This document shows, one piece after another, positions 1 to 64,000 of a stretch of DNA of 64,000 bases. Every line of letters begins with the position of its first letter. The first letter of the stretch is position 1. Source of the stretch: Seonamhaeicola aphaedonensis (GTDB lineage Bacteria > Bacteroidota > Bacteroidia > Flavobacteriales > Flavobacteriaceae); the NCBI RefSeq assembly GCF_003386195.1, contig NZ_QRDX01000001.1:496001-560000 (forward strand), written 5' to 3'. Both the position numbers and the translations under genes were made by a program. Under the pieces are notes generated by a model. It was not told the DNA's origin, ran no database searches, and was given only the letters and a program-made list of their open reading frames with translations.

Positions 1-1
1 T

Positions 2-697
2 GCTGTAGCAGGAAGGCATTCAGGAGGAGAAGGCGGTGTATTTGGGCCTCTCGTAAGTGTTGTTGACGTTTACAATTTTAACACCAAAACATGGTCTGTT
101 TTAAAAAATAACATACCAACGCCAAGAGCGGCTCCTGGAGTTGCGGTTTTTAACAATGAATTATTAGTTATGGGCGGTGAAGGTGAAGAAAAAGGACCCG
201 CCTATAAAATTGTAGAAGCTTACAATCCTAAAACTAATAAATGGACTAATAAAGCTAGTATGCACTACCCAAGACATGGCACTCAAGCGATACTATCAGG
301 CGAAGGTATTTATATAGCTGCAGGCTCTCCAAAAAGAGGTGGTGGCAGACAATTAAATATGGAAGTTTATAATGTAGATAACCCTAATGGAACACCTTTA
401 ACCGCTTCTTATTTAACAGCTCCCGAAAAAGTTCAGATTTCAAAAGGGTCTTCAATAGAAATTAAGGTAAAAAATGAAGGTGGTAATACGGGTAGTTTTA
501 TTACTTCAGTTCAAATAGCTGGAGTAGACGCCAATGCTTTCAAAATAGAATCAAATCATAATCATACATTAATTGACAGCAATATTGAATTCAGAATAAA
601 AGTTAGCCACTTAACAAAAGTTATTGGAGAAACTGCCGATTTAGAAATCAATTACAATGGCAACGCTAAAAAAATTATTAATCTGGTAAGTCACTAA
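2..697 (+). CDS. Kelch-repeat protein, 5' end outside window
   Basis: The frame is open from base 2, so the start lies upstream of the window. The visible part begins inside a kelch-type beta-propeller blade. It shows the glycine pairs, the conserved aromatic spacing (VDVYNFNTKTW, then VEAYNPKTNKW) and the VMGGEGEE turn typical of kelch blades. The last about 95 residues (from APEKVQISKG) leave the propeller and look like an immunoglobulin-like beta-sandwich of the kind that ends many Bacteroidota surface proteins. I see no T9SS sorting domain at the C-terminus, which ends NLVSH. The protein is probably exported, but its signal peptide is not in view. Substrate unknown. Confidence 0.75.
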   Translation, partial: AVAGRHSGGEGGVFGPLVSVVDVYNFNTKTWSVLKNNIPTPRAAPGVAVFNNELLVMGGEGEEKGPAYKIVEAYNPKTNKWTNKASMHYPRHGTQAILSGEGIYIAAGSPKRGGGRQLNMEVYNVDNPNGTPLTASYLTAPEKVQISKGSSIEIKVKNEGGNTGSFITSVQIAGVDANAFKIESNHNHTLIDSNIEFRIKVSHLTKVIGETADLEINYNGNAKKIINLVSH

Positions 698-706
698 AAT
701 TTCACG

Positions 707-714
707 TACTTTTG
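707..714 (+). promoter_or_regulatory. Candidate -7 promoter element for fabD
   Basis: TACTTTTG matches the Bacteroidota -7 consensus TAnnTTTG exactly and lies 23 bases before the fabD start, immediately after the kelch gene stop. The -33 box is not convincing. Confidence 0.45.
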
Positions 715-737
715 CCACACTAAAAAAACGAACTTAA

Positions 738-1619
738 ATGAACGCATATATATTTCCTGGTCAAGGTGCTCAATTCTCTGGAATGGGACTAGATCTTTAT
801 GAACAATCTGCTGAGGCACAAGAATTATTTGAACAAGCCAACAATATATTAGGTTTCAATATTACAGACATCATGTTTGAAGGTTCTACTGATGATTTAA
901 AAGAAACTAAAGTCACTCAACCAGCTATCTTTTTGCATTCAGTGATTTTAGCTAAAACTTTGGGTGATTCCTTTAAACCAGATATGGTTGCAGGACATTC
1001 ACTTGGTGAGTTTTCTGCTTTGGTAGCTAATGGCACATTAAACTTTGAAGATGGTTTAAAATTAGTTTCACAACGTGCCATGGCTATGCAAAAAGCTTGT
1101 GAATTACAGCCAAGTACTATGGCTGCTGTTTTAGGTTTAGATGATGATATTGTTGAAAAGGTTTGTGCTTCTACTGATGGTGTGGTAGTTGCAGCTAACT
1201 ATAATTGCCCAGGACAATTAGTAATTTCTGGTGAAATTGAAGCCATTAACAAAGCTTGCGAAACCTTAAAGGAGTTAGGTGCACGAAGAGCTCTGGTACT
1301 ACCTGTTGGAGGCGCGTTTCACTCGCCTTTAATGGAGCCTGCACGTGAGGAATTGGCAGCCGCTATTGAAAGCACTACATTTAAGAAACCAAAATGCCCT
1401 ATTTATCAAAATGTGACCGCTAATGCTGTTACAGATGAAACGGCAATAAAAATCAATCTAATTTCTCAATTAACAGCACCTGTTCGTTGGACACAATCTG
1501 TTCAGCAAATGATTGCTGATGGAGCTACATTATTCACAGAAGTTGGTCCTGGTAAAGTACTACAAGGTTTGGTTAAAAAAATTAATAGAGAATCTGAAGT
1601 TGCCTCGGCTACTTTATAA
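738..1619 (+). CDS. fabD: Malonyl-CoA:ACP transacylase
   Basis: FabD moves the malonyl group from CoA to acyl carrier protein, supplying the extender unit for type II fatty acid synthesis in the cytoplasm. The 293-residue length is usual for the family. The N-terminal FPGQGAQ motif (residues 6-12), the nucleophile elbow GHSLGEFSAL with catalytic Ser88, the catalytic His195 in GGAFHSPLME and the C-terminal GPGKVL motif are all present. No Shine-Dalgarno sequence precedes the ATG, as is normal in this phylum. lspA follows after 10 bases and is probably cotranscribed. Confidence 0.97.
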   Translation: MNAYIFPGQGAQFSGMGLDLYEQSAEAQELFEQANNILGFNITDIMFEGSTDDLKETKVTQPAIFLHSVILAKTLGDSFKPDMVAGHSLGEFSALVANGTLNFEDGLKLVSQRAMAMQKACELQPSTMAAVLGLDDDIVEKVCASTDGVVVAANYNCPGQLVISGEIEAINKACETLKELGARRALVLPVGGAFHSPLMEPAREELAAAIESTTFKKPKCPIYQNVTANAVTDETAIKINLISQLTAPVRWTQSVQQMIADGATLFTEVGPGKVLQGLVKKINRESEVASATL

Positions 1620-1629
1620 GTTTTATAAA

Positions 1630-2133
1630 ATGAAGATTTCTCGTCGGTCAGCATTCATCATTTTAACCATTATTGGCTCTATAGGCTTAGATCAAATCTC
1701 TAAAGTTTGGGTTAGGGCCCATGTAAAGGCAGGAAGTGTTTCTGAAATTTTTGGAGATTATTTTACGTTACATAATGTTGAAAATAAGGGTGCTTTTTTA
1801 GGTATGGGTAGTGATTTAAATGAAACACTTAGAGTTGTTCTCTTATTAATTCTTCCAGTGGTTGTTTTGGGACTTGTGCTTAGATATGTGTTTAAAGATA
1901 AAAGTTTAGGCAATTGGTCACTTTTTGCATTTGCCAGTATTATTGGTGGAGGTATAGCTAATGTTTATGATCGTTTTGTTTACGGAAGCGTTACTGATTT
2001 CTGGCACATTAAATTAACTGACACATTAAGAACTGGCATTTTTAATGTGGCCGATGTATTTGTAAGCACAGGAATGATTATTCTAGTTTTTATTGCACTG
2101 TTTAAAAAAAAACATAAAGAAGTAAAACAATAA
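1630..2133 (+). CDS. lspA: Lipoprotein signal peptidase (signal peptidase II)
   Basis: LspA cleaves the signal peptide of diacylglyceryl-modified prolipoproteins in the inner membrane. I place the start at the ATG beginning MKISRRSAF. The frame is open further upstream, but that would overlap fabD by more than 100 bases and add an unrelated hydrophilic tail. The resulting 167 residues fit the family and give four hydrophobic segments. The catalytic aspartates sit in the two family motifs, GGGIANVYDRFVYGSVTDF and FNVADVFV. Many lipoproteins are encoded in this window, so substrates are plentiful. A symmetrical terminator follows directly. Confidence 0.95.
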   Translation: MKISRRSAFIILTIIGSIGLDQISKVWVRAHVKAGSVSEIFGDYFTLHNVENKGAFLGMGSDLNETLRVVLLLILPVVVLGLVLRYVFKDKSLGNWSLFAFASIIGGGIANVYDRFVYGSVTDFWHIKLTDTLRTGIFNVADVFVSTGMIILVFIALFKKKHKEVKQ

Positions 2134-2162
2134 AAACGGACTAAAAATTTTTAATCCGTTTT
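2133..2162. terminator. Bidirectional terminator between lspA and galE
   Basis: An A-rich/T-rich inverted repeat with arms AAAACGGA and TCCGTTTT around an A/T centre lies just after the lspA stop and 27 bases beyond the convergent galE stop. It can serve both strands. Confidence 0.7.
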
Positions 2163-2189
2163 AAAGTTGTAAAGTGTTATATAAAAATA

Positions 2190-3209
2190 TTAACCTCTCA
2201 CTTTTTGCTCCCACTTCCAAGCAGAAAGCATGGCTTCATCTAAAGATAATTGCGTTTTCCAACCCAACTCTTCATTAGCATTGGTAGTATCGGCATAAGC
2301 AGCCGTTATATCACCCTCACGTCTTCCTACAATTTTATAATTTAACTTTTTGCCAGAAACACGTTCAAATGACTTTATAACTTCTAAAACAGAACTTCCC
2401 TTTCCAGTTCCTAAATTAAAAGTTTCATAAGAAGCTTTGTTTTTGTTTTTTAACAATCTTTCCAAAGCGACAACATGCGCTTTCGCCAAATCTACTACGT
2501 GAATATAATCTCGAATACAAGTACCATCTGGTGTTGGGTAATCATCTCCAAAAACAGATAGCTGTTCTCTAATACCAATAGCCGTTTGTGTTATGAATGG
2601 CACTAAATTTTGCGGAACTCCTATGGGTAACTCACCAATCTCTGTTGAAGGATGGGCACCAATGGGGTTAAAATAGCGTAGGGCAATAGCTTTCAAAGTT
2701 GATACTACCTTGCAAGTATCTCTAATAATTTCTTCTCCAATTTGTTTGGTATTCCCATAAGGAGACTCGGCTTGTTTTACTGGAGCGCTTTCAGTTATAG
2801 GCAACTCATCGGCTTGTCCATATACAGTACAAGAAGAACTAAATATAAAACTAGCTTCAGGAAGCTTTTTTAACTCTTTTAACAGATAAACCAGTGTTCC
2901 AATATTGTTTTCATAATATAGTAAAGGTTTTTGTACACTCTCACCAACCGCTTTACTAGCTGCAAAGTGAATCACACCTTTTATATCACTATGCTTTTTA
3001 AAAAAAGCTGCTACAGTATCTTTTTCCTTTAAATCAATTTTTTCAAAAATTGGGGTTTTACCTGTTATGGTCGTAATCCCGTCAAGTACCTTTTCTGAGG
3101 AATTTGATAAGTCATCAATAATCACCACTTCATAACCTGCCTCTTGCAATTCTACAACGGTATGAGACCCAATAAAACCTAAACCACCGGTTACTAATAT
3201 TTTATCCAT
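2190..3209 (-). CDS. galE: UDP-glucose 4-epimerase
   Basis: An extended short-chain dehydrogenase/reductase of 339 residues. It shows the NAD-binding GGLGFIGSH motif (residues 8-16), the FIFSSSCTVYG strand carrying the active-site serine, and the catalytic pair Tyr151/Lys155 in SPYGNTK. It interconverts UDP-glucose and UDP-galactose for surface polysaccharide or galactose use. Its start overlaps the end of the upstream aminotransferase gene by 8 bases, so the two form one minus-strand transcription unit. This suggests a role in nucleotide-sugar supply rather than galactose catabolism. UDP-N-acetylglucosamine activity cannot be excluded from the sequence. Confidence 0.92.
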   Translation of the reverse strand: MDKILVTGGLGFIGSHTVVELQEAGYEVVIIDDLSNSSEKVLDGITTITGKTPIFEKIDLKEKDTVAAFFKKHSDIKGVIHFAASKAVGESVQKPLLYYENNIGTLVYLLKELKKLPEASFIFSSSCTVYGQADELPITESAPVKQAESPYGNTKQIGEEIIRDTCKVVSTLKAIALRYFNPIGAHPSTEIGELPIGVPQNLVPFITQTAIGIREQLSVFGDDYPTPDGTCIRDYIHVVDLAKAHVVALERLLKNKNKASYETFNLGTGKGSSVLEVIKSFERVSGKKLNYKIVGRREGDITAAYADTTNANEELGWKTQLSLDEAMLSAWKWEQKVRG

Positions 3210-4356
3210 TTACAAATTTTATAACTGTTGATGTAATATATGCTATTTGTTCATCGTCCAATTCTGTATGCATTGGTAATGAAATAACTTCTTTCACTAA
3301 TTGATTAGTTATTGTAAAATCTTCCTCATTATAGCGTTCATCTAAATATGCTTTTTGCTTATGAAGAGGAATAGGGTAATAAACGCCACACGGAATCTCT
3401 TTTTCATTTAAATGTTTCACAAGAGCATCCCTATCAACTCCAACAACTCTGAGTGTATACTGATGAAAGACATGACAGTCACAATAATCACAAATTGTGT
3501 CACAATTATTAGAAGTTTGAGGAACTATTATTGAGCTAATACCTTTAAACGCTTCATTATATTTTTTCGCTGCACGCTGTCTAGCTTTATTATAAGTATC
3601 TAAGTGTGGTAATTTGGCATCTAAAACAGCTGCTTGAATACTATCTAATCTGGAATTAACACCAACCACATCATGATGATAACGCTCATACATTCCATGA
3701 TTTACAATACCTCTAATTGTATGCGCTAAGGCATCATTATTAGTAAAAATAGCACCACCATCACCATAACAACCCAAATTTTTTGATGGAAAAAAGGACG
3801 TGGCACCAACATCACCAATAGTGCCTGCCTTAACTTTTTCTCCATTGGTGTAAGTGTAGTTAGCTCCAATAGCCTGAGCATTATCTTCAATTACATATAA
3901 ATCATGTGCTTTAGCAATTTCCATAATGGCTTCCATATTGGCACACTGACCAAACAAATGCACAGGAACAATGGCTTTTGTTTTTGGTGTAATAGCCTTT
4001 TTGATGGCTTCAATATTAATATTAAAATCATCTGGGTTTACATCAACCAAAACTGGTGTTAGGTTCAACAAAGCAATTACCTCAACAGTAGCAGCAAAAG
4101 TAAAGTCTGCAGTTATGACCTCATCTCCAGGTTTTAAACCTAGTCCCATCATAGCAATTTGTAAGGCATCGGTACCATTGGCACAAGGTATGACATGTTT
4201 AACACCTAAATAGGTTTCTAAATTTTTTTGAAACTCATGAACCTTAGGTCCATTTATAAAAAAAGCTGAATCAATGACCTCTTGAATAGAGGGGTTTACA
4301 ACATCTTTAATACCGTTGTACTGACCTTTGAGGTCAACCATTTGAATTTTCTTCAT
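3202..4356 (-). CDS. DegT/DnrJ/EryC1/StrS sugar aminotransferase
   Basis: A PLP-dependent nucleotide-sugar aminotransferase of 384 residues. Lys192 in FFPSKNLGCYGDGG is the expected Schiff-base lysine. VIEDNAQAIGA supplies the PLP-pyridine aspartate, and NSRLDSIQAAVL is the usual family signature. Such enzymes aminate keto-sugars for LPS O-antigen or other glycans. An unusual feature is a cysteine cluster (Cys285, 289, 292 and 294) just before the conserved HVFHQYTLRV strand, which most family members lack. The gene overlaps galE by 8 bases. It is divergent from waaA, with a 115-base gap. Confidence 0.9.
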   Translation of the reverse strand: MKKIQMVDLKGQYNGIKDVVNPSIQEVIDSAFFINGPKVHEFQKNLETYLGVKHVIPCANGTDALQIAMMGLGLKPGDEVITADFTFAATVEVIALLNLTPVLVDVNPDDFNINIEAIKKAITPKTKAIVPVHLFGQCANMEAIMEIAKAHDLYVIEDNAQAIGANYTYTNGEKVKAGTIGDVGATSFFPSKNLGCYGDGGAIFTNNDALAHTIRGIVNHGMYERYHHDVVGVNSRLDSIQAAVLDAKLPHLDTYNKARQRAAKKYNEAFKGISSIIVPQTSNNCDTICDYCDCHVFHQYTLRVVGVDRDALVKHLNEKEIPCGVYYPIPLHKQKAYLDERYNEEDFTITNQLVKEVISLPMHTELDDEQIAYITSTVIKFVNG

Positions 4357-4471
4357 CTGAAAAAATTACAACTCAAAGTATTGAGTTTATAAGCTACGAA
4401 ATTACAAAAAACGCGAAGCTTAACCAATGAATTTAACCAAAGAAATGTATTTTAGCAGCAAATAAATAATA

Positions 4472-5707
4472 TTGAGTTTTCTTTATAACATTGGTATTAA
4501 TTTCACTAATTATGGTTTAAAATGTGTAGCGCATTTTAACCAAAAAATTAAATTAGGCGTATACGGAAGAGCTAAAACCTTTTACCTTTTGGAAAACTCC
4601 ATAACCAAGAATGATAAGACTCTATGGTTTCATTGTGCATCTTTAGGTGAGTACGAACAAGGTCTTCCTGTTTTTAAGGCATTGAGAAAACATTATGTAA
4701 ATCATAAAATTGTACTCAGCTTTTTCTCTCCTTCTGGTTTTGAAATACGAAAGAATTCACCTATCGCAGATTTAGTTGTTTATTTACCCATTGATACACC
4801 AAAAAATGCAAAACGCTTTTTAGACATCGTCAATCCTGTACTCACCATTTTTGTTAAATATGATATTTGGCCAAATTTCTTAAACACTTTAAAAAAAAGA
4901 CAACTAAAAGCCATCTTAATTTCAGCAAGTTTTAGAAGAAATCAATCTTATTTTAAGTTTTATGGCAAAAACTTGAGAAAGGCGCTTTTTGCTTTTCAAC
5001 ACATCTTTACTCAAAATGAAATATCTAAAACACTGCTCAATTCTATAAATTATAAAAATGTAACTGTTTCTGGAGATACTCGTTTTGATAGAGTGTTAGA
5101 TCAACTTAAACAAGACAATACATTAGATTTTGTTGAAGAATTTAAAGCCAACAAAGTATGTGTGGTTGCTGGTAGTACATGGCCAGAAGGCGAAGCTTTT
5201 TTTATAGACTTTATAAACTCAAATATCTCAAATGAATTAAAATTTATTATTGCACCACACAATATTAAATCAAATCAAATAAACAGCTTAAAAGAAAAAC
5301 TACACACTAAAACCGTTTTATTTTCTGAAAAAGAAAATGAAAACTTAAGAGAAGCCCAGATTTTTATTATTGATACTGTTGGTATCCTCTCTAAAATTTA
5401 CAGCTATGCGAGTATAGCTTATGTTGGAGGCGCTTTGGGAAACACAGGATTACACAACACTTTAGAACCAGCTGTATTTGGCGTTCCTATAATTATAGGA
5501 AATCATCATCATAAATTTCCTGAAGCAAAAGCTATGATTGATAAGGGTGGTATGTTCTCGGTTTCAAATCATAAAGATTTCACTTTGATTCTCAATAAAC
5601 TAGCCAAAGAAAGTGACTTTCGAGTAAAAAGCGGGTCAAAAAACAGAGAATATATTGAGGAAAACAAAGGAGCTGTCATCCAAATCCTCAACTATTTACG
5701 TATATAA
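4472..5707 (+). CDS. waaA: 3-deoxy-D-manno-octulosonic acid (Kdo) transferase
   Basis: A GT30 glycosyltransferase that adds Kdo to lipid A precursor at the inner membrane. The 411 residues show a N-terminal membrane-anchoring region, the FHCASLGEYEQG motif with the presumed catalytic Glu60, GDTRFDRV, the nucleotide-sugar region GSTWPEGE, YVGGALGNTGLHNTLEP and GNHHHKFPEA. The best start is a TTG giving MSFLYNIGIN, the usual flavobacterial N-terminus, as no ATG lies in a suitable place. Gene order with galE and the aminotransferase fits a cell-envelope glycan neighbourhood. Confidence 0.94.
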   Translation: MSFLYNIGINFTNYGLKCVAHFNQKIKLGVYGRAKTFYLLENSITKNDKTLWFHCASLGEYEQGLPVFKALRKHYVNHKIVLSFFSPSGFEIRKNSPIADLVVYLPIDTPKNAKRFLDIVNPVLTIFVKYDIWPNFLNTLKKRQLKAILISASFRRNQSYFKFYGKNLRKALFAFQHIFTQNEISKTLLNSINYKNVTVSGDTRFDRVLDQLKQDNTLDFVEEFKANKVCVVAGSTWPEGEAFFIDFINSNISNELKFIIAPHNIKSNQINSLKEKLHTKTVLFSEKENENLREAQIFIIDTVGILSKIYSYASIAYVGGALGNTGLHNTLEPAVFGVPIIIGNHHHKFPEAKAMIDKGGMFSVSNHKDFTLILNKLAKESDFRVKSGSKNREYIEENKGAVIQILNYLRI

Positions 5708-5815
5708 ATAGGTTTTGTGTTAAAAGTTTAACAGAATTATTTCAATATTAACACAAGCCTATTATGTTAGTAATCAATTATTTAAAGCCCATTAATTAAC
5801 ACTAAAACAAAGATT

Positions 5816-6112
5816 ATGAAAAAACTAATTTTAAGTACTGCTATTTTATTGGCTATGAGTTTCTCTCTAACTTCTTGTAGAGACACTAAAAAAGCAGAAG
5901 AGACTCAAAATGCTGTTGAAGAAACTATGAATGATGCAGCCGAAGCTGTTGAAGAAACTGCAAGTGACGCCGCTGACGCTTTAGAGGAGGCTAACGATGC
6001 CGTTGATGCTGCCGAAGAAGTTGTTGAAGAAGCTGCTGAAGCTACTGGTGAGGCTATAGACAATGCTGCTGAAGCTGCAAAAGGTAAAATAAACGAAGCT
6101 ACAGGACACTAA
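5816..6112 (+). CDS. Small Ala/Glu-rich lipoprotein, LEA/apolipoprotein-like
   Basis: A 98-residue protein with a lipoprotein signal peptide (lipobox LTSC, Cys21). The rest is almost entirely Ala, Glu, Asp, Val and Asn. The acidic part runs in overlapping units such as AEAVEETASDAADALEE and AAEEVVEEAAEATGEA, which would form long amphipathic helices like those of LEA or YtxH/apolipophorin-like proteins. It has no cysteine after the lipobox and no aromatic residue outside the signal peptide. It may be a periplasmic membrane- or protein-protecting factor, but that is inference. A strong terminator follows at once, so it is probably monocistronic. Confidence 0.8.
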   Translation: MKKLILSTAILLAMSFSLTSCRDTKKAEETQNAVEETMNDAAEAVEETASDAADALEEANDAVDAAEEVVEEAAEATGEAIDNAAEAAKGKINEATGH

Positions 6113-6132
6113 TTGTAAACTCTTTTAAGATT

Positions 6133-6159
6133 AAAAAGCAGCCCATGGGCTGCTTTTTT
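6133..6159 (+). terminator. Rho-independent terminator of the Ala/Glu-rich lipoprotein gene
   Basis: A perfect GC-rich stem GCAGCC with a CATG loop and GGCTGC return arm, flanked by AAAAA and TTTTTT. Confidence 0.85.
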
Positions 6160-6180
6160 GTATCTAAAACCCCTAGTACA

Positions 6181-7338
6181 TTAGTTATTTACCAACTTAA
6201 CTTCCAAAGGATTATTTAATTTTATAGCAAAATCTTGCAAATACTGTTCCCAAGCATTCTGATTCTTAAACTGGTTACTTTTGCTCCAAGTAAAACCAGC
6301 ATAATAGACTACTTTATTGTTTATTACTTTTAAGTGCATAAAAGCATTACTCAAATCCTTTTGATCTGTTTCGTACTTTTCTGTACTCATAAAATAGACG
6401 GGAGTAGTAACTATGGCTGTTCCTAATTCGGCATCATCATGTGGTTGCCAATAGTTCAACCAAGTTTCTTCATTGTGAGAAGTAACCACACCATCTTTTT
6501 CGTGTAACGTTAAACCAGCAGAAACACTATCAACACCTTCAATGGAAATTTCAAATTTTGACAAGTTGTTACCATAATCTAAGGATATTTTCTTAGACTC
6601 TTTAATTAATCTATCTCCTGCTTCCCAAGTGCCATAGTCCAAAATAAAACTGGTTCTTATTGGCCCAGTAGTTATGGTCTTATAGCTTAAAAAGTTTTTT
6701 GAAATATAGAACGTACTGTCCTTTTTGTAAGCTATACCTCCAACACCTCTACTACTTCCTACATGAAAATTATCTAACCCTTCACCTGTATCCTTATGAT
6801 AACTACCCGTCTTTTCGGTGTATTTCTTATACCACTTATCAATTATGGAGTATTCTACTCGCTTCAACCAAGCGTCTATGCCGCTAGATAAGGTACCTTC
6901 CTTAAGTTTATTTTCAAACCTGTATTGTGCATCAGGCCCGTAAGTTCTAAAAGCTACTCTATCATTTTCCCAAGCGTAATCATCAGTTCGCTCAGGAACG
7001 AATCTAGAATAGCAAACTGCTGCTACACTATCGACAGAGACCTCAGTGATTTTATAATTCTTTGTGGCTCCAGCGGGCACATTTGGTTGAAACAACAAAA
7101 CATCATTGACACCGTCGCCATTATCATCAACTAACTGAGACGCTAATATTTCATCAGTCTCTATATCTTTAATACCCAAACCTTCAAGACTCTCTAAACC
7201 TAAAAAGGATTTAGAAAGCTCTACTGTTTCATATTTTCTTTCTATGTCTAGGCTGTTGGTTATTTCAATGACTATCTGATTTTTTTCTTGACTACAAGAA
7301 AAAAATAATAATACCAAAAATAATTTTAGAACTTTCAT
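6181..7338 (-). CDS. DUF4861 family lipoprotein, uronate utilisation
   Basis: A lipoprotein of 385 residues from the ATG at 7338 (MKVLKLFLVLLFFSC, lipobox Cys15). An ATG four codons upstream, at 7350, lies one base after the kduI stop and is an alternative start. The body matches my memory of the DUF4861 family, with EIENS-like beta strands near the start and an acidic DDNGDGVNDVLLFQ segment resembling a calcium loop. In Bacteroidota this family travels with pectin, alginate or glucuronan degradation genes. Its position directly behind kduI supports a periplasmic role in uronic-acid use. The exact reaction is unknown. Confidence 0.8.
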   Translation of the reverse strand: MKVLKLFLVLLFFSCSQEKNQIVIEITNSLDIERKYETVELSKSFLGLESLEGLGIKDIETDEILASQLVDDNGDGVNDVLLFQPNVPAGATKNYKITEVSVDSVAAVCYSRFVPERTDDYAWENDRVAFRTYGPDAQYRFENKLKEGTLSSGIDAWLKRVEYSIIDKWYKKYTEKTGSYHKDTGEGLDNFHVGSSRGVGGIAYKKDSTFYISKNFLSYKTITTGPIRTSFILDYGTWEAGDRLIKESKKISLDYGNNLSKFEISIEGVDSVSAGLTLHEKDGVVTSHNEETWLNYWQPHDDAELGTAIVTTPVYFMSTEKYETDQKDLSNAFMHLKVINNKVVYYAGFTWSKSNQFKNQNAWEQYLQDFAIKLNNPLEVKLVNN

Positions 7339-7351
7339 TACAGGAGACATC

Positions 7352-8191
7352 TTATCTTAAATCTGGAATATTAGCTACATCCATATCAGAATAATCTAAA
7401 TTCTCCCCTGCCATTCCCCAAATAAACGTATAGTTGCTAGTGCCTGCCCCAGAGTGAATAGACCATGGTGGTGAAATTACTGCTTGTTCATTTTGCATCC
7501 AAATATGTCTGGTTTCGTCTGTTTGCCCCATAAAATGACAAACTGATTGCCCTTCAGGAACATCTATATAAAAATACACTTCCATACGTCTATCATGAAC
7601 GTGCGCTGGCATAGTATTCCATATACTACCTGTTTTTAATGAAGTCATTCCCATTTGTAATTGACAAACATCTACCACGCTATTTACAATGTACTTTCTT
7701 AGCGTTCTGGCATTAGCTGTTTCTGGTGCACCAAGTTCAACAACTTCTACATCACTAGTTCCTATTTTTTTTGTTGGATAAGCTTTATGTGCTGGTGTTG
7801 AGTTCAAATAAAACTTAGCTGGTTTAGCAGGAGATTCACTCGAAAAAACCACTTCTTTATTCCCCTGCCCAATGTAAAGAGCCTCTCTATTATCCAAGAT
7901 ATATGAAGTTCCATCAACTAAAACCGTACCTTTCCCTCCTATGTTTATAATACCTAATTCTCTTCGCTCCAGAAAATATTCAGATTTTAATTGATCTACA
8001 GTTTCTAATACGACATCATTTACTGGAACAACACCAGCAGTCATAAACCTATCATAATGTGAATAAACCCAATTTATACCATCAACTGTCATGACATCTT
8101 CTATTAAAAACTCATTTCTTAGTTCTTGAGTATCCATTTTTTTTACTTCCCTTGGGGAAGCTGCGTAGCGCACTTCACTATTTTTAACCAT
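7352..8191 (-). CDS. kduI: 5-keto-4-deoxyuronate isomerase
   Basis: KduI is a cupin-type zinc enzyme that isomerises 4-deoxy-L-threo-5-hexosulose uronate to 2,5-diketo-3-deoxygluconate, a step after polysaccharide lyases act on pectin or related uronans. The 279 residues fit the family. The zinc site is visible as MPAHVHDRRMEVYFY (His-x-His and Glu) together with the later PWSIHSG histidine. The N-terminal EVRYAASPREVK segment is characteristic. It leads a two-gene unit with the DUF4861 gene. No lyase, KduD or SusC/D pair is adjacent, so this is a detached catabolic piece, not a full utilisation locus. Confidence 0.95.
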   Translation of the reverse strand: MVKNSEVRYAASPREVKKMDTQELRNEFLIEDVMTVDGINWVYSHYDRFMTAGVVPVNDVVLETVDQLKSEYFLERRELGIINIGGKGTVLVDGTSYILDNREALYIGQGNKEVVFSSESPAKPAKFYLNSTPAHKAYPTKKIGTSDVEVVELGAPETANARTLRKYIVNSVVDVCQLQMGMTSLKTGSIWNTMPAHVHDRRMEVYFYIDVPEGQSVCHFMGQTDETRHIWMQNEQAVISPPWSIHSGAGTSNYTFIWGMAGENLDYSDMDVANIPDLR

Positions 8192-8303
8192 ATCTTAAAT
8201 AAAATTTGTTGACTGTAAAATTAGTAAATTATACCCACAATGAAAGCTTTAATCCTGATGGATTTATGTATCTTTAGATTTAATCAATAAAACTTTTATT
8301 AAC

Positions 8304-8338
8304 AAAAAAGCCTCTATCTAAAAAAGATAAAGGCTTTT
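8304..8338 (-). terminator. Terminator after the tRNA-Leu gene
   Basis: Read on the minus strand, a hairpin with arms GCCTTTATC and GATAGAGGC is followed by TTTTTTG. It lies immediately downstream of the tRNA-Leu 3' end and closes the two-tRNA transcript. Confidence 0.75.
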
Positions 8339-8339
8339 G

Positions 8340-8424
8340 TACTGAAGGCGGGACTTGAACCCGCACGGCCATAATGGCCATTGGATTTTAAGTCCAACGT
8401 GTCTACCAATTCCACCACTTCAGC
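8340..8424 (-). tRNA. tRNA-Leu (anticodon UAA)
   Basis: On the minus strand the acceptor stem GCTGAAG pairs with CTTCAGT. The D-arm contains TGGTAGAC, the anticodon loop CTTAAAA reads UAA, and the T-arm has GGTTCAAGTCC. The extended variable arm, with GGCCATTATGGCC, is expected for a class II leucine tRNA. CCA is not encoded. Confidence 0.96.
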
Positions 8425-8458
8425 ATCGCTTGATATTTTGAACTTAAGAAAGTATCAG

Positions 8459-8530
8459 AGCGAAAGACGGGATTTGAACCCGCGACCCTCACCTTGGCAA
8501 GGTGATGCTCTACCCCTGAGCTACTTTCGC
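8459..8530 (-). tRNA. tRNA-Gly (anticodon GCC)
   Basis: On the minus strand the acceptor stem GCGAAAG pairs with CTTTCGC. The anticodon stem-loop CACCTTGCCAAGGTG gives GCC, and the T-arm holds GGTTCAAATCC. The discriminator is U, as expected for bacterial tRNA-Gly. It lies 34 bases upstream of tRNA-Leu in the same transcript. Confidence 0.96.
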
Positions 8531-8601
8531 AGTATTTGTTTATGAACGTACAATCTCTCTTGATTGCGCACTAGACCATAGTTTTATCGTTCTAGCGGGT
8601 G

Positions 8602-8631
8602 CAAATTTAAAACATTTCTAGTAATTGCAAA
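8602..8631 (-). promoter_or_regulatory. Promoter of the tRNA-Gly/tRNA-Leu operon
   Basis: On the minus strand, TTTG (8628-8631) is followed after 18 bases by TAAATTTG (8602-8609), an exact TAnnTTTG match. It sits about 70 bases before the first tRNA. No protein gene lies between. Confidence 0.6.
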
Positions 8632-8660
8632 GCCTTTTATTAAAATAAATGAAATTTATT

Positions 8661-11273
8661 TTATGCCTGTTTTTTCTTAACCAGCATCCGTTTTATTTCA
8701 TTGAGCTTCATAAGCGCTTCTACAGGTGTGAGTGTATCAATATCAGTATGTATAATTTCGTCCTTTATATTTTCTAGTAACGGATCATCAAGATTGAAGA
8801 AGCTAAGTTGCATATCATTTTGAATGGATTTTACCTTATCGGTAAGTTCTTCGCTAGAGTGTGATTGTTCCAATTTCTTCAAAATCTTATTAGCTCTGTG
8901 CAATACTTGCTGTGGCATTCCAGCCATTTTAGCTACATGAATACCAAAACTATGGGCACTACCGCCTTCAACAAGCCTCCTTAAAAACAACACATTGTCT
9001 TTGAGTTCTTTTACCGACACGTTGAAATTCTTAATGCGTTCATAGGTTTCACACATTTCATTGAGTTCGTGATAATGCGTTGCAAATAACGTTTTAGGTT
9101 TTGCAGGATGCTCATGTAAATACTCACTTATAGCCCAGGCAATAGAAATACCATCATAAGTGCTGGTGCCTCGTCCAATTTCATCCAAGAGCACTAAACT
9201 TCTGTCGGATATATTATTCAAAATAGAAGCCGTTTCGTTCATTTCGACCATAAATGTAGACTCCCCCATTGAAATATTGTCACTGGCACCAACTCTAGTA
9301 AAAATTTTGTCAACCAAACCTATTCTCGCCGATTGAGCCGGCACAAAACTCCCTATTTGGGCGAGCAAAACAATTAAAGCTGTTTGCCTTAAAATAGCCG
9401 ATTTTCCAGACATGTTAGGTCCTGTAATCATAATGATTTGTTGCTCAACCCGGTCTAAATAAAGATTATTTGCAATGTAAGTTTCACCTAATGGCAATTG
9501 TTTTTCTATAACAGGATGACGCCCATCTTTAATATCTAAATCAAACGATTCATCCATTATGGGGTAAATGTAATTGTTGTCTTTGGCCAATTGACTAAAA
9601 CTACACAAACAATCTAGTTGCCCAATTAAACCAGCATTTTTCTGAACTGTTTTTATGTACTGATTCATCCATGAAACTAATTGCGCAAACAACTGTTGTT
9701 CGATAGCCAAAATGCGCTCCTCGGCTCCTAAAATTTTAGCTTCGTATTCCTTTAACTCTTCAGTAATATAACGTTCGGCACTTACCAAAGTTTGCTTTCT
9801 TACCCAATCGTCAGGCACCTTATCTTTATGGGTATTTCGTACTTCAATATAATACCCAAATACATTATTGGAAGCTATTTTTAATGAAGGAATACCGGTT
9901 CGCTCACTTTCACGTTCTAACATATTATCAAGGTAAGCCTTTCCTGACTTAGACAAACCTCGCAACTCATCCAATTCCGAAGAAAAACCTAGAGCTATTG
10001 TATTACCTTTTAAAATATTAACAGGTGCATCTTCGTTAAGGGTTTCCTTGATTTTCTCTCGCAATAGCTCACAACTTTGAAGATTATCTCCAATAACACG
10101 TAACGATTCGTTTTTGACATTCGAGGCAATACTTTTAATAGGCACGATAGCCTCTAAAGAATTTTTAAGCTGAATGACCTCGCGTGGATTCGCTTTTGCG
10201 GTGGCAATCTTCGAAATTAATCGCTCTAAATCACCAATATGCTTAATATGAATCTGAATCTTTTGATGAACCTCATCACTTTTAGTTAAAAAATCAACAA
10301 CTTCGTGGCGTTGCTTGATTTTATCTAAACTCTTTAAGGGTAATGCCAACCAGCGCTTAAGCATACGCCCGCCCATAGGGGAAATGGTTTTATCAATAAC
10401 ATTCAAAAGCGTAACCGCATTGTTGTTTGTAGAATGATACAACTCTAAATTTCTGATGGTAAACTTATCCATCCAGACATAATCATCTTCAGCTATTCTT
10501 GAAATTGAGGTGATATGCTGTAACTTATGGTGTTGTGTTTCACCCAGATAATGTAAGATAGACCCCGATGCAATGATACCTTCGTACAAATCTTCAATAC
10601 CAAAGCCCTTAAGCGTTTTTGTGTTAAAATGCTTTATTAAAGTTTCATAGGCATAATCGGTTTGATATACCCAATCTTCAAGGTAAAACGTATGAAAATC
10701 ATCGCCAAAAGTTTCTTTAAACAAACTTCGTTTTTGTTTGGAAACCAATACCTCGCTAGGGCTGAAATTTTGAAGTAATTTATCAATGTATTCAGCATTA
10801 CCTTGTGAGGTTAGAAACTCGCCTGTGGAAATATCTAAAAAAGATACCCCAATATATTTTTTGTCAAAATACACCGAACACAAGAAATTATTTGATTTAG
10901 ACACTAAAACCTCGTCGTTTAGAGCCACTCCCGGAGTTACCAATTCTGTAACACCACGTTTCACGATTTTTTTGGTGAGCTTGGGGTCTTCTAGTTGATC
11001 ACAAATAGCCACGCGCTCTCCTGCTTTTACCAGTTTAGGCAAATAGGTGTTTAAAGAATGGTGTGGAAAACCAGCCAATTCTGTTTCACTTTCACTACCA
11101 GCGCCTCGTTTGGTTAAAATAATACCTAAAATACCAGCCGCTTTCACTGCGTCTTCACCAAAGGTTTCATAAAAATCTCCCACACGAAACAACAAAAGCG
11201 CATCTGGATACTTTGCTTTAATAGCATTGTACTGCTTCATTAACGGAGTTTCTTTTTTTGCTTTTTTAGCCAA
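8661..11273 (-). CDS. mutS: DNA mismatch repair protein MutS
   Basis: MutS recognises mismatches and starts repair. Domains in order are the mismatch-binding domain with the Phe-x-Glu motif (FYETFGEDA), the connector, core/lever and clamp, and the C-terminal ATPase with Walker [31 protein letters not shown] (Walker B) and ATHYHEL. I chose the TTG at 11273, giving [16 protein letters not shown] and 870 residues, the length and N-terminus I expect in Flavobacteriaceae. An ATG at 11333 would add 20 residues encoded partly by a palindromic intergenic repeat, so it looks accidental. Confidence 0.95.
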
Positions 11274-11304
11274 TAGTAAGTGGTTTTTAAATATTATTTT
11301 TGTT

Positions 11305-11318
11305 CCGATAGCTATCGG
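11305..11318. repeat. Perfect 14-bp palindrome upstream of mutS
   Basis: CCGATAGCTATCGG is fully self-complementary and more GC-rich than its surroundings. I recall this word as a recurrent palindrome in flavobacterial genomes, but cannot count it here. It occurs once in this window as far as I can see. Confidence 0.55.
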
Positions 11319-11413
11319 GATGTAAGCATGCAATGTACTATTAATTTCATGTTTTTTGAAGTTGAAATAATATAAGTTATCTACAATTAAGTCAAGATTT
11401 TAACAATATTTGC

Positions 11414-11484
11414 CTTGTCATGCTGGACGTAGTCGAAGCATCTTTTAAAAAGATTACCACATCCTTCGTCCTAACAATGACGAA
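11414..11484. repeat. Degenerate flavobacterial intergenic repeat
   Basis: The stretch starts GTCATGCTGGACGTAGTCGA, runs through AGCATCTTTT and ends near CAATGACGAA. It therefore carries GTCAT/ATGAC terminal inversions and internal AGCATC. This is the layout of the dispersed GTCATGCTGAA-type repeats common between genes in Flavobacteriaceae. It fills the gap before the SpoU methyltransferase gene and has no coding frame. Confidence 0.5.
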
Positions 11485-11495
11485 AAATTAAAATT

Positions 11496-12029
11496 ATGCG
11501 TAAACTAAAAAACAGCGAACTAGACAGACTTAGTATAGACGATTTTAAAACTGTTAAAAAAACACCTATTATCATAGTTTTAGATAATATAAGAAGCCTA
11601 AATAATATTGGTTCGGTATTTAGAACCAGTGATGCTTTTTTAGTGAAAAAAATTTATCTCTGCGGAATCACAGCATCACCCCCTCACAAAGACATTCATA
11701 AAACAGCTTTGGGTAGTACCGAATCTGTTAATTGGGAATATGCCAAAGACACGCTTGAAGTTGTTGAAAAGCTAAAAAAAGAGCATGTAAAGATCTGCTC
11801 TATTGAACAAGCAGAGAACGCGATGATGCTCAACAATTTTGCGCCAGAACCCCAAACAACTTACGCCCTAGTTTTTGGCAATGAGGTAAAAGGTGTATCG
11901 CAAAATGTAGTTTCTGCCAGCGACATGGTGATTGAAATCCCGCAATACGGCACAAAGCATTCTTTAAATATTTCAGTAAGTTGTGGCGTTGTGATTTGGG
12001 ACTTTTTCAGCAAACTAAATCCGAATTAA
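11496..12029 (+). CDS. SpoU/TrmH-family RNA 2'-O-methyltransferase
   Basis: A 177-residue SPOUT methyltransferase that transfers a methyl group from SAM to a ribose 2'-hydroxyl of tRNA or rRNA. The three family motifs are seen: NIGSVFRTSDAF (motif 1), LVFGNEVKGV (motif 2) and IPQYGTKHSLNISVSCGV (motif 3, forming the trefoil knot). There is no N-terminal RNA-binding extension of the RlmB kind, so it resembles the short TrmL/TrmH-like group. The substrate cannot be fixed by reading. A SAM methyltransferase gene follows after 6 bases. Confidence 0.88.
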   Translation: MRKLKNSELDRLSIDDFKTVKKTPIIIVLDNIRSLNNIGSVFRTSDAFLVKKIYLCGITASPPHKDIHKTALGSTESVNWEYAKDTLEVVEKLKKEHVKICSIEQAENAMMLNNFAPEPQTTYALVFGNEVKGVSQNVVSASDMVIEIPQYGTKHSLNISVSCGVVIWDFFSKLNPN

Positions 12030-12035
12030 AATCTG

Positions 12036-12695
12036 GTGATCAAAAAAATAAAAACACCTTGGCCCACAAAAGATGCTATGAATCAAATCTATGAAAAGCA
12101 TCTTTGGGGCGGTAATGAATTTGATTTTTACTCTGGGTTTGGCTCCCATAATCCAAACATAGTTCAGCCTTATTTAAATGCGGTCATTAATTTTTTAACA
12201 TCATTTGAAAATCCTTTAACGGTTTGCGATTTAGGCTGTGGCGATTTTAATATTGGAAAACATTTGGTTCCATATACTAAAAAATATACTGCCGTGGATA
12301 TTGTTGAGCCACTAATTGAACGAAACAAAAAATTGTTTAAGGGAGCTAAAGTAGAGTTTCGTTGTTTAGATATAGCCAAGGACAAACTTCCCCTTGCAGA
12401 TTGCATCATTTTAAGGCAAGTGCTGCAACATGTATCTAATGTCGAAATTCAAAAAATTACCAAAAAGTTATACTCTTATAAATATGTAATTCTCACAGAA
12501 CATATACCTAATAACAACTTTACCCCCAATATAGATATCATTTCTGGACAAGGCATTCGTTTAAAACAAAATAGTGGAGTTAATTTACTGGAAGCTCCTT
12601 TTAAATTAAAAATTAAAGTAGCAAAACAGTTGACAACATTCACTTTGGAGAATCAAAAAAGTGAAATTATTACCTCCTTGTATCAATTATTGTAA
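12036..12695 (+). CDS. Class I SAM-dependent methyltransferase
   Basis: A Rossmann-fold methyltransferase of 219 residues starting at a GTG six bases after the SpoU gene. Motif I is VCDLGCGDFNIG, with the acidic ribose-binding residue in YTAVDIVEP. LADCIILRQVLQHVSN is motif IV. The N-terminus with WGGNEFDFYSGFGSH is characteristic of an uncharacterised conserved family, and I do not recognise the substrate. Operon placement behind an RNA methyltransferase hints at RNA or translation-related work, but that is weak inference. Confidence 0.82.
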   Translation: MIKKIKTPWPTKDAMNQIYEKHLWGGNEFDFYSGFGSHNPNIVQPYLNAVINFLTSFENPLTVCDLGCGDFNIGKHLVPYTKKYTAVDIVEPLIERNKKLFKGAKVEFRCLDIAKDKLPLADCIILRQVLQHVSNVEIQKITKKLYSYKYVILTEHIPNNNFTPNIDIISGQGIRLKQNSGVNLLEAPFKLKIKVAKQLTTFTLENQKSEIITSLYQLL

Positions 12696-12719
12696 AACAT
12701 TAGGTAATTATTCTCTAGT

Positions 12720-12749
12720 TAAAAAAAGGCCACCTTCTCAGGGAGCCTC
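12720..12749 (-). terminator. Terminator of the Asp/Pro-linker lipoprotein gene
   Basis: On the minus strand, imperfect arms GGCTCCCT and AGGTGGCC enclose GAGA and are followed by TTTTTTT. It lies 33 bases after the stop of the gene ending at 12782. Confidence 0.6.
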
Positions 12750-12781
12750 TCATTTATTTGAGTATATTTTCAATATTAATA

Positions 12782-13744
12782 CTAATCTTTTTCTACTTTA
12801 TCAAATGTTGTATTTGCCCATCTAATTTGTGCTCTACCTCCTTTAACACGATAAGCACCATATCTTATTTTTGACTCTGTTGCTCGTTCTGGGTCTGGAA
12901 TGTTCCAATTAAAACTTTCTCCTCCAATTATAGCATCACAATAATGAATCTTTTTACTGGCATCATTTGAATCTACTCTAAAACCTACCTCCAACTGAAA
13001 ATCAGTTGGTTTATTCTTTTCAATATTCTTTAAGAAAACAATTTCTCTACCACTGCTTCCTTCTCCTCCACGAGTTAAAATACGTTCGGCATAAACATCA
13101 AACGACACTTGCTTATTTGAATTGGACCCTGTACCATAAACGGGCTTAGCTAAAAACAAACAAATAGCTGGATCAGGAGAACCCCCTCCTCCAGTGTGTT
13201 TCCCTTTGGCCTGTGCAATATAAGTACCATCATTGTTAGTTCCCGAAGTGTCTCCCACTTCTAGAATTCTTACTGTTCCATTAAATTTTACATATGTTCC
13301 TACACCAAGTTTAGCTGCTCTAGGTAATGAGCGTTCTATTCTAGGTTGCAGAGTAGCGTCAAATTTATTAGAACCATCTGTAATATTATAAACACCCCAA
13401 ACAGACCCCATAAGTGTGCTTTCCTTATAATTTGCATAACAACTTCTATCATCAATAGTTCCAACATTCACCGGATTTGGTAAATCATTTGACGTTCTGG
13501 TAGCATTTTCTCCATCTGGGTTACAAGTGGTATATGCGCCTGTATCTTCATCTGTTTCTTCAGAATCTGAATCTGGAACCGGGTCTGGAACCGGGTCTGG
13601 GTCTGGGTCTGGATTTGGTTCATCTACAACTACTTCATTTATTTCTTCTGAAGGTTCGCCTTCACTTTGGCAAGACACCAATATTCCAAAAACCATAAAC
13701 ACAATAGTAAATACTAGAGCGTAATTAAAATTTAACTTTTTCAT
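12782..13744 (-). CDS. Secreted lipoprotein, possible lyase/lectin-like jelly-roll domain
   Basis: A 320-residue lipoprotein (lipobox LVSC, Cys25). After the signal comes an acidic stretch and a low-complexity [18 protein letters not shown] linker (about residues 44-62), then a globular domain of about 245 residues. Segments such as [22 protein letters not shown]-like ending strands, [12 protein letters not shown] and [12 protein letters not shown] suggest a concanavalin-A-like sandwich resembling alginate-lyase-2 or laminin-G-like modules. The usual PL7 catalytic motifs are not clear to me, so enzyme function is not claimed. It may be a surface carbohydrate-binding protein. A terminator follows. 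Confidence 0.65.
13571..13612. repeat. Hexamer-based tandem repeat encoding the Asp-Pro linker
   Basis: On the plus strand, units of GGGTCT and GGAACC alternate and then run as GGGTCTGGGTCTGG. On the coding strand this makes the Pro-Asp-Pro-Val repeats. The 6-base unit keeps frame, so slippage would change linker length without a frameshift. Confidence 0.7.
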
Positions 13745-13930
13745 ACCTGTTAAAATTATTTTTCAAAAATACTATTTAAAAAACCGTATACTATCCTGCT
13801 CCATTATGGCTATAAATTTTAGTCTTAAAAAAACTTCATGCTATTTTTCTGAAAAACAAAGAATTAAAATATTATAAAAAATACTCTGAGTAATAATTAA
13901 CATAGACTTTAATACAGTCGAAAATAAAAA

Positions 13931-15061
13931 TTATTCCATACAAATTTCAGCTAATAAATTTAAATAATCACTTCGGTTTTTTACAAAGTCTTTATCTGAG
14001 ATATCAATGATTTTCACTTTAAAATCAGACTGGGTTTTTAAAAAATCCAGATAACCTTCGTTTATTTTATCGAGGTAGGTATCTTGAATATTTTGCTCAT
14101 AATCTCGTCCGCGTTTTTTAATATTTTCCTGCAGGCGTTGTGTATTTTGATAGAGATACACATAAAGTTCTGGTTTTGCAATGTCTTTATACATTAAATA
14201 AAACAATTTACGGTAGAGCTTAAATTCATCGTCTTGTAAGGTGATTTTAGAAAAAATAAGTGATTTAAAGACATCATAATCGCTTACAACAAAATCTTTA
14301 AATAAGTCTAATTGCGATAAATCATCAGAAATTTGCTGGTACCTGTCTGCCAGAAAAGACATTTCCAACGGAAAGGCATAACGTGTAGCATCTTTATAGA
14401 ATTTTGGCAAAAACGGATTGTCTGCAAACCGTTCCAGAATTAATTTCGCATTAAAATCTTGCGAAATCATAGTTGCTAAACTGGTTTTTCCTGCACCTAT
14501 ATTCCCCTCAATGGCAATATAATTATACTTAGAAAAATTAAACGCCTTTCTTGGGTTTTTAAGCCAAACATTGATGGGTTCTAAAACCGAATTATCCTCA
14601 CATTCATCCAATAAAACTGATACTTCTTTGGAAAGTTTAGGATGCTTAATTTTTGAGGCAATATCGTTTAAAGGTAGCAGTACAAATCTACGCTTTTGCA
14701 TTTCGGGATGAGGCACTTGCAATGTTTTTGTGTTAATTATTTCATCACCAGCCAACACAATATCTAAATCTATTGTTCGCGACTCGTAGCCCTTGCCTAT
14801 TTTTCTGGTGCGTCCTAATGATTTTTCAATTTTCAACAATGCTTTTAGAACCTTTTGGGGTTTTAAATAACTTTCTAATACCAAACAGGCATTTAAAAAT
14901 TCATCACCCTCAAAACCAAAAGCTGGAGACTTGTACACCTTAGAAATGAGTTTGATATTTCCAATTTGGGTATGAATAGAATCTACCGCTAATTGTAAGT
15001 TTCTAAACTTATCACCTTTATTACTCCCCAAAGCTATATGAAACGTGGTAGGTTGCGACAT
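13931..15061 (-). CDS. folK: Fused HPPK (folate pathway) and deoxynucleoside kinase
   Basis: Residues 1 to about 165 are 6-hydroxymethyl-7,8-dihydropterin pyrophosphokinase, with IALGSNKGDK, RTRKIGKGYESRTIDLDIVLAG and the VPHPEMQKRRFVLLPL motif. Residues about 178 to 376 are a deoxynucleoside kinase with the P-loop GNIGAGKTS, the FADNPFLPKFYKD segment with its ERF-type motif, and the RGRDYEQN lid. The frame is continuous through a short linker, so this is one polypeptide joining folate synthesis with nucleoside salvage. From memory, similar fusions occur in other Flavobacteriia. The N-terminal half is the source of the symbol. Confidence 0.9.
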   Translation of the reverse strand: MSQPTTFHIALGSNKGDKFRNLQLAVDSIHTQIGNIKLISKVYKSPAFGFEGDEFLNACLVLESYLKPQKVLKALLKIEKSLGRTRKIGKGYESRTIDLDIVLAGDEIINTKTLQVPHPEMQKRRFVLLPLNDIASKIKHPKLSKEVSVLLDECEDNSVLEPINVWLKNPRKAFNFSKYNYIAIEGNIGAGKTSLATMISQDFNAKLILERFADNPFLPKFYKDATRYAFPLEMSFLADRYQQISDDLSQLDLFKDFVVSDYDVFKSLIFSKITLQDDEFKLYRKLFYLMYKDIAKPELYVYLYQNTQRLQENIKKRGRDYEQNIQDTYLDKINEGYLDFLKTQSDFKVKIIDISDKDFVKNRSDYLNLLAEICME

Positions 15062-15130
15062 AGAAAAGCAAAATAAGAAAAAGTAAATGGTTTCCTTTAT
15101 ATTTACAAAAGGTATTTATTCACAATTTAC

Positions 15131-15835
15131 ATGACACAAAAAGACAAACTCGCTGCCCAACGTATTTACATGCTCTTAGGAGCATTATTTATTACATCGT
15201 TGGTAGTTTCAAACCTCATCTTTCAAAAATTCTTTTATTGGTATCCGGTTGATATTGAAATTTTTGGCAGTAAGCTATTTGAAATTTCTGTTGGTATTTT
15301 GCCCTATCCTATTACTTTTTTAATTACCGATTTGATTAGCGAAATATATGGTAAAAAGCGTGCAAATGATATTGTTGTTATTGGTATTGCAGCTTCTCTA
15401 TTCTCTGTTTGCATTATTCTTCTTGCAGATAATGTACCTGCCTTGGGTAATTCTCCAATTGATAATGCTACATTCACGCATGTATTTAGTAAAACTATTG
15501 TAGCTGTTGGATCTAGTATGTTAGCCTATTTATTTGCTCAATTTATTGATATTAGGATTTATCATTTTTGGAAAAAGTTGACTCATGGCAAACAATTATG
15601 GCTGAGAAATAACTTTTCAACATGGATATCTCAATTTGTAGACACACTATCCATAATAAGTTTACTTTGTTATTTCAAAGTTCTTCCTTGGTCTGATTTT
15701 AATGGACTTCTTTTAAGTGGTTTTATTTTTAAAGTTCTAGTTGCTGCTTGCGATACTCCCTTTTTATATTTAGGCGTTTTTCTTTTTAGGAAACGATTTA
15801 AACTTAAAGTTAATGAAGAAATAGATTTATTGTAA
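15131..15835 (+). CDS. Queuosine precursor transporter, VUT (YhhQ/DUF165) family
   Basis: An integral membrane protein of 234 residues with about six hydrophobic segments. It shows the family features YPITFLITDLISEIYGKKRAND near residue 60, the central WLRNNFSTWISQFVDTLSI and the AACDTPFLYLG segment near the end. YhhQ-type proteins import 7-cyano- or 7-aminomethyl-7-deazaguanine for queuosine in tRNA. It starts 70 bases from the divergent folK fusion. Folate synthesis and queuosine synthesis share GTP cyclohydrolase chemistry, but cotranscription is impossible in this arrangement. Confidence 0.88.
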   Translation: MTQKDKLAAQRIYMLLGALFITSLVVSNLIFQKFFYWYPVDIEIFGSKLFEISVGILPYPITFLITDLISEIYGKKRANDIVVIGIAASLFSVCIILLADNVPALGNSPIDNATFTHVFSKTIVAVGSSMLAYLFAQFIDIRIYHFWKKLTHGKQLWLRNNFSTWISQFVDTLSIISLLCYFKVLPWSDFNGLLLSGFIFKVLVAACDTPFLYLGVFLFRKRFKLKVNEEIDLL

Positions 15836-16052
15836 CGTGGTTAATTTTGGGTTAAATTTTAATTCATTTTCAACCAAACCAGACTGTCTTCCGTATATTT
15901 AAGAAAAGTATTTTCATATGAAATGAATATCAATAAATTTTAAAAATTTATTCCTAAAAAAGTAATATTTAAGATTTTTAATTTGAGAACGTATGCAACC
16001 ACTACGTTCTCAATTTTACAATTAATATTTAGTAATTATTAAAATTAAACGT

Positions 16053-18728
16053 GTGAAAAAAGCCCTGAAAATAACAGGAATTACCATTTTTATAATTATA
16101 ACACTTTTAATGGCGCTTCCTTTGGCGTTTCAAGGGCAAATTAAAAACTTAGTAAAACGTTTTATCAACCAAAACCTAAATGCTAGAGTAGAGTTTAGTA
16201 ATATAAGTTTGAGTTTTATAAGGAGTTTCCCGCAAGCTCAAGTAAGTGTAAACGATTTGGTAATCAGCAATTTTAAACCATTTAAAGACGAAACTTTTGC
16301 TACAGTAAAGGATATGTCATTTACCATGTCTGTTAAAGAATTATTCAAAAAGACTGGTGACGATCCTATTGTGGTTAAGTCAATTAACATTGATGAAGCA
16401 TTATTAACTTTAAAAACTGACGCGCTTGGAAATAATAATTTTGATATTACCAAAGAAAAAATAAATCGTTCTACCACAGAAAACCATGAAAGTTTCTCTT
16501 TCAACATTGAAGATTATCAAATAAAAAATAGTGCTTTCTCTTACATTGATGAAGGGTCCGATATTTTAATCCATATTACAGAATTAAATCATGAAGGTCA
16601 CGGAACTTTCTCGACAGAAACTTCAGAATTAAATACACAAAGCGAAGGTAAAGTAAGTATTACTTTGGATAGCACTAAATTCTTAAATAGTAATCCCATT
16701 AAGTTAAACGCTTTGATTGATCTGGATTTAGAAAATTCAAAATACAGATTTAAAAACAATAAGGGATATATAAATGAGTTGCCTATAGAATTTAAAGGAT
16801 TTGTGCAACTTTTAGAAAACGGCCAGCAAATTGACATTACTTTTGAAAACCCTGAGTCTGATTTTAAAAATTTCTTAGCAGTAATTCCGAAAACGTATTC
16901 CAAAAATATCGAAAGTGTTGAAACCTTGGGAGAATTCAAAATAAAGGGGGTTATTAAAGGTTTAAATTCTGAAGAAACTATACCTAATTTCGATATTAGT
17001 ATAATATCTAATAATGCTTCATTTAAATACCCAGATTTACCTAAAAGAGTTAGTAATATTTCTATTAACACCCAAATAAAAAACGATTCGGGTAATATTG
17101 ATGACACTTACATAAATATTAATGCCCTAGATTTTAAGATAGACGAAGACGTATTCAAATCTTCAGCTACTCTAAAAAATCTAACTAAAAACTTGTTGGT
17201 GCATGCCAAGATTGATGGTGTTTTAAATTTAGCAAACATTTCAAAAGCGTATCCTGTGGAGTTGGATAATAATCTCACAGGCATTTTAAAAGGAAACATT
17301 ACAACATCTTTTGACATGAATGCTCTTGAAACCAATGCTTACCAACGTATTAAAAATAGTGGTACTGTTAGCATTACTGATTTTGTATTTTCTTCTGAAG
17401 ATATTGTAAATCCAATTCATATTTTACAAGCAAATATCACGTTTAATCCTGGAACTGTTTCTCTTAAAAATTTTAAAGCTAAAACCGGTGAAAGTGACAT
17501 AAATGCTACGGGAACTATTAATAATTTAATGGGGTTTTTGTTAAGCAACAACACTTTGAAAGGTAATTTCAATGTAAAATCTAACTTATTTAAGGTGAGT
17601 GATTTTATGAATGAAGACACAACAGTTTCTAAAAATAAAACGACCAGTGATACGGAATCACTTAAAATTCCAGACTTTTTAGAGTGCACTATAAACACCA
17701 ATGCTCAAACGGTGATTTATGACAATTTAAATTTAAAAGATGTTGAAGGAACACTTTTTATAAAAGACCAAAAGGCATCACTCCAAAAGATGACATCTTC
17801 AATTTTTGATGGTAAACTAGCCATAAATGGAGATGTTTCAACCAAAGACAAAACACCCGTTTTTAACTTAAGCTTAGATGCTAATAATTTTGATATTGCC
17901 CAGTCTTTTAAAAACTTAGAGTTATTACAGAATTTAGTCCCTGTTGCCAATTTAATTCAGGGAAAACTAAATACATCCTTAAATCTATCAGGCGCTTTAG
18001 ATGAAGAATTTTTACCCATTTTAAACTCTGTGTCTGGCGATGCCCTCGCAGAAATATTGACAACAAATATTAATACTGAAGATGGTATTTTGAATAAATT
18101 ACAGAGTTCACTTAATTTCATAGATTTTGAAAAGTTAGATTTAAAAGATGTAAAAACTAAGCTAGAGTTTGCTAACGGAAAAGTTGCTGTAAAACCTTTT
18201 AATTTGAAATACAAGGACATAGACATTGAAGTTTCGGGTGCACACAACTTTGATAAATCACTTAACTATAATGCCGTATTTAATGTACCTGCAAAATATT
18301 TAGGAAGTGAAGTCAATCTCCTTATTAATCAAATTAACGATGCTCAAGTAAACAATATCACCATTCCTGTTACAGCAAATATTACTGGCGTTTTTAGTAA
18401 ACCAAATGTAAAAACCGATTTAACCAGTGGGGTTAAAAACTTAACAAATCAACTTATTGAAATTCAAAAGCAAAAGTTACTAAAGCAGGGCAAGGATAAG
18501 GTTAAAAACCTCATAGGCGATGTTATTGGAGGCAACAAAACAAAAACAGATTCTATTAAAAAGGAACAAAACAATACCGTTGAAACTGTTTTGAACGACA
18601 TTATAAAAAATAAAACCCCTCAAGATTCCTTAGCTACCGATAGCGCAAAGTCTACAGAAAAAGTCATTAAAAATGTGCTTGGTGGTCTATTAACTAATAA
18701 GAAAAAAAAGAAAGATACTATTAAGTAA
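16053..18728 (+). CDS. AsmA-family envelope protein
   Basis: A 891-residue protein with one N-terminal membrane helix (ITIFIIITLLMALPLAF) followed by LKNLVKRFINQNLNARVEFSNISLSF-type sequence, the mark of AsmA proteins. The long remainder is repetitive beta-strand with many Asn, Ser, Lys and Asp residues. A typical AsmA C-terminal portion includes the segment DINATGTINNLMG and the region ending KKKKKDTIK. AsmA-like proteins bridge the periplasm and are implicated in phospholipid delivery to the outer membrane. The start is GTG, giving MKKALKITG. A 217-base AT-rich gap with no evident gene precedes it. Confidence 0.88.
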   Translation: MKKALKITGITIFIIITLLMALPLAFQGQIKNLVKRFINQNLNARVEFSNISLSFIRSFPQAQVSVNDLVISNFKPFKDETFATVKDMSFTMSVKELFKKTGDDPIVVKSINIDEALLTLKTDALGNNNFDITKEKINRSTTENHESFSFNIEDYQIKNSAFSYIDEGSDILIHITELNHEGHGTFSTETSELNTQSEGKVSITLDSTKFLNSNPIKLNALIDLDLENSKYRFKNNKGYINELPIEFKGFVQLLENGQQIDITFENPESDFKNFLAVIPKTYSKNIESVETLGEFKIKGVIKGLNSEETIPNFDISIISNNASFKYPDLPKRVSNISINTQIKNDSGNIDDTYININALDFKIDEDVFKSSATLKNLTKNLLVHAKIDGVLNLANISKAYPVELDNNLTGILKGNITTSFDMNALETNAYQRIKNSGTVSITDFVFSSEDIVNPIHILQANITFNPGTVSLKNFKAKTGESDINATGTINNLMGFLLSNNTLKGNFNVKSNLFKVSDFMNEDTTVSKNKTTSDTESLKIPDFLECTINTNAQTVIYDNLNLKDVEGTLFIKDQKASLQKMTSSIFDGKLAINGDVSTKDKTPVFNLSLDANNFDIAQSFKNLELLQNLVPVANLIQGKLNTSLNLSGALDEEFLPILNSVSGDALAEILTTNINTEDGILNKLQSSLNFIDFEKLDLKDVKTKLEFANGKVAVKPFNLKYKDIDIEVSGAHNFDKSLNYNAVFNVPAKYLGSEVNLLINQINDAQVNNITIPVTANITGVFSKPNVKTDLTSGVKNLTNQLIEIQKQKLLKQGKDKVKNLIGDVIGGNKTKTDSIKKEQNNTVETVLNDIIKNKTPQDSLATDSAKSTEKVIKNVLGGLLTNKKKKKDTIK

Positions 18729-19012
18729 TTTTAAGCATTCGTATTCGAGGCTAACCTTTTCGACTTCATTTCACCTTCTTAAAGCCAACTATTACAATTG
18801 ATAATGTAGACTTTTTTATTAAATATACTTGGCGAGCAAGATATATTTATACTAAAACCAAAAATCACTAAAAACAGGCAAAATACATCTAAAAAATTGT
18901 CATTTTGATGAATTTTAGCACATTTTTTAACAAAAAAGGTTAATTTTTTGGATTTTACAGTTTTTATTTTAGTTTACAAAAAGTAATATAATAAAACATT
19001 TAAATAACTTTT

Positions 19013-19876
19013 ATGAGGCAATTAAAAATCACAAAACAAATTACCAACAGATCATCTAAATCACTAGATAAATACTTACAAGATATTAGTAAACTAGAAC
19101 TGATTACGGCTGATGAGGAGGTAGAGTTAGCACAACGAATTAAAAAAGGTGACCAAAGAGCCTTAGACAAACTCGTGACAGCCAATTTAAGATTTGTGGT
19201 TTCGGTTGCAAAGCAGTATCAAAATCAAGGACTATCTCTACCCGATTTGATTAATGAGGGAAACGCTGGTTTAGTAAAAGCTGCAAAACGCTTTGATGAA
19301 ACTAGAGGGTTTAAGTTTATCTCTTATGCCGTTTGGTGGATTAGACAATCTATTTTACAATCTATTGCTAAGCAAGCACGAGTAATAAGATTACCACTAA
19401 ACAAAATTGGTTCTATTAATAAAATAAGAAAAGCCTATTCGTATTTAGAGCAAACTCATGAGCGCGAACCTAGCGCCCAAGAAATTGCCAAAAACCTAAA
19501 TTTAAGTGTAAATAATGTAAAGCAATCCATGAAAGTAAGTGTTGGACATTTATCTATGGACGCACCATTTCAAGAGGGAGAACATTCTAATTTATACGAT
19601 ATAGTAAAGTCTGAGGAAACACCTCTACCTGATGCTGCACTAATGGAGTCATCCTTAAATATTGAAATGAATCGAGTTTTAGAAACATTATCTAAAAAGG
19701 AAGCACATGTAATCAAACACTTTTATGGCATTAGTGAAAAACACCCCAAGAGTTTGGAAGAAATTGGTGATAATATTGGGTTGTCTCGAGAGCGTGTTAG
19801 ACAAATTAAAGAGAAAGGGATTCGCAGATTGCGACATTCCTCAAAAAACAAAGTTTTAAAAAAGTACTTAGGATAA
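19013..19876 (+). CDS. RpoD-like group 1/2 sigma factor, diverged paralogue
   Basis: A sigma-70 factor of 287 residues with region 1.2 (residues 17-45), region 2 ([16 protein letters not shown] to WWIRQSILQ, residues 59-116), region 3 (about 124-200) and the region 4 helix-turn-helix ([22 protein letters not shown], about 247-268). Length and start MRQLKITKQ match the Bacteroidota primary sigma factor. However, many positions differ from the consensus I remember, for example [38 protein letters not shown] and RRLRHSSKN. It is therefore probably a second, RpoD-related sigma. A bS21 gene follows after 12 bases. No clear promoter is visible in the 284-base gap upstream, where TATACTTG at 18824 is a near match. 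Confidence 0.9.
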
Positions 19877-19888
19877 AAAAATAAAAAT

Positions 19889-20083
19889 ATGTTAAAAATA
19901 ATAGTAAAAGAAGGCGAAAACATTGAGCGTGCCTTAAAACGCTATAAACGAAAACACCGAAATATTAAGGTAATGCAAAACCTAAAAGAAAATCAATATT
20001 TCACGAAACCTTCTGTGAAACGCAGGCAGGAAATTCAAAAAGCAGCCTATATTCAACAGTTGAAAGACGCCGAAGATATTTAA
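19889..20083 (+). CDS. rpsU: Ribosomal protein bS21, probable paralogue
   Basis: A 64-residue basic protein with the bS21 signature (VKEGENIERALKRYKRKH, then KPSVKRRQEIQKAAYIQQL). bS21 binds the 30S platform near the 16S rRNA 3' end. In Flavobacterium it helps occlude the anti-Shine-Dalgarno sequence. Tyr54, which I recall as important for that, is kept. The middle (NIKVMQNLKENQYFTK) departs from the canonical KTGTVRQLRARTAFIK-type sequence, and the canonical rpsU neighbours (xerC, hpf) are missing, so I read this as a paralogue. An AGGA lies 15 bases before the ATG, too far for a normal ribosome binding site. Confidence 0.88.
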   Translation: MLKIIVKEGENIERALKRYKRKHRNIKVMQNLKENQYFTKPSVKRRQEIQKAAYIQQLKDAEDI

Positions 20084-20189
20084 ATATATAATACTCAGCA
20101 CTACTTTTGGGAGTTTGAAACTAATTTGCTTTATCTTGTATTTAGCATACTGGCATCATAACAATACAAAACTATATTTTTCTAAATGC

Positions 20190-20414
20190 TTATTCACGAT
20201 AATTAAAAGGTCTATCTTCATAAAAATTTTCAAAAGTTTTGTCGGTGGTATATTTGTCTTTCAAAACTTTGTAAACCATGACTCCCACCATAACTTGTCC
20301 CAAACACATGGTGTAAAACACCACTGTAAAGGTCATATTCATAGAAACCATAAATGTTAAAAGCACTAAAAGAAATGTGGTAAGTCCCACATAAAACATT
20401 ATTGGAATTTTCAT
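20190..20414 (-). CDS. Small two-helix membrane protein
   Basis: A 74-residue protein with two hydrophobic segments (IMFYVGLTTFLLVLLTF and TFTVVFYTMCLGQVMVG) and a charged C-terminal tail ending FYEDRPFNYRE. I do not recognise a named family. It lies 62 bases downstream of the DUF2797 gene on the same strand and may be cotranscribed. An overlapping plus-strand frame starting at 20115 has no family features, and I treat it as a shadow. Confidence 0.65.
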   Translation of the reverse strand: MKIPIMFYVGLTTFLLVLLTFMVSMNMTFTVVFYTMCLGQVMVGVMVYKVLKDKYTTDKTFENFYEDRPFNYRE

Positions 20415-20476
20415 AACTTTTTTATTTACAAGATACTCAATAAACCATTGTTAAAACGTTAGCATCTTGTTAAAAG

Positions 20477-21271
20477 TTAAGGTAGTGAAATACGAACTAC
20501 GTGTCCTTCATTGGCTCTAATATTAAAAACCGTCTCGTCTTCAAAAATTAAATATTGCCCTTTTACACCTACTAGTTTACCAGTGTAAGATTGTTCTTTT
20601 ACAATATTTAGACTCCTTGGCTTTTCAGGGTATTTTAATACAGGGAATTCTAGGTTAGTTTCAGAATTATTCTGAATAAAATACTCTTTTGATTCAGCAG
20701 GAATATAAGACCTTAATTGTTCTCTCCATTCTACCAAATTTTCGTCTTTAATTTCATTCTTCAACATGGTACGCCAATTGGTCTTATCACTAACATGATC
20801 TTTCAAGGCAACCTCTGTAATACCCGCCAAATATCTGTTTGGCACCTCTACTATTTCAATGGCTTCATGAGCACCTTGATCTATCCAACGAGTTGGCACC
20901 TGACTTTTCCTAGTTACCCCAACTTTTACATTACTGGAATTTGCCAAATAAACAATATGGGGTTGTAATTGGGTCTTTTTTTCAAACTCTAAATCACGTT
21001 CTTCTATACCTAAATGCGCTTTACTTAATTCTGGCCGCATTACCCAATCGGCTGCTTGAGGCACTTCATAAAAACATTGTTTATCAAACCCTTGACGATA
21101 AATGGGTTTATCCTGCCCACAGTTTAAACATTGGTACTTAACAAACTCCAAAGTTATGGTTTTATTTAAAAGTTGATTTAGGTTTATAAAATCGTTTTCA
21201 AATACCAAATAATATTGAATCGGACTTGTAAATTCCGTTTCCATTTTTGTTAAAACACCTTGGTAGAACAT
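20477..21271 (-). CDS. DUF2797 family protein
   Basis: A 264-residue protein matching the DUF2797 layout. A putative zinc ribbon CLNCGQDKPIYRQG near residue 54 is followed by a GIY-YIG-like strand pair in HIVYLANSSNVKVGVTRKSQVP, then TRWIDQGAHEAIEI and a long C-terminal region. The VYLA/VKVGVTR segment is how DUF2797 resembles GIY-YIG nucleases. No activity is established to my knowledge. It is divergent from the GH3 gene with only a 42-base gap, so both promoters must be packed there. Confidence 0.8.
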   Translation of the reverse strand: MFYQGVLTKMETEFTSPIQYYLVFENDFINLNQLLNKTITLEFVKYQCLNCGQDKPIYRQGFDKQCFYEVPQAADWVMRPELSKAHLGIEERDLEFEKKTQLQPHIVYLANSSNVKVGVTRKSQVPTRWIDQGAHEAIEIVEVPNRYLAGITEVALKDHVSDKTNWRTMLKNEIKDENLVEWREQLRSYIPAESKEYFIQNNSETNLEFPVLKYPEKPRSLNIVKEQSYTGKLVGVKGQYLIFEDETVFNIRANEGHVVRISLP

Positions 21272-21313
21272 GAAAAAAAGTATTATTTTTAAAAACTTAA
21301 AGATAGAATAAAT

Positions 21314-22828
21314 ATGCCAATTCCCTTAGTAAATTCTATTGCTTCTTGGTTTCTAAAGAAGCGTTTTCATCAAATTGAATTGTTTTTAAAATACCCCAAT
21401 GAAGTACAATTAGAGTTACTACACAATCTTGTAGGGTTTGCAAAAGATACTGAAATGGGTAAAAAATATGATTTTGCCTCCATCAAAAATTACGAAACTT
21501 TTGCTGAACGTATTCCTATTTTAAATTATGATGGTTGGCAGGATTATATTTCACGCTCCAGACATGGTGAGCCAAATATTTTTTGGCCAACACCTATCAA
21601 ATGGTTTGCTAAGTCTAGTGGCACCACAAGAGCTAAAAGTAAGTTTATTCCTGTAAGCGAAGAATCTTTAGAAGATTGCCACTATGCTGCAAGTAAGGAT
21701 TTGTTGTGTATGTATTTGAACAATAATGAAGATTCTCAATTATTTACAGGAAAAAGTTTAAGGTTAGGTGGTAGTAAAGAATTATACAAGGAAAATGGTA
21801 CTATCTTTGGCGATTTATCTGCAATCTTGATTGACAACATGCCTTTTTGGGCAGAATTTAGCAGTACCCCTAGCAATAAAGTATCCTTAATGAGCGATTG
21901 GGAATACAAAATGCAGGCTATTGTAGATGAAACCATTAATGAAAACGTAACTAGTTTAGCTGGAGTACCATCATGGATGTTGGTGTTACTAAATAATGTT
22001 TTAGAAACTACAGGTAAAGGACACTTGTTTGATGTTTGGCCAAATCTAGAAGTTTACTTTCACGGAGGGGTGAGTTTTACTCCCTACAAGGACCAGTATA
22101 AAAAAATTCTACCTAAAAACAACTTTAGGTATTATGAAATTTATAATGCCTCTGAAGGATTTTTTGCTATTCAAGATCAAAATAACTCCAGTGAATTACT
22201 ATTAATGCTTGACTATGGTATTTTTTATGAGTTTATTCCTATGAATATTTATGGAACACCCGATGAAAAAGCCATTCCTTTGAGTGCGGTTAAGCTCCAT
22301 CAAAATTATGCCGTCATCATCACTACTAATGCTGGTTTATGGCGCTACAAGATTGGTGATACCATTCGTTTTACATCGTTAAACCCTTACCGTATAAAAA
22401 TTTCGGGACGCACTAAACATCATATTAACGTATTTGGTGAAGAATTAATCATTGAAAATGCCGAAGAAGCTCTTAAAAAAGTCTGTAAACGAACTAAAGC
22501 TGAAATTGTTGATTTTACCGCGGCGCCCATTTTTATGGAGGGTAAAGAAAAGGGGGCTCATGAGTGGCTCATTGAATTTAAAACACCTCCAAAAGATATT
22601 AATTATTTTAATGAGTTATTTGATAATGCCTTAAAGGCTTTAAACTCTGATTATGAAGCCAAACGTTATAATAACATAACTTTAAACAAACCTAAAATAA
22701 ATATAGCACGTCATCACTTGTTTAGAGATTGGTTAAAAAATAACAATAAATTAGGGGGGCAACACAAAGTACCACGACTCTCCAATACTAGAGATTATAT
22801 CGATGATCTTTTAAAGCTAAATTCCTAA
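21314..22828 (+). CDS. GH3-family acyl-adenylating enzyme
   Basis: A 504-residue member of the GH3 auxin-responsive promoter family within the ANL superfamily. Adenylation motifs are visible: the P-loop-like SSGTTRAKSKFIPVS (about residues 100-114), YNASEGFFAIQD, and WRYKIGDTIRFT near the hinge before a smaller C-terminal domain with SGRTKHHINVFGE. Plant GH3 proteins conjugate amino acids to hormones. Bacterial members are widespread but their substrates are unknown. An ATP-dependent acyl-activating role is supported, an auxin role is not. Confidence 0.88.
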   Translation: MPIPLVNSIASWFLKKRFHQIELFLKYPNEVQLELLHNLVGFAKDTEMGKKYDFASIKNYETFAERIPILNYDGWQDYISRSRHGEPNIFWPTPIKWFAKSSGTTRAKSKFIPVSEESLEDCHYAASKDLLCMYLNNNEDSQLFTGKSLRLGGSKELYKENGTIFGDLSAILIDNMPFWAEFSSTPSNKVSLMSDWEYKMQAIVDETINENVTSLAGVPSWMLVLLNNVLETTGKGHLFDVWPNLEVYFHGGVSFTPYKDQYKKILPKNNFRYYEIYNASEGFFAIQDQNNSSELLLMLDYGIFYEFIPMNIYGTPDEKAIPLSAVKLHQNYAVIITTNAGLWRYKIGDTIRFTSLNPYRIKISGRTKHHINVFGEELIIENAEEALKKVCKRTKAEIVDFTAAPIFMEGKEKGAHEWLIEFKTPPKDINYFNELFDNALKALNSDYEAKRYNNITLNKPKINIARHHLFRDWLKNNNKLGGQHKVPRLSNTRDYIDDLLKLNS

Positions 22829-23000
22829 AGCTTCAATATTCCCGACTAAATGCAAAACAAAAAGTCTTTAAACGAGTTTTTCGTCTAATAATCTAAAAGG
22901 CTTAAAAAACTTTTGAAGCCTTCCTAAATAAGTATATTTTTATTTCAAATTAAGAAACTGATTAAAATATAAATACAGTATTAATTAATAATCCGAAAAT

Positions 23001-23034
23001 AAAAAATCCAGACTTTAAAGTCTGGATTTTTTTA
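23001..23034. terminator. Bidirectional terminator between the GH3 gene and clpX
   Basis: A nearly perfect inverted repeat with arms AAAAAATCCAGACTTT and AAAGTCTGGATTTTTT, lying between convergent genes. Confidence 0.85.
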
Positions 23035-23060
23035 TCTTGATTTCTCGATATAAATTATGT

Positions 23061-24293
23061 TTAAGAAACAGCTTTTAATTTCTTTAAAGTGTTTTTAGTC
23101 AATTTATCTTCTGCATAAATTTTAGTTACATTCAATTTCTTTTCATCTGAACTTGGCAACTCAAACATAGCATCTGTTAAAATTTCTTCACAAAGCGAAC
23201 GCAATCCTCTGGCTCCCAACTTGTACTCTATAGCTTTATTTACTATAAAGTCTAGTGCCCCATCGGTTATGGTAAAATCAATTTCATCCATCGCAAATAA
23301 CTTCTTATATTGTTTGATGATAGCATTTTTAGGTTCAGTTAAAATGGCTCTTAACGTTTTTGAATCTAAAGGATCCATATATGTTAATACAGGTAAACGA
23401 CCAATAATTTCAGGAATCAGTCCAAAGTCTTTTAAGTCTTTAGGTATGATATACTGTAACAGATTATCTTGATCAATTATCTCATCAGATTTTGAAGCGC
23501 TATAACCAACTGCTTGCATATTTAAACGCTTAGTAATATTACGTTCAATACCATCGAAAGCTCCTCCAGCTATGAATAAAATATTTTCAGTATTAACCTC
23601 TATAAATTTTTGATCAGGGTGTTTTCTGCCTCCTTTTGGTGGCACATTAACTACAGTTCCTTCTAAAAGTTTTAAAAGAGCTTGCTGCACACCTTCACCA
23701 GAAACGTCACGTGTAATGGATGGGTTGTCACTTTTTCTAGCAATTTTATCAATTTCATCAATGAATACAATACCTCTTTCGGCTTTCTCTAGGTTATAAT
23801 CTGCTGCCTGTAGTAACCTAGTCAAAATACTTTCAACATCTTCACCAACATAACCTGCTTCAGTTAAAACAGTAGCATCAACAATAGCTAACGGAACATT
23901 TAACATTCTGGCAATAGTTTTTGCCATTAAGGTTTTACCTGTCCCTGTTTGTCCAACCATTATAATATTACTCTTTTGTATATCAATGTCATCGTTTGAA
24001 GACGATTGCAACAAACGTTTATAATGGTTGTAAACAGCAACAGACATGACTTTTTTGGTCATGTCTTGCCCAATGATGTACTCATCAAGAAATGCCTTAA
24101 TTTGTTGAGGTTTGCGAAGTTTTAACTCTGCCGATAAATCACTACTATCATTTTGCTTTGATTCTTCAAGTACAATGCCATGTGCCTGTTCAATACATCT
24201 GTCACATATATGAGCATCTAAACCCGCTATTAATAAGTTTGTTTCTGGCTTTTTTCTACCACAAAATGAACATTCTAATTCTTCCTTTGCCAT
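23061..24293 (-). CDS. clpX: ClpX, ATPase subunit of the Clp protease
   Basis: An AAA+ unfoldase that feeds substrates to ClpP. The 410 residues start with the C4 zinc-binding domain (Cys8, Cys11, Cys30, Cys33). Walker A is GQTGTGKT (residues 114-121), Walker B is [11 protein letters not shown], and the GYVGEDVE pore loop and [10 protein letters not shown] segments are normal. It is transcribed from clpP with a 76-base gap, the usual bacterial order. The C-terminal D2 domain is complete. Confidence 0.97.
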
Positions 24294-24369
24294 TAATCTA
24301 ATTCAATTTTTGAGAGCTTTGAATTATTAAATCCCTCTGTAACAATATATTAAAATTACGGATTTTTAT

Positions 24370-25044
24370 TTACACTCTAGTTAAAATCTCGTCAATCATA
24401 CCATACTCCTTGGCTTTATCAGCTTTCATCCAGTAATCTCTATCACTATCTTCGTAAACTTTGTCGTAATCCTGCCCAGAATGCTTACTAATGATTTGAT
24501 ATAACTCTTCTTTCAATTTTAAAATTTCTCTTGCTGTAATTTCTATATCACTAGCTTGCCCTTGCGCCCCTCCTAATGGTTGATGAATCATGACCCTTGA
24601 ATGAGGTAACCCACTTCGTTTACCCTTTTCTCCGGCACATAACAAAACAGCCCCCATAGAAGCTGCCATACCAGTACAAATAGTAGCCACATCTGGTTTT
24701 ATAAACTGCATAGTATCATATATACCTAGGCCTGCATAAACACTACCTCCTGGAGAGTTAATATATATTTGAATGTCTTTACTAGAGTCTGTACTTTCTA
24801 AAAATAATAACTGTGCTTGAATTATATTAGCAACCTGATCATTGATAGCCGTTCCCATAAAAATAATTCTATCCATCATTAAACGAGAGAATACATCAAA
24901 AATAGCGATGTTCATTTGACGCTCCTCAATAATATTGGGTGTTAAATTAGTTGGGTACATACTACTTATTATTTTGTTGTAATAAGTACTGCTAATACCT
25001 TGATCTTTAATAGCAAATTTTTCAAACTCTTTTGCGTAATCCAT
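24370..25044 (-). CDS. clpP: ClpP protease subunit
   Basis: A 224-residue serine peptidase forming the tetradecameric Clp barrel. The catalytic triad is readable: Ser129 in [10 protein letters not shown], His154 in [11 protein letters not shown] and the aspartate in EDSDRDYWM (Asp203). The oligomer-contact sequence [17 protein letters not shown] is complete. An N-terminal extension of about 25 residues before [11 protein letters not shown] is usual in Bacteroidota and may include a propeptide. Confidence 0.97.
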
Positions 25045-25159
25045 AGTTACAAATTAATAAGATTTTAATTGGTAAATATAACAACTATTAGTTAAATAAC
25101 TATTGTTTTATTTAACGGTAATTTGTTCAATTTTCAGGTAAAGACTCAAGAATGGTAAC

Positions 25160-25193
25160 AAAAAAACCCTTTCCAAATTTGGAAAGGGTTTTT
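25160..25193 (-). terminator. Terminator of the rplU-rpmA operon
   Basis: Inverted repeat with arms AACCCTTTCCAAA and TTTGGAAAGGGTT, A-run on one side and T-run on the other. It lies 23 bases past the rpmA stop. Confidence 0.8.
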
Positions 25194-25215
25194 AATCTTT
25201 ATTAAATCCTTAATC

Positions 25216-25476
25216 TTAAGCTTCAAAAGGCTCTATAGATACATAAGATTTATTGTCTTTCTTTTTTGTGAATTTCACAATACCATCTACTTTGGCATGT
25301 AATGTATGATCTTTTGAAGAATATACATTTTCACCTGGGTGATGAGTATTTCCTCTCTGTCTTACAATGATGTTCCCTGCAATTGCAGCTTGACCACCAA
25401 AAATCTTAACCCCTAGGCGTTTCGATTCTGACTCTCTACCGTTTTTCGAACTTCCGACTCCTTTTTTATGTGCCAT
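25216..25476 (-). CDS. rpmA: Ribosomal protein bL27
   Basis: An 86-residue large-subunit protein near the peptidyl transferase centre. It begins [16 protein letters not shown] and has [18 protein letters not shown], the family signature. There is no N-terminal extension of the type cleaved by a protease in Firmicutes. It follows rplU by 25 bases. Confidence 0.97.
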
Positions 25477-25501
25477 TTTATTTCGATTTTATATTGTTAT
25501 T

Positions 25502-26017
25502 TTAGCTTAAGGCAGCTATTAATTCGGCTTTCTTCATTGAAGAAATTCCAGCTATTCCTTTAGCTTTTGCTAATTCTTTTAATTCAGCTACAGTTAAACT
25601 ACTTAAATCTTGAGTTGCTTCAGCTGGCTTAGCTTCTGCTTTTGGCGTCTCTACTTTAGTAGCCTCTTTTTTAACTTCTTTAGCTGGAGCAGCTTTTTTA
25701 GCTCCTGAAGCAACAATACTGTCAATTATTATTTCTGTTAAAGCTTGACGGTGACCATTTTTCACACGGTAACCTTTACGTCTTTTCTTTTTAAAGACGA
25801 TTACTTTATCACCTTTAAGATGTTTAACGACTTTTGCTCCAACTTGAGCGCCGTCTATAGCCGGGGCGCCAACAGTTACATTGTCACCATCAGCAACTAA
25901 AAGAACATTATCGAAAGCAACTTGCTTTCCTTCTTCAGCTTGTAAACGGTTAACAAAAACTTTTTGGTCTTTCTCAACTTTAAATTGATGCCCTGCTATC
26001 TCTACAATTGCGTACAT
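25502..26017 (-). CDS. rplU: Ribosomal protein bL21 with C-terminal SAP/Rho-N-like extension
   Basis: Residues 1 to about 103 are a standard bL21 ([35 protein letters not shown]). An Ala/Lys/Glu/Pro linker follows (about 104-134), then a separate small domain of about 35 residues, [19 protein letters not shown] to [10 protein letters not shown]. This reads as a SAP or Rho N-terminal-like helical fold of the kind that binds nucleic acids. Such extensions appear in other Flavobacteriaceae as I recall. The extension adds about 65 residues to the roughly 103 of a normal bL21. The gene leads the rplU-rpmA operon and has a clear promoter. Confidence 0.94.
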
Positions 26018-26056
26018 AGCGTAACGTTTTTATTAATTAATTTTATTGAACAAACA

Positions 26057-26074
26057 CCTTAGAGCCTCCTAAGG
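26057..26074 (-). promoter_or_regulatory. Hairpin in the rplU leader with AGGAGG core
   Basis: Minus-strand sequence CCTTAGGAGGCTCTAAGG folds with a 6-bp stem CCTTAG/CTAAGG and loop GAGGCT. It sits at the expected 5' end of the mRNA, about 40 bases ahead of the rplU start. The embedded AGGAGG complements the anti-Shine-Dalgarno core. A regulatory role is inferred. Confidence 0.45.
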
Positions 26075-26080
26075 CGGGTG

Positions 26081-26111
26081 CAAATATACTGCTAATTAAT
26101 TAAACTACAAA
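26081..26111 (-). promoter_or_regulatory. Promoter of rplU-rpmA
   Basis: On the minus strand, TTTG (26108-26111), a 19-base spacer and TATATTTG (26081-26088) give an ideal Bacteroidota promoter. It is 64 bases upstream of rplU. Confidence 0.75.
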
Positions 26112-26115
26112 CGTT

Positions 26116-26568
26116 TTATTGATTTTGAGGAACATTTCTGCTATTCTTGAAAAGTTGCATTACAGATAAGGTAGCAACTACCGATGTGGCTAACCCCATA
26201 ACAGCTACTATAAAGGTTATCATACCAATATCAACATCAAATTTACCATTTAATGTTTGCATTAAATTAGGTAAGAAATTTGAATCAACTTCTGTGGTGT
26301 AAAACAAAAAGAAAAATGAAAACAATATCGTAGCAACAAAACCTGTAATAATACCTGTTTTAAAACCTTCGGTATAAGAAAACGAATTAGGTAATTGCAA
26401 TTTAGACAGCCTTACCGCCTCATAAATACCAAAACCGGTGATAATAGCATTAAAAAAACTAAAAGCAGGATTTATATGTTTATCAAATAACGATAAAATT
26501 AAAAAATATGCTATTAAAACCGCACTTGTAACGAGTCCAAATCTGATGGGAAGTGATATTTTTTTCAT
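26116..26568 (-). CDS. DUF4199 family membrane protein
   Basis: A 150-residue integral membrane protein with four predicted helices: FGLVTSAVLIAYFLILSLF, FNAIITGFGIYEAVRL, GIITGFVATILFSFFFLFY and ITFIVAVMGLATSVVATLSV. The FSYTEGFKTGIITGF segment matches what I recall of DUF4199, a Bacteroidota-restricted family without known function. It has no other sorting signal. Nothing in its neighbourhood predicts a role. Confidence 0.78.
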   Translation of the reverse strand: MKKISLPIRFGLVTSAVLIAYFLILSLFDKHINPAFSFFNAIITGFGIYEAVRLSKLQLPNSFSYTEGFKTGIITGFVATILFSFFFLFYTTEVDSNFLPNLMQTLNGKFDVDIGMITFIVAVMGLATSVVATLSVMQLFKNSRNVPQNQ

Positions 26569-26648
26569 CGTTTACAATGTTTAGTGTTTCTTTAAATTTC
26601 GGAAAAAAATCTGAGAATTAATAAAATAACTCCAAATATTTGAGTTAA

Positions 26649-27530
26649 CTACCCTTTTTGTTTTTGTGCCAAGTACACTCCAACAAAAATAATTACCGTT
26701 GAAAAGGCTTGCGAAATACTAAAGCGCTCCCCATCTAAAAGCCCCCAAAAAACAGCCACAACAGGCATTAAATAAGCCACAGAAGAAGCAAAAACAGGTG
26801 TTGAGACTTGTATCAACTTATTAAATAAAACTTTAGCCACTGCTGTACCAAATAAAGACAAAATCACCATGTACAACAACGCTGGTTTCAATTGTTCATT
26901 AGCAAGGGTTTCTTCCTTAAAAAACCCGCTGGTAATTAAAACTATCATGGCGGGAATCATAATAACCATAAAATTCCCCACGGCTATTGTTAGCGCATTC
27001 ACATGCTGGAGATGGTACTTAATAATATTGGAGCTTGCTGCATACATAATGGTAGCAATGATAACCAATACAGCATAAAAGTAATTTTGATTAGGATTTA
27101 ATGACACCCCATTCATTACGAGAATTAATGTTCCTATTAACCCAATAAAAACGCCCAAAACCTGTCGTTTAGTTGATTTTATTTTGAACAGTAAAAGGCC
27201 TATTAGAATAGTATTTAGAGGCACCAAGGAATTTAATATAGAAGCTATAGCACTATCAATCTCGGTTTCAGCATAAGCGAAAAGAAAAGACGGAAAAAAA
27301 GTACCAAGAAGCCCAGTTAGTACTATTCCTTTCCATTCTTTAGCTCCTTTTATTTCCTTAATTTTCCTGAACCCAATAATAAAAAGAAATGTTCCCGTAA
27401 AAATAATCCTAACAGCTCCAAGTTGCATGGGAGTTAAACCTACAAGACCTTTTTTTATTAGCATAAATGAGCTACCCCAAATTAATGAAAGTATAAACAG
27501 ATAAATCCACTTTGGGTGCAGTGCCTTCAT
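26649..27530 (-). CDS. EamA/DMT-family transporter
   Basis: A 293-residue protein with ten hydrophobic segments in two EamA halves. The N-terminal half starts WIYLFILSLIWGSSFMLIKKG, the typical entry of drug/metabolite transporters. The second half ends FSTVIIFVGVYLAQKQK. Such proteins export metabolites or amino acids. The substrate cannot be read. It is divergent from the HMA lipoprotein gene, 118 bases apart. Confidence 0.88.
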   Translation of the reverse strand: MKALHPKWIYLFILSLIWGSSFMLIKKGLVGLTPMQLGAVRIIFTGTFLFIIGFRKIKEIKGAKEWKGIVLTGLLGTFFPSFLFAYAETEIDSAIASILNSLVPLNTILIGLLLFKIKSTKRQVLGVFIGLIGTLILVMNGVSLNPNQNYFYAVLVIIATIMYAASSNIIKYHLQHVNALTIAVGNFMVIMIPAMIVLITSGFFKEETLANEQLKPALLYMVILSLFGTAVAKVLFNKLIQVSTPVFASSVAYLMPVVAVFWGLLDGERFSISQAFSTVIIFVGVYLAQKQKG

Positions 27531-27648
27531 TGATGATTCATTTGAATTACAAAATTCAACTTTTTAAACCTAATAAAAGAGCTTTATTTAGTAATTTTGT
27601 ACAATCATTGATTGTTAAATAGATTATAATTTTAAAACACCTTATACA

Positions 27649-28143
27649 ATGAACATATTAAAATACATCTTGGTTTTGACAGTACTGGTTTTATTTGCTT
27701 ATAGCTGTAAAAATAAGGTTGAACCAGAATTAAAAACTATTGAAGTTTCGGCTGAAGCTGAAAAAACAATTGACCCTAATGCCACTTTTGCTAAAGCAGA
27801 GTTTACTATAGACGGCATGACCTGTGAAATTGGTTGTGCTAAGACTATTGAAAAGAAAATTGCCAAAATGGAAGGTGTAAAATCTGCAAAGATAGATTTT
27901 GACAAAAAGTTAGCTATGGTAGAATATAACGAAGCTAAAGTGACGCCAACTTCATTGGAAGAAACCGTTACCAATGTTGCCGACATTTATAAAGTAAGCA
28001 ATATGAAAACCGTTGATGCATTTTCTACTACAAAAAAATGTTCAGCTGATTGTAGAGAGGCTTGTTGTGCCAATAAAACAGAAACTGAGAAAAAAATATG
28101 CGCTGCAGATTGTAAAAAGTCATGTTGCGCGCAAAAGGCTTAA
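27649..28143 (+). CDS. HMA-domain lipoprotein with duplicated Cys-rich tail
   Basis: A 164-residue lipoprotein (lipobox AYSC, Cys20) with a heavy-metal-associated domain at about residues 50-115. The metal loop reads GMTCEIGC, a Cx3C (Cys59, Cys63), instead of the standard CxxC. After the domain the C-terminus carries two copies of C-x3-C-x3-CC (Cys131/135/139/140 and Cys151/155/159/160), in CSADCREACC and CAADCKKSCC. That gives ten cysteines besides the lipidated one. An envelope copper or other soft-metal binder is likely. Candidate -7 element TAATTTTG lies at 27592, without a clear -33. Confidence 0.85.
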   Translation: MNILKYILVLTVLVLFAYSCKNKVEPELKTIEVSAEAEKTIDPNATFAKAEFTIDGMTCEIGCAKTIEKKIAKMEGVKSAKIDFDKKLAMVEYNEAKVTPTSLEETVTNVADIYKVSNMKTVDAFSTTKKCSADCREACCANKTETEKKICAADCKKSCCAQKA

Positions 28144-28162
28144 AGAAAGCATGAAAATCATT

Positions 28163-28192
28163 AAAAAGACTTCCAAATTGGAGGTCTTTTTT
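28163..28192. terminator. Bidirectional terminator between the HMA gene and gldD
   Basis: Arms AAAGACTTCCAA and TTGGAGGTCTTT, one T-G wobble, with A- and T-runs outside. It overlaps the gldD stop codon. Confidence 0.7.
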
Positions 28193-28772
28193 ATTTCCAA
28201 CTAATGGTTTCCATCATGTGAATAATGTCTTTTTGTAAATAGTTGGCTGCAGGAAGTATAGAATCATAATTAGGTCTTGCATAAAAGTATAAAGACCCTG
28301 TTAAAAAATGATTTACGCTATCAGTCACATAGAACTGAACCGGGGACGCTACATTACCTTTTACTTCAGATAATGCTCCAAAAACTTTTTTCTGCATATT
28401 CTCATAAGGTGTCACCGGAATTTCATCTGCCTTTTTTGTATGCTCTAAGGTGAATTTTTGAGCATCTCTTAAAAAACTCTCCAAATTCTTTTGATTACCT
28501 CCTACTGCTTTATAGGTTAAAAATATGGTACCTCTAAGTGATGGATACTCTAAATTAACACCATAACTCTCTGTTGGAGCCTGCATTTTTTTTAACGAAA
28601 TTTTTTTTGCTAACAAATTAGTTTCAAAAGTAAAAGGTACTTCAAGATTTGAAGTAACGTATTTTGCCTCTGGGTACTCCAACCTTAAAAAGGCTTTGGG
28701 TTTTGGCTTGTAATCTTCACCACAAGAAACACACAAAAAAAATATAAAAAGAAATAAATATCGGCCCATCAA
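28191..28772 (-). CDS. gldD: Gliding motility lipoprotein GldD
   Basis: A 193-residue lipoprotein (lipobox CVSC). The DYKPKPKAFLRLEYPEAKY start of the mature part and the LEYPSLRGTIFLTYK and SVNHFLTGSLYFYARPNYDS segments match GldD as I know it. In Flavobacterium johnsoniae GldD is required for gliding and for normal type IX secretion assembly. It overlaps gldE by 4 bases, so translation is likely coupled. The ssb-gldE-gldD order matches the known flavobacterial locus. Confidence 0.93.
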   Translation of the reverse strand: MMGRYLFLFIFFLCVSCGEDYKPKPKAFLRLEYPEAKYVTSNLEVPFTFETNLLAKKISLKKMQAPTESYGVNLEYPSLRGTIFLTYKAVGGNQKNLESFLRDAQKFTLEHTKKADEIPVTPYENMQKKVFGALSEVKGNVASPVQFYVTDSVNHFLTGSLYFYARPNYDSILPAANYLQKDIIHMMETISWK

Positions 28773-30073
28773 GTAATTGTAAATTTTACAAGTTTAATAC
28801 GTTTTCTATCTAACGCTTCAATAGTAAAAACGTAATTTTTAAAATTTATTTTACTGTTAAGTTTAGGAAAACTACCAGATATTTCAAGCACAAACCCTGC
28901 AATAGTCTCTGCTTCACCTTTATTTTCTTCAAAAAGATCTTCATCTTCAATTTTAGTAATCTTATAAATATCTTTCAAAGCTGTTTTTCCTTCAAACACA
29001 TAATTGTTATTATCAAGTTTAGAGTATTGTAAATCTTCATCATCAAACTCATCGCTTATATCACCTACAATTTCTTCAATAATATCTTCCAAAGAAATTA
29101 AACCCGAAGTCCCTCCATATTCATCAACAACTACAGCTAAATGCACTTTCTTCTCTTGGAACTCTGCCATTAAATCATCTAACTTCTTGTTTTCTGGAAC
29201 AAAAAAAGGTTCTTTAATTAGACTAACCCAGTTAAACTGTTTTTTATTAATATGAGGTAGTAAATCTTTAACATAGAGAACACCTCTTATTTGGTCTATA
29301 TTATCCTCATAAACTGGAATTCTGGAATACCCATTAGCAATTATTTCTGGCATGATTTCAGCATATTTCTGTTCAATGTTTAATGCAAAAATATCAATAC
29401 GCGGACGCATCACTTGTTTGGTATCGGTATTACCAAAAGATACTATTCCTTGCAGAATCTTATGTTCCTCTTTAGTGGTGTCTTCCTCACTGGTTAGCTC
29501 TAAGGCTTGCGATAGTTGGTCAACACTTAAATTAGATTTACGTCTACCTAACTTATTGTGAATTGCTAGGGTTACACTCTGCATTGGCGAACTTATAGGT
29601 GAAAGTATTAAATCTAAAACTTTCAAGGGATACGCCATAAAAGAAGCAAATTTTATATTATTTCTACTAGCATAAATTTTAGGTAAAATCTCACCAAAAA
29701 GTAAAATAAGAAAGGTAATTACAATGACTTCTAAAACAAATTTCACTTTAGGATTTGCAATGTCTCCAAAAATAAAATCTCCTAAGTAAGCAAATAAAAT
29801 TACCGTTGCAATATTTATAAAATTATTAGCTACCAAAATAGTTGCCAGTAACTTTTTAGGACGTTCTACTAGCACAGAAACCACTTGCATACGTTTAGAA
29901 TTTGCTTCTAAACCAGCTTCAACATCATTCTTTGTAAGTGAAAAAAGTGCTACTTCCGCACCAGAAATAAGCGCAGAACAAACTAAGAGTAAAATCAGTA
30001 GTACAAAACCAGAAACAATTGAAATGTCAATTGCAATAAATAAACTTAAAAAACTGGAAGGGTCGGGGTCCAA
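28769..30073 (-). CDS. gldE: Gliding motility protein GldE (CNNM/CBS-domain membrane protein)
   Basis: A 434-residue protein with an N-terminal DUF21/CNNM membrane domain of about four helices (SGAEVALFSLTKND marks the family), two CBS motifs in the middle (QVMRPRIDIFAL and VHLAVVVDEYGGTSGLISLEDIIEEIVGDI) and a C-terminal CorC_HlyC domain. Most relatives are magnesium/cobalt efflux-type proteins. Genetic linkage to gldD is the reason for the name. The 4-base overlap with gldD supports one transcript. Confidence 0.92.
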   Translation of the reverse strand: MDPDPSSFLSLFIAIDISIVSGFVLLILLLVCSALISGAEVALFSLTKNDVEAGLEANSKRMQVVSVLVERPKKLLATILVANNFINIATVILFAYLGDFIFGDIANPKVKFVLEVIVITFLILLFGEILPKIYASRNNIKFASFMAYPLKVLDLILSPISSPMQSVTLAIHNKLGRRKSNLSVDQLSQALELTSEEDTTKEEHKILQGIVSFGNTDTKQVMRPRIDIFALNIEQKYAEIMPEIIANGYSRIPVYEDNIDQIRGVLYVKDLLPHINKKQFNWVSLIKEPFFVPENKKLDDLMAEFQEKKVHLAVVVDEYGGTSGLISLEDIIEEIVGDISDEFDDEDLQYSKLDNNNYVFEGKTALKDIYKITKIEDEDLFEENKGEAETIAGFVLEISGSFPKLNSKINFKNYVFTIEALDRKRIKLVKFTIT

Positions 30074-30187
30074 ATACGTTGGTTTTAGTTAAACAAAAAG
30101 TATTTAAAAACTTTTGATGAATTCCTACTTTCACAGGAATGCCAAATTAATGAAGTCTCAACTAAAGTTGAAAAGTGCTTTTCTAAT

Positions 30188-30640
30188 TTAAAATGGAAGG
30201 TCATCATTATTTTCTTCAACTGTGGGTTCACTAACAGATTGTTGCTGGTTTGAATCTGGTTGCCTTGTACTTGTGGCCGCTTGAGTATTTTGCTCACTTT
30301 CCTTTTTTGTGGTTAAAAAGGTGAAATCTGTGCATTGAATTTCAGTGCTGTAACGTTCGTTTCCAGAATCATCTTGCCACTTGCGGGTTTTTAGTCGTCC
30401 TTCAATATAGACCTTATCGCCTTTGCTCAAATACTTTTCACAAATTTCAGCACCTTTGTTTCTAACCACTATGTTATGCCATTCTGTGTTAGTAACACGC
30501 TCATTTGTTTGTCTATTAGTGTAAGTTTCGTTTGTTGCCAAAGGAAATCTTCCAACGCATCCACCTCCTTCAAAATAATGCATTTTTACTTCATCTCCTA
30601 AATGCCCTATAAGCATTACTTTATTTAATGTTCCTGACAT
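30188..30640 (-). CDS. ssb: Single-stranded DNA-binding protein
   Basis: A 150-residue protein with an N-terminal OB-fold (MSGTLNKVMLIGHLGDEVKM, NTEWHNIVVRNKGAEICEKYL, DKVYIEGRLKTRKW) and an acidic tail EENNDDLPF, the variable linker and conserved tip that bind partner proteins. It sits between mutY and gldE on the minus strand, with 114 bases to gldE. A smaller overlapping frame downstream (30085-30297) is a shadow. Confidence 0.96.
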   Translation of the reverse strand: MSGTLNKVMLIGHLGDEVKMHYFEGGGCVGRFPLATNETYTNRQTNERVTNTEWHNIVVRNKGAEICEKYLSKGDKVYIEGRLKTRKWQDDSGNERYSTEIQCTDFTFLTTKKESEQNTQAATSTRQPDSNQQQSVSEPTVEENNDDLPF

Positions 30641-30662
30641 AACTGAGTTAATTAATTGATTG

Positions 30663-30670
30663 CAAAATTA
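30663..30670 (-). promoter_or_regulatory. Candidate -7 element for ssb
   Basis: On the minus strand TAATTTTG matches TAnnTTTG, 22 bases before the ssb start. No obvious -33 box is present, so confidence is modest. Confidence 0.4.
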
Positions 30671-30728
30671 CTTAATTGTAACTCATTTTTAAAATTAATA
30701 AAAAAATATGATTAGCTTCTATTTTGAA

Positions 30729-31769
30729 CTAAAATATGAAAGACTCTATAAAGTTTCCAATTAAGATAGGAACCGCATAGTCTTTGATAGTGTTTATTGC
30801 AGTACCTTCTGTTTTTAAATTTTTAACATGAACAATCCAAAACTTCGTATACAAATGTTGATGAGATAATTTATGAACTAAACTTTTTTCATTATACAAA
30901 GACAACTCAAATGAAACATTTTCAAGAAGTTTATGATTCTTAATATGATTTTTAAAATTGTCAAAATCCATTTCAGACTTTGTTTCTATTAATGGAAATT
31001 GATAAAGGTTTTGCCAAATACCCCTTGTTTTTCTCTGTTTCAAAATTGTTTTACCGTCTTCAGAAATAAACACCAAAAAGTTAAAATATTTCTTTTTTGC
31101 CTTTACAGCTTTAATTTTTACTGGTAACTGGCTAATTCTCTTTTGCTTTAAAGCCAAACAGGAAATGTTTAACGGACAAATTTCACAATCAGGATTTTGA
31201 GGTCTACACTGTATAGCGCCAAACTCCATAATAGCCTGATTAAATTCGGCTGGCTTTTTTTTGTCAATTAGTTCTTGAGCCAATGATTTAAATTCCTTAA
31301 TTCCCTTGGTTGAATTAATGGGTGTATCAATTCCAAAATATCGAGATAAAACACGGTATACATTACCATCAACCACCGCGGTAGGCTCATTAAAACAAAT
31401 AGATGCTATGGCACTAGCTGTGTAATCACCAATTCCCTTAAGTTTAATAAGCTCTTTGTAGGTTTTTGGAAATTCACCATTCAATTCATTTACAATATAC
31501 ATAGCTGTAGCATGTAGATTCCTTGCTCTAGAATAATAACCAAGTCCTTGCCACAACTTTAACACTTTACTTTCATTAGCATTGGCTAGCTGGAATACCG
31601 TCGGAAACGCTCTTAAAAAAGTTTCATAATACGGCAACCCTTGTTTAACCTGTGTTTGCTGCAAAATAATTTCTGAAAGCCAAATACAATAGGGTTCTTT
31701 AGTTTGTCGCCACGGAAGGCTTCGCTTATTAATTGAATACCAGTTAATTAAAGTTTTTGAAAATTGCAT
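30729..31769 (-). CDS. mutY: A/G-specific adenine glycosylase
   Basis: MutY removes adenine opposite 8-oxoguanine. The 346 residues hold the catalytic glutamate region WLSEIILQQTQV, the helix-hairpin-helix LKGIGDYTASAIAS and the catalytic aspartate in VVDGNVYRVLSR. The 4Fe-4S cluster has the exact C-x6-C-x2-C-x5-C pattern in CRPQNPDCEICPLNISC. The C-terminal NUDIX-like 8-oxoG domain follows. It opens the mutY-ssb-gldE-gldD block. Confidence 0.96.
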   Translation of the reverse strand: MQFSKTLINWYSINKRSLPWRQTKEPYCIWLSEIILQQTQVKQGLPYYETFLRAFPTVFQLANANESKVLKLWQGLGYYSRARNLHATAMYIVNELNGEFPKTYKELIKLKGIGDYTASAIASICFNEPTAVVDGNVYRVLSRYFGIDTPINSTKGIKEFKSLAQELIDKKKPAEFNQAIMEFGAIQCRPQNPDCEICPLNISCLALKQKRISQLPVKIKAVKAKKKYFNFLVFISEDGKTILKQRKTRGIWQNLYQFPLIETKSEMDFDNFKNHIKNHKLLENVSFELSLYNEKSLVHKLSHQHLYTKFWIVHVKNLKTEGTAINTIKDYAVPILIGNFIESFIF

Positions 31770-31831
31770 TAATAGATTTTAGACAAAGCGCTAAAATAAA
31801 CCTTTATAATCTTAAATTTTAATGAATTAGG

Positions 31832-31864
31832 TTTGAAATATTGAATATTTAATTCCTATATTTG
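31832..31864 (+). promoter_or_regulatory. Promoter of the HU gene
   Basis: TTTG at 31832, a 21-base spacer and TATATTTG at 31857 give a consensus Bacteroidota promoter, 46 bases before the HU start and divergent from mutY. Confidence 0.75.
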
Positions 31865-31910
31865 CATCCCTTAAAAATAGTATACAGTAATTATAAAATA
31901 ACAATTTAAA

Positions 31911-32201
31911 ATGACGAAGGCTGATTTAGTAGCAAAAATTTCTGAGAAATTAGGAATTGAAAAAGGAGATGTTCAAGCAACTGTTGAATCTTTCATGGAA
32001 GAAGTAAAAACTTCATTAGAAAGTGGTGATAATGTTTACTTAAGAGGTTTTGGAAGCTTCATTATTAAAACTAGAGCCGAAAAAACAGGAAGAAACATTT
32101 CAAAAAACACAACCATTAAAATTCCTGCTCATAACATCCCTGCATTTAAGCCTGCAAAAGTTTTTGTTGAAGGAGTTAAAACTAACGTAGAAGTAAAGTA
32201 A
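31911..32201 (+). CDS. HU-family DNA-binding protein
   Basis: A 96-residue histone-like protein starting MTKADLVAKISEKLGIEKGD. The DNA-arm region has RGFGSFIIKTRAEKTGRNISKNTTIKIPAHNIPAFKPAKV, the family hallmark including the proline at the arm tip. It dimerises and bends DNA. A strong promoter lies upstream, and a 30-codon basic gene follows after 37 bases. Confidence 0.95.
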   Translation: MTKADLVAKISEKLGIEKGDVQATVESFMEEVKTSLESGDNVYLRGFGSFIIKTRAEKTGRNISKNTTIKIPAHNIPAFKPAKVFVEGVKTNVEVK

Positions 32202-32238
32202 AAACAAAATAAATTATTAATTTTAAAAGACACTATTT

Positions 32239-32331
32239 ATGCCAAGTGGTAAAAAACGCAAAAGACATAAGGTAGCTACGCATAAGCGTAAAAAACGTAG
32301 ACGCGCTAATCGTCATAAAAAGAAAAAATAA
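32239..32331 (+). CDS. 30-residue highly basic protein, AURKAIP1/COX24 (mS38)-like
   Basis: A small gene with ATG at 32239 and stop at 32331. It begins MPSGKKRKRHKVATHKRKKR and ends HKKKK, with 19 Lys, Arg or His residues in 30. I recall close copies in flavobacterial genomes downstream of HU, annotated as AURKAIP1/COX24-domain proteins, the family of mitochondrial ribosomal mS38. Ribosome association is therefore plausible but not shown here. The gene ends 4 bases before a strong terminator, which closes the HU-small-protein transcript and supports it being real. Confidence 0.8.
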   Translation: MPSGKKRKRHKVATHKRKKRRRANRHKKKK

Positions 32332-32335
32332 ATCG

Positions 32336-32363
32336 AAAAAGTAGTTAGGTTAACTACTTTTTT
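32336..32363 (+). terminator. Terminator of the HU/small basic protein transcript
   Basis: Seven-base stem GTAGTTA/TAACTAC with a three-base loop, A-run before and T-run after. Confidence 0.85.
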
Positions 32364-32484
32364 GGTTAAAAAAACCAAACGTTCTTTGAAATGAGTTCTT
32401 AAAGAACTCCACGGGTAAAAAATCCTGTGATGATTATCTATAAGATAGATAATCAAAAAATATTGTTTAATCCATCTGTACCAT

Positions 32485-32547
32485 TTAGGTTTTAGGTTTT
32501 GGGTTTTGGGTTTTAGACAAACAACTTTAAACTTTAAACTTTAAGCT
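32485..32547 (+). repeat. Heptamer-like tandem low-complexity repeats before rng
   Basis: Near-tandem units TTAGGTT, TTAGGTT, TTGGGTT, TTGGGTT and TTAG are followed after 8 bases by three units of ACTTTAA. The 250-base gap between the terminator and rng contains nothing else I can name, except a short inverted repeat GATTATCTATAAGATAGATAATC at 32432-32455 in shortened form. Confidence 0.6.
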
Positions 32548-32581
32548 TTTTAACTAAAACGTATGGATAAAAATTAACGAA

Positions 32582-34126
32582 ATGGATAAAGAATTGATCA
32601 TCCGATCTAGTTCCGATGCTGTTGATTTTGCCTTATTAAAAGATGGAAAACTAATTGAATTACAAAAGGATGAAGACGAGAACAATTTTTCGGTTGGTGA
32701 TGTGTTTATAGCCAAAATAAGAAAAACAGTTCCTGGGTTAAATGCTGCATTTGTTAATGTAGGTTATGAGAAAGATGCTTTTTTGCACTATCATGATTTA
32801 GGCCCAAAATTGCCTTCACTTTTAAAATTCACTAAACGTGTAAGCACAGGTAAACTAAAAGATTTTTCTTTAAAAAATTTCCCATTTGAAAAAGATATTG
32901 ATAAAGACGGCAAAATTGTCGACGCATTAAAATCTAATCAATCGCTATTAGTACAAATTGTTAAAGAACCCATATCTACAAAAGGCCCTAGAATAAGTTC
33001 TGAGCTTTCAATTGCCGGTAGATATATTGTTTTAGTCCCTTTTTCAAACCGCATTTCTATTTCACAAAAAATAGAAGATCGCGAAGAGAAAGACCGCCTA
33101 AAACGATTGGTAAAAAGTATAACACCACAAGGATTCGGCGTTATTGTTCGTACTGTAGCACAAGGCAAAAAAGTAGCCGAACTAGATAAAGATTTACAGA
33201 ATTTGCTTAGTCGTTGGACAGCAATGTGTAAAAAGTTACATAAAGCCCATCACCCAAGTAAAGTGTTAGGAGAAATGAATAAAGCCTCGTCTATTTTACG
33301 AGATATTTTCAATGACACCTTTACAGGAATAACAGTTGATGATGAAGAGCTTTATTATCAATTAAAAGATTATCTGCAAGAAATTGCACCAAAGAAAGAA
33401 TCAATAGTTAAATTGTATCAGTCTAAAGTGCCTATTTTTGAAAAATATGGTATTGAAAGACAAATAAAGACCTCTTTTGGTAGAACCGTTTCTATGGCAA
33501 AGGGTGCCTATTTAGTAATAGAACACACCGAAGCCTTACATGTGATAGATGTAAATAGCGGAAACCGCTCTAACAAAGCTAACAATCAAGAGGAAACTGC
33601 ATTAGAAGTTAACTTAATAGCTGCTACAGAACTGGCCCGCCAGTTACGATTACGTGACATGGGTGGCATCATTGTAGTAGATTTTATAGACATGACTAAT
33701 GCTGAAAACAGGCAGAAGCTCTTTAATCATCTACGCGAAGAAATGCAAGATGACAGAGCAAAACATAAAATTTTGCCTCCAAGTAAATTTGGGTTGATAC
33801 AAATTACAAGACAGCGTACGCGCCCTGAAATGAATATAAAAACCAGAGAAGAAGATCCAAATGGAATCAACGGATCTGAGGTTGAAGCGCCTATTGGACT
33901 CGTTCAAAAAATAACGCATGATCTTGAAGTATTGTTTCGAAAAGACTATAAAAAGTTGACTTTAAACACACATCCTTTTATAGCAGCCTTTTTAACCAAA
34001 GGTTTTCCATCTATACGTTCAAAATGGTTTTTTGAACACAAAAAATGGGTAAAAATTTTACCAAGAGATGCTTACACATATTTAGAGTACCACTTTTTTG
34101 ATAAAGACGGTAATCAAATTAAATAA
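32582..34126 (+). CDS. rng: Ribonuclease G/E family endoribonuclease
   Basis: A 514-residue RNase E/G type enzyme that processes rRNA and decays mRNA. The N-terminal S1 RNA-binding domain (VGDVFIAKIRKTVPGLNAAFVNVGYEKDAFLHYHD) is followed by the 5'-sensor and RNase H-like regions. The catalytic aspartates are in HVIDVNSGN and GGIIVVDFIDM. There is no long C-terminal scaffold, so it is RNase G-like in length. It is the expected neighbour of HU in flavobacteria. Confidence 0.95.
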   Translation: MDKELIIRSSSDAVDFALLKDGKLIELQKDEDENNFSVGDVFIAKIRKTVPGLNAAFVNVGYEKDAFLHYHDLGPKLPSLLKFTKRVSTGKLKDFSLKNFPFEKDIDKDGKIVDALKSNQSLLVQIVKEPISTKGPRISSELSIAGRYIVLVPFSNRISISQKIEDREEKDRLKRLVKSITPQGFGVIVRTVAQGKKVAELDKDLQNLLSRWTAMCKKLHKAHHPSKVLGEMNKASSILRDIFNDTFTGITVDDEELYYQLKDYLQEIAPKKESIVKLYQSKVPIFEKYGIERQIKTSFGRTVSMAKGAYLVIEHTEALHVIDVNSGNRSNKANNQEETALEVNLIAATELARQLRLRDMGGIIVVDFIDMTNAENRQKLFNHLREEMQDDRAKHKILPPSKFGLIQITRQRTRPEMNIKTREEDPNGINGSEVEAPIGLVQKITHDLEVLFRKDYKKLTLNTHPFIAAFLTKGFPSIRSKWFFEHKKWVKILPRDAYTYLEYHFFDKDGNQIK

Positions 34127-34129
34127 CTC

Positions 34130-34162
34130 AAAAGCCTTACTATTAGTTTAGTAAGGCTTTTT
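34130..34162. terminator. Terminator between rng and the aldo/keto reductase gene
   Basis: Arms AAAAGCCTTACTA and TAGTAAGGCTTTT with a short loop between convergent genes. Confidence 0.85.
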
Positions 34163-34189
34163 ATTTTTAAACTCATACCTATAAAAGTC

Positions 34190-35227
34190 TTACGGTGCTG
34201 GATTAGGAATTACACTATGTACCGAATTAATAGCATCAACAACTTCAGTGCTTAATTCTACATTAATACTATCAATATTCTCTTTAAGCTGTTCTAAATT
34301 GGTAGCTCCAATAATATTACTCGTTAAGAATGGTTGCTGATTTACAAATGCCAAAGCCATTTGACCAATGGACAAATTATTATCCTCTGCAATTTTTAAA
34401 TACTTTTGCGTTGCCTTTGAAGATTGTTCGCTACTATAACGAGCAAACCTTGGAAACAATTTTAACCTAGCATTATCAGCAGCTATACCTTTAATATATT
34501 TACCAGACAAGACTCCAAACGCCATTGGCGAATAGGCAAGTAAACCTAAATTTTCTCTCATTGAAACTTCTGCCAAATCGCCCTCAAAAGTTCTGCATAA
34601 CAAGGAATAAGGATTTTGAATGGTTATTGGTCTAGGTAAATTATCACGCTTGCTCTCCTCTATATAACGCATAGCTCCCCAAGCTTTTTCATTTGAGAGA
34701 CCTATATAACGAATTTTTCCACTTTTAATAACCTCTTGCAAAGCACGTAGCACCTCATTGAAGTTATCCTTCCAATCATCATCAGGATTATGTTTAAAAT
34801 CCCTAACCCCAAAAGTATTTGTTTGTCGCTCTGGCCAATGTAATTGAAACAAATCTATATAGTCTGTTTGTAATCGTTTTAGCTCGTTATCAACAGCTTG
34901 ATGAATAGCTTCTTTGCTAAATCCAGTTTTACGGATATGTGCTGTATAATCTCCTGGACCAGCAATTTTACTAGCTATAATAACCTTATCTCTTTTGTTT
35001 CCCTTTTTCAACCATGTTCCAATTATCTCACTTGTCTTTCCCTGAGTTTCAGGTGAGGCTGGTACTGGATATAACTCGGCAGTATCAATAAAGTTTACAC
35101 CTCGATCAACGGCATAATCAATTTGAGCATGCCCTTCTGCTTCTGTATTCTGATTTCCCCAAGTCATGGAACCTAAACATATTTTACTAACTTTTATATC
35201 GGTGTTTGGCAATACTGTATACTTCAT
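34190..35227 (-). CDS. NAD(P)H-dependent aldo/keto reductase, Tas-like
   Basis: A 345-residue TIM-barrel oxidoreductase. The catalytic tetrad is visible: Asp and Tyr in FIDTAELYP, Lys in IIASKIAGPG and His in LFQLHWPE. The C-terminal NADPH-binding strand GATNLEQLKENI is present. A family insert, including RQTNTFGVRDFKHNPDDD, resembles E. coli Tas. The physiological substrate is unknown. It is a single gene between two terminators. Confidence 0.92.
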   Translation of the reverse strand: MKYTVLPNTDIKVSKICLGSMTWGNQNTEAEGHAQIDYAVDRGVNFIDTAELYPVPASPETQGKTSEIIGTWLKKGNKRDKVIIASKIAGPGDYTAHIRKTGFSKEAIHQAVDNELKRLQTDYIDLFQLHWPERQTNTFGVRDFKHNPDDDWKDNFNEVLRALQEVIKSGKIRYIGLSNEKAWGAMRYIEESKRDNLPRPITIQNPYSLLCRTFEGDLAEVSMRENLGLLAYSPMAFGVLSGKYIKGIAADNARLKLFPRFARYSSEQSSKATQKYLKIAEDNNLSIGQMALAFVNQQPFLTSNIIGATNLEQLKENIDSINVELSTEVVDAINSVHSVIPNPAP

Positions 35228-35287
35228 TTACAAAATTTTTGTAGTGTTGAAAATTGAAAGAAAATGCTATTTCATTAATAACAAAAA

Positions 35288-35329
35288 TAAAAACCTTTCC
35301 GGTAAATTATATTACTGAAAAGGCTTTTG
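35288..35329 (-). terminator. Terminator downstream of the OmpA-family gene
   Basis: On the minus strand the arms AAAAGCCTTTTCAGTAA and TTACCGGAAAGGTTTTT form an imperfect hairpin ending in a T-run. Confidence 0.55.
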
Positions 35330-35397
35330 TTATGTATGATATTGTTTTGTATTATAAAATGACTATCTAACTATTAAATTAAAGAAATAACAACGAA

Positions 35398-36354
35398 TTA
35401 ATTCTCCAACAACCTAGAAAGCTCATCTAATTTAGGCGTTAAAATGACTTCTATACGTCTATTTTTTGCCTTTCCTTCAGGAGTATCATTTGTAGCAACT
35501 GGTGCATACTCACCTCGTCCTGCAGCTGTTAAATTCTCAGGATTGATTGCTGCATTTTCTCTAAGAATATTTACTATGGCGGTGGCCCGTTTGGTTGATA
35601 AATCCCAGTTTCCACTTAATTGACCACTACCTTTATACGGCACATTATCTGTGTGCCCTTCTATTAAAACGGCAATATCTGGATTATCTCCCAACACGTT
35701 GCCAAGTTGCTGAACAGCTCTACGTCCTTCGGTATTAACAGCCCAACTTCCTGAACTAAAAAGCAGTTTATTTTCCATAGAAACATATACTTTACCGTTG
35801 CGTTGCTCTACCGTTAAACCTTTGCCTTCAAAATCGGTTAAAGCTCTTGAAATGGCATCCTTTAAAGCACTCATAGCTGCATCTTTATCTGCAATTACTT
35901 TTTCCAATTCAGCAACTCTGTTAGATCGATCTTCCAATTCTTTTTTTAGTTTTGCTAAACGAGCACTTTCCGCCACCAAAGCCTGTTCTTTAGCTTCTAA
36001 TTGTGCTAAAAGCTCTCTATTCTTTTGAGAATTTTTAGCAATTGCTGCAGAACTGTTCTCTTCTAAAGCTTCATAAGATGCCTTTAAAGCATCATAATTA
36101 GACTTCATTGCATTATAATCGGCTCTCAGTTTATCACGATCTGCTATCGCTTCTTCATAAGCTGCTTGAATTTGTTTTAACTCATTGGTGGCTGCATTTT
36201 TAGCCTTTAAAAGGGCTTCATTTTCATCTGATAGTTTTCGGTTCTCATTTTTTAAATTATTGTATTTCCCTTCCAGTTCTTTATAAACTTTAGGTGATAC
36301 ACAAGAAGCAAAAACCACTAGGGTTAATACTAATACTGAAATTCTTTTAATCAT
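35398..36354 (-). CDS. OmpA-family lipoprotein with coiled coil
   Basis: A 318-residue lipoprotein (lipobox FASC). Residues about 25 to 170 are a continuous coiled coil rich in Glu, Lys, Ala and Leu. The C-terminal OmpA domain (about 200-305) contains AVLIEGHTDNVP, LSTKRATAIVNIL and GRGEYAPVATNDTPEGKAKNRRIEV, with the Asp and Arg that bind diaminopimelate in peptidoglycan. It probably tethers the outer membrane to the cell wall. Monocistronic by its flanking signals. Confidence 0.92.
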   Translation of the reverse strand: MIKRISVLVLTLVVFASCVSPKVYKELEGKYNNLKNENRKLSDENEALLKAKNAATNELKQIQAAYEEAIADRDKLRADYNAMKSNYDALKASYEALEENSSAAIAKNSQKNRELLAQLEAKEQALVAESARLAKLKKELEDRSNRVAELEKVIADKDAAMSALKDAISRALTDFEGKGLTVEQRNGKVYVSMENKLLFSSGSWAVNTEGRRAVQQLGNVLGDNPDIAVLIEGHTDNVPYKGSGQLSGNWDLSTKRATAIVNILRENAAINPENLTAAGRGEYAPVATNDTPEGKAKNRRIEVILTPKLDELSRLLEN

Positions 36355-36386
36355 TAGGTTAGGTTTTTGGGTTTGACTGTTTTTAA

Positions 36387-37151
36387 TTAATGTTCAATTT
36401 CTAAAAGTATAGGACAATGGTCACTGTGAACCGCATCCTGAAGTATAACGGCTCTTTTTATGTTTTCTTGTAATGGCTTAGCGACCATGGCATAATCTAA
36501 TCGCCAACCTTTGTTATTTGCACGTGCATTAGCTCTATAACTCCACCAACTATATTGTTGCTTTTCTGGATTTATAAACCTAAAAGAATCAATAAAACCA
36601 CTATCAATAAATGCACCTATCCACTCTCGCTCCACCGGTAAAAACCCTGAAACATTCTTAAGACCTTTTGGATTATGAATATCAATTTCTTCATGACAAA
36701 TATTATAATCGCCACAAATAATAAGATTCGGAATGGTTTTTTTAAGGTTGTTAGTATAGTCTTGAAACATGTCCATGTATTCCAACTTATGCTCTAATCT
36801 ATCAATATTTGTGCCAGAGGGCAAATACAAACTCATAATTGAAAAATTATCAAAATCTACTCTCAAATTTCTACCTTCAAGATCCATAGACTCAATACCA
36901 GTACCGTACTCTACATGGTTGGGTTTGTTCTTACTTAATACAGCTACACCACTATAACCCTTCTTTTGAGCACTGAACCAATAATGGTGATTATAACCAG
37001 CTTCCTCAAAAACTACTAAATCTAATTGTTCCTTTAAAGCCTTTATTTCCTGTAAACAAATAACATCTGGACTGGCCGCTTTTAACCAATTTAAAAACCC
37101 TTTATTAATTGCTGCTCTAATGCCATTTACGTTATATGATATGATTTTCAC
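36387..37151 (-). CDS. xth: Exodeoxyribonuclease III
   Basis: A 254-residue ExoIII/APE-type AP endonuclease. The family motifs are ISYNVNGIRAA (Asn), CLQEIKA (catalytic Glu), LIICGDYNICHEEID (Asp-x-Asn), WRLDYAMVAKPL and the ending VHSDHCPILLEIE (Asp-His). It makes incisions at abasic sites and removes damaged 3' ends. No partner gene is adjacent. Confidence 0.94.
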   Translation of the reverse strand: MKIISYNVNGIRAAINKGFLNWLKAASPDVICLQEIKALKEQLDLVVFEEAGYNHHYWFSAQKKGYSGVAVLSKNKPNHVEYGTGIESMDLEGRNLRVDFDNFSIMSLYLPSGTNIDRLEHKLEYMDMFQDYTNNLKKTIPNLIICGDYNICHEEIDIHNPKGLKNVSGFLPVEREWIGAFIDSGFIDSFRFINPEKQQYSWWSYRANARANNKGWRLDYAMVAKPLQENIKRAVILQDAVHSDHCPILLEIEH

Positions 37152-37274
37152 TTGCTTGTCTTTTGTTTTCAGCTAAAATAAATAATACATTACTTTTACA
37201 CCATGGCTTTAACAAGCATTTATACAGAAAACTATCAACATACTATTTTAGACTTATTTTAGTTTAAATACCTA

Positions 37275-40200
37275 ATGAAGTACGGTTTATTTACGCTTTT
37301 ATCCATAATTAGCTTTTTTGGTTTTTCTCAAAACCAAAACGCTAACTACAAGTCTGTTAAAGTAGCGGTAAAAGAGTCTATTAAAATTGATAGTGTTAGC
37401 ATTAATTCCAGTAGTTTTTCAATACAAAGAAAAGACCAAACATTATTAGATTCATCCTATTATCACGTTGATTTTTCAAAAGTTCTAATAACCTTCAAAA
37501 AACCTGTAGAAACAGATTCTATTATTATTAACTATTTAAAATTTCCAGCGTTCCTAACTAAAACATATAAGCAATTAGATGAGTCTATCATCATTTCTGA
37601 TAAAAGTAGCGCACAAACCTTATTAAAATTATCACAACCCAACAATAGCAATATATTTACACCATTTGATGGGTTAACAACATCGGGGAGTATTTCAAGA
37701 GGAGTTACTATTGGCAATAACCAAAACTCCGTTTTAAACAGCGAATTGGACTTACAGATAACCGGTAAATTGAACAATAAAGTATCCTTAAGAGCTTCTA
37801 TTCAAGATGCCAATATTCCTTTACAAGAAAGCGGTTACAGCCAACGATTGGATGAATTTGATCAAGTGTTTATTGAACTTTTTAGTGACTCTTGGAATAT
37901 TAGAGCCGGAGATATTGATCTTCAAAATAACAACTCTTATTTTGCTAGTTTCTCCAAGCGTGTTCAAGGGCTATTGATAAATGCCAACTTAGGCAATAAT
38001 GACCCACAAAATAATCTTTTTGCAGCAGGTGCCATTGTACGAGGACAGTTCACAAGAAGTCAGTTCACAGCCCAAGAAGGAAATCAAGGCCCCTATAAAC
38101 TGCAAGGTGCCAATGGTGAATTATTTGTACTTATTGTATCTGGCAGTGAAACCGTTTATGTTAATGGCGTTGCTGTAAGTCGCGGTGAAGACCAAGATTA
38201 CATCATAGATTACAATGCTGGGGAAATTATTTTCAACTCCACCTACCCAATTACTTCTGAAATGCGCATTACGGTAGATTATCAATTTAGTGAACGAAAC
38301 TATTCTAGATTTGTAGCGTATGGAGGCGGTAATCTGAATAGTGACAAACTAAAAATTGGTGTTTCGGTTTATTCTGAAAGTGATGCTAAAAATCAGCCAC
38401 TGCAACAGAATTTGTCTGAGGAGCAGGTTCAAATTCTCGCCGATGCTGGTGACGATCAAACTCAAATGGTAGCTCCATCAGCGGTTCAGGAAGCTTTAAA
38501 TGAAAACAGAATTTTATACAAAAAAGAACTCATTGGTGGTGTTGAAGCTTTTGTGTTTTCTAATAATCCTAATGATGAGTTATTCAGGGTAACCTTTACT
38601 CAAGTTGGAACTAATCAAGGCGATTATGTTCTAAGCAACGCCAATACCGTTAACAATATTTACGAATATGTAGGAGTTAATCAAGGTAATTACGCCCCCA
38701 TAGTTCAACTGGCAGCCCCTACCAGACTACAAATTGCCGTTGTAAATGGTAGCTATCAACCCCATGAAAAAACGAATATAAACTTTGAATTGGCTGGTAG
38801 CAAAAATGATTTAAACCTTTTTTCAAGTTTAGACGACAATGATAACAACGGAGTTGCTGGTAAGTTAAATATAGAACAAAGTCTTGTGAAAAAAGATAGT
38901 CTTTGGTCTTTGAATGTATTTGCAAATACAGACTATATACAAGATAATTACAGAACTATTGAAAGGTTATATAACGTGGAGTTTGCACGAGACTGGAATT
39001 TATTATCTTCAGACGGCACTGTTTCTAATATGAATATTGGAGACCAAACCTTAATACATTCAGGTTTGCAGTTATTTCATCCAAAAAAAGGCTTAGTGAA
39101 CTATCAATTTGAACATTTAAACTATTCAGGTGGTTTTAATGGAAATCGTCATGTAGCCTTTGTTAATCTTTTATTAAACAAACTTAGAATTAAATCAAAT
39201 AGTAGTTTTTTAAATACCAAATCTAACCTAAATGAATCTTCATTTTTAAGATCACATACTACAATAGCCTATGGTATGAAAAAAAGTTGGATTGGAACTA
39301 AACTAGCCATTGAAGACAATGAACAAAGAGAAATTAGTACCAATACTTTAACACCCTTAAGTCAGAAATTCAAATCTTATGAAATTTTTACTGGTATTGG
39401 AGATAGTACGAAAATTTTTGTGGAATTAGGTTATAAAAACCGAGTGAATGATAGCATTAGAAATAACCAATTACAAAAAGTTAATACATCCAATACTATT
39501 TACTTAAATTCTAAACTTGTTCAAAACAAAAACACCAATCTATCACTTTATGCTAACTACAGAGATTTAAAAAGTGAAGAAATGGGTATTAATGATGAGC
39601 AATCTGTAAATTCCAGATTACAATTCAACCAGAGGCTCTTTAAAAATATAATTCAGTGGAATACCATTTATGAGACCAACTCTGGCACCTTACCTCAACA
39701 AGATTTCACCTACATAGAGGTGGAAGCAGGTCAAGGCACATACACCTGGATTGACTATAACAATAATGGTATTCAGGAATTAGAGGAGTTTGAAATTGCA
39801 CAGTTTCAAGATCAAGGGAAATATATAAGGGTGCTACTACCTAACAGGATTTTTATTAAAACACATCAAAACAGATTGAGCCAAACATTAACTATTAATC
39901 CATCGCAATGGTCTGTCAATGAAAAAAAATCGAAGAAATTCTGGTCACATTTTTACAACCAGACCAGTTATTTAATTGACAGAAAAAATAGAAGAGACAA
40001 CAATAGTTTTAATCTTAATCCTTTTAAAAGTGATGAAAATAATCAACTAGGTTTACAATTAAACTTTAGAAATGTTTTGTTCTTTAATAGAGGAAAACAG
40101 AAATACACCACCTCTTACACTTATCTGGAAAACAAAACTAGAAATATCTTATCTATCGGATTTGTTGAAAATAGTTTAAAAAGTCATCAATTAAACTTTA

Positions 40201-40697
40201 ATCATAAATTATCAGACAATTGGCTCACTTCCTTTTTTTTAGCAACTGAAGAAAACCAAAGTTTAAGTGAGAATTTTGCTAGTAGAAACTACAATTTTGA
40301 AGAAACTCGTTTTAACCCCAAACTATCCTATTTATTTAATGACAACTCTAGCTTTGATGTATTTTATGAGTTTTCTCAAAAAGATAATACTATTGGAGGT
40401 TTAGAATCCTTAAAACAACAAAGATATGGAGCGTCCTTTTTATTTTCTAAAAATGCTAAAAGCGCCATTAATGGGGAGTTTAATTTCTTTTCGAATATAT
40501 TTAATGGCAATGCCAACACACCTGTAGCCTACCAAATGTTAGAGGGTTTACAACCCGGAAAAAACTTTACTTGGACGCTGCTTGCTCAAAAAAAGCTAAC
40601 TAATTTTTTGGATCTTAATCTAAGCTATTTTGGGAGAAAAACTGAAACAAGCAATACCATCCATACTGGTTCAATACAATTAAAAGCTTATTTTTAA
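37275..40697 (+). CDS. Large outer-membrane beta-barrel-like protein
   Basis: A 1140-residue protein with a signal peptide (LFTLLSIISFFGFSQNQ) and no lipobox. It lacks TonB-box and plug motifs. The N-terminal 100 residues are beta-strands. The sequence then continues through GSISRGVTIGNNQNSVLNSEL, DLQITGKLNNKVSLRASIQDA and DEFDQVFIELFSDSWNIRAGDIDLQNNN. The last 500 residues alternate polar and hydrophobic strands to the end, QLKAYF, an aromatic C-terminal strand of barrel type. I recall similar uncharacterised proteins across Bacteroidota. The function is unknown. Its stop codon shares bases with the convergent M28 gene stop. Confidence 0.78.
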   Translation: MKYGLFTLLSIISFFGFSQNQNANYKSVKVAVKESIKIDSVSINSSSFSIQRKDQTLLDSSYYHVDFSKVLITFKKPVETDSIIINYLKFPAFLTKTYKQLDESIIISDKSSAQTLLKLSQPNNSNIFTPFDGLTTSGSISRGVTIGNNQNSVLNSELDLQITGKLNNKVSLRASIQDANIPLQESGYSQRLDEFDQVFIELFSDSWNIRAGDIDLQNNNSYFASFSKRVQGLLINANLGNNDPQNNLFAAGAIVRGQFTRSQFTAQEGNQGPYKLQGANGELFVLIVSGSETVYVNGVAVSRGEDQDYIIDYNAGEIIFNSTYPITSEMRITVDYQFSERNYSRFVAYGGGNLNSDKLKIGVSVYSESDAKNQPLQQNLSEEQVQILADAGDDQTQMVAPSAVQEALNENRILYKKELIGGVEAFVFSNNPNDELFRVTFTQVGTNQGDYVLSNANTVNNIYEYVGVNQGNYAPIVQLAAPTRLQIAVVNGSYQPHEKTNINFELAGSKNDLNLFSSLDDNDNNGVAGKLNIEQSLVKKDSLWSLNVFANTDYIQDNYRTIERLYNVEFARDWNLLSSDGTVSNMNIGDQTLIHSGLQLFHPKKGLVNYQFEHLNYSGGFNGNRHVAFVNLLLNKLRIKSNSSFLNTKSNLNESSFLRSHTTIAYGMKKSWIGTKLAIEDNEQREISTNTLTPLSQKFKSYEIFTGIGDSTKIFVELGYKNRVNDSIRNNQLQKVNTSNTIYLNSKLVQNKNTNLSLYANYRDLKSEEMGINDEQSVNSRLQFNQRLFKNIIQWNTIYETNSGTLPQQDFTYIEVEAGQGTYTWIDYNNNGIQELEEFEIAQFQDQGKYIRVLLPNRIFIKTHQNRLSQTLTINPSQWSVNEKKSKKFWSHFYNQTSYLIDRKNRRDNNSFNLNPFKSDENNQLGLQLNFRNVLFFNRGKQKYTTSYTYLENKTRNILSIGFVENSLKSHQLNFNHKLSDNWLTSFFLATEENQSLSENFASRNYNFEETRFNPKLSYLFNDNSSFDVFYEFSQKDNTIGGLESLKQQRYGASFLFSKNAKSAINGEFNFFSNIFNGNANTPVAYQMLEGLQPGKNFTWTLLAQKKLTNFLDLNLSYFGRKTETSNTIHTGSIQLKAYF

Positions 40698-41611
40698 TGA
40701 ACATCAATTTTTTTAAACACAGAGATAATAACCTTAACTGCTTCGGTATAAAATTCTGGATGAATATTTTCAAAATCATCGGTTGCCTCATGATAATCTT
40801 CATGGTCTTCAACTCCAAAATATAAAAAAGGAATTCCTCTTTTATGAAAATTGGCATGGTCTGACGCATACACCCAACTATCTTTATCATCATAACCATC
40901 ATGACCTGTAATAAGGTTTACTTTTTTAGATTCTGTACAACAAACTGCTTTTCTTAAAAAAGTATAAACATTTGCCCCAGCCACATACAACTCTTTTTTA
41001 TCACTTCGGCTTATCATATCCATGTTAAGATTAGCTTTTATCATTTTTAAGGAAAAAGGAAAGTTTTTAATAAAATATGATGACCCCTGCATGCCAAGTT
41101 CCTCAGCATCAAAAGCCGCCAAAATAACCGAATGTTTTGGTGGGTATTTTTGAAAAAATTGAGCAAAACTAAAAAGCGCACCTATACCAGAAGCATTATC
41201 ATCTGCGCCATTATAAATGACTCCATTATTGACTCCTAAATGATCATAGTGCGCACTAATAACAATATACTTATTAGGTTCAAGCGTTCCTTCTATGTAA
41301 CCTAAAATGTTTGTCCCCTTAAAATCCTTTTTACCTTTAGAGAATAAAAAAGATTGCTCATAAGACTTTTTGAAAGGCTGTATTTTTAAACTATAAAATT
41401 GGTTAATAATATACTCCTTTGCCTTAATAGCTCCGTTACTACCAGTAAGCCTACCTTCAAAGACATCTGAAGATAATGTTTCTAAATGTCTTAAAAGAGC
41501 TTCTTCATTAAAATAAGACTCCGTTTGTTCTTGCGAAGAACTAAAAGAAACACTCAGAAGACCTATAACAACTAAGGCTAAACTCTTGGGTAAAACATTG
41601 AGAACAGTCAA
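40694..41611 (-). CDS. M28-family zinc aminopeptidase
   Basis: A 305-residue exported peptidase with a signal peptide ending near SVSFSSSQ. The di-zinc ligands are read in VISAHYDHLG (His, Asp), YNGADDNASG (Asp), FDAEELGM (Glu-Glu), MDMISR and YASDHANFHKRGIPFLYFGVEDHEDYHEATDD (His). These proteins release N-terminal residues outside the cytoplasm. It ends in a four-base TTAA shared with the convergent barrel gene. Confidence 0.92.
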   Translation of the reverse strand: MTVLNVLPKSLALVVIGLLSVSFSSSQEQTESYFNEEALLRHLETLSSDVFEGRLTGSNGAIKAKEYIINQFYSLKIQPFKKSYEQSFLFSKGKKDFKGTNILGYIEGTLEPNKYIVISAHYDHLGVNNGVIYNGADDNASGIGALFSFAQFFQKYPPKHSVILAAFDAEELGMQGSSYFIKNFPFSLKMIKANLNMDMISRSDKKELYVAGANVYTFLRKAVCCTESKKVNLITGHDGYDDKDSWVYASDHANFHKRGIPFLYFGVEDHEDYHEATDDFENIHPEFYTEAVKVIISVFKKIDVH

Positions 41612-41717
41612 AATATTAAGCTTTAAATATCTAATATACTCTTTTAATAAACTATCTCTAAATAAAAAAAGCCCACACTAAAATAGTATGAGCACATGTT
41701 TATAGTTAATTTGTTAC

Positions 41718-42476
41718 TTACTTCACAGATGCTTTTATAAGTTCTCTATTCATTCTAGCAATATTGTCTAATGAAATACCTTTAGGGCACTCAACTTCGC
41801 AAGCTCCTGTATTAGTACAGTTTCCAAAGCCTTCTAAATCCATTTGAGCTACCATATTCTTAACACGATCGGCCGCTTCAACTTGACCTTGGGGCAATAA
41901 TGCGTATTGCGACACCTTAGCACCAACAAATAACATAGCTGATGAATTTTTACAAGTAGCCACACAAGCACCACATCCAATACAAGTTGCAGCATCCATA
42001 GCCTCGTCTGCAGCGTGTTTAGAAATTGGAATAGCATTAGCATCTTGGGTATTACCAGATGTATTAACTGAAATATAACCACCTGCTTGTTGAATTCTAT
42101 CAAATGCACTTCTATCAACAACTAAATCTTTGATAACAGGGAAAGCAGCCGCCCTAAATGGCTCTATATATATTGTATCACCGTCATTAAACATACGCAT
42201 GTGTAATTGACAAGTAGTTACTCCCCTATCAGGTCCGTGCGCTTCACCATTAATATATAATGAACACATCCCACAAATACCTTCACGACAATCATGATCA
42301 AAAGCTACAGGCTCATCGCCCTCAGCAATTAATTGTTCATTCAAAACATCCATCATTTCTAAAAAAGACATGTGTTCTGAAATATCATTCACCTTGTAAG
42401 TTTCCATCTTACCTTTAGATTGCGCATCTTTTTGACGCCAAATCTTTAATGTTAAATTCATTCCTTTTCCAGACAT
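41718..42476 (-). CDS. sdhB: Succinate dehydrogenase/fumarate reductase iron-sulfur subunit
   Basis: A 252-residue iron-sulfur protein. The 2Fe-2S cysteines are in [13 protein letters not shown] and TTCQ, and the 4Fe-4S and 3Fe-4S cysteines are in [11 protein letters not shown] and [16 protein letters not shown]. It passes electrons from the flavin to the quinone site in SdhC. It is the last gene of the minus-strand sdhCAB operon, 7 bases after sdhA. Confidence 0.97.
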
Positions 42477-42483
42477 AACTTTC

Positions 42484-44499
42484 TTATTTGTATGAACGTT
42501 GTTTTAATTCAATATCTTTAAATTCTAACTCTTCTTTGTGAAGAACCGCATCTCCTGGTTCTCCTTTATACTCCCAAGCAGCTACGAAAGCAAAGTTCTT
42601 ATCATCTCTTTTTGCTTCTCCCTTTTGAGGGCCAGATTCCTCAGCCGATTCTTCTCTAAAATGACCTCCACAAGATTCTTCTCTCATTAAGGCATCTTTA
42701 GCAAATAACTCACCTAATTCTAAAAAATCTGCAACACGACCAGCTTTTTCAAGTTCAGGATTCATTTCATTTGCTGAACCTGGCACATTAACATCTTTCC
42801 AGAACTCCTCCCTAAGGGCTTTAATCTCTGCCATGGCTTCTTTTAAACCCTTTTCATTTCGAGACATTCCTGCTTTATCCCACATAATTTTTCCAAGGCG
42901 CTTGTGAAAATAATCAACAGACTTACTTCCTTTATTATTCATAAAGAAGTCTATTCTATCGTTCACAGATTTTTCAGCATCCTCAAATTCTTTTAAATCT
43001 GTTGGGATTTTTCCTGTTCTAATATCATCTGCCAAATAATCTCCAATGGTGTATGGTAACACAAAATATCCATCTGCCAAGCCTTGCATTAAAGCAGAAG
43101 CACCTAATCTATTTGCACCATGGTCTGAGAAATTAGCTTCACCAATACAATATAAACCAGGAACCGTAGTCATTAAATTATAATCTACCCAAATACCGCC
43201 CATAGTGTAATGAACTGCAGGGTAAATCATCATGGGTGTTTTATATGGATTGTCATCTACAATTTTCTCATACATTTGGAAGAGGTTTCCGTACTTAGCT
43301 TCAACTATTTTTTCTCCCAGCTCTGTAATTTTTGTTTTAGATGGATTGTCAATTCCTTGAATCTTAGCTTGTTCTTTTCCATAGCGTTCGATTGCCGAGG
43401 CAAAATCTAAATATACCGCCTCACCAGTGGCATTAACTCCGTAACCAGCATCACAGCGCTCTTTGGCAGCACGAGACGCAACATCTCTTGGCACAAGGTT
43501 TCCAAAAGCGGGGTAACGTCTTTCTAAGTAATAATCTCTTTCTTCTTCAGACAAATCGGTTGGTTTTTTACGACCTTCTCTAATAGCCTTAACATCCTCT
43601 AAATTTTTAGGAACCCAAATACGCCCATCATTCCTTAATGACTCTGACATTAAGGTTAATTTAGATTGGTAATCTCCGGAACGTGGAATACACGTTGGGT
43701 GGATTTGTGTATAACATGGATTAGCAAAAAACGCCCCTTTCTTATGCATTTTCCATGCAGCAGTGGCATTAGACCCCATAGCATTGGTTGACAAGAAATA
43801 TACGTTTCCATAACCTCCAGAACCAACAACTACGGCATGAGCAGAATGACGCTCAATTTCTCCAGTAACTAAATTCCTTGCAATGATTCCTCTGGCCTTC
43901 CCATCTACAATTACCACATCTAACATTTCATGGCGGTTGTACATTTGAATCTTTCCACGAGCTATCTGACGATTCATTGCAGAATAAGCTCCTAGCAACA
44001 ACTGCTGACCCGTTTGACCCTTGGCGTAAAATGTTCTTGAAACAAGCACCCCACCAAAAGAACGGTTATCTAATAATCCACCATAATCACGAGCAAAAGG
44101 TACACCTTGCGCCACGCATTGATCAATTATGTTTGCTGAAACTTCAGCTAAACGATATACGTTAGCCTCTCGAGAACGATAATCACCTCCCTTTACAGTA
44201 TCATAGAACAATCTGTAAACCGAGTCTCCATCACCCATATAATTCTTTGCTGCATTGATACCTCCTTGAGCCGCAATAGAGTGCGCACGTCTTGGAGAAT
44301 CTTGATAGGCAAATGCTTTTACATTGTATCCTAACTCAGCCAATGTAGCTGCAGCAGAACCACCAGCTAAACCTGTTCCAACAACAATAATATCTATATT
44401 ACGTTTATTAGCTGGGTTAACTAAATTGATTTTATCTTTATATAATGTCCATTTATCTTTTAACGGACCCTTTGGTACTTTTGAATCTAAAACACTCAT
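42484..44499 (-). CDS. sdhA: Succinate dehydrogenase/fumarate reductase flavoprotein subunit
   Basis: A 671-residue flavoprotein that oxidises succinate in the TCA cycle. The FAD-binding motif [19 protein letters not shown] is near residue 40. The covalent-flavin histidine is in [11 protein letters not shown]. Other conserved features are [24 protein letters not shown] and the [19 protein letters not shown] signature. It is middle in sdhCAB, 10 bases after sdhC. Confidence 0.97.
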
Positions 44500-44509
44500 A
44501 TTCTGAAAA

Positions 44510-45184
44510 TTAATGGTGATTAAAATGATGGTAAACAGCTACAATTATAAATCCTAATGGAATTGCGAAAGAATATATCTTTCCAAAATTCTGTAGTGCT
44601 TTTTTTCTTCCAGCAGTTGAACCCATAGATTGAAATGCCGAAGTAAAACCGTGTAGCAGATGTAAGGCTAATAGAATAAAAGATACTACGTAGGCTGCAA
44701 CCCTTACAGGATTCTCGAACTTAGCAACCATTTCGTGAAAATATCTGAATTCACCGTTATGCAAACCAGACATATCACCTTGAATATATTTTACATTGAT
44801 TTCGGGAATCCAGAAATCTATAAAATGTAATACCAAAAAAGCCAGTATCACTAATCCGCTGTAAATCATATTCCTACTCATCCAAGTAGAATTCGCAGCA
44901 CCATTGTTCTTTGCATATGAGACTCCAAGTGCTTTCCTGTTTTTTAATTCTAAAACAAAGCCCATTACAAAGTGGAAAACAACTCCAAAAAGCAATATTG
45001 GTTGCAACGCAAACTGAACTGCCGGATTAGTTCCCATAAAGTGAGATAACTCATTAAATACATCTGCACTAAACACCGAAGTAATATTAACGGCTAAGTG
45101 AATTATCAAGAAAAACATAAGAAAGAATGCAGAAAGCGCCATGGCAACTTTTCTTCCTATTGAAGATTTAAAAAATCCGCTCAT
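44510..45184 (-). CDS. sdhC: Succinate dehydrogenase cytochrome b558 subunit
   Basis: A 224-residue membrane anchor of the single-subunit, dihaem b558 type, with five helices and histidines well placed for two haems ([40 protein letters not shown]). It begins [20 protein letters not shown]. Quinone type cannot be read directly, but menaquinone is expected in this phylum. It starts the operon below a good promoter. Confidence 0.94.
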
Positions 45185-45207
45185 TATTTAATTTATTTAG
45201 TAAGCTG

Positions 45208-45238
45208 CAAAGGTAAATTACAATACATTCATAGACAA
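45208..45238 (-). promoter_or_regulatory. Promoter of sdhCAB
   Basis: On the minus strand TTG (45236-45238), 20 bases and TACCTTTG (45208-45215), an exact TAnnTTTG, lie 24 bases upstream of sdhC. The rest of the 268-base gap to pepP holds nothing I recognise. Confidence 0.6.
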
Positions 45239-45452
45239 TATGCAAATGATTTATTATTCTTATTTAGAATAATTATAAGTAATAATACTTAGTTTTAATA
45301 AAATGACAAAAGTCATTTCTGTCAAAAAATAGTCAGTACAATTTCAAGAAGCTCATAATGGTAATATTCTCAGTTTTTAATTATCAAACACCAAACATAT
45401 AAAAGTGTACTTTATTTTTTAATTTTACCTAATAACAACTATTTAAAATGCA

Positions 45453-46745
45453 ATGAAATATTCTTCAATAAACAACACCTTATTCATAAAAAACAGAAAA
45501 AACTTTGCTTCTAAAATGAAACCCAACAGTTTAGCTGTGTTTAATTCAAATGACATATACCCCATTAGTGCAGATAGCACCTTACCTTTTCAACAACACC
45601 GCGATATTTTTTTTCTAAGTGGCGTTGATCAAGAAGAAAGTATTTTAGTTTTATTTCCTGATTCTCCCAAAGAAAAGCACCGGGAAATTTTGTTCTTAAA
45701 AGAAACCAATGATCACATTGCTATTTGGGAAGGAGAAAAATTAACCAAAGAAAAAGCTTTTGAAGTTAGCGGTATTAAAACAGTTTACTGGTTGCAAGAC
45801 TTGGAAAAGATTATGTTTGAAATCATGACCCAATGTGATACGGTTTATATCAACACTAATGAACATTATCGCTCTAATGTTGAAGTTGAAACAAGAGAAG
45901 ACCGTTTTACCAAATGGTTAAAAGAAAAATATCCAGCACATACTGTGGCTAAAAGCAACCCTATTTTGCAAAGACTACGATCTGTAAAAGACAACATTGA
46001 AATTAATCTGATTCAACATGCCTGCAATATTACCGAGAAAGGATTCCGCAGAATTCTAAATTTTGTAAAACCTGGTGTATGGGAATATGAAATTGAAGCA
46101 GAATACATCCATGAATTCATCAGAAATCGCTCTAACGGATTTGCTTACACTCCAATAATTGCCTCTGGTAATAATGCCAATGTTTTACACTATATTGAGA
46201 ATAACCAACAATGTAAAGAAGGCGATTTAATACTCATGGATGTTGGTGCCGAATATGCGAATTACGCTAGTGATATGACAAGAACCATTCCAGTTTCGGG
46301 GAAGTTTTCAGATAGACAAAAAGCCGTTTACAATGCTGTTTTAAAAGTAAAAAACGAAGCGACAAAAATGTTAGTCCCTGGAACACTTTGGGAAGCATAT
46401 CATATTGAAGTTGGCAAAATTATGACATCTGAATTATTGAGTTTGGGATTACTTGACAAAGCTGATGTTCAAAACGAAAATCCAGAATGGCCGGCTTACA
46501 AAAAGTACTTTATGCATGGTACTAGTCATCATATGGGCTTAGACACTCATGACTATGGTATATTAACAGAACCTATGCAAGCAAATATGGTTTTTACAGT
46601 AGAACCCGGTATTTATATACCAGACGAAGGGTTTGGAGTAAGACTAGAAGATGATGTAGTTATTCAAGAAAGGGGCGAACCAATTAACTTAATGAAGAAC
46701 ATTCCAATTGAGATTGAAGACATTGAATCTATTATGAATTTATAA
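45453..46745 (+). CDS. pepP: Xaa-Pro aminopeptidase (aminopeptidase P)
   Basis: An M24-family metallopeptidase of 430 residues. Metal ligands lie in LMDVGAEYANYASDMTRTIP (two aspartates), MHGTSHHMGLDTHD (His), VEPGIYIP (Glu) and RLEDDVV (Glu). The N-terminal creatinase-type domain is complete. It removes N-terminal residues before proline. There is no signal peptide, so it is cytoplasmic. Confidence 0.95.
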   Translation: MKYSSINNTLFIKNRKNFASKMKPNSLAVFNSNDIYPISADSTLPFQQHRDIFFLSGVDQEESILVLFPDSPKEKHREILFLKETNDHIAIWEGEKLTKEKAFEVSGIKTVYWLQDLEKIMFEIMTQCDTVYINTNEHYRSNVEVETREDRFTKWLKEKYPAHTVAKSNPILQRLRSVKDNIEINLIQHACNITEKGFRRILNFVKPGVWEYEIEAEYIHEFIRNRSNGFAYTPIIASGNNANVLHYIENNQQCKEGDLILMDVGAEYANYASDMTRTIPVSGKFSDRQKAVYNAVLKVKNEATKMLVPGTLWEAYHIEVGKIMTSELLSLGLLDKADVQNENPEWPAYKKYFMHGTSHHMGLDTHDYGILTEPMQANMVFTVEPGIYIPDEGFGVRLEDDVVIQERGEPINLMKNIPIEIEDIESIMNL

Positions 46746-46748
46746 CAT

Positions 46749-46777
46749 AAAAAGAGGGGTAAAAACCCCTCTTTTTT
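46749..46777. terminator. Terminator between pepP and lysC
   Basis: Stem AGAGGGGT/ACCCCTCT with an AAAA loop and a T-run. It lies between convergent genes and can serve both. Confidence 0.9.
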
Positions 46778-46800
46778 GCTGCACAAACCTGATCATATTT

Positions 46801-48123
46801 TTAAAGAGTGACTAATTCAAATAAATATGCGTTTAGTTTTTGCAATGTTTCGACTTTATCTTTTGTATCAATGAGCAATGAAATATTGTTTCGACTTCCT
46901 CCATAAGAAATCATTCTAATTTTTACATCTTTCAAAATCTGAAATAACTTAAAAGTATCTTCATGGTTTACTATGGAGTGTCCAACCAAACAAACAATAC
47001 TTTGATTTTTATCCACCTCAATAGTTGCAATTGCTTCTAATTCTGATACAATTTTATCAAGGTTTTTATCATCATCTATGGTTAAAGAAACTGCTACTTC
47101 CGAGGTAGTAATCATATCTATAGAAGTTTCGTGAACCTCAAAAATCTCAAACACTTTTCTTAAGAAACCATGCGCCTGTAGCATTCTACCAGACTTAATT
47201 TTAATAGCAGTTATGTTATCTTTTGCTGCAATGGCTTTAATACCATTTTCTACATGGTTACTACTTATTAAAGTTCCTGGTGCAGGCGGATTCATGGTAT
47301 TTTTTAATCGAACAGGAATACCATCCTCTCTTACAGGCAATACTGTTTGTGGATGTAAAATTTTGGCACCAAAGTAAGCTAACTCTGCAGCTTCATCAAA
47401 CGATAAATCTGAGATTGGTTGTGTACCTTCTACAAACCTTGGATCATTATTATGCATACCATCAATGTCTGTCCAGATTTGCACTTCCTCAGCTTTAATT
47501 ACGGCTCCAACAATAGTAGCTGTATAGTCACTACCGCCTCGTTGTAAATTAGATACTTTCCCTGCATCATCTAAACAAATAAACCCTTGAGTAATATAAA
47601 TATCTGCCCCGGGGGTACTATTTAAAACCTCGTTTAAATGCTCCTGTATGTATTTAAAATCTGGCTCCTTAACTTCATTAATTTTCATAAAATCTAATGC
47701 TGCTAACAATTGAGAGTTAATTCCTTCTTGCTGTAAATAAGCATTAAACATATAGGTTGAAAGTAATTCTCCTTGAGCCAAAACTTCATTTTCTAAAGTC
47801 AATGAAAATGGTTTTTCTAAACACCGTAGCAAGAAATTAAAACGTTCGTTTACATATGCCATAACCCCAACATTGAGATACTTGTCTGTTAATAAGTTAT
47901 CTACAACGTCTACATACTTCTTATATAGTTTATCAATTTCAGACTCTGCTTGATTTATATTATTTTTTTCAATTTCTGAAGCAATACTCACTAAAGCATT
48001 GGTTGTGCCAGACATTGCTGAAAGCACCACTATTTTTTTACTCCCATCATTAATGATGGATTTTACATGGTTCATGTTTTCTACCGAACCAACCGAAGTA
48101 CCTCCAAACTTTAATACTTTCAT
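46801..48123 (-). CDS. lysC: Aspartate kinase, monofunctional
   Basis: A 440-residue aspartokinase for the lysine, threonine and methionine pathway. It begins MKVLKFGGTSVGS and shows the kinase motifs SAMSGTTNALV, QRGGSDYTATIVGA and WTDIDGMHNNDPR. The C-terminal 140 residues are tandem ACT domains (AIKIKSGRMLQAHGFLRKVF and SIVCLVGHSIVNHEDTFKLF), the seat of end-product control. It is divergent from the HTH-ACT gene, 195 bases apart, so the two may share regulation. Confidence 0.94.
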   Translation of the reverse strand: MKVLKFGGTSVGSVENMNHVKSIINDGSKKIVVLSAMSGTTNALVSIASEIEKNNINQAESEIDKLYKKYVDVVDNLLTDKYLNVGVMAYVNERFNFLLRCLEKPFSLTLENEVLAQGELLSTYMFNAYLQQEGINSQLLAALDFMKINEVKEPDFKYIQEHLNEVLNSTPGADIYITQGFICLDDAGKVSNLQRGGSDYTATIVGAVIKAEEVQIWTDIDGMHNNDPRFVEGTQPISDLSFDEAAELAYFGAKILHPQTVLPVREDGIPVRLKNTMNPPAPGTLISSNHVENGIKAIAAKDNITAIKIKSGRMLQAHGFLRKVFEIFEVHETSIDMITTSEVAVSLTIDDDKNLDKIVSELEAIATIEVDKNQSIVCLVGHSIVNHEDTFKLFQILKDVKIRMISYGGSRNNISLLIDTKDKVETLQKLNAYLFELVTL

Positions 48124-48318
48124 TTATCTAAATTTTTATTTGTTTAGGTCGTTACACACCACTAATGTCATTTTCTTCAAATTGAGCTGTAAAATTAATA
48201 TAGAAGATGAGTTACAACCTATTTTTATAAAAATATGTTTACTTTTACACATAATGTTAAATATTTAACACAAAAACAGCGTGAATTATTATTTCGAATT
48301 CAATAAAATTCAAAATAG

Positions 48319-48975
48319 ATGAAAACCGTATCCAACTGCGTAGAAGACATACTCATTACACAACCATATTTAGAGGAAGCTTTATCAAGAAACATTATTA
48401 ATTATAGCGCTTTGGCTGTTGAACTCACGGAGCCTATTAGCAAAATGTTGAAAAAAGATGTAAAACCGGGTGCTATTATGATGGCTCTAAGACGTTACAG
48501 TCCGCCGCCTACTCTTAGTAATACATTAAAAATGAGACGTGTAATACAAAATTTGGGCGATATTACCGTGCGTTCCAATTTAACAGATTTTACTGTTAAA
48601 AATTCCGATACTTTAATTGATAATCATGCTAAAATATTAGCACGTATAAACCAAGAAAACAAACTTTTTTACACCTTTACTAGAGGTATTCATGAGAGTA
48701 ACATTATCATTTCAAGCAGCCTAAAAGATTTTGTTCAAGACAACTTAAAAAACGAAAACTTTCTTGCTATGCAAAGTGGGCTTTCTGCTATTAGCATTAA
48801 CCTGCCTCAAGACAACTCTAAAATAGCCGGTTTGTACTATCACTTTTTTAAGCGCTTAGCATGGGAAGGTATTGTTTTATATGAAGTGCTATCTACTACC
48901 AACGAGTTTACTATTTTAGTAGAAGATGACTTTGTAGACAAGGCATTTACAGCTATAAAAAGGGTAAAATCTTAA
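48319..48975 (+). CDS. Winged-HTH plus ACT-domain protein, putative regulator
   Basis: A 218-residue protein without signal peptide. Residues 1 to about 65 (EDILITQPYLEEALSRNIIN, YSALAVELTEPISKMLKKDVKPGAIMMALRRY) look like a winged helix. The remainder contains two ACT-like halves. The second is clearest, with SAISINLPQDNSKIAGLYYHFFKRL, then IVLYEVLSTTNEFTILVEDD. ACT domains bind amino acids, and the neighbour is the ACT-bearing aspartate kinase. A role in sensing lysine or a related amino acid is inference. Conserved in Bacteroidota as I recall, without a name. Confidence 0.72.
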   Translation: MKTVSNCVEDILITQPYLEEALSRNIINYSALAVELTEPISKMLKKDVKPGAIMMALRRYSPPPTLSNTLKMRRVIQNLGDITVRSNLTDFTVKNSDTLIDNHAKILARINQENKLFYTFTRGIHESNIIISSSLKDFVQDNLKNENFLAMQSGLSAISINLPQDNSKIAGLYYHFFKRLAWEGIVLYEVLSTTNEFTILVEDDFVDKAFTAIKRVKS

Positions 48976-49020
48976 ATATTTAAACCAATCATTTTTAAAT
49001 TTGTACTTGATATTTAAAGT

Positions 49021-49800
49021 ATGATTTTAGAGTACAAAGGCATTGATATATTTTATACCGATTACGGCAAAGGTTCAACCATTGTCTTGCTTCATGGGTT
49101 TCTAGAAAACTCTAACATTTGGAAACCTTTCATACCACAATTAAGTAAAAAAAATCGAGTGGTTTGTATTGATCTTTTGGGGCATGGTCAAACGGGTTGT
49201 TTAGGATACATACATACTATGGAGTTAATGTCCGAAATAGCTGAAGTCGTATTAAAGCATTTAAAAATTAGAAAATCAACATTCATTGGACATTCCATGG
49301 GTGGCTATGTAGCGCTTGCTTTTGCAGAAAAGAATCCGGACAACGTAAAAGGTCTTTGTCTTATGAACTCAACTGCCAGAGCAGACACCCCTGAAAAACA
49401 ATTAAACAGAGACAGAGGTATTGAAGCTGTTAAACAAAATCACAAAACCTTCATTAGAATTGCCATTGCTAACCTGTTTTCTAAAAAAAATCAAACTTTA
49501 TTTTCCAAAGAAATTAAATCATTAACTAAAGAATGTTTAAACACACCGTTGCAAGGAATAATTGCTGCGTTAGAGGGTATGAAAATTAGAGAGGATAGAG
49601 AAGTTTTGCTACACTTTTCTCCTTATAAGAAAATGATGATTATTGGAAAACAAGACCCTGCCCTTGATTATAATTCATTAAAAGCACAATCAAAAAACAC
49701 TGAAGTAATTATAGTAGAATTAGAAGGTGGACATATGAGTTTTATAGAAAACAAAGATGACTTTTTAAATTCAATTATGCATTTCATCGAAAAAAAATAA
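49021..49800 (+). CDS. Alpha/beta hydrolase
   Basis: A 259-residue serine hydrolase with oxyanion loop LLHGFLENSNIW, the nucleophile elbow GHSMGGYVALA (Ser92) and the catalytic histidine in EGGHMSFIEN. The acid is probably in KQDPALD. The cap is short. It resembles MenH-like or esterase subfamilies, and the substrate is unknown. Downstream, two small zinc-ribbon genes lie on the same strand. Confidence 0.9.
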   Translation: MILEYKGIDIFYTDYGKGSTIVLLHGFLENSNIWKPFIPQLSKKNRVVCIDLLGHGQTGCLGYIHTMELMSEIAEVVLKHLKIRKSTFIGHSMGGYVALAFAEKNPDNVKGLCLMNSTARADTPEKQLNRDRGIEAVKQNHKTFIRIAIANLFSKKNQTLFSKEIKSLTKECLNTPLQGIIAALEGMKIREDREVLLHFSPYKKMMIIGKQDPALDYNSLKAQSKNTEVIIVELEGGHMSFIENKDDFLNSIMHFIEKK

Positions 49801-49857
49801 CTTTTTATCGTTTTTTTAATTATTTTTTGTAGGTTTATAGTTACTAAATTATTAGCC

Positions 49858-50124
49858 ATGAGTAAAACTACTAATAAACCTAATTTATTTCCGAGGATTT
49901 ACTGTTCTCTTTTTGGTCATGATTATGAGATAAGTAAGAAAGTTACTCACCATGTAAAGGAGTACACTTGTAGTCATTGTAAAAAGGAACTTACTACAAA
50001 TAGTAATGGTGATTTAATAGAGTTAACACCTAAGTTCAAGGAAATTAACGATATCTTGGAACGAATGTACATATCTAGAATGCAGCGTTCAAAGAAAAAA
50101 ACATTCGCTTCGTCGATTTATTAA
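49858..50124 (+). CDS. Small zinc-ribbon protein, copy 1 of tandem pair
   Basis: An 88-residue protein with the pattern C-x4-H-x16-C-x2-C (Cys16, His21, Cys38, Cys41), in YCSLFGHDYEIS and EYTCSHCKKELTTNS. It ends in a basic Lys/Arg region. The FGHD/C-x2-C layout resembles small phage-type zinc ribbons (DUF1660-like), but the match is only from memory. It shares most core positions with the next gene, so they arose by tandem duplication. Unknown function. Confidence 0.7.
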   Translation: MSKTTNKPNLFPRIYCSLFGHDYEISKKVTHHVKEYTCSHCKKELTTNSNGDLIELTPKFKEINDILERMYISRMQRSKKKTFASSIY

Positions 50125-50205
50125 CAACATCAAGTTACTTTTGTCGATTTTTTAATACATTTAGTCTCGATTGAACCTGAGTATTAAATTAATAGCAAAA
50201 AGTAA

Positions 50206-50448
50206 ATGAAAAACATTCATTGCAAAATGTTTGGACACGATTTCAATATAAGTCGGCACATAACATTTTATGTAAAAGAATACACCTGTAAAAACTGCAA
50301 AAAAGAATTCACGACAAACAGTACTGGCACTTTAACAGAGCTTACACCCAAATACAGAGAGATAAATGCTGTTTTAGAAAATATCCATAAAAAACGGCTT
50401 CGTAAAAGAAGAAAACTAAACCCAGATTTATTAGTTTTTAGACATTAA
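50206..50448 (+). CDS. Small zinc-ribbon protein, copy 2 of tandem pair
   Basis: An 80-residue paralogue of the previous gene with the same spacing (Cys6, His11, Cys28, Cys31), in HCKMFGHDFNIS and EYTCKNCKKEFTTNS. LTELTPKYREIN aligns with LIELTPKFKEIN of copy 1. It lacks the first ten residues of copy 1. The C-terminus is basic, RLRKRRKLNPDLLVFRH. Its stop overlaps the convergent thiL gene by 11 bases. Confidence 0.7.
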   Translation: MKNIHCKMFGHDFNISRHITFYVKEYTCKNCKKEFTTNSTGTLTELTPKYREINAVLENIHKKRLRKRRKLNPDLLVFRH

Positions 50449-51484
50449 AGTTTTTCCAACCTTGAGCTTTGAGCTCTATTCTTGTTTCTGCCCTAGTTAC
50501 CAAATGCATTCCTGCTTCTTTATCTTTTATATAACCAATTACCGATAAATTAGGATTTGCCTTAATTTTTGGGAAATCGTCTTGTGAAATGGTAAACAAC
50601 AATTCATAATCTTCCCCCCCGTTCAAAGCCACTGTGGTACTATCAATATTAAACTCTTCACAAGTAGAGATTACTTGCGGGTCTAATGGAATTTTATTTT
50701 CGTATAAATCACAACCAACTTGACTCTGTTTACATAGGTGTATAATTTCAGAAGATAAGCCATCACTTACATCAATCATAGCGGTTGGTTTAACACCTAA
50801 ATCTTTTAGTAACTTAACAATATCTTTTCTAGCCTCTGGTTTCAGTTGGCGTTCTACTATATAGGAATAGGGTTCTAGATCTGGCTGGTTGTTGGGATTA
50901 ACTTTATAAACTTCTTTTTCTCTTTCTAAAACCTGCAGCCCCATATAAGCCCCTCCTAAATCGCCAGAAACAACTAACAAATCGTTAGGTTGAGCCCCGT
51001 TTCTATAAACTTCATTATCATTTTCAACTTCACCGATGGCCGTCACAGAAATTAATAATCCTGTTGTAGACGAGGTTGTATCACCACCAACAACATCAAT
51101 GTTATAAATTTTAGAAGCTGTTTCTATACCAGCATATAATTCTTCTAAAGCCTCTAAAGGGAACCTATTTGAAACAGCCACAGAAACGGTAACTTGCATA
51201 GCATGAGCGTTCATAGCATACACATCTGATAAATTTACCATAATAGCTTTATATCCTAAATGCTTAAGAGGCATATAACTTAAATCAAAATGAACACCTT
51301 CAACAAGCAAGTCTGTAGTTACTACTATCTTCCTTTGTTTAAAATTTAAAACCGCTGCATCATCACCAATACCCTTAATTGTTGATTTGTGTTTTATCTC
51401 AAAGTTTTTAGTTATATGATCAATTAACTTAAACTCGCCTAGATCACTTAATTTGGTTCTTTGTTGGTTTTTATCTTCTATCAT
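50438..51484 (-). CDS. thiL: Thiamine-monophosphate kinase
   Basis: ThiL makes thiamine diphosphate from the monophosphate. From the ATG at 51484 it has 348 residues, beginning MIEDKNQQRTKLSDLGEFKLI. A frame start 66 bases upstream would add a tail unlike the family. The motifs GIGDDAAVL, VTTDLLVEGVHFD, NLSDVYAMNAHAM, VVGGDTTSS and DVSDGLSSEIIHL are present. A -7-like box lies 5 bases before the start. It overlaps the convergent zinc-ribbon gene by 11 bases. Confidence 0.93.
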   Translation of the reverse strand: MIEDKNQQRTKLSDLGEFKLIDHITKNFEIKHKSTIKGIGDDAAVLNFKQRKIVVTTDLLVEGVHFDLSYMPLKHLGYKAIMVNLSDVYAMNAHAMQVTVSVAVSNRFPLEALEELYAGIETASKIYNIDVVGGDTTSSTTGLLISVTAIGEVENDNEVYRNGAQPNDLLVVSGDLGGAYMGLQVLEREKEVYKVNPNNQPDLEPYSYIVERQLKPEARKDIVKLLKDLGVKPTAMIDVSDGLSSEIIHLCKQSQVGCDLYENKIPLDPQVISTCEEFNIDSTTVALNGGEDYELLFTISQDDFPKIKANPNLSVIGYIKDKEAGMHLVTRAETRIELKAQGWKNFNV

Positions 51485-51488
51485 GATG

Positions 51489-51496
51489 CAAAAATA
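51489..51496 (-). promoter_or_regulatory. Candidate -7 element giving a near-leaderless thiL mRNA
   Basis: On the minus strand TATTTTTG fits TAnnTTTG. It ends 4 bases before the thiL ATG, so the start site would fall on or next to the codon. The -33 box is unclear. Confidence 0.35.
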
Positions 51497-51652
51497 AGAA
51501 GGTATTTTGTTTAGCCTACTATTAAAACTATAAAACCATCCTATAAACATAGAACAGTACTATTTTACGTTTTTATCCGTTAAATAACCAGGCGTTTGAA
51601 GGTTAGTTAGGTAATAATCTCTAAATTTGATAGAAAAGAAAAAATTGCACAA

Positions 51653-53035
51653 ATGAAACGTATCCTCAAGAAACTCTTTCTCTACATCATAGGTAGCGTG
51701 TTTGGAGTTTTTTTTATTTGCACACAAGGTTGTAACACAGAGCCTGTTGAATTCAATCCTCCAACTATGGATACCGATAATGATGGGGTTTTAGATGACG
51801 TAGACAACTGTTTATCCATATATAATCCCAACCAAAATGACGATGATAATGATGGAATCGGGAATGCCTGTGATGACGATTATATAAACCCTAACATTCC
51901 TCTAGCCTATTGTGAAAATGGCTTTGCTGATATATATCCTTGCAATGATTATGATTTAATGACACACATCCCTTTATCAACTTTTAACGCATCAGACGGA
52001 AATGATTGTTGGGGATGGGTAGACCCTGTAACCAATAAAGAATATGCTTTAATGGGGCTAGATAATGGTATTGCTTTTATTGATATTTCAGCACCAAGCG
52101 CCCCCATCTATTTAGGCAAACTTCCTACAGCCACTATATCAAGCACATGGAGAGATGTAAAAGTATATAATGATTATGCGTTTATAGTTGCCGATAATGT
52201 TACTGGTGAAGATAGTCATGGCATGCAACTTTTTAATCTTACAAGGTTAAGGAATATTACAAATCCACCCGAAAATTTTGCTGCAGATAATCGGTTTACT
52301 GGCTTTGGACGAGCGCACAACATAGTCATAAATGAAGAAAGTGGCTATGCCTATATTGTTGGCGGCAATCGAAATAGCACTTATGCGGGTGGCCCAATTT
52401 TTATTAATATTCAAAACCCTTTATCTCCAATTATAGAGGGAGGCTTTAGTGCTGGAGGTTATTCTCATGACGCACAAGTGGTAACTTATAATGGTCCTGA
52501 CGCCGATTATACCGGAAAGGAAATTTTTATTGGCAGTAACGAAAATGAAGTGGTTATTGCTGATGTTTCAGACAAACTAAATCCTAAAATTATTTCTACA
52601 ATTACCTATAGTAATGTTTGGTATGCACATCAAGGATGGTTTACATTAGATATGAAATATTTTATTCTTGGTGATGAGCTAGATGAGTTAAGAATTGGAA
52701 TTAACACCAAAACTGTTGTTTTCGACTTTACAGATTTAGATAACCCACAATTTTATTTCAATTACTTTGGTCCTTCAGCGGCTATTGACCATAATGGCTA
52801 TGTAAAAAACAATGCTTATTATTTTGCTAGTTACAGGGCTGGTTTAAGGGTTTTAGATATTTCTAATATAAATAACGCTTCTTTTACCGAAATAGGTTAC
52901 TTTGACACCTACCCTGAAGACAATGGAACCGCTTTTGATGGCGCTTGGAGTGTTTACCCTTACTTACCAAGTGGCAATATTATTATTAGCGACATCAACA
53001 GAGGACTTTTTATAGTTAGAAAAAGTGGTACATAA
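51653..53035 (+). CDS. Choice-of-anchor-B/LVIVD-repeat lipoprotein
   Basis: A 460-residue lipoprotein with the signal peptide ending near FICTQGC. A thrombospondin type 3-like calcium motif (TDNDGVLDDVDNC then DDDNDGIGNACDDD) lies at residues about 42-76. The remaining 370 residues carry LVIVD-like beta-propeller repeats (ALMGLDNGIAFIDISAPSAP, YAYIVGGNRN, FIGSNENEVVIADVSDKLNP and LRVLDISNINNASF). This is the choice-of-anchor B layout as I recall it. It starts a tight four-gene cluster with 9, 6 and 3 bases between genes. Confidence 0.85.
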   Translation: MKRILKKLFLYIIGSVFGVFFICTQGCNTEPVEFNPPTMDTDNDGVLDDVDNCLSIYNPNQNDDDNDGIGNACDDDYINPNIPLAYCENGFADIYPCNDYDLMTHIPLSTFNASDGNDCWGWVDPVTNKEYALMGLDNGIAFIDISAPSAPIYLGKLPTATISSTWRDVKVYNDYAFIVADNVTGEDSHGMQLFNLTRLRNITNPPENFAADNRFTGFGRAHNIVINEESGYAYIVGGNRNSTYAGGPIFINIQNPLSPIIEGGFSAGGYSHDAQVVTYNGPDADYTGKEIFIGSNENEVVIADVSDKLNPKIISTITYSNVWYAHQGWFTLDMKYFILGDELDELRIGINTKTVVFDFTDLDNPQFYFNYFGPSAAIDHNGYVKNNAYYFASYRAGLRVLDISNINNASFTEIGYFDTYPEDNGTAFDGAWSVYPYLPSGNIIISDINRGLFIVRKSGT

Positions 53036-53044
53036 TATTACGTT

Positions 53045-54400
53045 ATGTTTAGTCGTTCAAAAAAATATAATCTCCTAACGTATTTGCTCATTTTTATTCT
53101 TTTGGCTTTTAATTGTTCTAAAAACGAATCACCAACAAAACCAAATAATAAACCCATTGAAAAAGAAATCGATTTTATAAAAACCTTTGGAGGTTCAAAA
53201 AACGAAAGCGCACGGTCTGCTATAAAAACTCTAGATGGCGGTTATGCTATTTTAGGGTTCACTCAAAGTGGCGATGGAGATATTTTGAACAAAACTAATG
53301 AATCTTTTGATTATCTTTTACTTAAATACAGTCAAGACCATATATTACAATGGCAAAAGACCTATGGCGGAAGCGATGATGACCGGGGAAGTGACATCAT
53401 CAAAACCTCAGATGGCGGATATGCTATTCTAGGATCTAGCAAAAGTAATGATGGTGATGTTTCAGAAAATAATGGTTTTAATGATTTTTGGCTTTTAAAA
53501 AGTAATAGTTTTGGAGATATCATTTGGGAAAAAACTTTTGGATTTTCAGGAGCCGATGATGGTTTATCTATTATCCAAACTCAAGACGCTGGTTTTCTAA
53601 TTGTTGGCGTTTTAGATGTAACGGCATCTGCTGGTCAAGGGAACACAAAATTATCATCAAAAAGACACGCTGGCGGCGATTATTGGGCTATTAAATTAAA
53701 TTCTACCGGAACACTTCAGTGGAGTAAATATTTTGGTGGTACGTTTACAGATACCCCTTATGACGTTATCCAAACGGATGATAATGGCTATATTATTGTA
53801 GGGTCTTCAGACAGTACTGATGTGGATATAAAAAACAATAAAGGCTCTTACGACTTTTGGATTATTAAAATTTCTGAAATAGGAGAACTAGTTTGGGAAA
53901 AATCTTTCGGGGGTTCACAAGCTGATGAAGCCAGAGGCATTGTTAAAACCAATGATGGAAACTACCTCATAATAGGAGATACAAGAAGTGAAGACACAGA
54001 TGTTTCATTAAATAAAGGCGCTGCTGATTTTTGGATAATTAAGATGTCTCCTAATGGCGATTTAATTTGGGAAAAGACCTTTGGAGGGAGTAGTTTTGAT
54101 GCAGCTCGTTCTGTCTCTAAAACCCAAGATGGTGGTTTTATTATCTGTGGAAGTTCCAGAAGTGCCAACGTAGACCTCAACAATAACTATGGGCAAAACG
54201 ATGCTTGGGTAATCAAAATAGATAATAATGGGAATATCATATGGCAAAAAAGCATTGGTGGAACCGAAGTAGATTTAGCCTATGATGCCATTGAGCTTAA
54301 TGACAATAGCGTAATTATTATTGGGGAATCCAGTAGTTCTAATCTTGATATTACAGAAAATAAAGGGTTTTCAGATTTGTTAATTTTTAAAACAAAATAA
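53045..54400 (+). CDS. Seven-repeat beta-propeller lipoprotein
   Basis: A 451-residue lipoprotein (LAFNCSK lipobox). The mature part has seven repeats of about 50 to 60 residues. Each starts with a [FYI]G[GF][ST] motif (KTFGGSKNE, KTYGGSDDD, KTFGFSGAD, KYFGGTFTD, KSFGGSQAD, KTFGGSSFD, KSIGGTEVD), followed by a TxDGGYxIxG strand and an NxGxxDFWIIK strand. This is a seven-bladed propeller of the kind often called an uncharacterised secreted repeat. The third blade carries an insertion with a Gly/Lys/Arg stretch. Its ligand is unknown. Tight spacing to mbnP-like gene suggests joint function. Confidence 0.82.
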   Translation: MFSRSKKYNLLTYLLIFILLAFNCSKNESPTKPNNKPIEKEIDFIKTFGGSKNESARSAIKTLDGGYAILGFTQSGDGDILNKTNESFDYLLLKYSQDHILQWQKTYGGSDDDRGSDIIKTSDGGYAILGSSKSNDGDVSENNGFNDFWLLKSNSFGDIIWEKTFGFSGADDGLSIIQTQDAGFLIVGVLDVTASAGQGNTKLSSKRHAGGDYWAIKLNSTGTLQWSKYFGGTFTDTPYDVIQTDDNGYIIVGSSDSTDVDIKNNKGSYDFWIIKISEIGELVWEKSFGGSQADEARGIVKTNDGNYLIIGDTRSEDTDVSLNKGAADFWIIKMSPNGDLIWEKTFGGSSFDAARSVSKTQDGGFIICGSSRSANVDLNNNYGQNDAWVIKIDNNGNIIWQKSIGGTEVDLAYDAIELNDNSVIIIGESSSSNLDITENKGFSDLLIFKTK

Positions 54401-54406
54401 TATATA

Positions 54407-55174
54407 GTGACAAAAATTGCCTCAACATTATTAATACTTTTAAGTTTACTTTCGTGTAGTTCAGATGATGAAAAAAATCCCGTAAATATAACCTTTAAAG
54501 TTAACCACTACTGGGATGGAACTTCGGTTACCAATGCAGATTTTAACACTATTAAATTCATTAATGCTAATGGTAACCAATTAAGTATTGAACGATTAAG
54601 ATATTTGATTTCAAATATCAAACTAAAAAAATCAAACAATGAAGTAATGGTTATAGAATCCTATAAACTTGTTGATGTTACTGACAATATAAACCTGAGT
54701 TTTTCACCCTCAGTAAATATTCCAAGAGGAACGTATTCTAACCTTTCATTTACGTTCGGATTTAATAATGAAGATAACTACATTGAGGATGGTTATAATG
54801 ATTTGAATGTAGCCATTTTTAATGTACCCGCCATGTTGGGCGGTGGTTATCATTATATGCAATTGGATGGTAAATTTATAAATAGTGACAGTGAAGAACA
54901 AGGTTATAATTATCATGCCATTAAAGCGGTAGATAATCCTGGAGCTAACCCAACATTTCCGCAAGATACCTACTTTGAAGTGAACCTAGGAAGTGTTACC
55001 ATATCAAACAATACCGTTTTAAATATAGAAATGAATATTGCAGAATGGTTTAAAAATCCGCATATCTGGGATTTGAATCTACTAAACCAAATGTTGATGC
55101 CTAATTCATCGGCACAAATTATGATGTATGATAACGGACAGAGTGTTTTCTCCCTAAAGCCAGATAATCCTTAA
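54407..55174 (+). CDS. MbnP-like copper-site lipoprotein
   Basis: A 255-residue lipoprotein (lipobox LLSC, Cys17) starting at a GTG six bases after the previous stop. It matches MbnP-family proteins in the segments VNITFKVNHYWDGTS, QLSIERLRYLISNIKL, NVPAMLGGGYHYMQLDGKF and YFEVNLGSVTISNN. In methanotrophs MbnP binds copper and one tryptophan is converted by MbnH to kynurenine. Trp36 and the two tryptophans in EWFKNPHIWDLN are candidates here, but I cannot say which. It is followed by its expected partner after 3 bases. Confidence 0.85.
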   Translation: MTKIASTLLILLSLLSCSSDDEKNPVNITFKVNHYWDGTSVTNADFNTIKFINANGNQLSIERLRYLISNIKLKKSNNEVMVIESYKLVDVTDNINLSFSPSVNIPRGTYSNLSFTFGFNNEDNYIEDGYNDLNVAIFNVPAMLGGGYHYMQLDGKFINSDSEEQGYNYHAIKAVDNPGANPTFPQDTYFEVNLGSVTISNNTVLNIEMNIAEWFKNPHIWDLNLLNQMLMPNSSAQIMMYDNGQSVFSLKPDNP

Positions 55175-55177
55175 TTA

Positions 55178-56245
55178 ATGACTCGATGGCTATTCATATT
55201 AACCTTTATTTTTGTCGCTCTTTCTTGTGAAAAGGAAACTGTTGACAAACCAGCTACTGGCCCCACACCTAGTCCGCTTCAAATTCCAGAACTATTCTCT
55301 AATAATTTATTGGACCCAGTTATTCCCTTTGACAATCCACAGACCAAAGAAGGTGTTGCGTTAGGGAATAAGCTATTTGTTGACCCTATTTTATCACTTA
55401 ACAACTCGCAATCCTGTGCAGATTGTCATATTAGCAAAAAGGCATTTTCTGACAGCGATAGATTTAGTGAAGGTGTAGAAGGCATTAGAGGGAATAGAAA
55501 TTCTATGCCACTATTTAATTTGGCTTGGAACTTTGATGAAAAATTCTTTTGGGATGGAAACACCTTTAGTCTAGAACATCAGGCTTTTATTCCTGTTACA
55601 GATCCTATTGAAATGAATACAACTTGGGCAGATGTTGAACAAAAACTACAACAACACCCAGAATACCCTACACTTTTTGAACGGGCTTTTGGAACTTCAA
55701 TCATAGACTCGACTCTTGTAGTTAAAGCCATTGCACAATTTGAACGAACGCTTATCTCTGCTAATTCTAAATTTGATAAATTTCTTTTAGGAGACGTTGA
55801 ACTAACTCCTGAGGAATTAAACGGTTTCAATGTCTTTATGGATGAAGCAAAAGGAGACTGTTTTCATTGTCATGGGAACGAAAGAAATCCGTTATGGACT
55901 GATAATAGATTTCATAATAATGGACTCGATTCTCAATTTACCGATTTAGGTCATGGAGCTATAACTGGTGACCCTGCTGACAACGGAAAATTCAAAACAC
56001 CTTCACTTCGCAACTTACAGTTTACCGCACCCTATATGCACGATGGAAGATTTGCTACTCTAGACGACGTTATAAACCACTACAGCGAAGGGCTTCAAAA
56101 TTCCCCAACTATAGACCCACTTATGAAAAAAGTCAACCAAGGAGGTGTTCAATTAAGCCCTGAAGATAAGGCAGATTTAAAGGCGTTTCTTTTAACTCTT
56201 TCAGACTTTGAATTTGTCAATAATCTTATTTTTAAAAATCAATAA
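55178..56245 (+). CDS. MbnH/MauG-family dihaem cytochrome c peroxidase lipoprotein
   Basis: A 355-residue lipoprotein (lipobox ALSC). It has two haem-binding motifs, CADCH (Cys80-Cys83-His84) and CFHCH (Cys228-Cys231-His232), and RNSMPLFNLAWN, FFWDGN and TAPYMHDGRFATLDDVI typical of MauG/CCP proteins. Pairing with MbnP suggests it oxidises the partner's tryptophan rather than acting as a peroxidase, as known for MbnH. PYMHDG keeps the methionine usual in peroxidases, so the bond type is not settled by sequence. Confidence 0.9.
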   Translation: MTRWLFILTFIFVALSCEKETVDKPATGPTPSPLQIPELFSNNLLDPVIPFDNPQTKEGVALGNKLFVDPILSLNNSQSCADCHISKKAFSDSDRFSEGVEGIRGNRNSMPLFNLAWNFDEKFFWDGNTFSLEHQAFIPVTDPIEMNTTWADVEQKLQQHPEYPTLFERAFGTSIIDSTLVVKAIAQFERTLISANSKFDKFLLGDVELTPEELNGFNVFMDEAKGDCFHCHGNERNPLWTDNRFHNNGLDSQFTDLGHGAITGDPADNGKFKTPSLRNLQFTAPYMHDGRFATLDDVINHYSEGLQNSPTIDPLMKKVNQGGVQLSPEDKADLKAFLLTLSDFEFVNNLIFKNQ

Positions 56246-56310
56246 TAAAAAACTATAAAACCATTTATTAATATAATGTTAGGTTCTGTGGTAATCCGTG
56301 ACTTAAATTG

Positions 56311-56318
56311 TATATTTG
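56311..56318 (+). promoter_or_regulatory. -7 element of the suf operon promoter
   Basis: TATATTTG, an exact TAnnTTTG, lies 33 bases before the sufA start. The -33 region (TGTG at 56287-56290, spacer 20) is weak. Confidence 0.6.
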
Positions 56319-56351
56319 CACTCTATTTAGAGTCAATCTAATTAAAAACAA

Positions 56352-56681
56352 ATGATTAAAGTCTCAGAAACAGCAAAGAAAAAAGTAATTGAGCTCATGA
56401 CCGAAGACGGTTATGACGCCTCTACAGATTTTATTCGTGTTGGTGTGAAAAGTGGCGGTTGTTCTGGTCTATCTTATGATTTAAAATTTGATAAAGAACA
56501 ACAGGAAGACGACAAAGTTTTTGAAGATAATGGTGTAAAAATCATTGTAGACAAAAAGAGCTTTTTATACCTCATTGGCACTACCTTAGAGTATTCTGGT
56601 GGGTTGAACGGAACTGGGTTTGTTTTTAACAACCCTAATGCCAATAGAACTTGTGGTTGTGGCGAATCATTTTCGCTTTAA
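56352..56681 (+). CDS. sufA: A-type Fe-S carrier protein (SufA/IscA family)
   Basis: A 109-residue HesB/IscA family protein with the cysteine ligands in [17 protein letters not shown] and the C-terminal [11 protein letters not shown]. It receives or carries Fe-S clusters made by SufBCD. It is first of the suf operon with a 17-base gap to sufB. No sufE or sufU is visible within the window. Confidence 0.93.
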
Positions 56682-56698
56682 TTTTTAAGAAAATATTT

Positions 56699-58147
56699 AT
56701 GTCGAAATATACTGAGGACGATTTAAGAGAAGAATTAAAAACCAAGGAATATGAATACGGTTTTTATACTGATATTAAATCAGAGACTTTCCCTAATGGT
56801 TTAAACGAAGATATAGTAAGAGCTATTTCAAAAAAGAAAGAAGAACCAGAATGGATGACTGAATGGCGTTTGGAAGCATTCAAAATCTGGAAAGATATGG
56901 AGGAACCTGAATGGGCAAATGTGAACTATGAAAAGCCCGATTTTCAAGCCATTTCATACTACTCAGCGCCTAACAGTAAGCCCAAATATAACAGTATTGA
57001 TGAAGTTGACCCAGAACTATTGGAAACTTTCAACAAGCTAGGTATTTCATTAGACGAGCAAAAGAAACTAGCTGGTGTTGCTATGGATGTAGTTGTAGAC
57101 TCTGTTTCGGTAGCAACAACTTTTAAAGAAACTTTGGCAGAACAAGGCATTATTTTCATGAGTATTTCTGAAGCGATTCAAGAGCATCCAGAATTGGTTA
57201 AGAAATACATAGGCACTGTAGTTCCTCAAAGAGATAATTTCTATGCCGCCTTAAACAGTGCTGTATTTAGTGATGGTAGTTTCTGTTACATTCCAAAAGG
57301 AGTTAAGTGCCCAATGGAATTATCTACATACTTCAGAATTAATCAAGCAGGAACTGGTCAGTTTGAAAGAACTTTGGTTATTGCAGACAAAGGTAGTTAT
57401 GTGAGTTACCTTGAAGGTTGTACGGCACCTAGCAGAGATGAAAACCAATTACATGCAGCAGTTGTAGAATTAATTGCTCTTGATGATGCTGAAATAAAAT
57501 ATTCAACCGTACAAAACTGGTTCCCTGGAAATGCCGAAGGCAAAGGTGGTGTTTACAATTTTGTGACCAAACGTGGTTTGTGTGAAACCAATGCAAAAAT
57601 CTCTTGGACGCAAGTTGAAACAGGAAGTGCCGTAACCTGGAAATATCCTTCATGTGTATTGAAAGGCAATAATTCTGTTGGAGAGTTTTATTCCATAGCG
57701 GTGACTAATAACTACCAACAAGCCGATACTGGAACAAAAATGATTCATCTTGGTAAGAATACCAAATCAACCATCATTTCAAAAGGTATTTCAGCAGGAA
57801 AATCGCAAAATTCCTATCGAGGTTTGGTTCAAATAAACTCAAGAGCTGAAAATGCTCGTAACTTTTCTCAGTGTGATAGCTTATTAATGGGTAATGAGTG
57901 TGGAGCACATACATTTCCATACATTGAAGTAAAAAACCAATCTGCCCAAATAGAGCACGAAGCAACAACAAGTAAAATTGGTGAAGATCAAATATTTTAT
58001 TGTAACCAAAGAGGTATTGATACCGAAAAGGCCATAGCTTTAATCGTGAATGGCTTTAGCAAAGAAGTGTTAAACAAACTACCAATGGAATTTGCAGTTG
58101 AAGCACAAAAATTATTAGAAATAAGTTTAGAGGGAAGCGTTGGATAA
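56699..58147 (+). CDS. sufB: Fe-S cluster assembly scaffold protein SufB
   Basis: A 482-residue scaffold subunit. I start at the ATG giving [18 protein letters not shown]; the frame runs open further upstream, which would overlap sufA. Family segments such as [42 protein letters not shown] and [17 protein letters not shown] are complete. It forms the SufBC2D complex where the cluster is built. SufC and SufD follow, with a small lipoprotein gene between. Confidence 0.96.
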
Positions 58148-58158
58148 AATTTCTTTTT

Positions 58159-58521
58159 ATGAAAAAGCTAATCATTCTTTTTATTTGTGCATTTTCATTT
58201 TTTCTCAGTTGTAAACATGAAGAAAAAAGCGGTAAAATAATTTCGGGCGACTATGTGTTTCATGGTGATGCTGCCGTTTTACAAACAGACACACTCATAT
58301 ATGGAGTCATCATCAATGAAAAAGCGCTTGAATTAAATCAAAAAGCAGAACCTTTAAAAAACCAGCTAACAGATATGGTTAGGGTTCAACTTAGAGGTAT
58401 TATAAATAAAGCAAAACACGAAACCATTCTTTGGGAAGACAAATTAGAAATAATAGAAATACTAAAAGTTGAAGCACTTCCTAATGATGATTATAATGAC
58501 GTTATTAAACTAAGCCAGTAA
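58159..58521 (+). CDS. Small lipoprotein inserted in the suf operon
   Basis: A 120-residue lipoprotein (FFLSC lipobox). The mature part, [23 protein letters not shown] to [14 protein letters not shown], reads as a compact beta domain that faintly recalls the NlpE C-terminal OB-like fold. It is 11 bases after sufB and 2 before sufC, so it is expressed with the SUF machine though it should be exported. I recall similar genes at this spot in other flavobacteria. Function unknown. Confidence 0.75.
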
Positions 58522-58523
58522 AT

Positions 58524-59276
58524 ATGTTAAAGATAGAAAACTTACACGCAGGTGTTGAAGATAAGAGTATATTAAAAGGTATTAACCTAGAGGTAAAAGC
58601 AGGTGAAGTTCATGCCATAATGGGACCAAATGGTTCAGGTAAAAGCACTCTATCATCTGTAATAGCAGGTAAAGAAGAGTACGAGGTTTCAGAAGGAAGC
58701 ATCATTTTTGAAGGTGAAGATATTGAAGAACTAGAAGCCGATGAACGTGCCCACAAAGGCATCTTCCTTTCATTTCAATATCCTGTTGAAATCCCAGGAG
58801 TTTCGGTCACCAACTTTATTAAAACAGCTATCAACGAAACTAGAAAGGCAAAAGGTTTAGAGGAGATGCCTGCTAAAGATATGCTTAAGTTAATCCGTGA
58901 AAAATCAGATTTACTTGAAATAGATAGAAAATTTTTATCGCGCTCATTGAACGAAGGGTTTTCAGGTGGTGAAAAGAAACGTAATGAGATTTTCCAAATG
59001 GCTATGTTAGAACCAAAATTAGCCATTCTTGATGAAACCGATTCTGGATTAGATATCGATGCGCTTCGTATTGTTGCCAATGGTGTTAACAAACTCAAAA
59101 GCAAAAACAATGCAGTTATTGTAATTACGCATTACCAAAGGTTATTAGATTATATTGTTCCAGACTATGTTCATGTTTTACACGATGGTAAAATTGTAAA
59201 ATCTGGAAGTAAAGAGTTAGCACACGAGCTTGAGGAAAAAGGATACGATTGGATTAAAGAAGAAGTAGGCGTTTAG
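58524..59276 (+). CDS. sufC: SUF system ATPase SufC
   Basis: A 250-residue ABC-type ATPase. Walker A is [13 protein letters not shown], the signature is [12 protein letters not shown] and Walker B is [16 protein letters not shown]. The SufC-specific [13 protein letters not shown] sequence is clear. It works with SufB and SufD in cluster assembly, not in transport. A repeat-like 79-base gap separates it from sufD. Confidence 0.97.
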
Positions 59277-59345
59277 CTGGTAACCAGTTGGCAGTATACA
59301 GTTAGCAGTCATCTGAACTGTAGACTAAATACTGAACCCCGAACA
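59277..59345 (+). repeat. Low-complexity intergenic repeat between sufC and sufD
   Basis: GGTAACCAGTTGGCAGTATA is followed by degenerate CAGTTAGCAGT, CTGAACTGTAGACT, AAATACTGAAC and CCCGAACACAG units. This style of CTGAAC/CAGT words is common between flavobacterial genes. It interrupts an otherwise tightly packed operon. Confidence 0.55.
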
Positions 59346-59355
59346 CAGAAGAAAT

Positions 59356-60669
59356 ATGGACTTAAAAGAAAAACTATTATCATCATTTTTAGTATTCGAA
59401 AATCAATCAGAAATTGATTCTTACGTAAGCGATGTTAGAAATGATGCCATAAAAATGTTTGAGAAAAAAGGCTTCCCCACCAAAAAAGATGAAGCTTGGA
59501 AATACACTTCTTTAAACAAACTTTTAAAAGAAGACTATAGTGTATTCCCTAAACAGGAAAATGCTCTTGAATACAGGGACGTTGAGAAGTATTTTATTCA
59601 CGACATAGACAGTTATAAAATCATCTTTGTTGATGGCAAGTATTCATCACATCTTTCTGAAACAACGCATGATGGTTTAGATGTTTGCTTAATGTCTGCA
59701 GCATTAAACAAGCCAAAATACAGATTGGTAATTGAAAACTATTTCAATAAAGCTGCCACAACTGATAGTTTATCTTCTTTAAATACAGCCTTTTCAAAAG
59801 AAGGTGCCTACGTACATATTCCGAAAGGAAAAATAATTGAAAAGCCCATTCAGATTATTCATTTTTCAACAGGTAACGAATCTGCTACCATGTTACAACC
59901 CCGTAACCTGATAGTTGTTGAAGAGAATTCTCATGTGCAGATAATTGAGTGCCACCAAAGTTTAACGAGTAACCCTGTATTAACTAACAGCGTTACTGAA
60001 ATTTTTGCCAAAAAGCGCGCTATTATTGATTATTATAAAATTCAAAACGATACGCAAGAAGCTTCATTAATTGATAACACATTTATAAAACAAAAGCAAG
60101 AAAGTATCGCCTCTGTTCATACATTTTCTTTTGGCGGCAAATTAACACGCAATAACCTTAACTTTTATCAAGAAGGAGAACGTATTGATTCTACTTTAAA
60201 AGGTGTTACTATTATTGGAGACAAACAACATGTTGACCATAATACGTTGGTACACCACATTGAACCTAATTGCGAAAGTCATCAAGATTATAAAGGTATT
60301 TTTGCCGATAATGCTACTGGGGTTTTTAATGGCAAGGTAATAGTCGAAAAAGAGGCTCAAAAAACCAATGCATTTCAGGCCAATAACAACATCCTAATCA
60401 GTGACAAAGCTACCATTAACACGAAACCTCAATTAGAGATTTTTGCAGATGATGTTAAATGCTCACATGGATGTACCGTTGGGCAATTAGATGAAAGTGC
60501 GCTTTTTTATATGCGTTCTCGTGGAATTCCCGAAAAAGAAGCCAAAGCTTTATTAATGTATGCGTTTAGTAATAATGTTTTAAGTTCTGTAAAAATTCCA
60601 GAATTAAAGCTTAGAATTACCAAAATTATTGCCAACAAGTTGGGTGTAAATATTGGGTTTGATTTATAA
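59356..60669 (+). CDS. sufD: Fe-S cluster assembly protein SufD
   Basis: A 437-residue partner of SufB. It holds AYVHIPKGKIIEKPIQIIH, VDHNTLVHHIEPNCESHQDYKG, AQKTNAFQANNNILISDKA and the ending SHGCTVGQLDESALFYMRSRG. These form the beta-helix core and the C-terminal helices that contact SufB and SufC. It follows the sufC gap and precedes sufS by 33 bases. Confidence 0.96.
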   Translation: MDLKEKLLSSFLVFENQSEIDSYVSDVRNDAIKMFEKKGFPTKKDEAWKYTSLNKLLKEDYSVFPKQENALEYRDVEKYFIHDIDSYKIIFVDGKYSSHLSETTHDGLDVCLMSAALNKPKYRLVIENYFNKAATTDSLSSLNTAFSKEGAYVHIPKGKIIEKPIQIIHFSTGNESATMLQPRNLIVVEENSHVQIIECHQSLTSNPVLTNSVTEIFAKKRAIIDYYKIQNDTQEASLIDNTFIKQKQESIASVHTFSFGGKLTRNNLNFYQEGERIDSTLKGVTIIGDKQHVDHNTLVHHIEPNCESHQDYKGIFADNATGVFNGKVIVEKEAQKTNAFQANNNILISDKATINTKPQLEIFADDVKCSHGCTVGQLDESALFYMRSRGIPEKEAKALLMYAFSNNVLSSVKIPELKLRITKIIANKLGVNIGFDL

Positions 60670-60702
60670 ACTAAGTCTACTACAAAAGGCTTTCTACTAC
60701 TC

Positions 60703-61917
60703 ATGTTTGATGTTGAAAAAATAAGAAAAGATTTCCCCATTCTTTCAAGGAAAGTTAATGGTAAACCTTTGGTGTATTTTGACAATGCAGCTACATCTCA
60801 AACACCCCAACAAGTTATTGATGTCATTGTAGACTACTATCATAATTACAATGCAAACATCCACAGAGGTGTACATACCTTAAGCCAAGAAGCTACCGAT
60901 TTATACGAGCAATCCAGACAAAAAATCCAGAAACATTTTAATGCGAAATTTTCACATGAAATCATCTTTACGTCGGGTACTACTCATGGAATTAACCTTG
61001 TAGCAAACGGATTTTCATCTATTCTAAAAAAAGGTGATGATATTATTGTCTCGGCATTAGAGCATCATAGCAATATTGTTCCGTGGCAAATGTTATGTGA
61101 GCGCACTGGAGCCAACCTTAAAGTCATTCCTATGAATGATGAAGGTGAGTTGGTAATGTCTGCTTATGACAGATTACTCTCTAAGAACACCAAGTTGGTT
61201 TTTGTTAATCATATTTCGAATGCCTTAGGAACTATAAATCCTATTGAATATATCATTGAAAAAGCACATGATAGTGGAGCTGCGATTTTAATTGATGGCG
61301 CCCAAGCTTGCCCACACATTAAACCCGATCTTCAAGGGTTAGATGTTGACTTTTATGTAGCCTCTGCTCATAAAATGTGTGGTCCAACTGGTGTTGGCAT
61401 GCTTTATGGAAAAGAAGCATGGTTAAAAAAGTTACCACCATACCAAGGCGGTGGAGAAATGATTGCCGAAGTAACGTTTGAAAAAACCACCTATGCCGAT
61501 TTACCTCATAAATTTGAAGCTGGAACTCCCAACATAGCTGGAGGTATTGTTTTTGGAGCAGCCATAGATTATATGAATAGTATTGGATTTGATACCATAG
61601 CCAAATATGAAAATGAATTACTACAATATGCTAGCCAAAAACTTTTAGCAATTGAAGGCTTAAAGATATATGGTACAGCAAAAAATAAAACCTCGGTGAT
61701 ATCATTTAATTTAGAGGGTATTCACCCTTACGATGTTGGTTCTATTCTAGATAAACTAGGAATTGCCGTTCGTACGGGACATCACTGTGCACAGCCTATT
61801 ATGGATTACTACAAAATCCCAGGAACCATCAGAGCTTCCTTTGCTTTTTATAACACCAAGGCTGAAATTGACACTTTAGTTGAAGGCGTTAAAAAAGCTA
61901 AAATGATGTTGTCTTAA
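60703..61917 (+). CDS. sufS: Cysteine desulfurase SufS
   Basis: A 404-residue PLP enzyme giving sulfur for clusters. The Schiff-base lysine is in VASAHKMCGPTGVGMLYG and the catalytic cysteine in RTGHHCAQPIMDYY, typical of type II desulfurases. The N-terminal FDNAATSQTPQQVID is present. SufE or SufU would be expected next but the following gene is a metalloprotease, so that partner lies elsewhere. Confidence 0.96.
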   Translation: MFDVEKIRKDFPILSRKVNGKPLVYFDNAATSQTPQQVIDVIVDYYHNYNANIHRGVHTLSQEATDLYEQSRQKIQKHFNAKFSHEIIFTSGTTHGINLVANGFSSILKKGDDIIVSALEHHSNIVPWQMLCERTGANLKVIPMNDEGELVMSAYDRLLSKNTKLVFVNHISNALGTINPIEYIIEKAHDSGAAILIDGAQACPHIKPDLQGLDVDFYVASAHKMCGPTGVGMLYGKEAWLKKLPPYQGGGEMIAEVTFEKTTYADLPHKFEAGTPNIAGGIVFGAAIDYMNSIGFDTIAKYENELLQYASQKLLAIEGLKIYGTAKNKTSVISFNLEGIHPYDVGSILDKLGIAVRTGHHCAQPIMDYYKIPGTIRASFAFYNTKAEIDTLVEGVKKAKMMLS

Positions 61918-62039
61918 TTCTTGTCTTTTCTGACATCACGAAACTTTTTATCGGTTTTTTAATCCTCATCTCAGAATTATTCGCTAGAAGTCAATTAAAA
62001 ATAATATCTTCATCATTAACTAATTTTAATTAACGTATA

Positions 62040-63176
62040 ATGAAAAAACTACTTTTAGGTTTTCTAGTAATGGTACTTCTAGTTCTTAGTTGTGATAAAG
62101 ACATTCAAAACCCTAATCAAGAATTGACTCAAGATTCTATTGATATGAGTGATTTTTATGTTTATACCGATACCAAGACAAACGGTACAGCTAAAGTAGC
62201 GCATGGAGAACAATCTTTTTTTAATTGTTTTACCATGGAAAACTTAAATCGTTTACTAAATGAAAATCCTGACCTAGAGAAAAAGATGTATGATATTGAA
62301 TACAATACTCGTAAATTTATTTCTGAAAATAATTTAAAACCTGGCAAAGGCAATGGAGGCAATGGCTCTGGAGGCAACGGTGGTTCTGGAGGAGGCAGTG
62401 GTGGTTCAGGTACTGATGGAATTACACCCTATACTGTCTTTTCAGGAACTAATACCATTCCAGTAATATTTCATATCATTTATAGTTCAAGTTCAGAAAA
62501 TATTCTAGATTCACAATTAAATGACCAGATAGAAGCTTTACAAGAAGATTTTAATGCCAACAATCCAAATAATCAAAATATACCACTTGATTTTCAAGGT
62601 ATTGAAGCAAATATTGGCGTAAATTTTAAGTTAGCTGGAGTAGTTAGGGTTCAAAGCAAAAAAAGAAGTTGGAGACCTGATGATTCTATGAAATTTACTT
62701 CATCTGGGGGAAGTGATGTTATTGATCCTGAACATTATCTTAATATTTGGGTGGTAAATAGTATGCCTTATATGGGTGGATATATTTTGGGCTATGCACA
62801 ATTTCCAGGAGGTAGTTGGTCTACAGACGGCATAGTTCTTGACCATCGCTTTGTAGGCATCACGCAATATTCTACTGGCAGAACTGCAACCCATGAAATT
62901 GGTCACTGGATGGATCTTAGACATATATGGGGTGATGGCCCTTGTGGTTATGATGATTATGTAGTTGATACTCCAGAAGCAGATAGCTACAATACAGGTT
63001 GTTATACATATCCAGGCCCAACTAGTTGTAACTCACATGACATGTTTATGAACTTTATGGATTACACCGATGACACTTGCATGAACCTGTTTACAATTGG
63101 TCAAAAAGCAAGAATGGCGGCTACATTTAATGCCGAAAATAGTTTTAGAAAAAACATGGGCATAACAATAAATTAG
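62040..63176 (+). CDS. M43-family (pappalysin-like) metalloprotease lipoprotein
   Basis: A 378-residue lipoprotein (VLSC lipobox). The zinc motif HEIGHWMDLRH is the H-E-x-x-H-x5-H form of M43 enzymes, with the Met-turn in FMNFMDYTDDTCMNLFT. The segment before the domain is a Gly/Ser/Asn linker of about 30 residues (near residues 100-128). Cysteines in GDGPCGYDD, TGCYTYPGP and TSCNSHD are spaced for disulfides. It probably cleaves proteins at the cell surface. A 122-base gap from sufS suggests an independent unit. Confidence 0.9.
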   Translation: MKKLLLGFLVMVLLVLSCDKDIQNPNQELTQDSIDMSDFYVYTDTKTNGTAKVAHGEQSFFNCFTMENLNRLLNENPDLEKKMYDIEYNTRKFISENNLKPGKGNGGNGSGGNGGSGGGSGGSGTDGITPYTVFSGTNTIPVIFHIIYSSSSENILDSQLNDQIEALQEDFNANNPNNQNIPLDFQGIEANIGVNFKLAGVVRVQSKKRSWRPDDSMKFTSSGGSDVIDPEHYLNIWVVNSMPYMGGYILGYAQFPGGSWSTDGIVLDHRFVGITQYSTGRTATHEIGHWMDLRHIWGDGPCGYDDYVVDTPEADSYNTGCYTYPGPTSCNSHDMFMNFMDYTDDTCMNLFTIGQKARMAATFNAENSFRKNMGITIN

Positions 63177-63249
63177 TAAAAAACCACATTATAATTTTAA
63201 AGGTGCTTAGGTGTCTTTTTTGTGAATTTAATTTTAAATTAACTTTACT

Positions 63250-64000
63250 ATGAAATGGATATTGATGCTTTTCACTATTATCTCATTAAAAACATGTGAT
63301 AATTCCGGTATACTAAATCAAAATATCATGTTGAATGGCACCTATAACATTATAACTTTAAATGGTAAAGATATTTCAGAATTTGAGCTTACAATCGCTT
63401 TTAACGATTCTACTGAACAGGTTTCAGGGTTCTCAGGCTGCAACCGATTTTTCGGCCCCTATACCATTGATCGTAATACTTTAAAATTGGGACCATTGGC
63501 TTCGACCAAGAGAATGTGTTCTCCTAAATTTAATGATGTAGAAAGTAAAATTTTGGACGCACTATTAAAACTAAACTCCTTTTCAGTTGATGATGATATT
63601 TTAAAACTATTAGGAGATAACAATATCCTAATTCAGGCAATAAAACTAGAAAATGATTCCTTATCAATTTCATTTGAATATACAACTCATTCTAGAGGAA
63701 ATTTTCAAAATATAAAAGTTAACGAAAAGTCCATTTCCGTTCAAAATAAGAGAAATGGCTCCATAATTAAATATACCTGCGATAATGAACAATGGAAAAA
63801 ATTAATGGAGTCTACTAAAACCATTAATATTAAAGCCATCCAAAATTTAGAAGCCCCTTCTCAAAAACGACTCTATGACGGTGCAGCTATGGCTACACTA
63901 AAAATTATTTATGATGGTAAAACTTATATTACCCCAACTTTTGACCACGGTAATCCACATCCAGAAATAGTGAATCTTGTTAAAGAAATCTTATCAACAG
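63250..64000 (+). CDS. META/HslJ-domain lipoprotein, 3' end outside window
   Basis: The ATG at 63250 opens a frame that continues to the window edge, at least 250 residues. A short signal (LFTIISLKTCDN) ends in a lipobox-like cysteine. The META domain is in FSGCNRFFGPYTIDRNTLKLGPLASTKRMC, the GCNR and TKRMC motifs being diagnostic. After it, from about residue 115, a second region of unclear family follows. META proteins occur in envelope stress settings, and the function here is unknown. Confidence 0.75.
   Translation, partial: MKWILMLFTIISLKTCDNSGILNQNIMLNGTYNIITLNGKDISEFELTIAFNDSTEQVSGFSGCNRFFGPYTIDRNTLKLGPLASTKRMCSPKFNDVESKILDALLKLNSFSVDDDILKLLGDNNILIQAIKLENDSLSISFEYTTHSRGNFQNIKVNEKSISVQNKRNGSIIKYTCDNEQWKKLMESTKTINIKAIQNLEAPSQKRLYDGAAMATLKIIYDGKTYITPTFDHGNPHPEIVNLVKEILST

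Follow-up and report, generated by a model that had tools for sequence, protein, structure and literature searches.

A conserved two-gene operon of Flavobacteriaceae encoding a second RpoD-type sigma factor and a spare bS21 that may replace bS21 on ribosomes

Introduction

Why should a gene for a ribosomal protein share an operon with a gene for a sigma factor? The question is raised by a 64,000-nt stretch of the Seonamhaeicola aphaedonensis genome (called here the window). An earlier note described in it a 287-residue sigma factor and a 64-residue bS21 homologue, which do lie on the same strand, 12 bases apart. The note suggested that the sigma factor transcribes one gene set while the bS21 protein builds ribosomes matched to it. 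We call the two genes sigma2 and bS21-2; the source genome (3.5 Mb, 99.99% complete) is coded G000.

In Flavobacterium johnsoniae, according to the available passages of McNutt 2023 (PMC9976891), bS21 helps to hide the anti-Shine-Dalgarno (anti-SD) sequence, with Tyr54 stacking on A1534 of the 16S tail. Ribosomes lacking bS21 preferentially translate rpsU by means of its extended SD, an instance of autoregulation (PMC9976891).

Results

Genes of the locus and their paralogues in the genome

The features of the locus are listed below in window coordinates.

16053..18728, + strand: conserved upstream neighbour of 891 aa, no Pfam match
18946..18978, + strand: promoter-like element of the operon, TTTTGGATTTTACAGTTTTTATTTTAGTTTACA, 34 nt 5' of the sigma2 ATG (motif model)
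19013..19876, + strand: sigma2, a group-2-like sigma-70 factor, RpoD/SigA paralogue of 287 aa (ORF, Pfam, identity to RpoD, tree)
19877..19888, + strand: gap of 12 bases between sigma2 and bS21-2, without extended SD
19889..20083, + strand: bS21-2, a bS21 paralogue of 64 aa with Tyr54 present and without extended SD (ORF, Pfam, tree, SD energy)
20477..21271, - strand: conserved downstream neighbour, DUF2797 (Pfam and synteny)
21314..22828, + strand: conserved next neighbour, GH3 family (Pfam and synteny)

The 891-aa upstream neighbour we take to be AsmA-like. The Pfam domains Sigma70 r1.2, r2, r3 and r4 were each found in sigma2 above cut-off. Presence of these regions and kinship to RpoD (70% identity) suggest that sigma2 fits group 2 of the sigma-70 factors. 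Among NCBIfam models, a superfamily model scored above cut-off, and the best RpoD equivalog model reached 275 of 555 bits, below cut-off. The S21 domain extends over the length of bS21-2 (Ribosomal_S21, PF01165, 60.1 bits with cut-off 27; TIGR00030, 47.8 bits with cut-off 28.95); the protein matched chain z of PDB entry 7jil with E 4e-16.

The search for a second rpoD and a second rpsU, which the earlier note had proposed, yielded three genes of each kind. The RpoD-like sigma factors of G000 are sigma2, C1:200409 (70% identity to sigma2) and C2:420589 (54%); the bS21 genes are bS21-2, C4:119614 (61% identity to bS21-2) and C2:419639 (52%). Two more bS21 matches (E 0.2-0.4) both contained stops. 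C1:200409, whose neighbours are presumably rpe and ftsZ/ftsA, is the housekeeping RpoD, and C4:119614 is the housekeeping rpsU. The note was thus right that both window proteins are diverged (70 and 61% identity to the housekeeping copies) and that the canonical rpsU neighbours are missing from the window locus; what we take to be xerC-hpf-tuf adjoins C4:119614 instead. The housekeeping RpoD has 287 aa as well, so the length of sigma2 is normal here. The nearest named record seen is Seonamhaeicola sediminis (L138), with 95% identity in acyl-CoA dehydrogenase, 89% in xerC and 92% in hpf.

The third sigma factor (sigma-C) and the third bS21 (bS21-C) share an operon of their own, with the order csp - bS21 - NYN/OST-HTH - sigma. 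It is located on C2 (L009:7388-9447), and such operons were likewise seen in G001, G119 and G164; in G239 the NYN gene is missing between the two genes, and G015 has another order, bS21-sigma-csp. The sigma-C type was detected in six of 299 Flavobacteriaceae genomes at E 1e-102, with bS21 nearby in four (G000, G119, G164, G239) and none near in G023 and G266. In G164 the csp-bS21-NYN-sigma operon (L226 4234-8668) adjoins DUF2797-GH3, the same neighbours as those of the window pair; both kinds of module may therefore share an origin.

Three further genes of the window, all on the - strand, are recorded here. At 25502-26017 ribosomal protein bL21 is extended at its C-terminus by a part that matches Rho_N (SAP and HeH were below cut-offs). 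At 13931-15061 a single protein joins an HPPK domain (folate synthesis) with a deoxynucleoside kinase domain. A PL28 ulvan lyase, encoded at 12782-13744, would be in keeping with life on marine algae.

Distribution and phylogeny of the pair

Of the 39 genomes examined first, 11 had a bS21 of the window type (at least 71% identity), with a sigma gene directly upstream in four of the 11. The search was extended to 299 Flavobacteriaceae genomes; bS21-2 was detected in 86 of them, i.e. in 68 of 236 genera (E 1e-21 or better). The pairing recurs in relatives, a point the earlier note had left to be checked: sigma2 is located immediately upstream on the same strand at 46 of the 86 loci (38 genera by genus codes) and is absent from there at 40. 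Neither condition under which the note would have given up its idea, sole copies of rpoD and rpsU in the genome or lack of the pairing in relatives, applies. The gap between paired genes ranges from 9 to 218 nt (27-41 nt in 37 of 46), and at least one of the four expected neighbours was present at 85 of the 86 loci. In a set of named records, 20 of 80 loci among the matches listed were of the bS21-2 type, 13 of the 20 with the sigma gene upstream; this set overlaps the 86 family loci (e.g. L067 with G023, L073 with G019). A more diverged sigma and bS21 pair was found in Aquimarina (L136) among the matches listed, and three solo sigma2 genes stand without bS21-2.

Two records have a LysE-type exporter between bS21-2 and DUF2797 (L043:5238-5861, just below the Pfam cut-off; L048:6139-6762, above it). 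A LysE-type exporter of F. psychrophilum is listed with a promoter of the SM5 type described below (PMC9723704, available passages).

Among 20 unpaired genomes searched, 17 had a single RpoD-type match, which rules out relocation of sigma2 in these 17. As for the other three, G023 has a sigma factor of the sigma-C type, and G106 and G159 have a second match at 69 and 68%. Loss of sigma2 is traceable in G040 (one of the 40 unpaired loci), since a 16-residue stub of the sigma2 C-terminus remains 5' of bS21-2.

In the sigma tree a branch with support 98/99 (bootstrap not settled) parts sigma2 from the housekeeping RpoDs. On the non-RpoD side are 58 of 58 paired sigma2 rows, the three solo genes, the Aquimarina sigma, a second sigma of G018 and nine of ten sigma-C rows; the tenth (L055) has a very long branch and is placed elsewhere. 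The bS21 tree, built on few columns and without bootstrap, recovers three groups: 83 of 88 bS21-2 rows (support 87), 21 of 22 rows of housekeeping bS21 (94), and bS21-C together with Aquimarina (83). Paired and unpaired bS21-2 rows are interleaved, and five of the unpaired ones are placed apart from the main group. The suggestion of separate clades is supported for sigma2, which stands apart from the primary sigma and is absent from many relatives, and weakly supported for the short bS21-2.

A tree of DUF2797 (75 of 86 rows) gave one independent pair on supported branches. As it was too poorly resolved, four neighbouring genes were concatenated (quick search; 84 of 86 rows, 82 with both traits; 25 of the 84 rows with less than half of the columns filled). 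On the best tree presence of sigma2 changes 18 times, and at least 11 of these changes are forced by branches with SH-aLRT of at least 95. Values of dN/dS against the nearest relative, G005, were 0.07 for sigma2, 0.05 for bS21-2 and 0.007 for housekeeping RpoD, which indicates purifying selection on the operon genes, weaker than that on RpoD.

Promoter-like element and DNA reading by sigma2

The housekeeping -7 box of Bacteroidetes, TAnnTTTG, was found within 120 nt upstream of all 50 housekeeping rpsU genes that bear an SD (expected 3.6), a set that excludes seven loci without strong SD (six Bacteroidales-type records and the MAG L113). Within the same distance the box was found at 2 of 46 paired (expected 1.4) and 13 of 40 unpaired bS21-2 genes (expected 2.8); none was reported within 120 nt 5' of bS21-2 at the window locus. 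Upstream of sigma2 starts it was found at 1 of 44 (expected 5.3); an artefactual sigma2 row (L162) met in the counts for rpsU and bS21-2 was used neither for this figure nor for the comparison of promoter types below.

Instead of this box, a longer element was detected upstream of sigma2. Its model, which assumes one site per sequence, has 28.2 bits (55 non-redundant loci) vs 9.3 in the shuffled set; the 56 training loci exceed shuffles by construction. Individual sites scored 9.9-43 bits (training median 29.8, 56 loci) and end 22-40 nt 5' of the start. The window element, at 13.6 bits, is among the weaker copies and is the only match above 12 bits in the 64 kb. All 56 copies have TTNGN (or CTTGN), then 17-19 bases (18 in 51 copies), then TA; the box search held TA fixed, allowed few letters at places 5 and 6 and left the last two free. 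TAnnTTTG occurs inside the element in 0 of 56 copies.

A related box is known from F. psychrophilum: the available passages of PMC9723704 describe SM5, with TAnnTTGY instead of TAnnTTTG as the -7 box, placed as in the sigma2 element and serving LPS, amino-acid scavenging and gliding genes, in a species with sigma-A, sigma-54 and seven ECF factors only. The sigma2 elements differ from SM5 (PMC9723704) in that they also carry a long conserved -33 half, and the strict form TAnnTTG[CT] fits nine of 56 boxes. A loose form that admits G or A as the seventh letter fits 48 of 56; the window box has A there.

The comparison of promoter types covered 84 of the 86 loci (two sigma starts could not be placed). 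The variant composite promoter was present at 38 of 44 loci with sigma2 vs 4 of 40 without (expected 1.0 and 0.7), and AnnTTTG[CT] at 8 of 44 vs 26 of 40 (expected 6.3 and 3.5). Over 11 independent pairs the variant promoter followed sigma2, with means of 8.4 pairs in the same direction, 0.2 in the opposite one and 2.4 without difference (sign test on supported branches, median p 0.008, range 0.002-0.125). For a swap to the housekeeping box, independent pairs gave no significant trend (median p 0.5). At several loci without sigma2 the left half of the element is kept and the right half ends TTTG; of the 40 loci without sigma2, 19 have a whole-element score that exceeds the 95th percentile of shuffles. 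A variant-type box is kept in four genomes without sigma2, each with one RpoD-type match: the pattern picked out G006 and G061, and the score together with inspection by eye picked out G050 and G282. G023 and G065 match the variant pattern, yet carry TTTG too. The promoter-like element of the operon differs from the housekeeping type and is mostly absent where sigma2 is absent.

Upstream of the sigma-C, solo and Aquimarina sigma genes no clear copy of the full element was seen by eye, with partial resemblance at the solo genes of G007 and G017. These two genes, at another locus (L057, L058), have by eye a similar TTTGGA...GTATA-TG arrangement upstream.

The 4.2 helix of sigma2, which reads the -33 element, and region 2.3 are identical to those of RpoD. 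In region 2.4 the window sigma2 differs from RpoD at six places, most other sigma2 proteins at one. Consistent differences between sigma2 and RpoD number 20, with five at residues 15-29 (region 1.2) and the other 15 spread over positions 52, 56, 85, 88, 113, 143, 171, 187, 198, 211, 227, 229, 269, 274 and 278. Region 1.2 of E. coli sigma-70 contacts the DNA immediately downstream of the -10 box; differences in this region would be in keeping with altered bases at the end of the box. In our reading, sigma2 probably contributes to the activation of its own operon and has many promoters in common with RpoD.

A regulon was sought with the promoter pattern, allowing up to one mismatch. The 11 genomes with sigma2 gave 27 hits vs 23 in the backward control, and 10 genomes without sigma2 gave 17 vs 24. 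Seven of the 27 hits lie at sigma2 operons; in G000, G005, G059 and G145 the pattern did not find the operon. Exact hits numbered six in the 21 genomes, five at sigma2 operons and the sixth elsewhere in G005. This negative result is a weak one, as the pattern recovers the operon in no more than 7 of the 11 genomes with sigma2 and the genes adjoining the other hits are unnamed; a broader sigma2 regulon is possible. For the idea of one gene set served by matched ribosomes the outcome is unfavourable: there was no excess of pattern hits over control, 40 of 86 bS21-2 genes lack sigma2, the three solo sigma2 genes lack bS21-2, and the 4.2 helix is that of RpoD.

The same observations bear on two other explanations. 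In the first, sigma2 would mainly transcribe its own operon, with bS21-2 as the chief output and no wider regulon, and after loss of sigma2 the bS21-2 gene would be kept by gaining a promoter readable by RpoD. The concentration of exact hits at sigma2 operons (five of six), the tracking of sigma2 by the variant promoter (38/44 vs 4/40 loci, and over independent pairs), the loci where the right half of the element ends TTTG, the stub in G040 (1 of 40) and the five of 20 differences lying in region 1.2 all speak for it. We nevertheless regard this arrangement as rather unlikely, given that recovery of the operon in only 7 of 11 genomes leaves room for a regulon, that four genomes keep a variant-type box without sigma2, that solo sigma2 genes exist without bS21-2 and that the SM5 box is present in F. 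psychrophilum, for which the available passages of PMC9723704 report no second RpoD.

In the second, held by us in similarly low favour, the operon would be read from an SM5-type promoter by another regulator or an ECF sigma factor, sigma2 and bS21-2 being mere outputs of a stress or life-style signal. The TAnnTTGY box that F. psychrophilum has in the same place before its genes for LPS, gliding and scavenging of amino acids (PMC9723704, available passages) and the four genomes that keep a variant-type box without sigma2 are in line with this explanation; the fit of the strict form to only 9 of 56 boxes and the correlation of promoter type with presence of sigma2 argue against it.

bS21-2 protein and Shine-Dalgarno wiring

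The 16S 3' end, with the anti-SD intact (GGCTGGAACACCTCCTTTCT), occurs as a single copy in the G000 assembly. Pairing energy was computed between this tail and the 25 nt 5' of each start; an extended SD was defined as -10 kcal/mol or below. The housekeeping set comprised 57 of 61 candidates (L082, L092, L132 and L136 were omitted because their context differs or is missing); all of the set but L084 adjoin xerC or hpf. The median energy of housekeeping rpsU was -18.4 kcal/mol, with 50 of 57 at -10 or below; the seven weaker loci are six Bacteroidales-type records and one Flavobacteriaceae MAG (L113). The housekeeping rpsU of G000 has an extended SD of the F. johnsoniae kind.

None of the 86 family bS21-2 loci has an extended SD, the strongest reaching -9.8 kcal/mol. 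Medians were -0.2 kcal/mol for paired genes (0/46 at -10 or below, one at -9.8) and -1.3 kcal/mol for unpaired genes (0/40, one at -7.3). An extended SD is likewise missing at the 20 bS21-2 loci of the named set, among the matches listed (these overlap the 86), at the seven bS21-C and Aquimarina loci and at the 52 window ORFs of at least 100 aa. A genome-wide count of SD-bearing starts (GGAGGT-N-ATG) gave 171 matches vs 144 in the control, uninformative without gene calls; rpsU was among the matches.

Tyr54 is present in 109 of 109 rows (107 bS21-2 rows with overlapping genomes, plus Aquimarina and Tenacibaculum), in five of six bS21-C rows and in 21 of 22 distinct housekeeping rows. Further positions were compared over rows of length 64 (18 housekeeping, 106 bS21-2, five bS21-C). 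Housekeeping residues 50-52, 54-56, 59, 60 and 62 are retained in at least 90% of bS21-2 rows; bS21-C departs from housekeeping bS21 at 50, 55, 56, 60 and 62. Near-fixed differences between bS21-2 and bS21 are located at residues 13, 23, 24, 27, 30 and 47. Loss of ribosome contacts by bS21-2 is not supported, given the conserved C-terminus. Judged by these residues and the SD energies, bS21-2 would keep the anti-SD shut while standing outside the SD feedback; any altered initiation would then stem from the near-fixed differences and not from anti-SD opening.

It is also conceivable, though we think it improbable, that bS21-2 is a redundant backup and that its place beside a sigma gene is historical. 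Such a history is suggested by the 40 of 86 loci with bS21-2 and no sigma2 and by the 18 changes in presence of sigma2, at least 11 of them forced by supported branches. Against it, neighbourhoods of sigma and bS21 recur (sigma2-bS21-2, csp-bS21-NYN-sigma, bS21-sigma-csp and the separate Aquimarina pair), the near-fixed differences at 23-30 and 47 show a distinct, constrained protein, and the wiring by SD and promoter is unlike that of nearly all flavobacterial rpsU genes compared (the MAG L113 has an SD-less housekeeping rpsU).

We consider it very unlikely that bS21-2 is a reserve against exchange of bS21 by phages, which often encode bS21, instead of a growth-phase switch. McNutt 2023 does discuss phage bS21 and Bacteroidia hosts (PMC9976891, available passages), but the locus is chromosomal, syntenic and near clpXP, no defence genes were noted by inspection among the neighbours, and a single scan of viral contigs gave only five relatives, of at most 65% identity. 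Phage origin was rejected, the five viral relatives of this one scan being weak.

Discussion

With a probability of about one half, we read the locus as a conserved two-gene operon in which a second RpoD-type sigma factor is made with a spare bS21, and bS21-2 replaces bS21 on ribosomes. Once the operon is on, bS21-2 would be made without waiting for ribosomes that lack bS21. It would enter 30S subunits, the anti-SD would stay hidden, and the signal that drives translation of housekeeping rpsU would be removed; the ribosome pool would move from bS21 to bS21-2. In other words, bS21-2 without SD feedback, if loaded on ribosomes, should replace bS21 and depress rpsU. As far as the sequences can tell, the operon most likely exchanges one form of bS21 for another on ribosomes, with self- or co-activation of the operon alongside; a matched transcription-translation programme is offered as a hypothesis.

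A bolder version is doubtful in our view. In it, sigma2 would activate itself from a promoter on which RpoD works poorly. The SD-free bS21 of its operon would replace the normal one on the 30S platform and silence rpsU by keeping the anti-SD shut, so that one switch acts on both RNA polymerase and the ribosome; the same cell would have a second module of this kind in the csp-bS21-NYN-sigma operon.

Three observations go beyond the earlier note: the bS21 paralogue lacks the extended SD of rpsU, the promoter type goes with presence of sigma2, and G000 has a second operon of sigma and bS21. As compared with F. johnsoniae rpsU (PMC9976891, available passages), bS21-2 belongs to the same family and has Tyr54 and the conserved C-terminus, but it lacks the extended SD and is placed in a sigma operon. 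The list of bS21 paralogues in the same passages names other phyla; Bacteroidia are not in it (PMC9976891). Francisella tularensis, of a different phylum, has several bS21 paralogues per genome, as G000 does; these reportedly become part of ribosomes, a single one of them sustaining growth in macrophages (PMC9578407; PMC9976891, available passages). Dokdonia, likewise marine flavobacteria, have a second RpoD homologue, with a promoter consensus that the available passages of PMC3587595 state as unknown; the term 'S21' is absent from the main text of that paper. No sigma-bS21 pairing was found in the literature searched, i.e. mostly titles, starts of abstracts and passages, with most subscription journals and preprints outside the scope.

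Do differently composed ribosomes serve different programmes? The question is open. In this family, a ribosomal protein that gates the anti-SD has a paralogue without the known feedback signal, located beside its own sigma factor in 38 sampled genera. Genomes with bS21-2 and without sigma2 offer natural comparisons, and exchange of bS21 can be tested directly with the SD-dependent rpsU reporter of F. johnsoniae.
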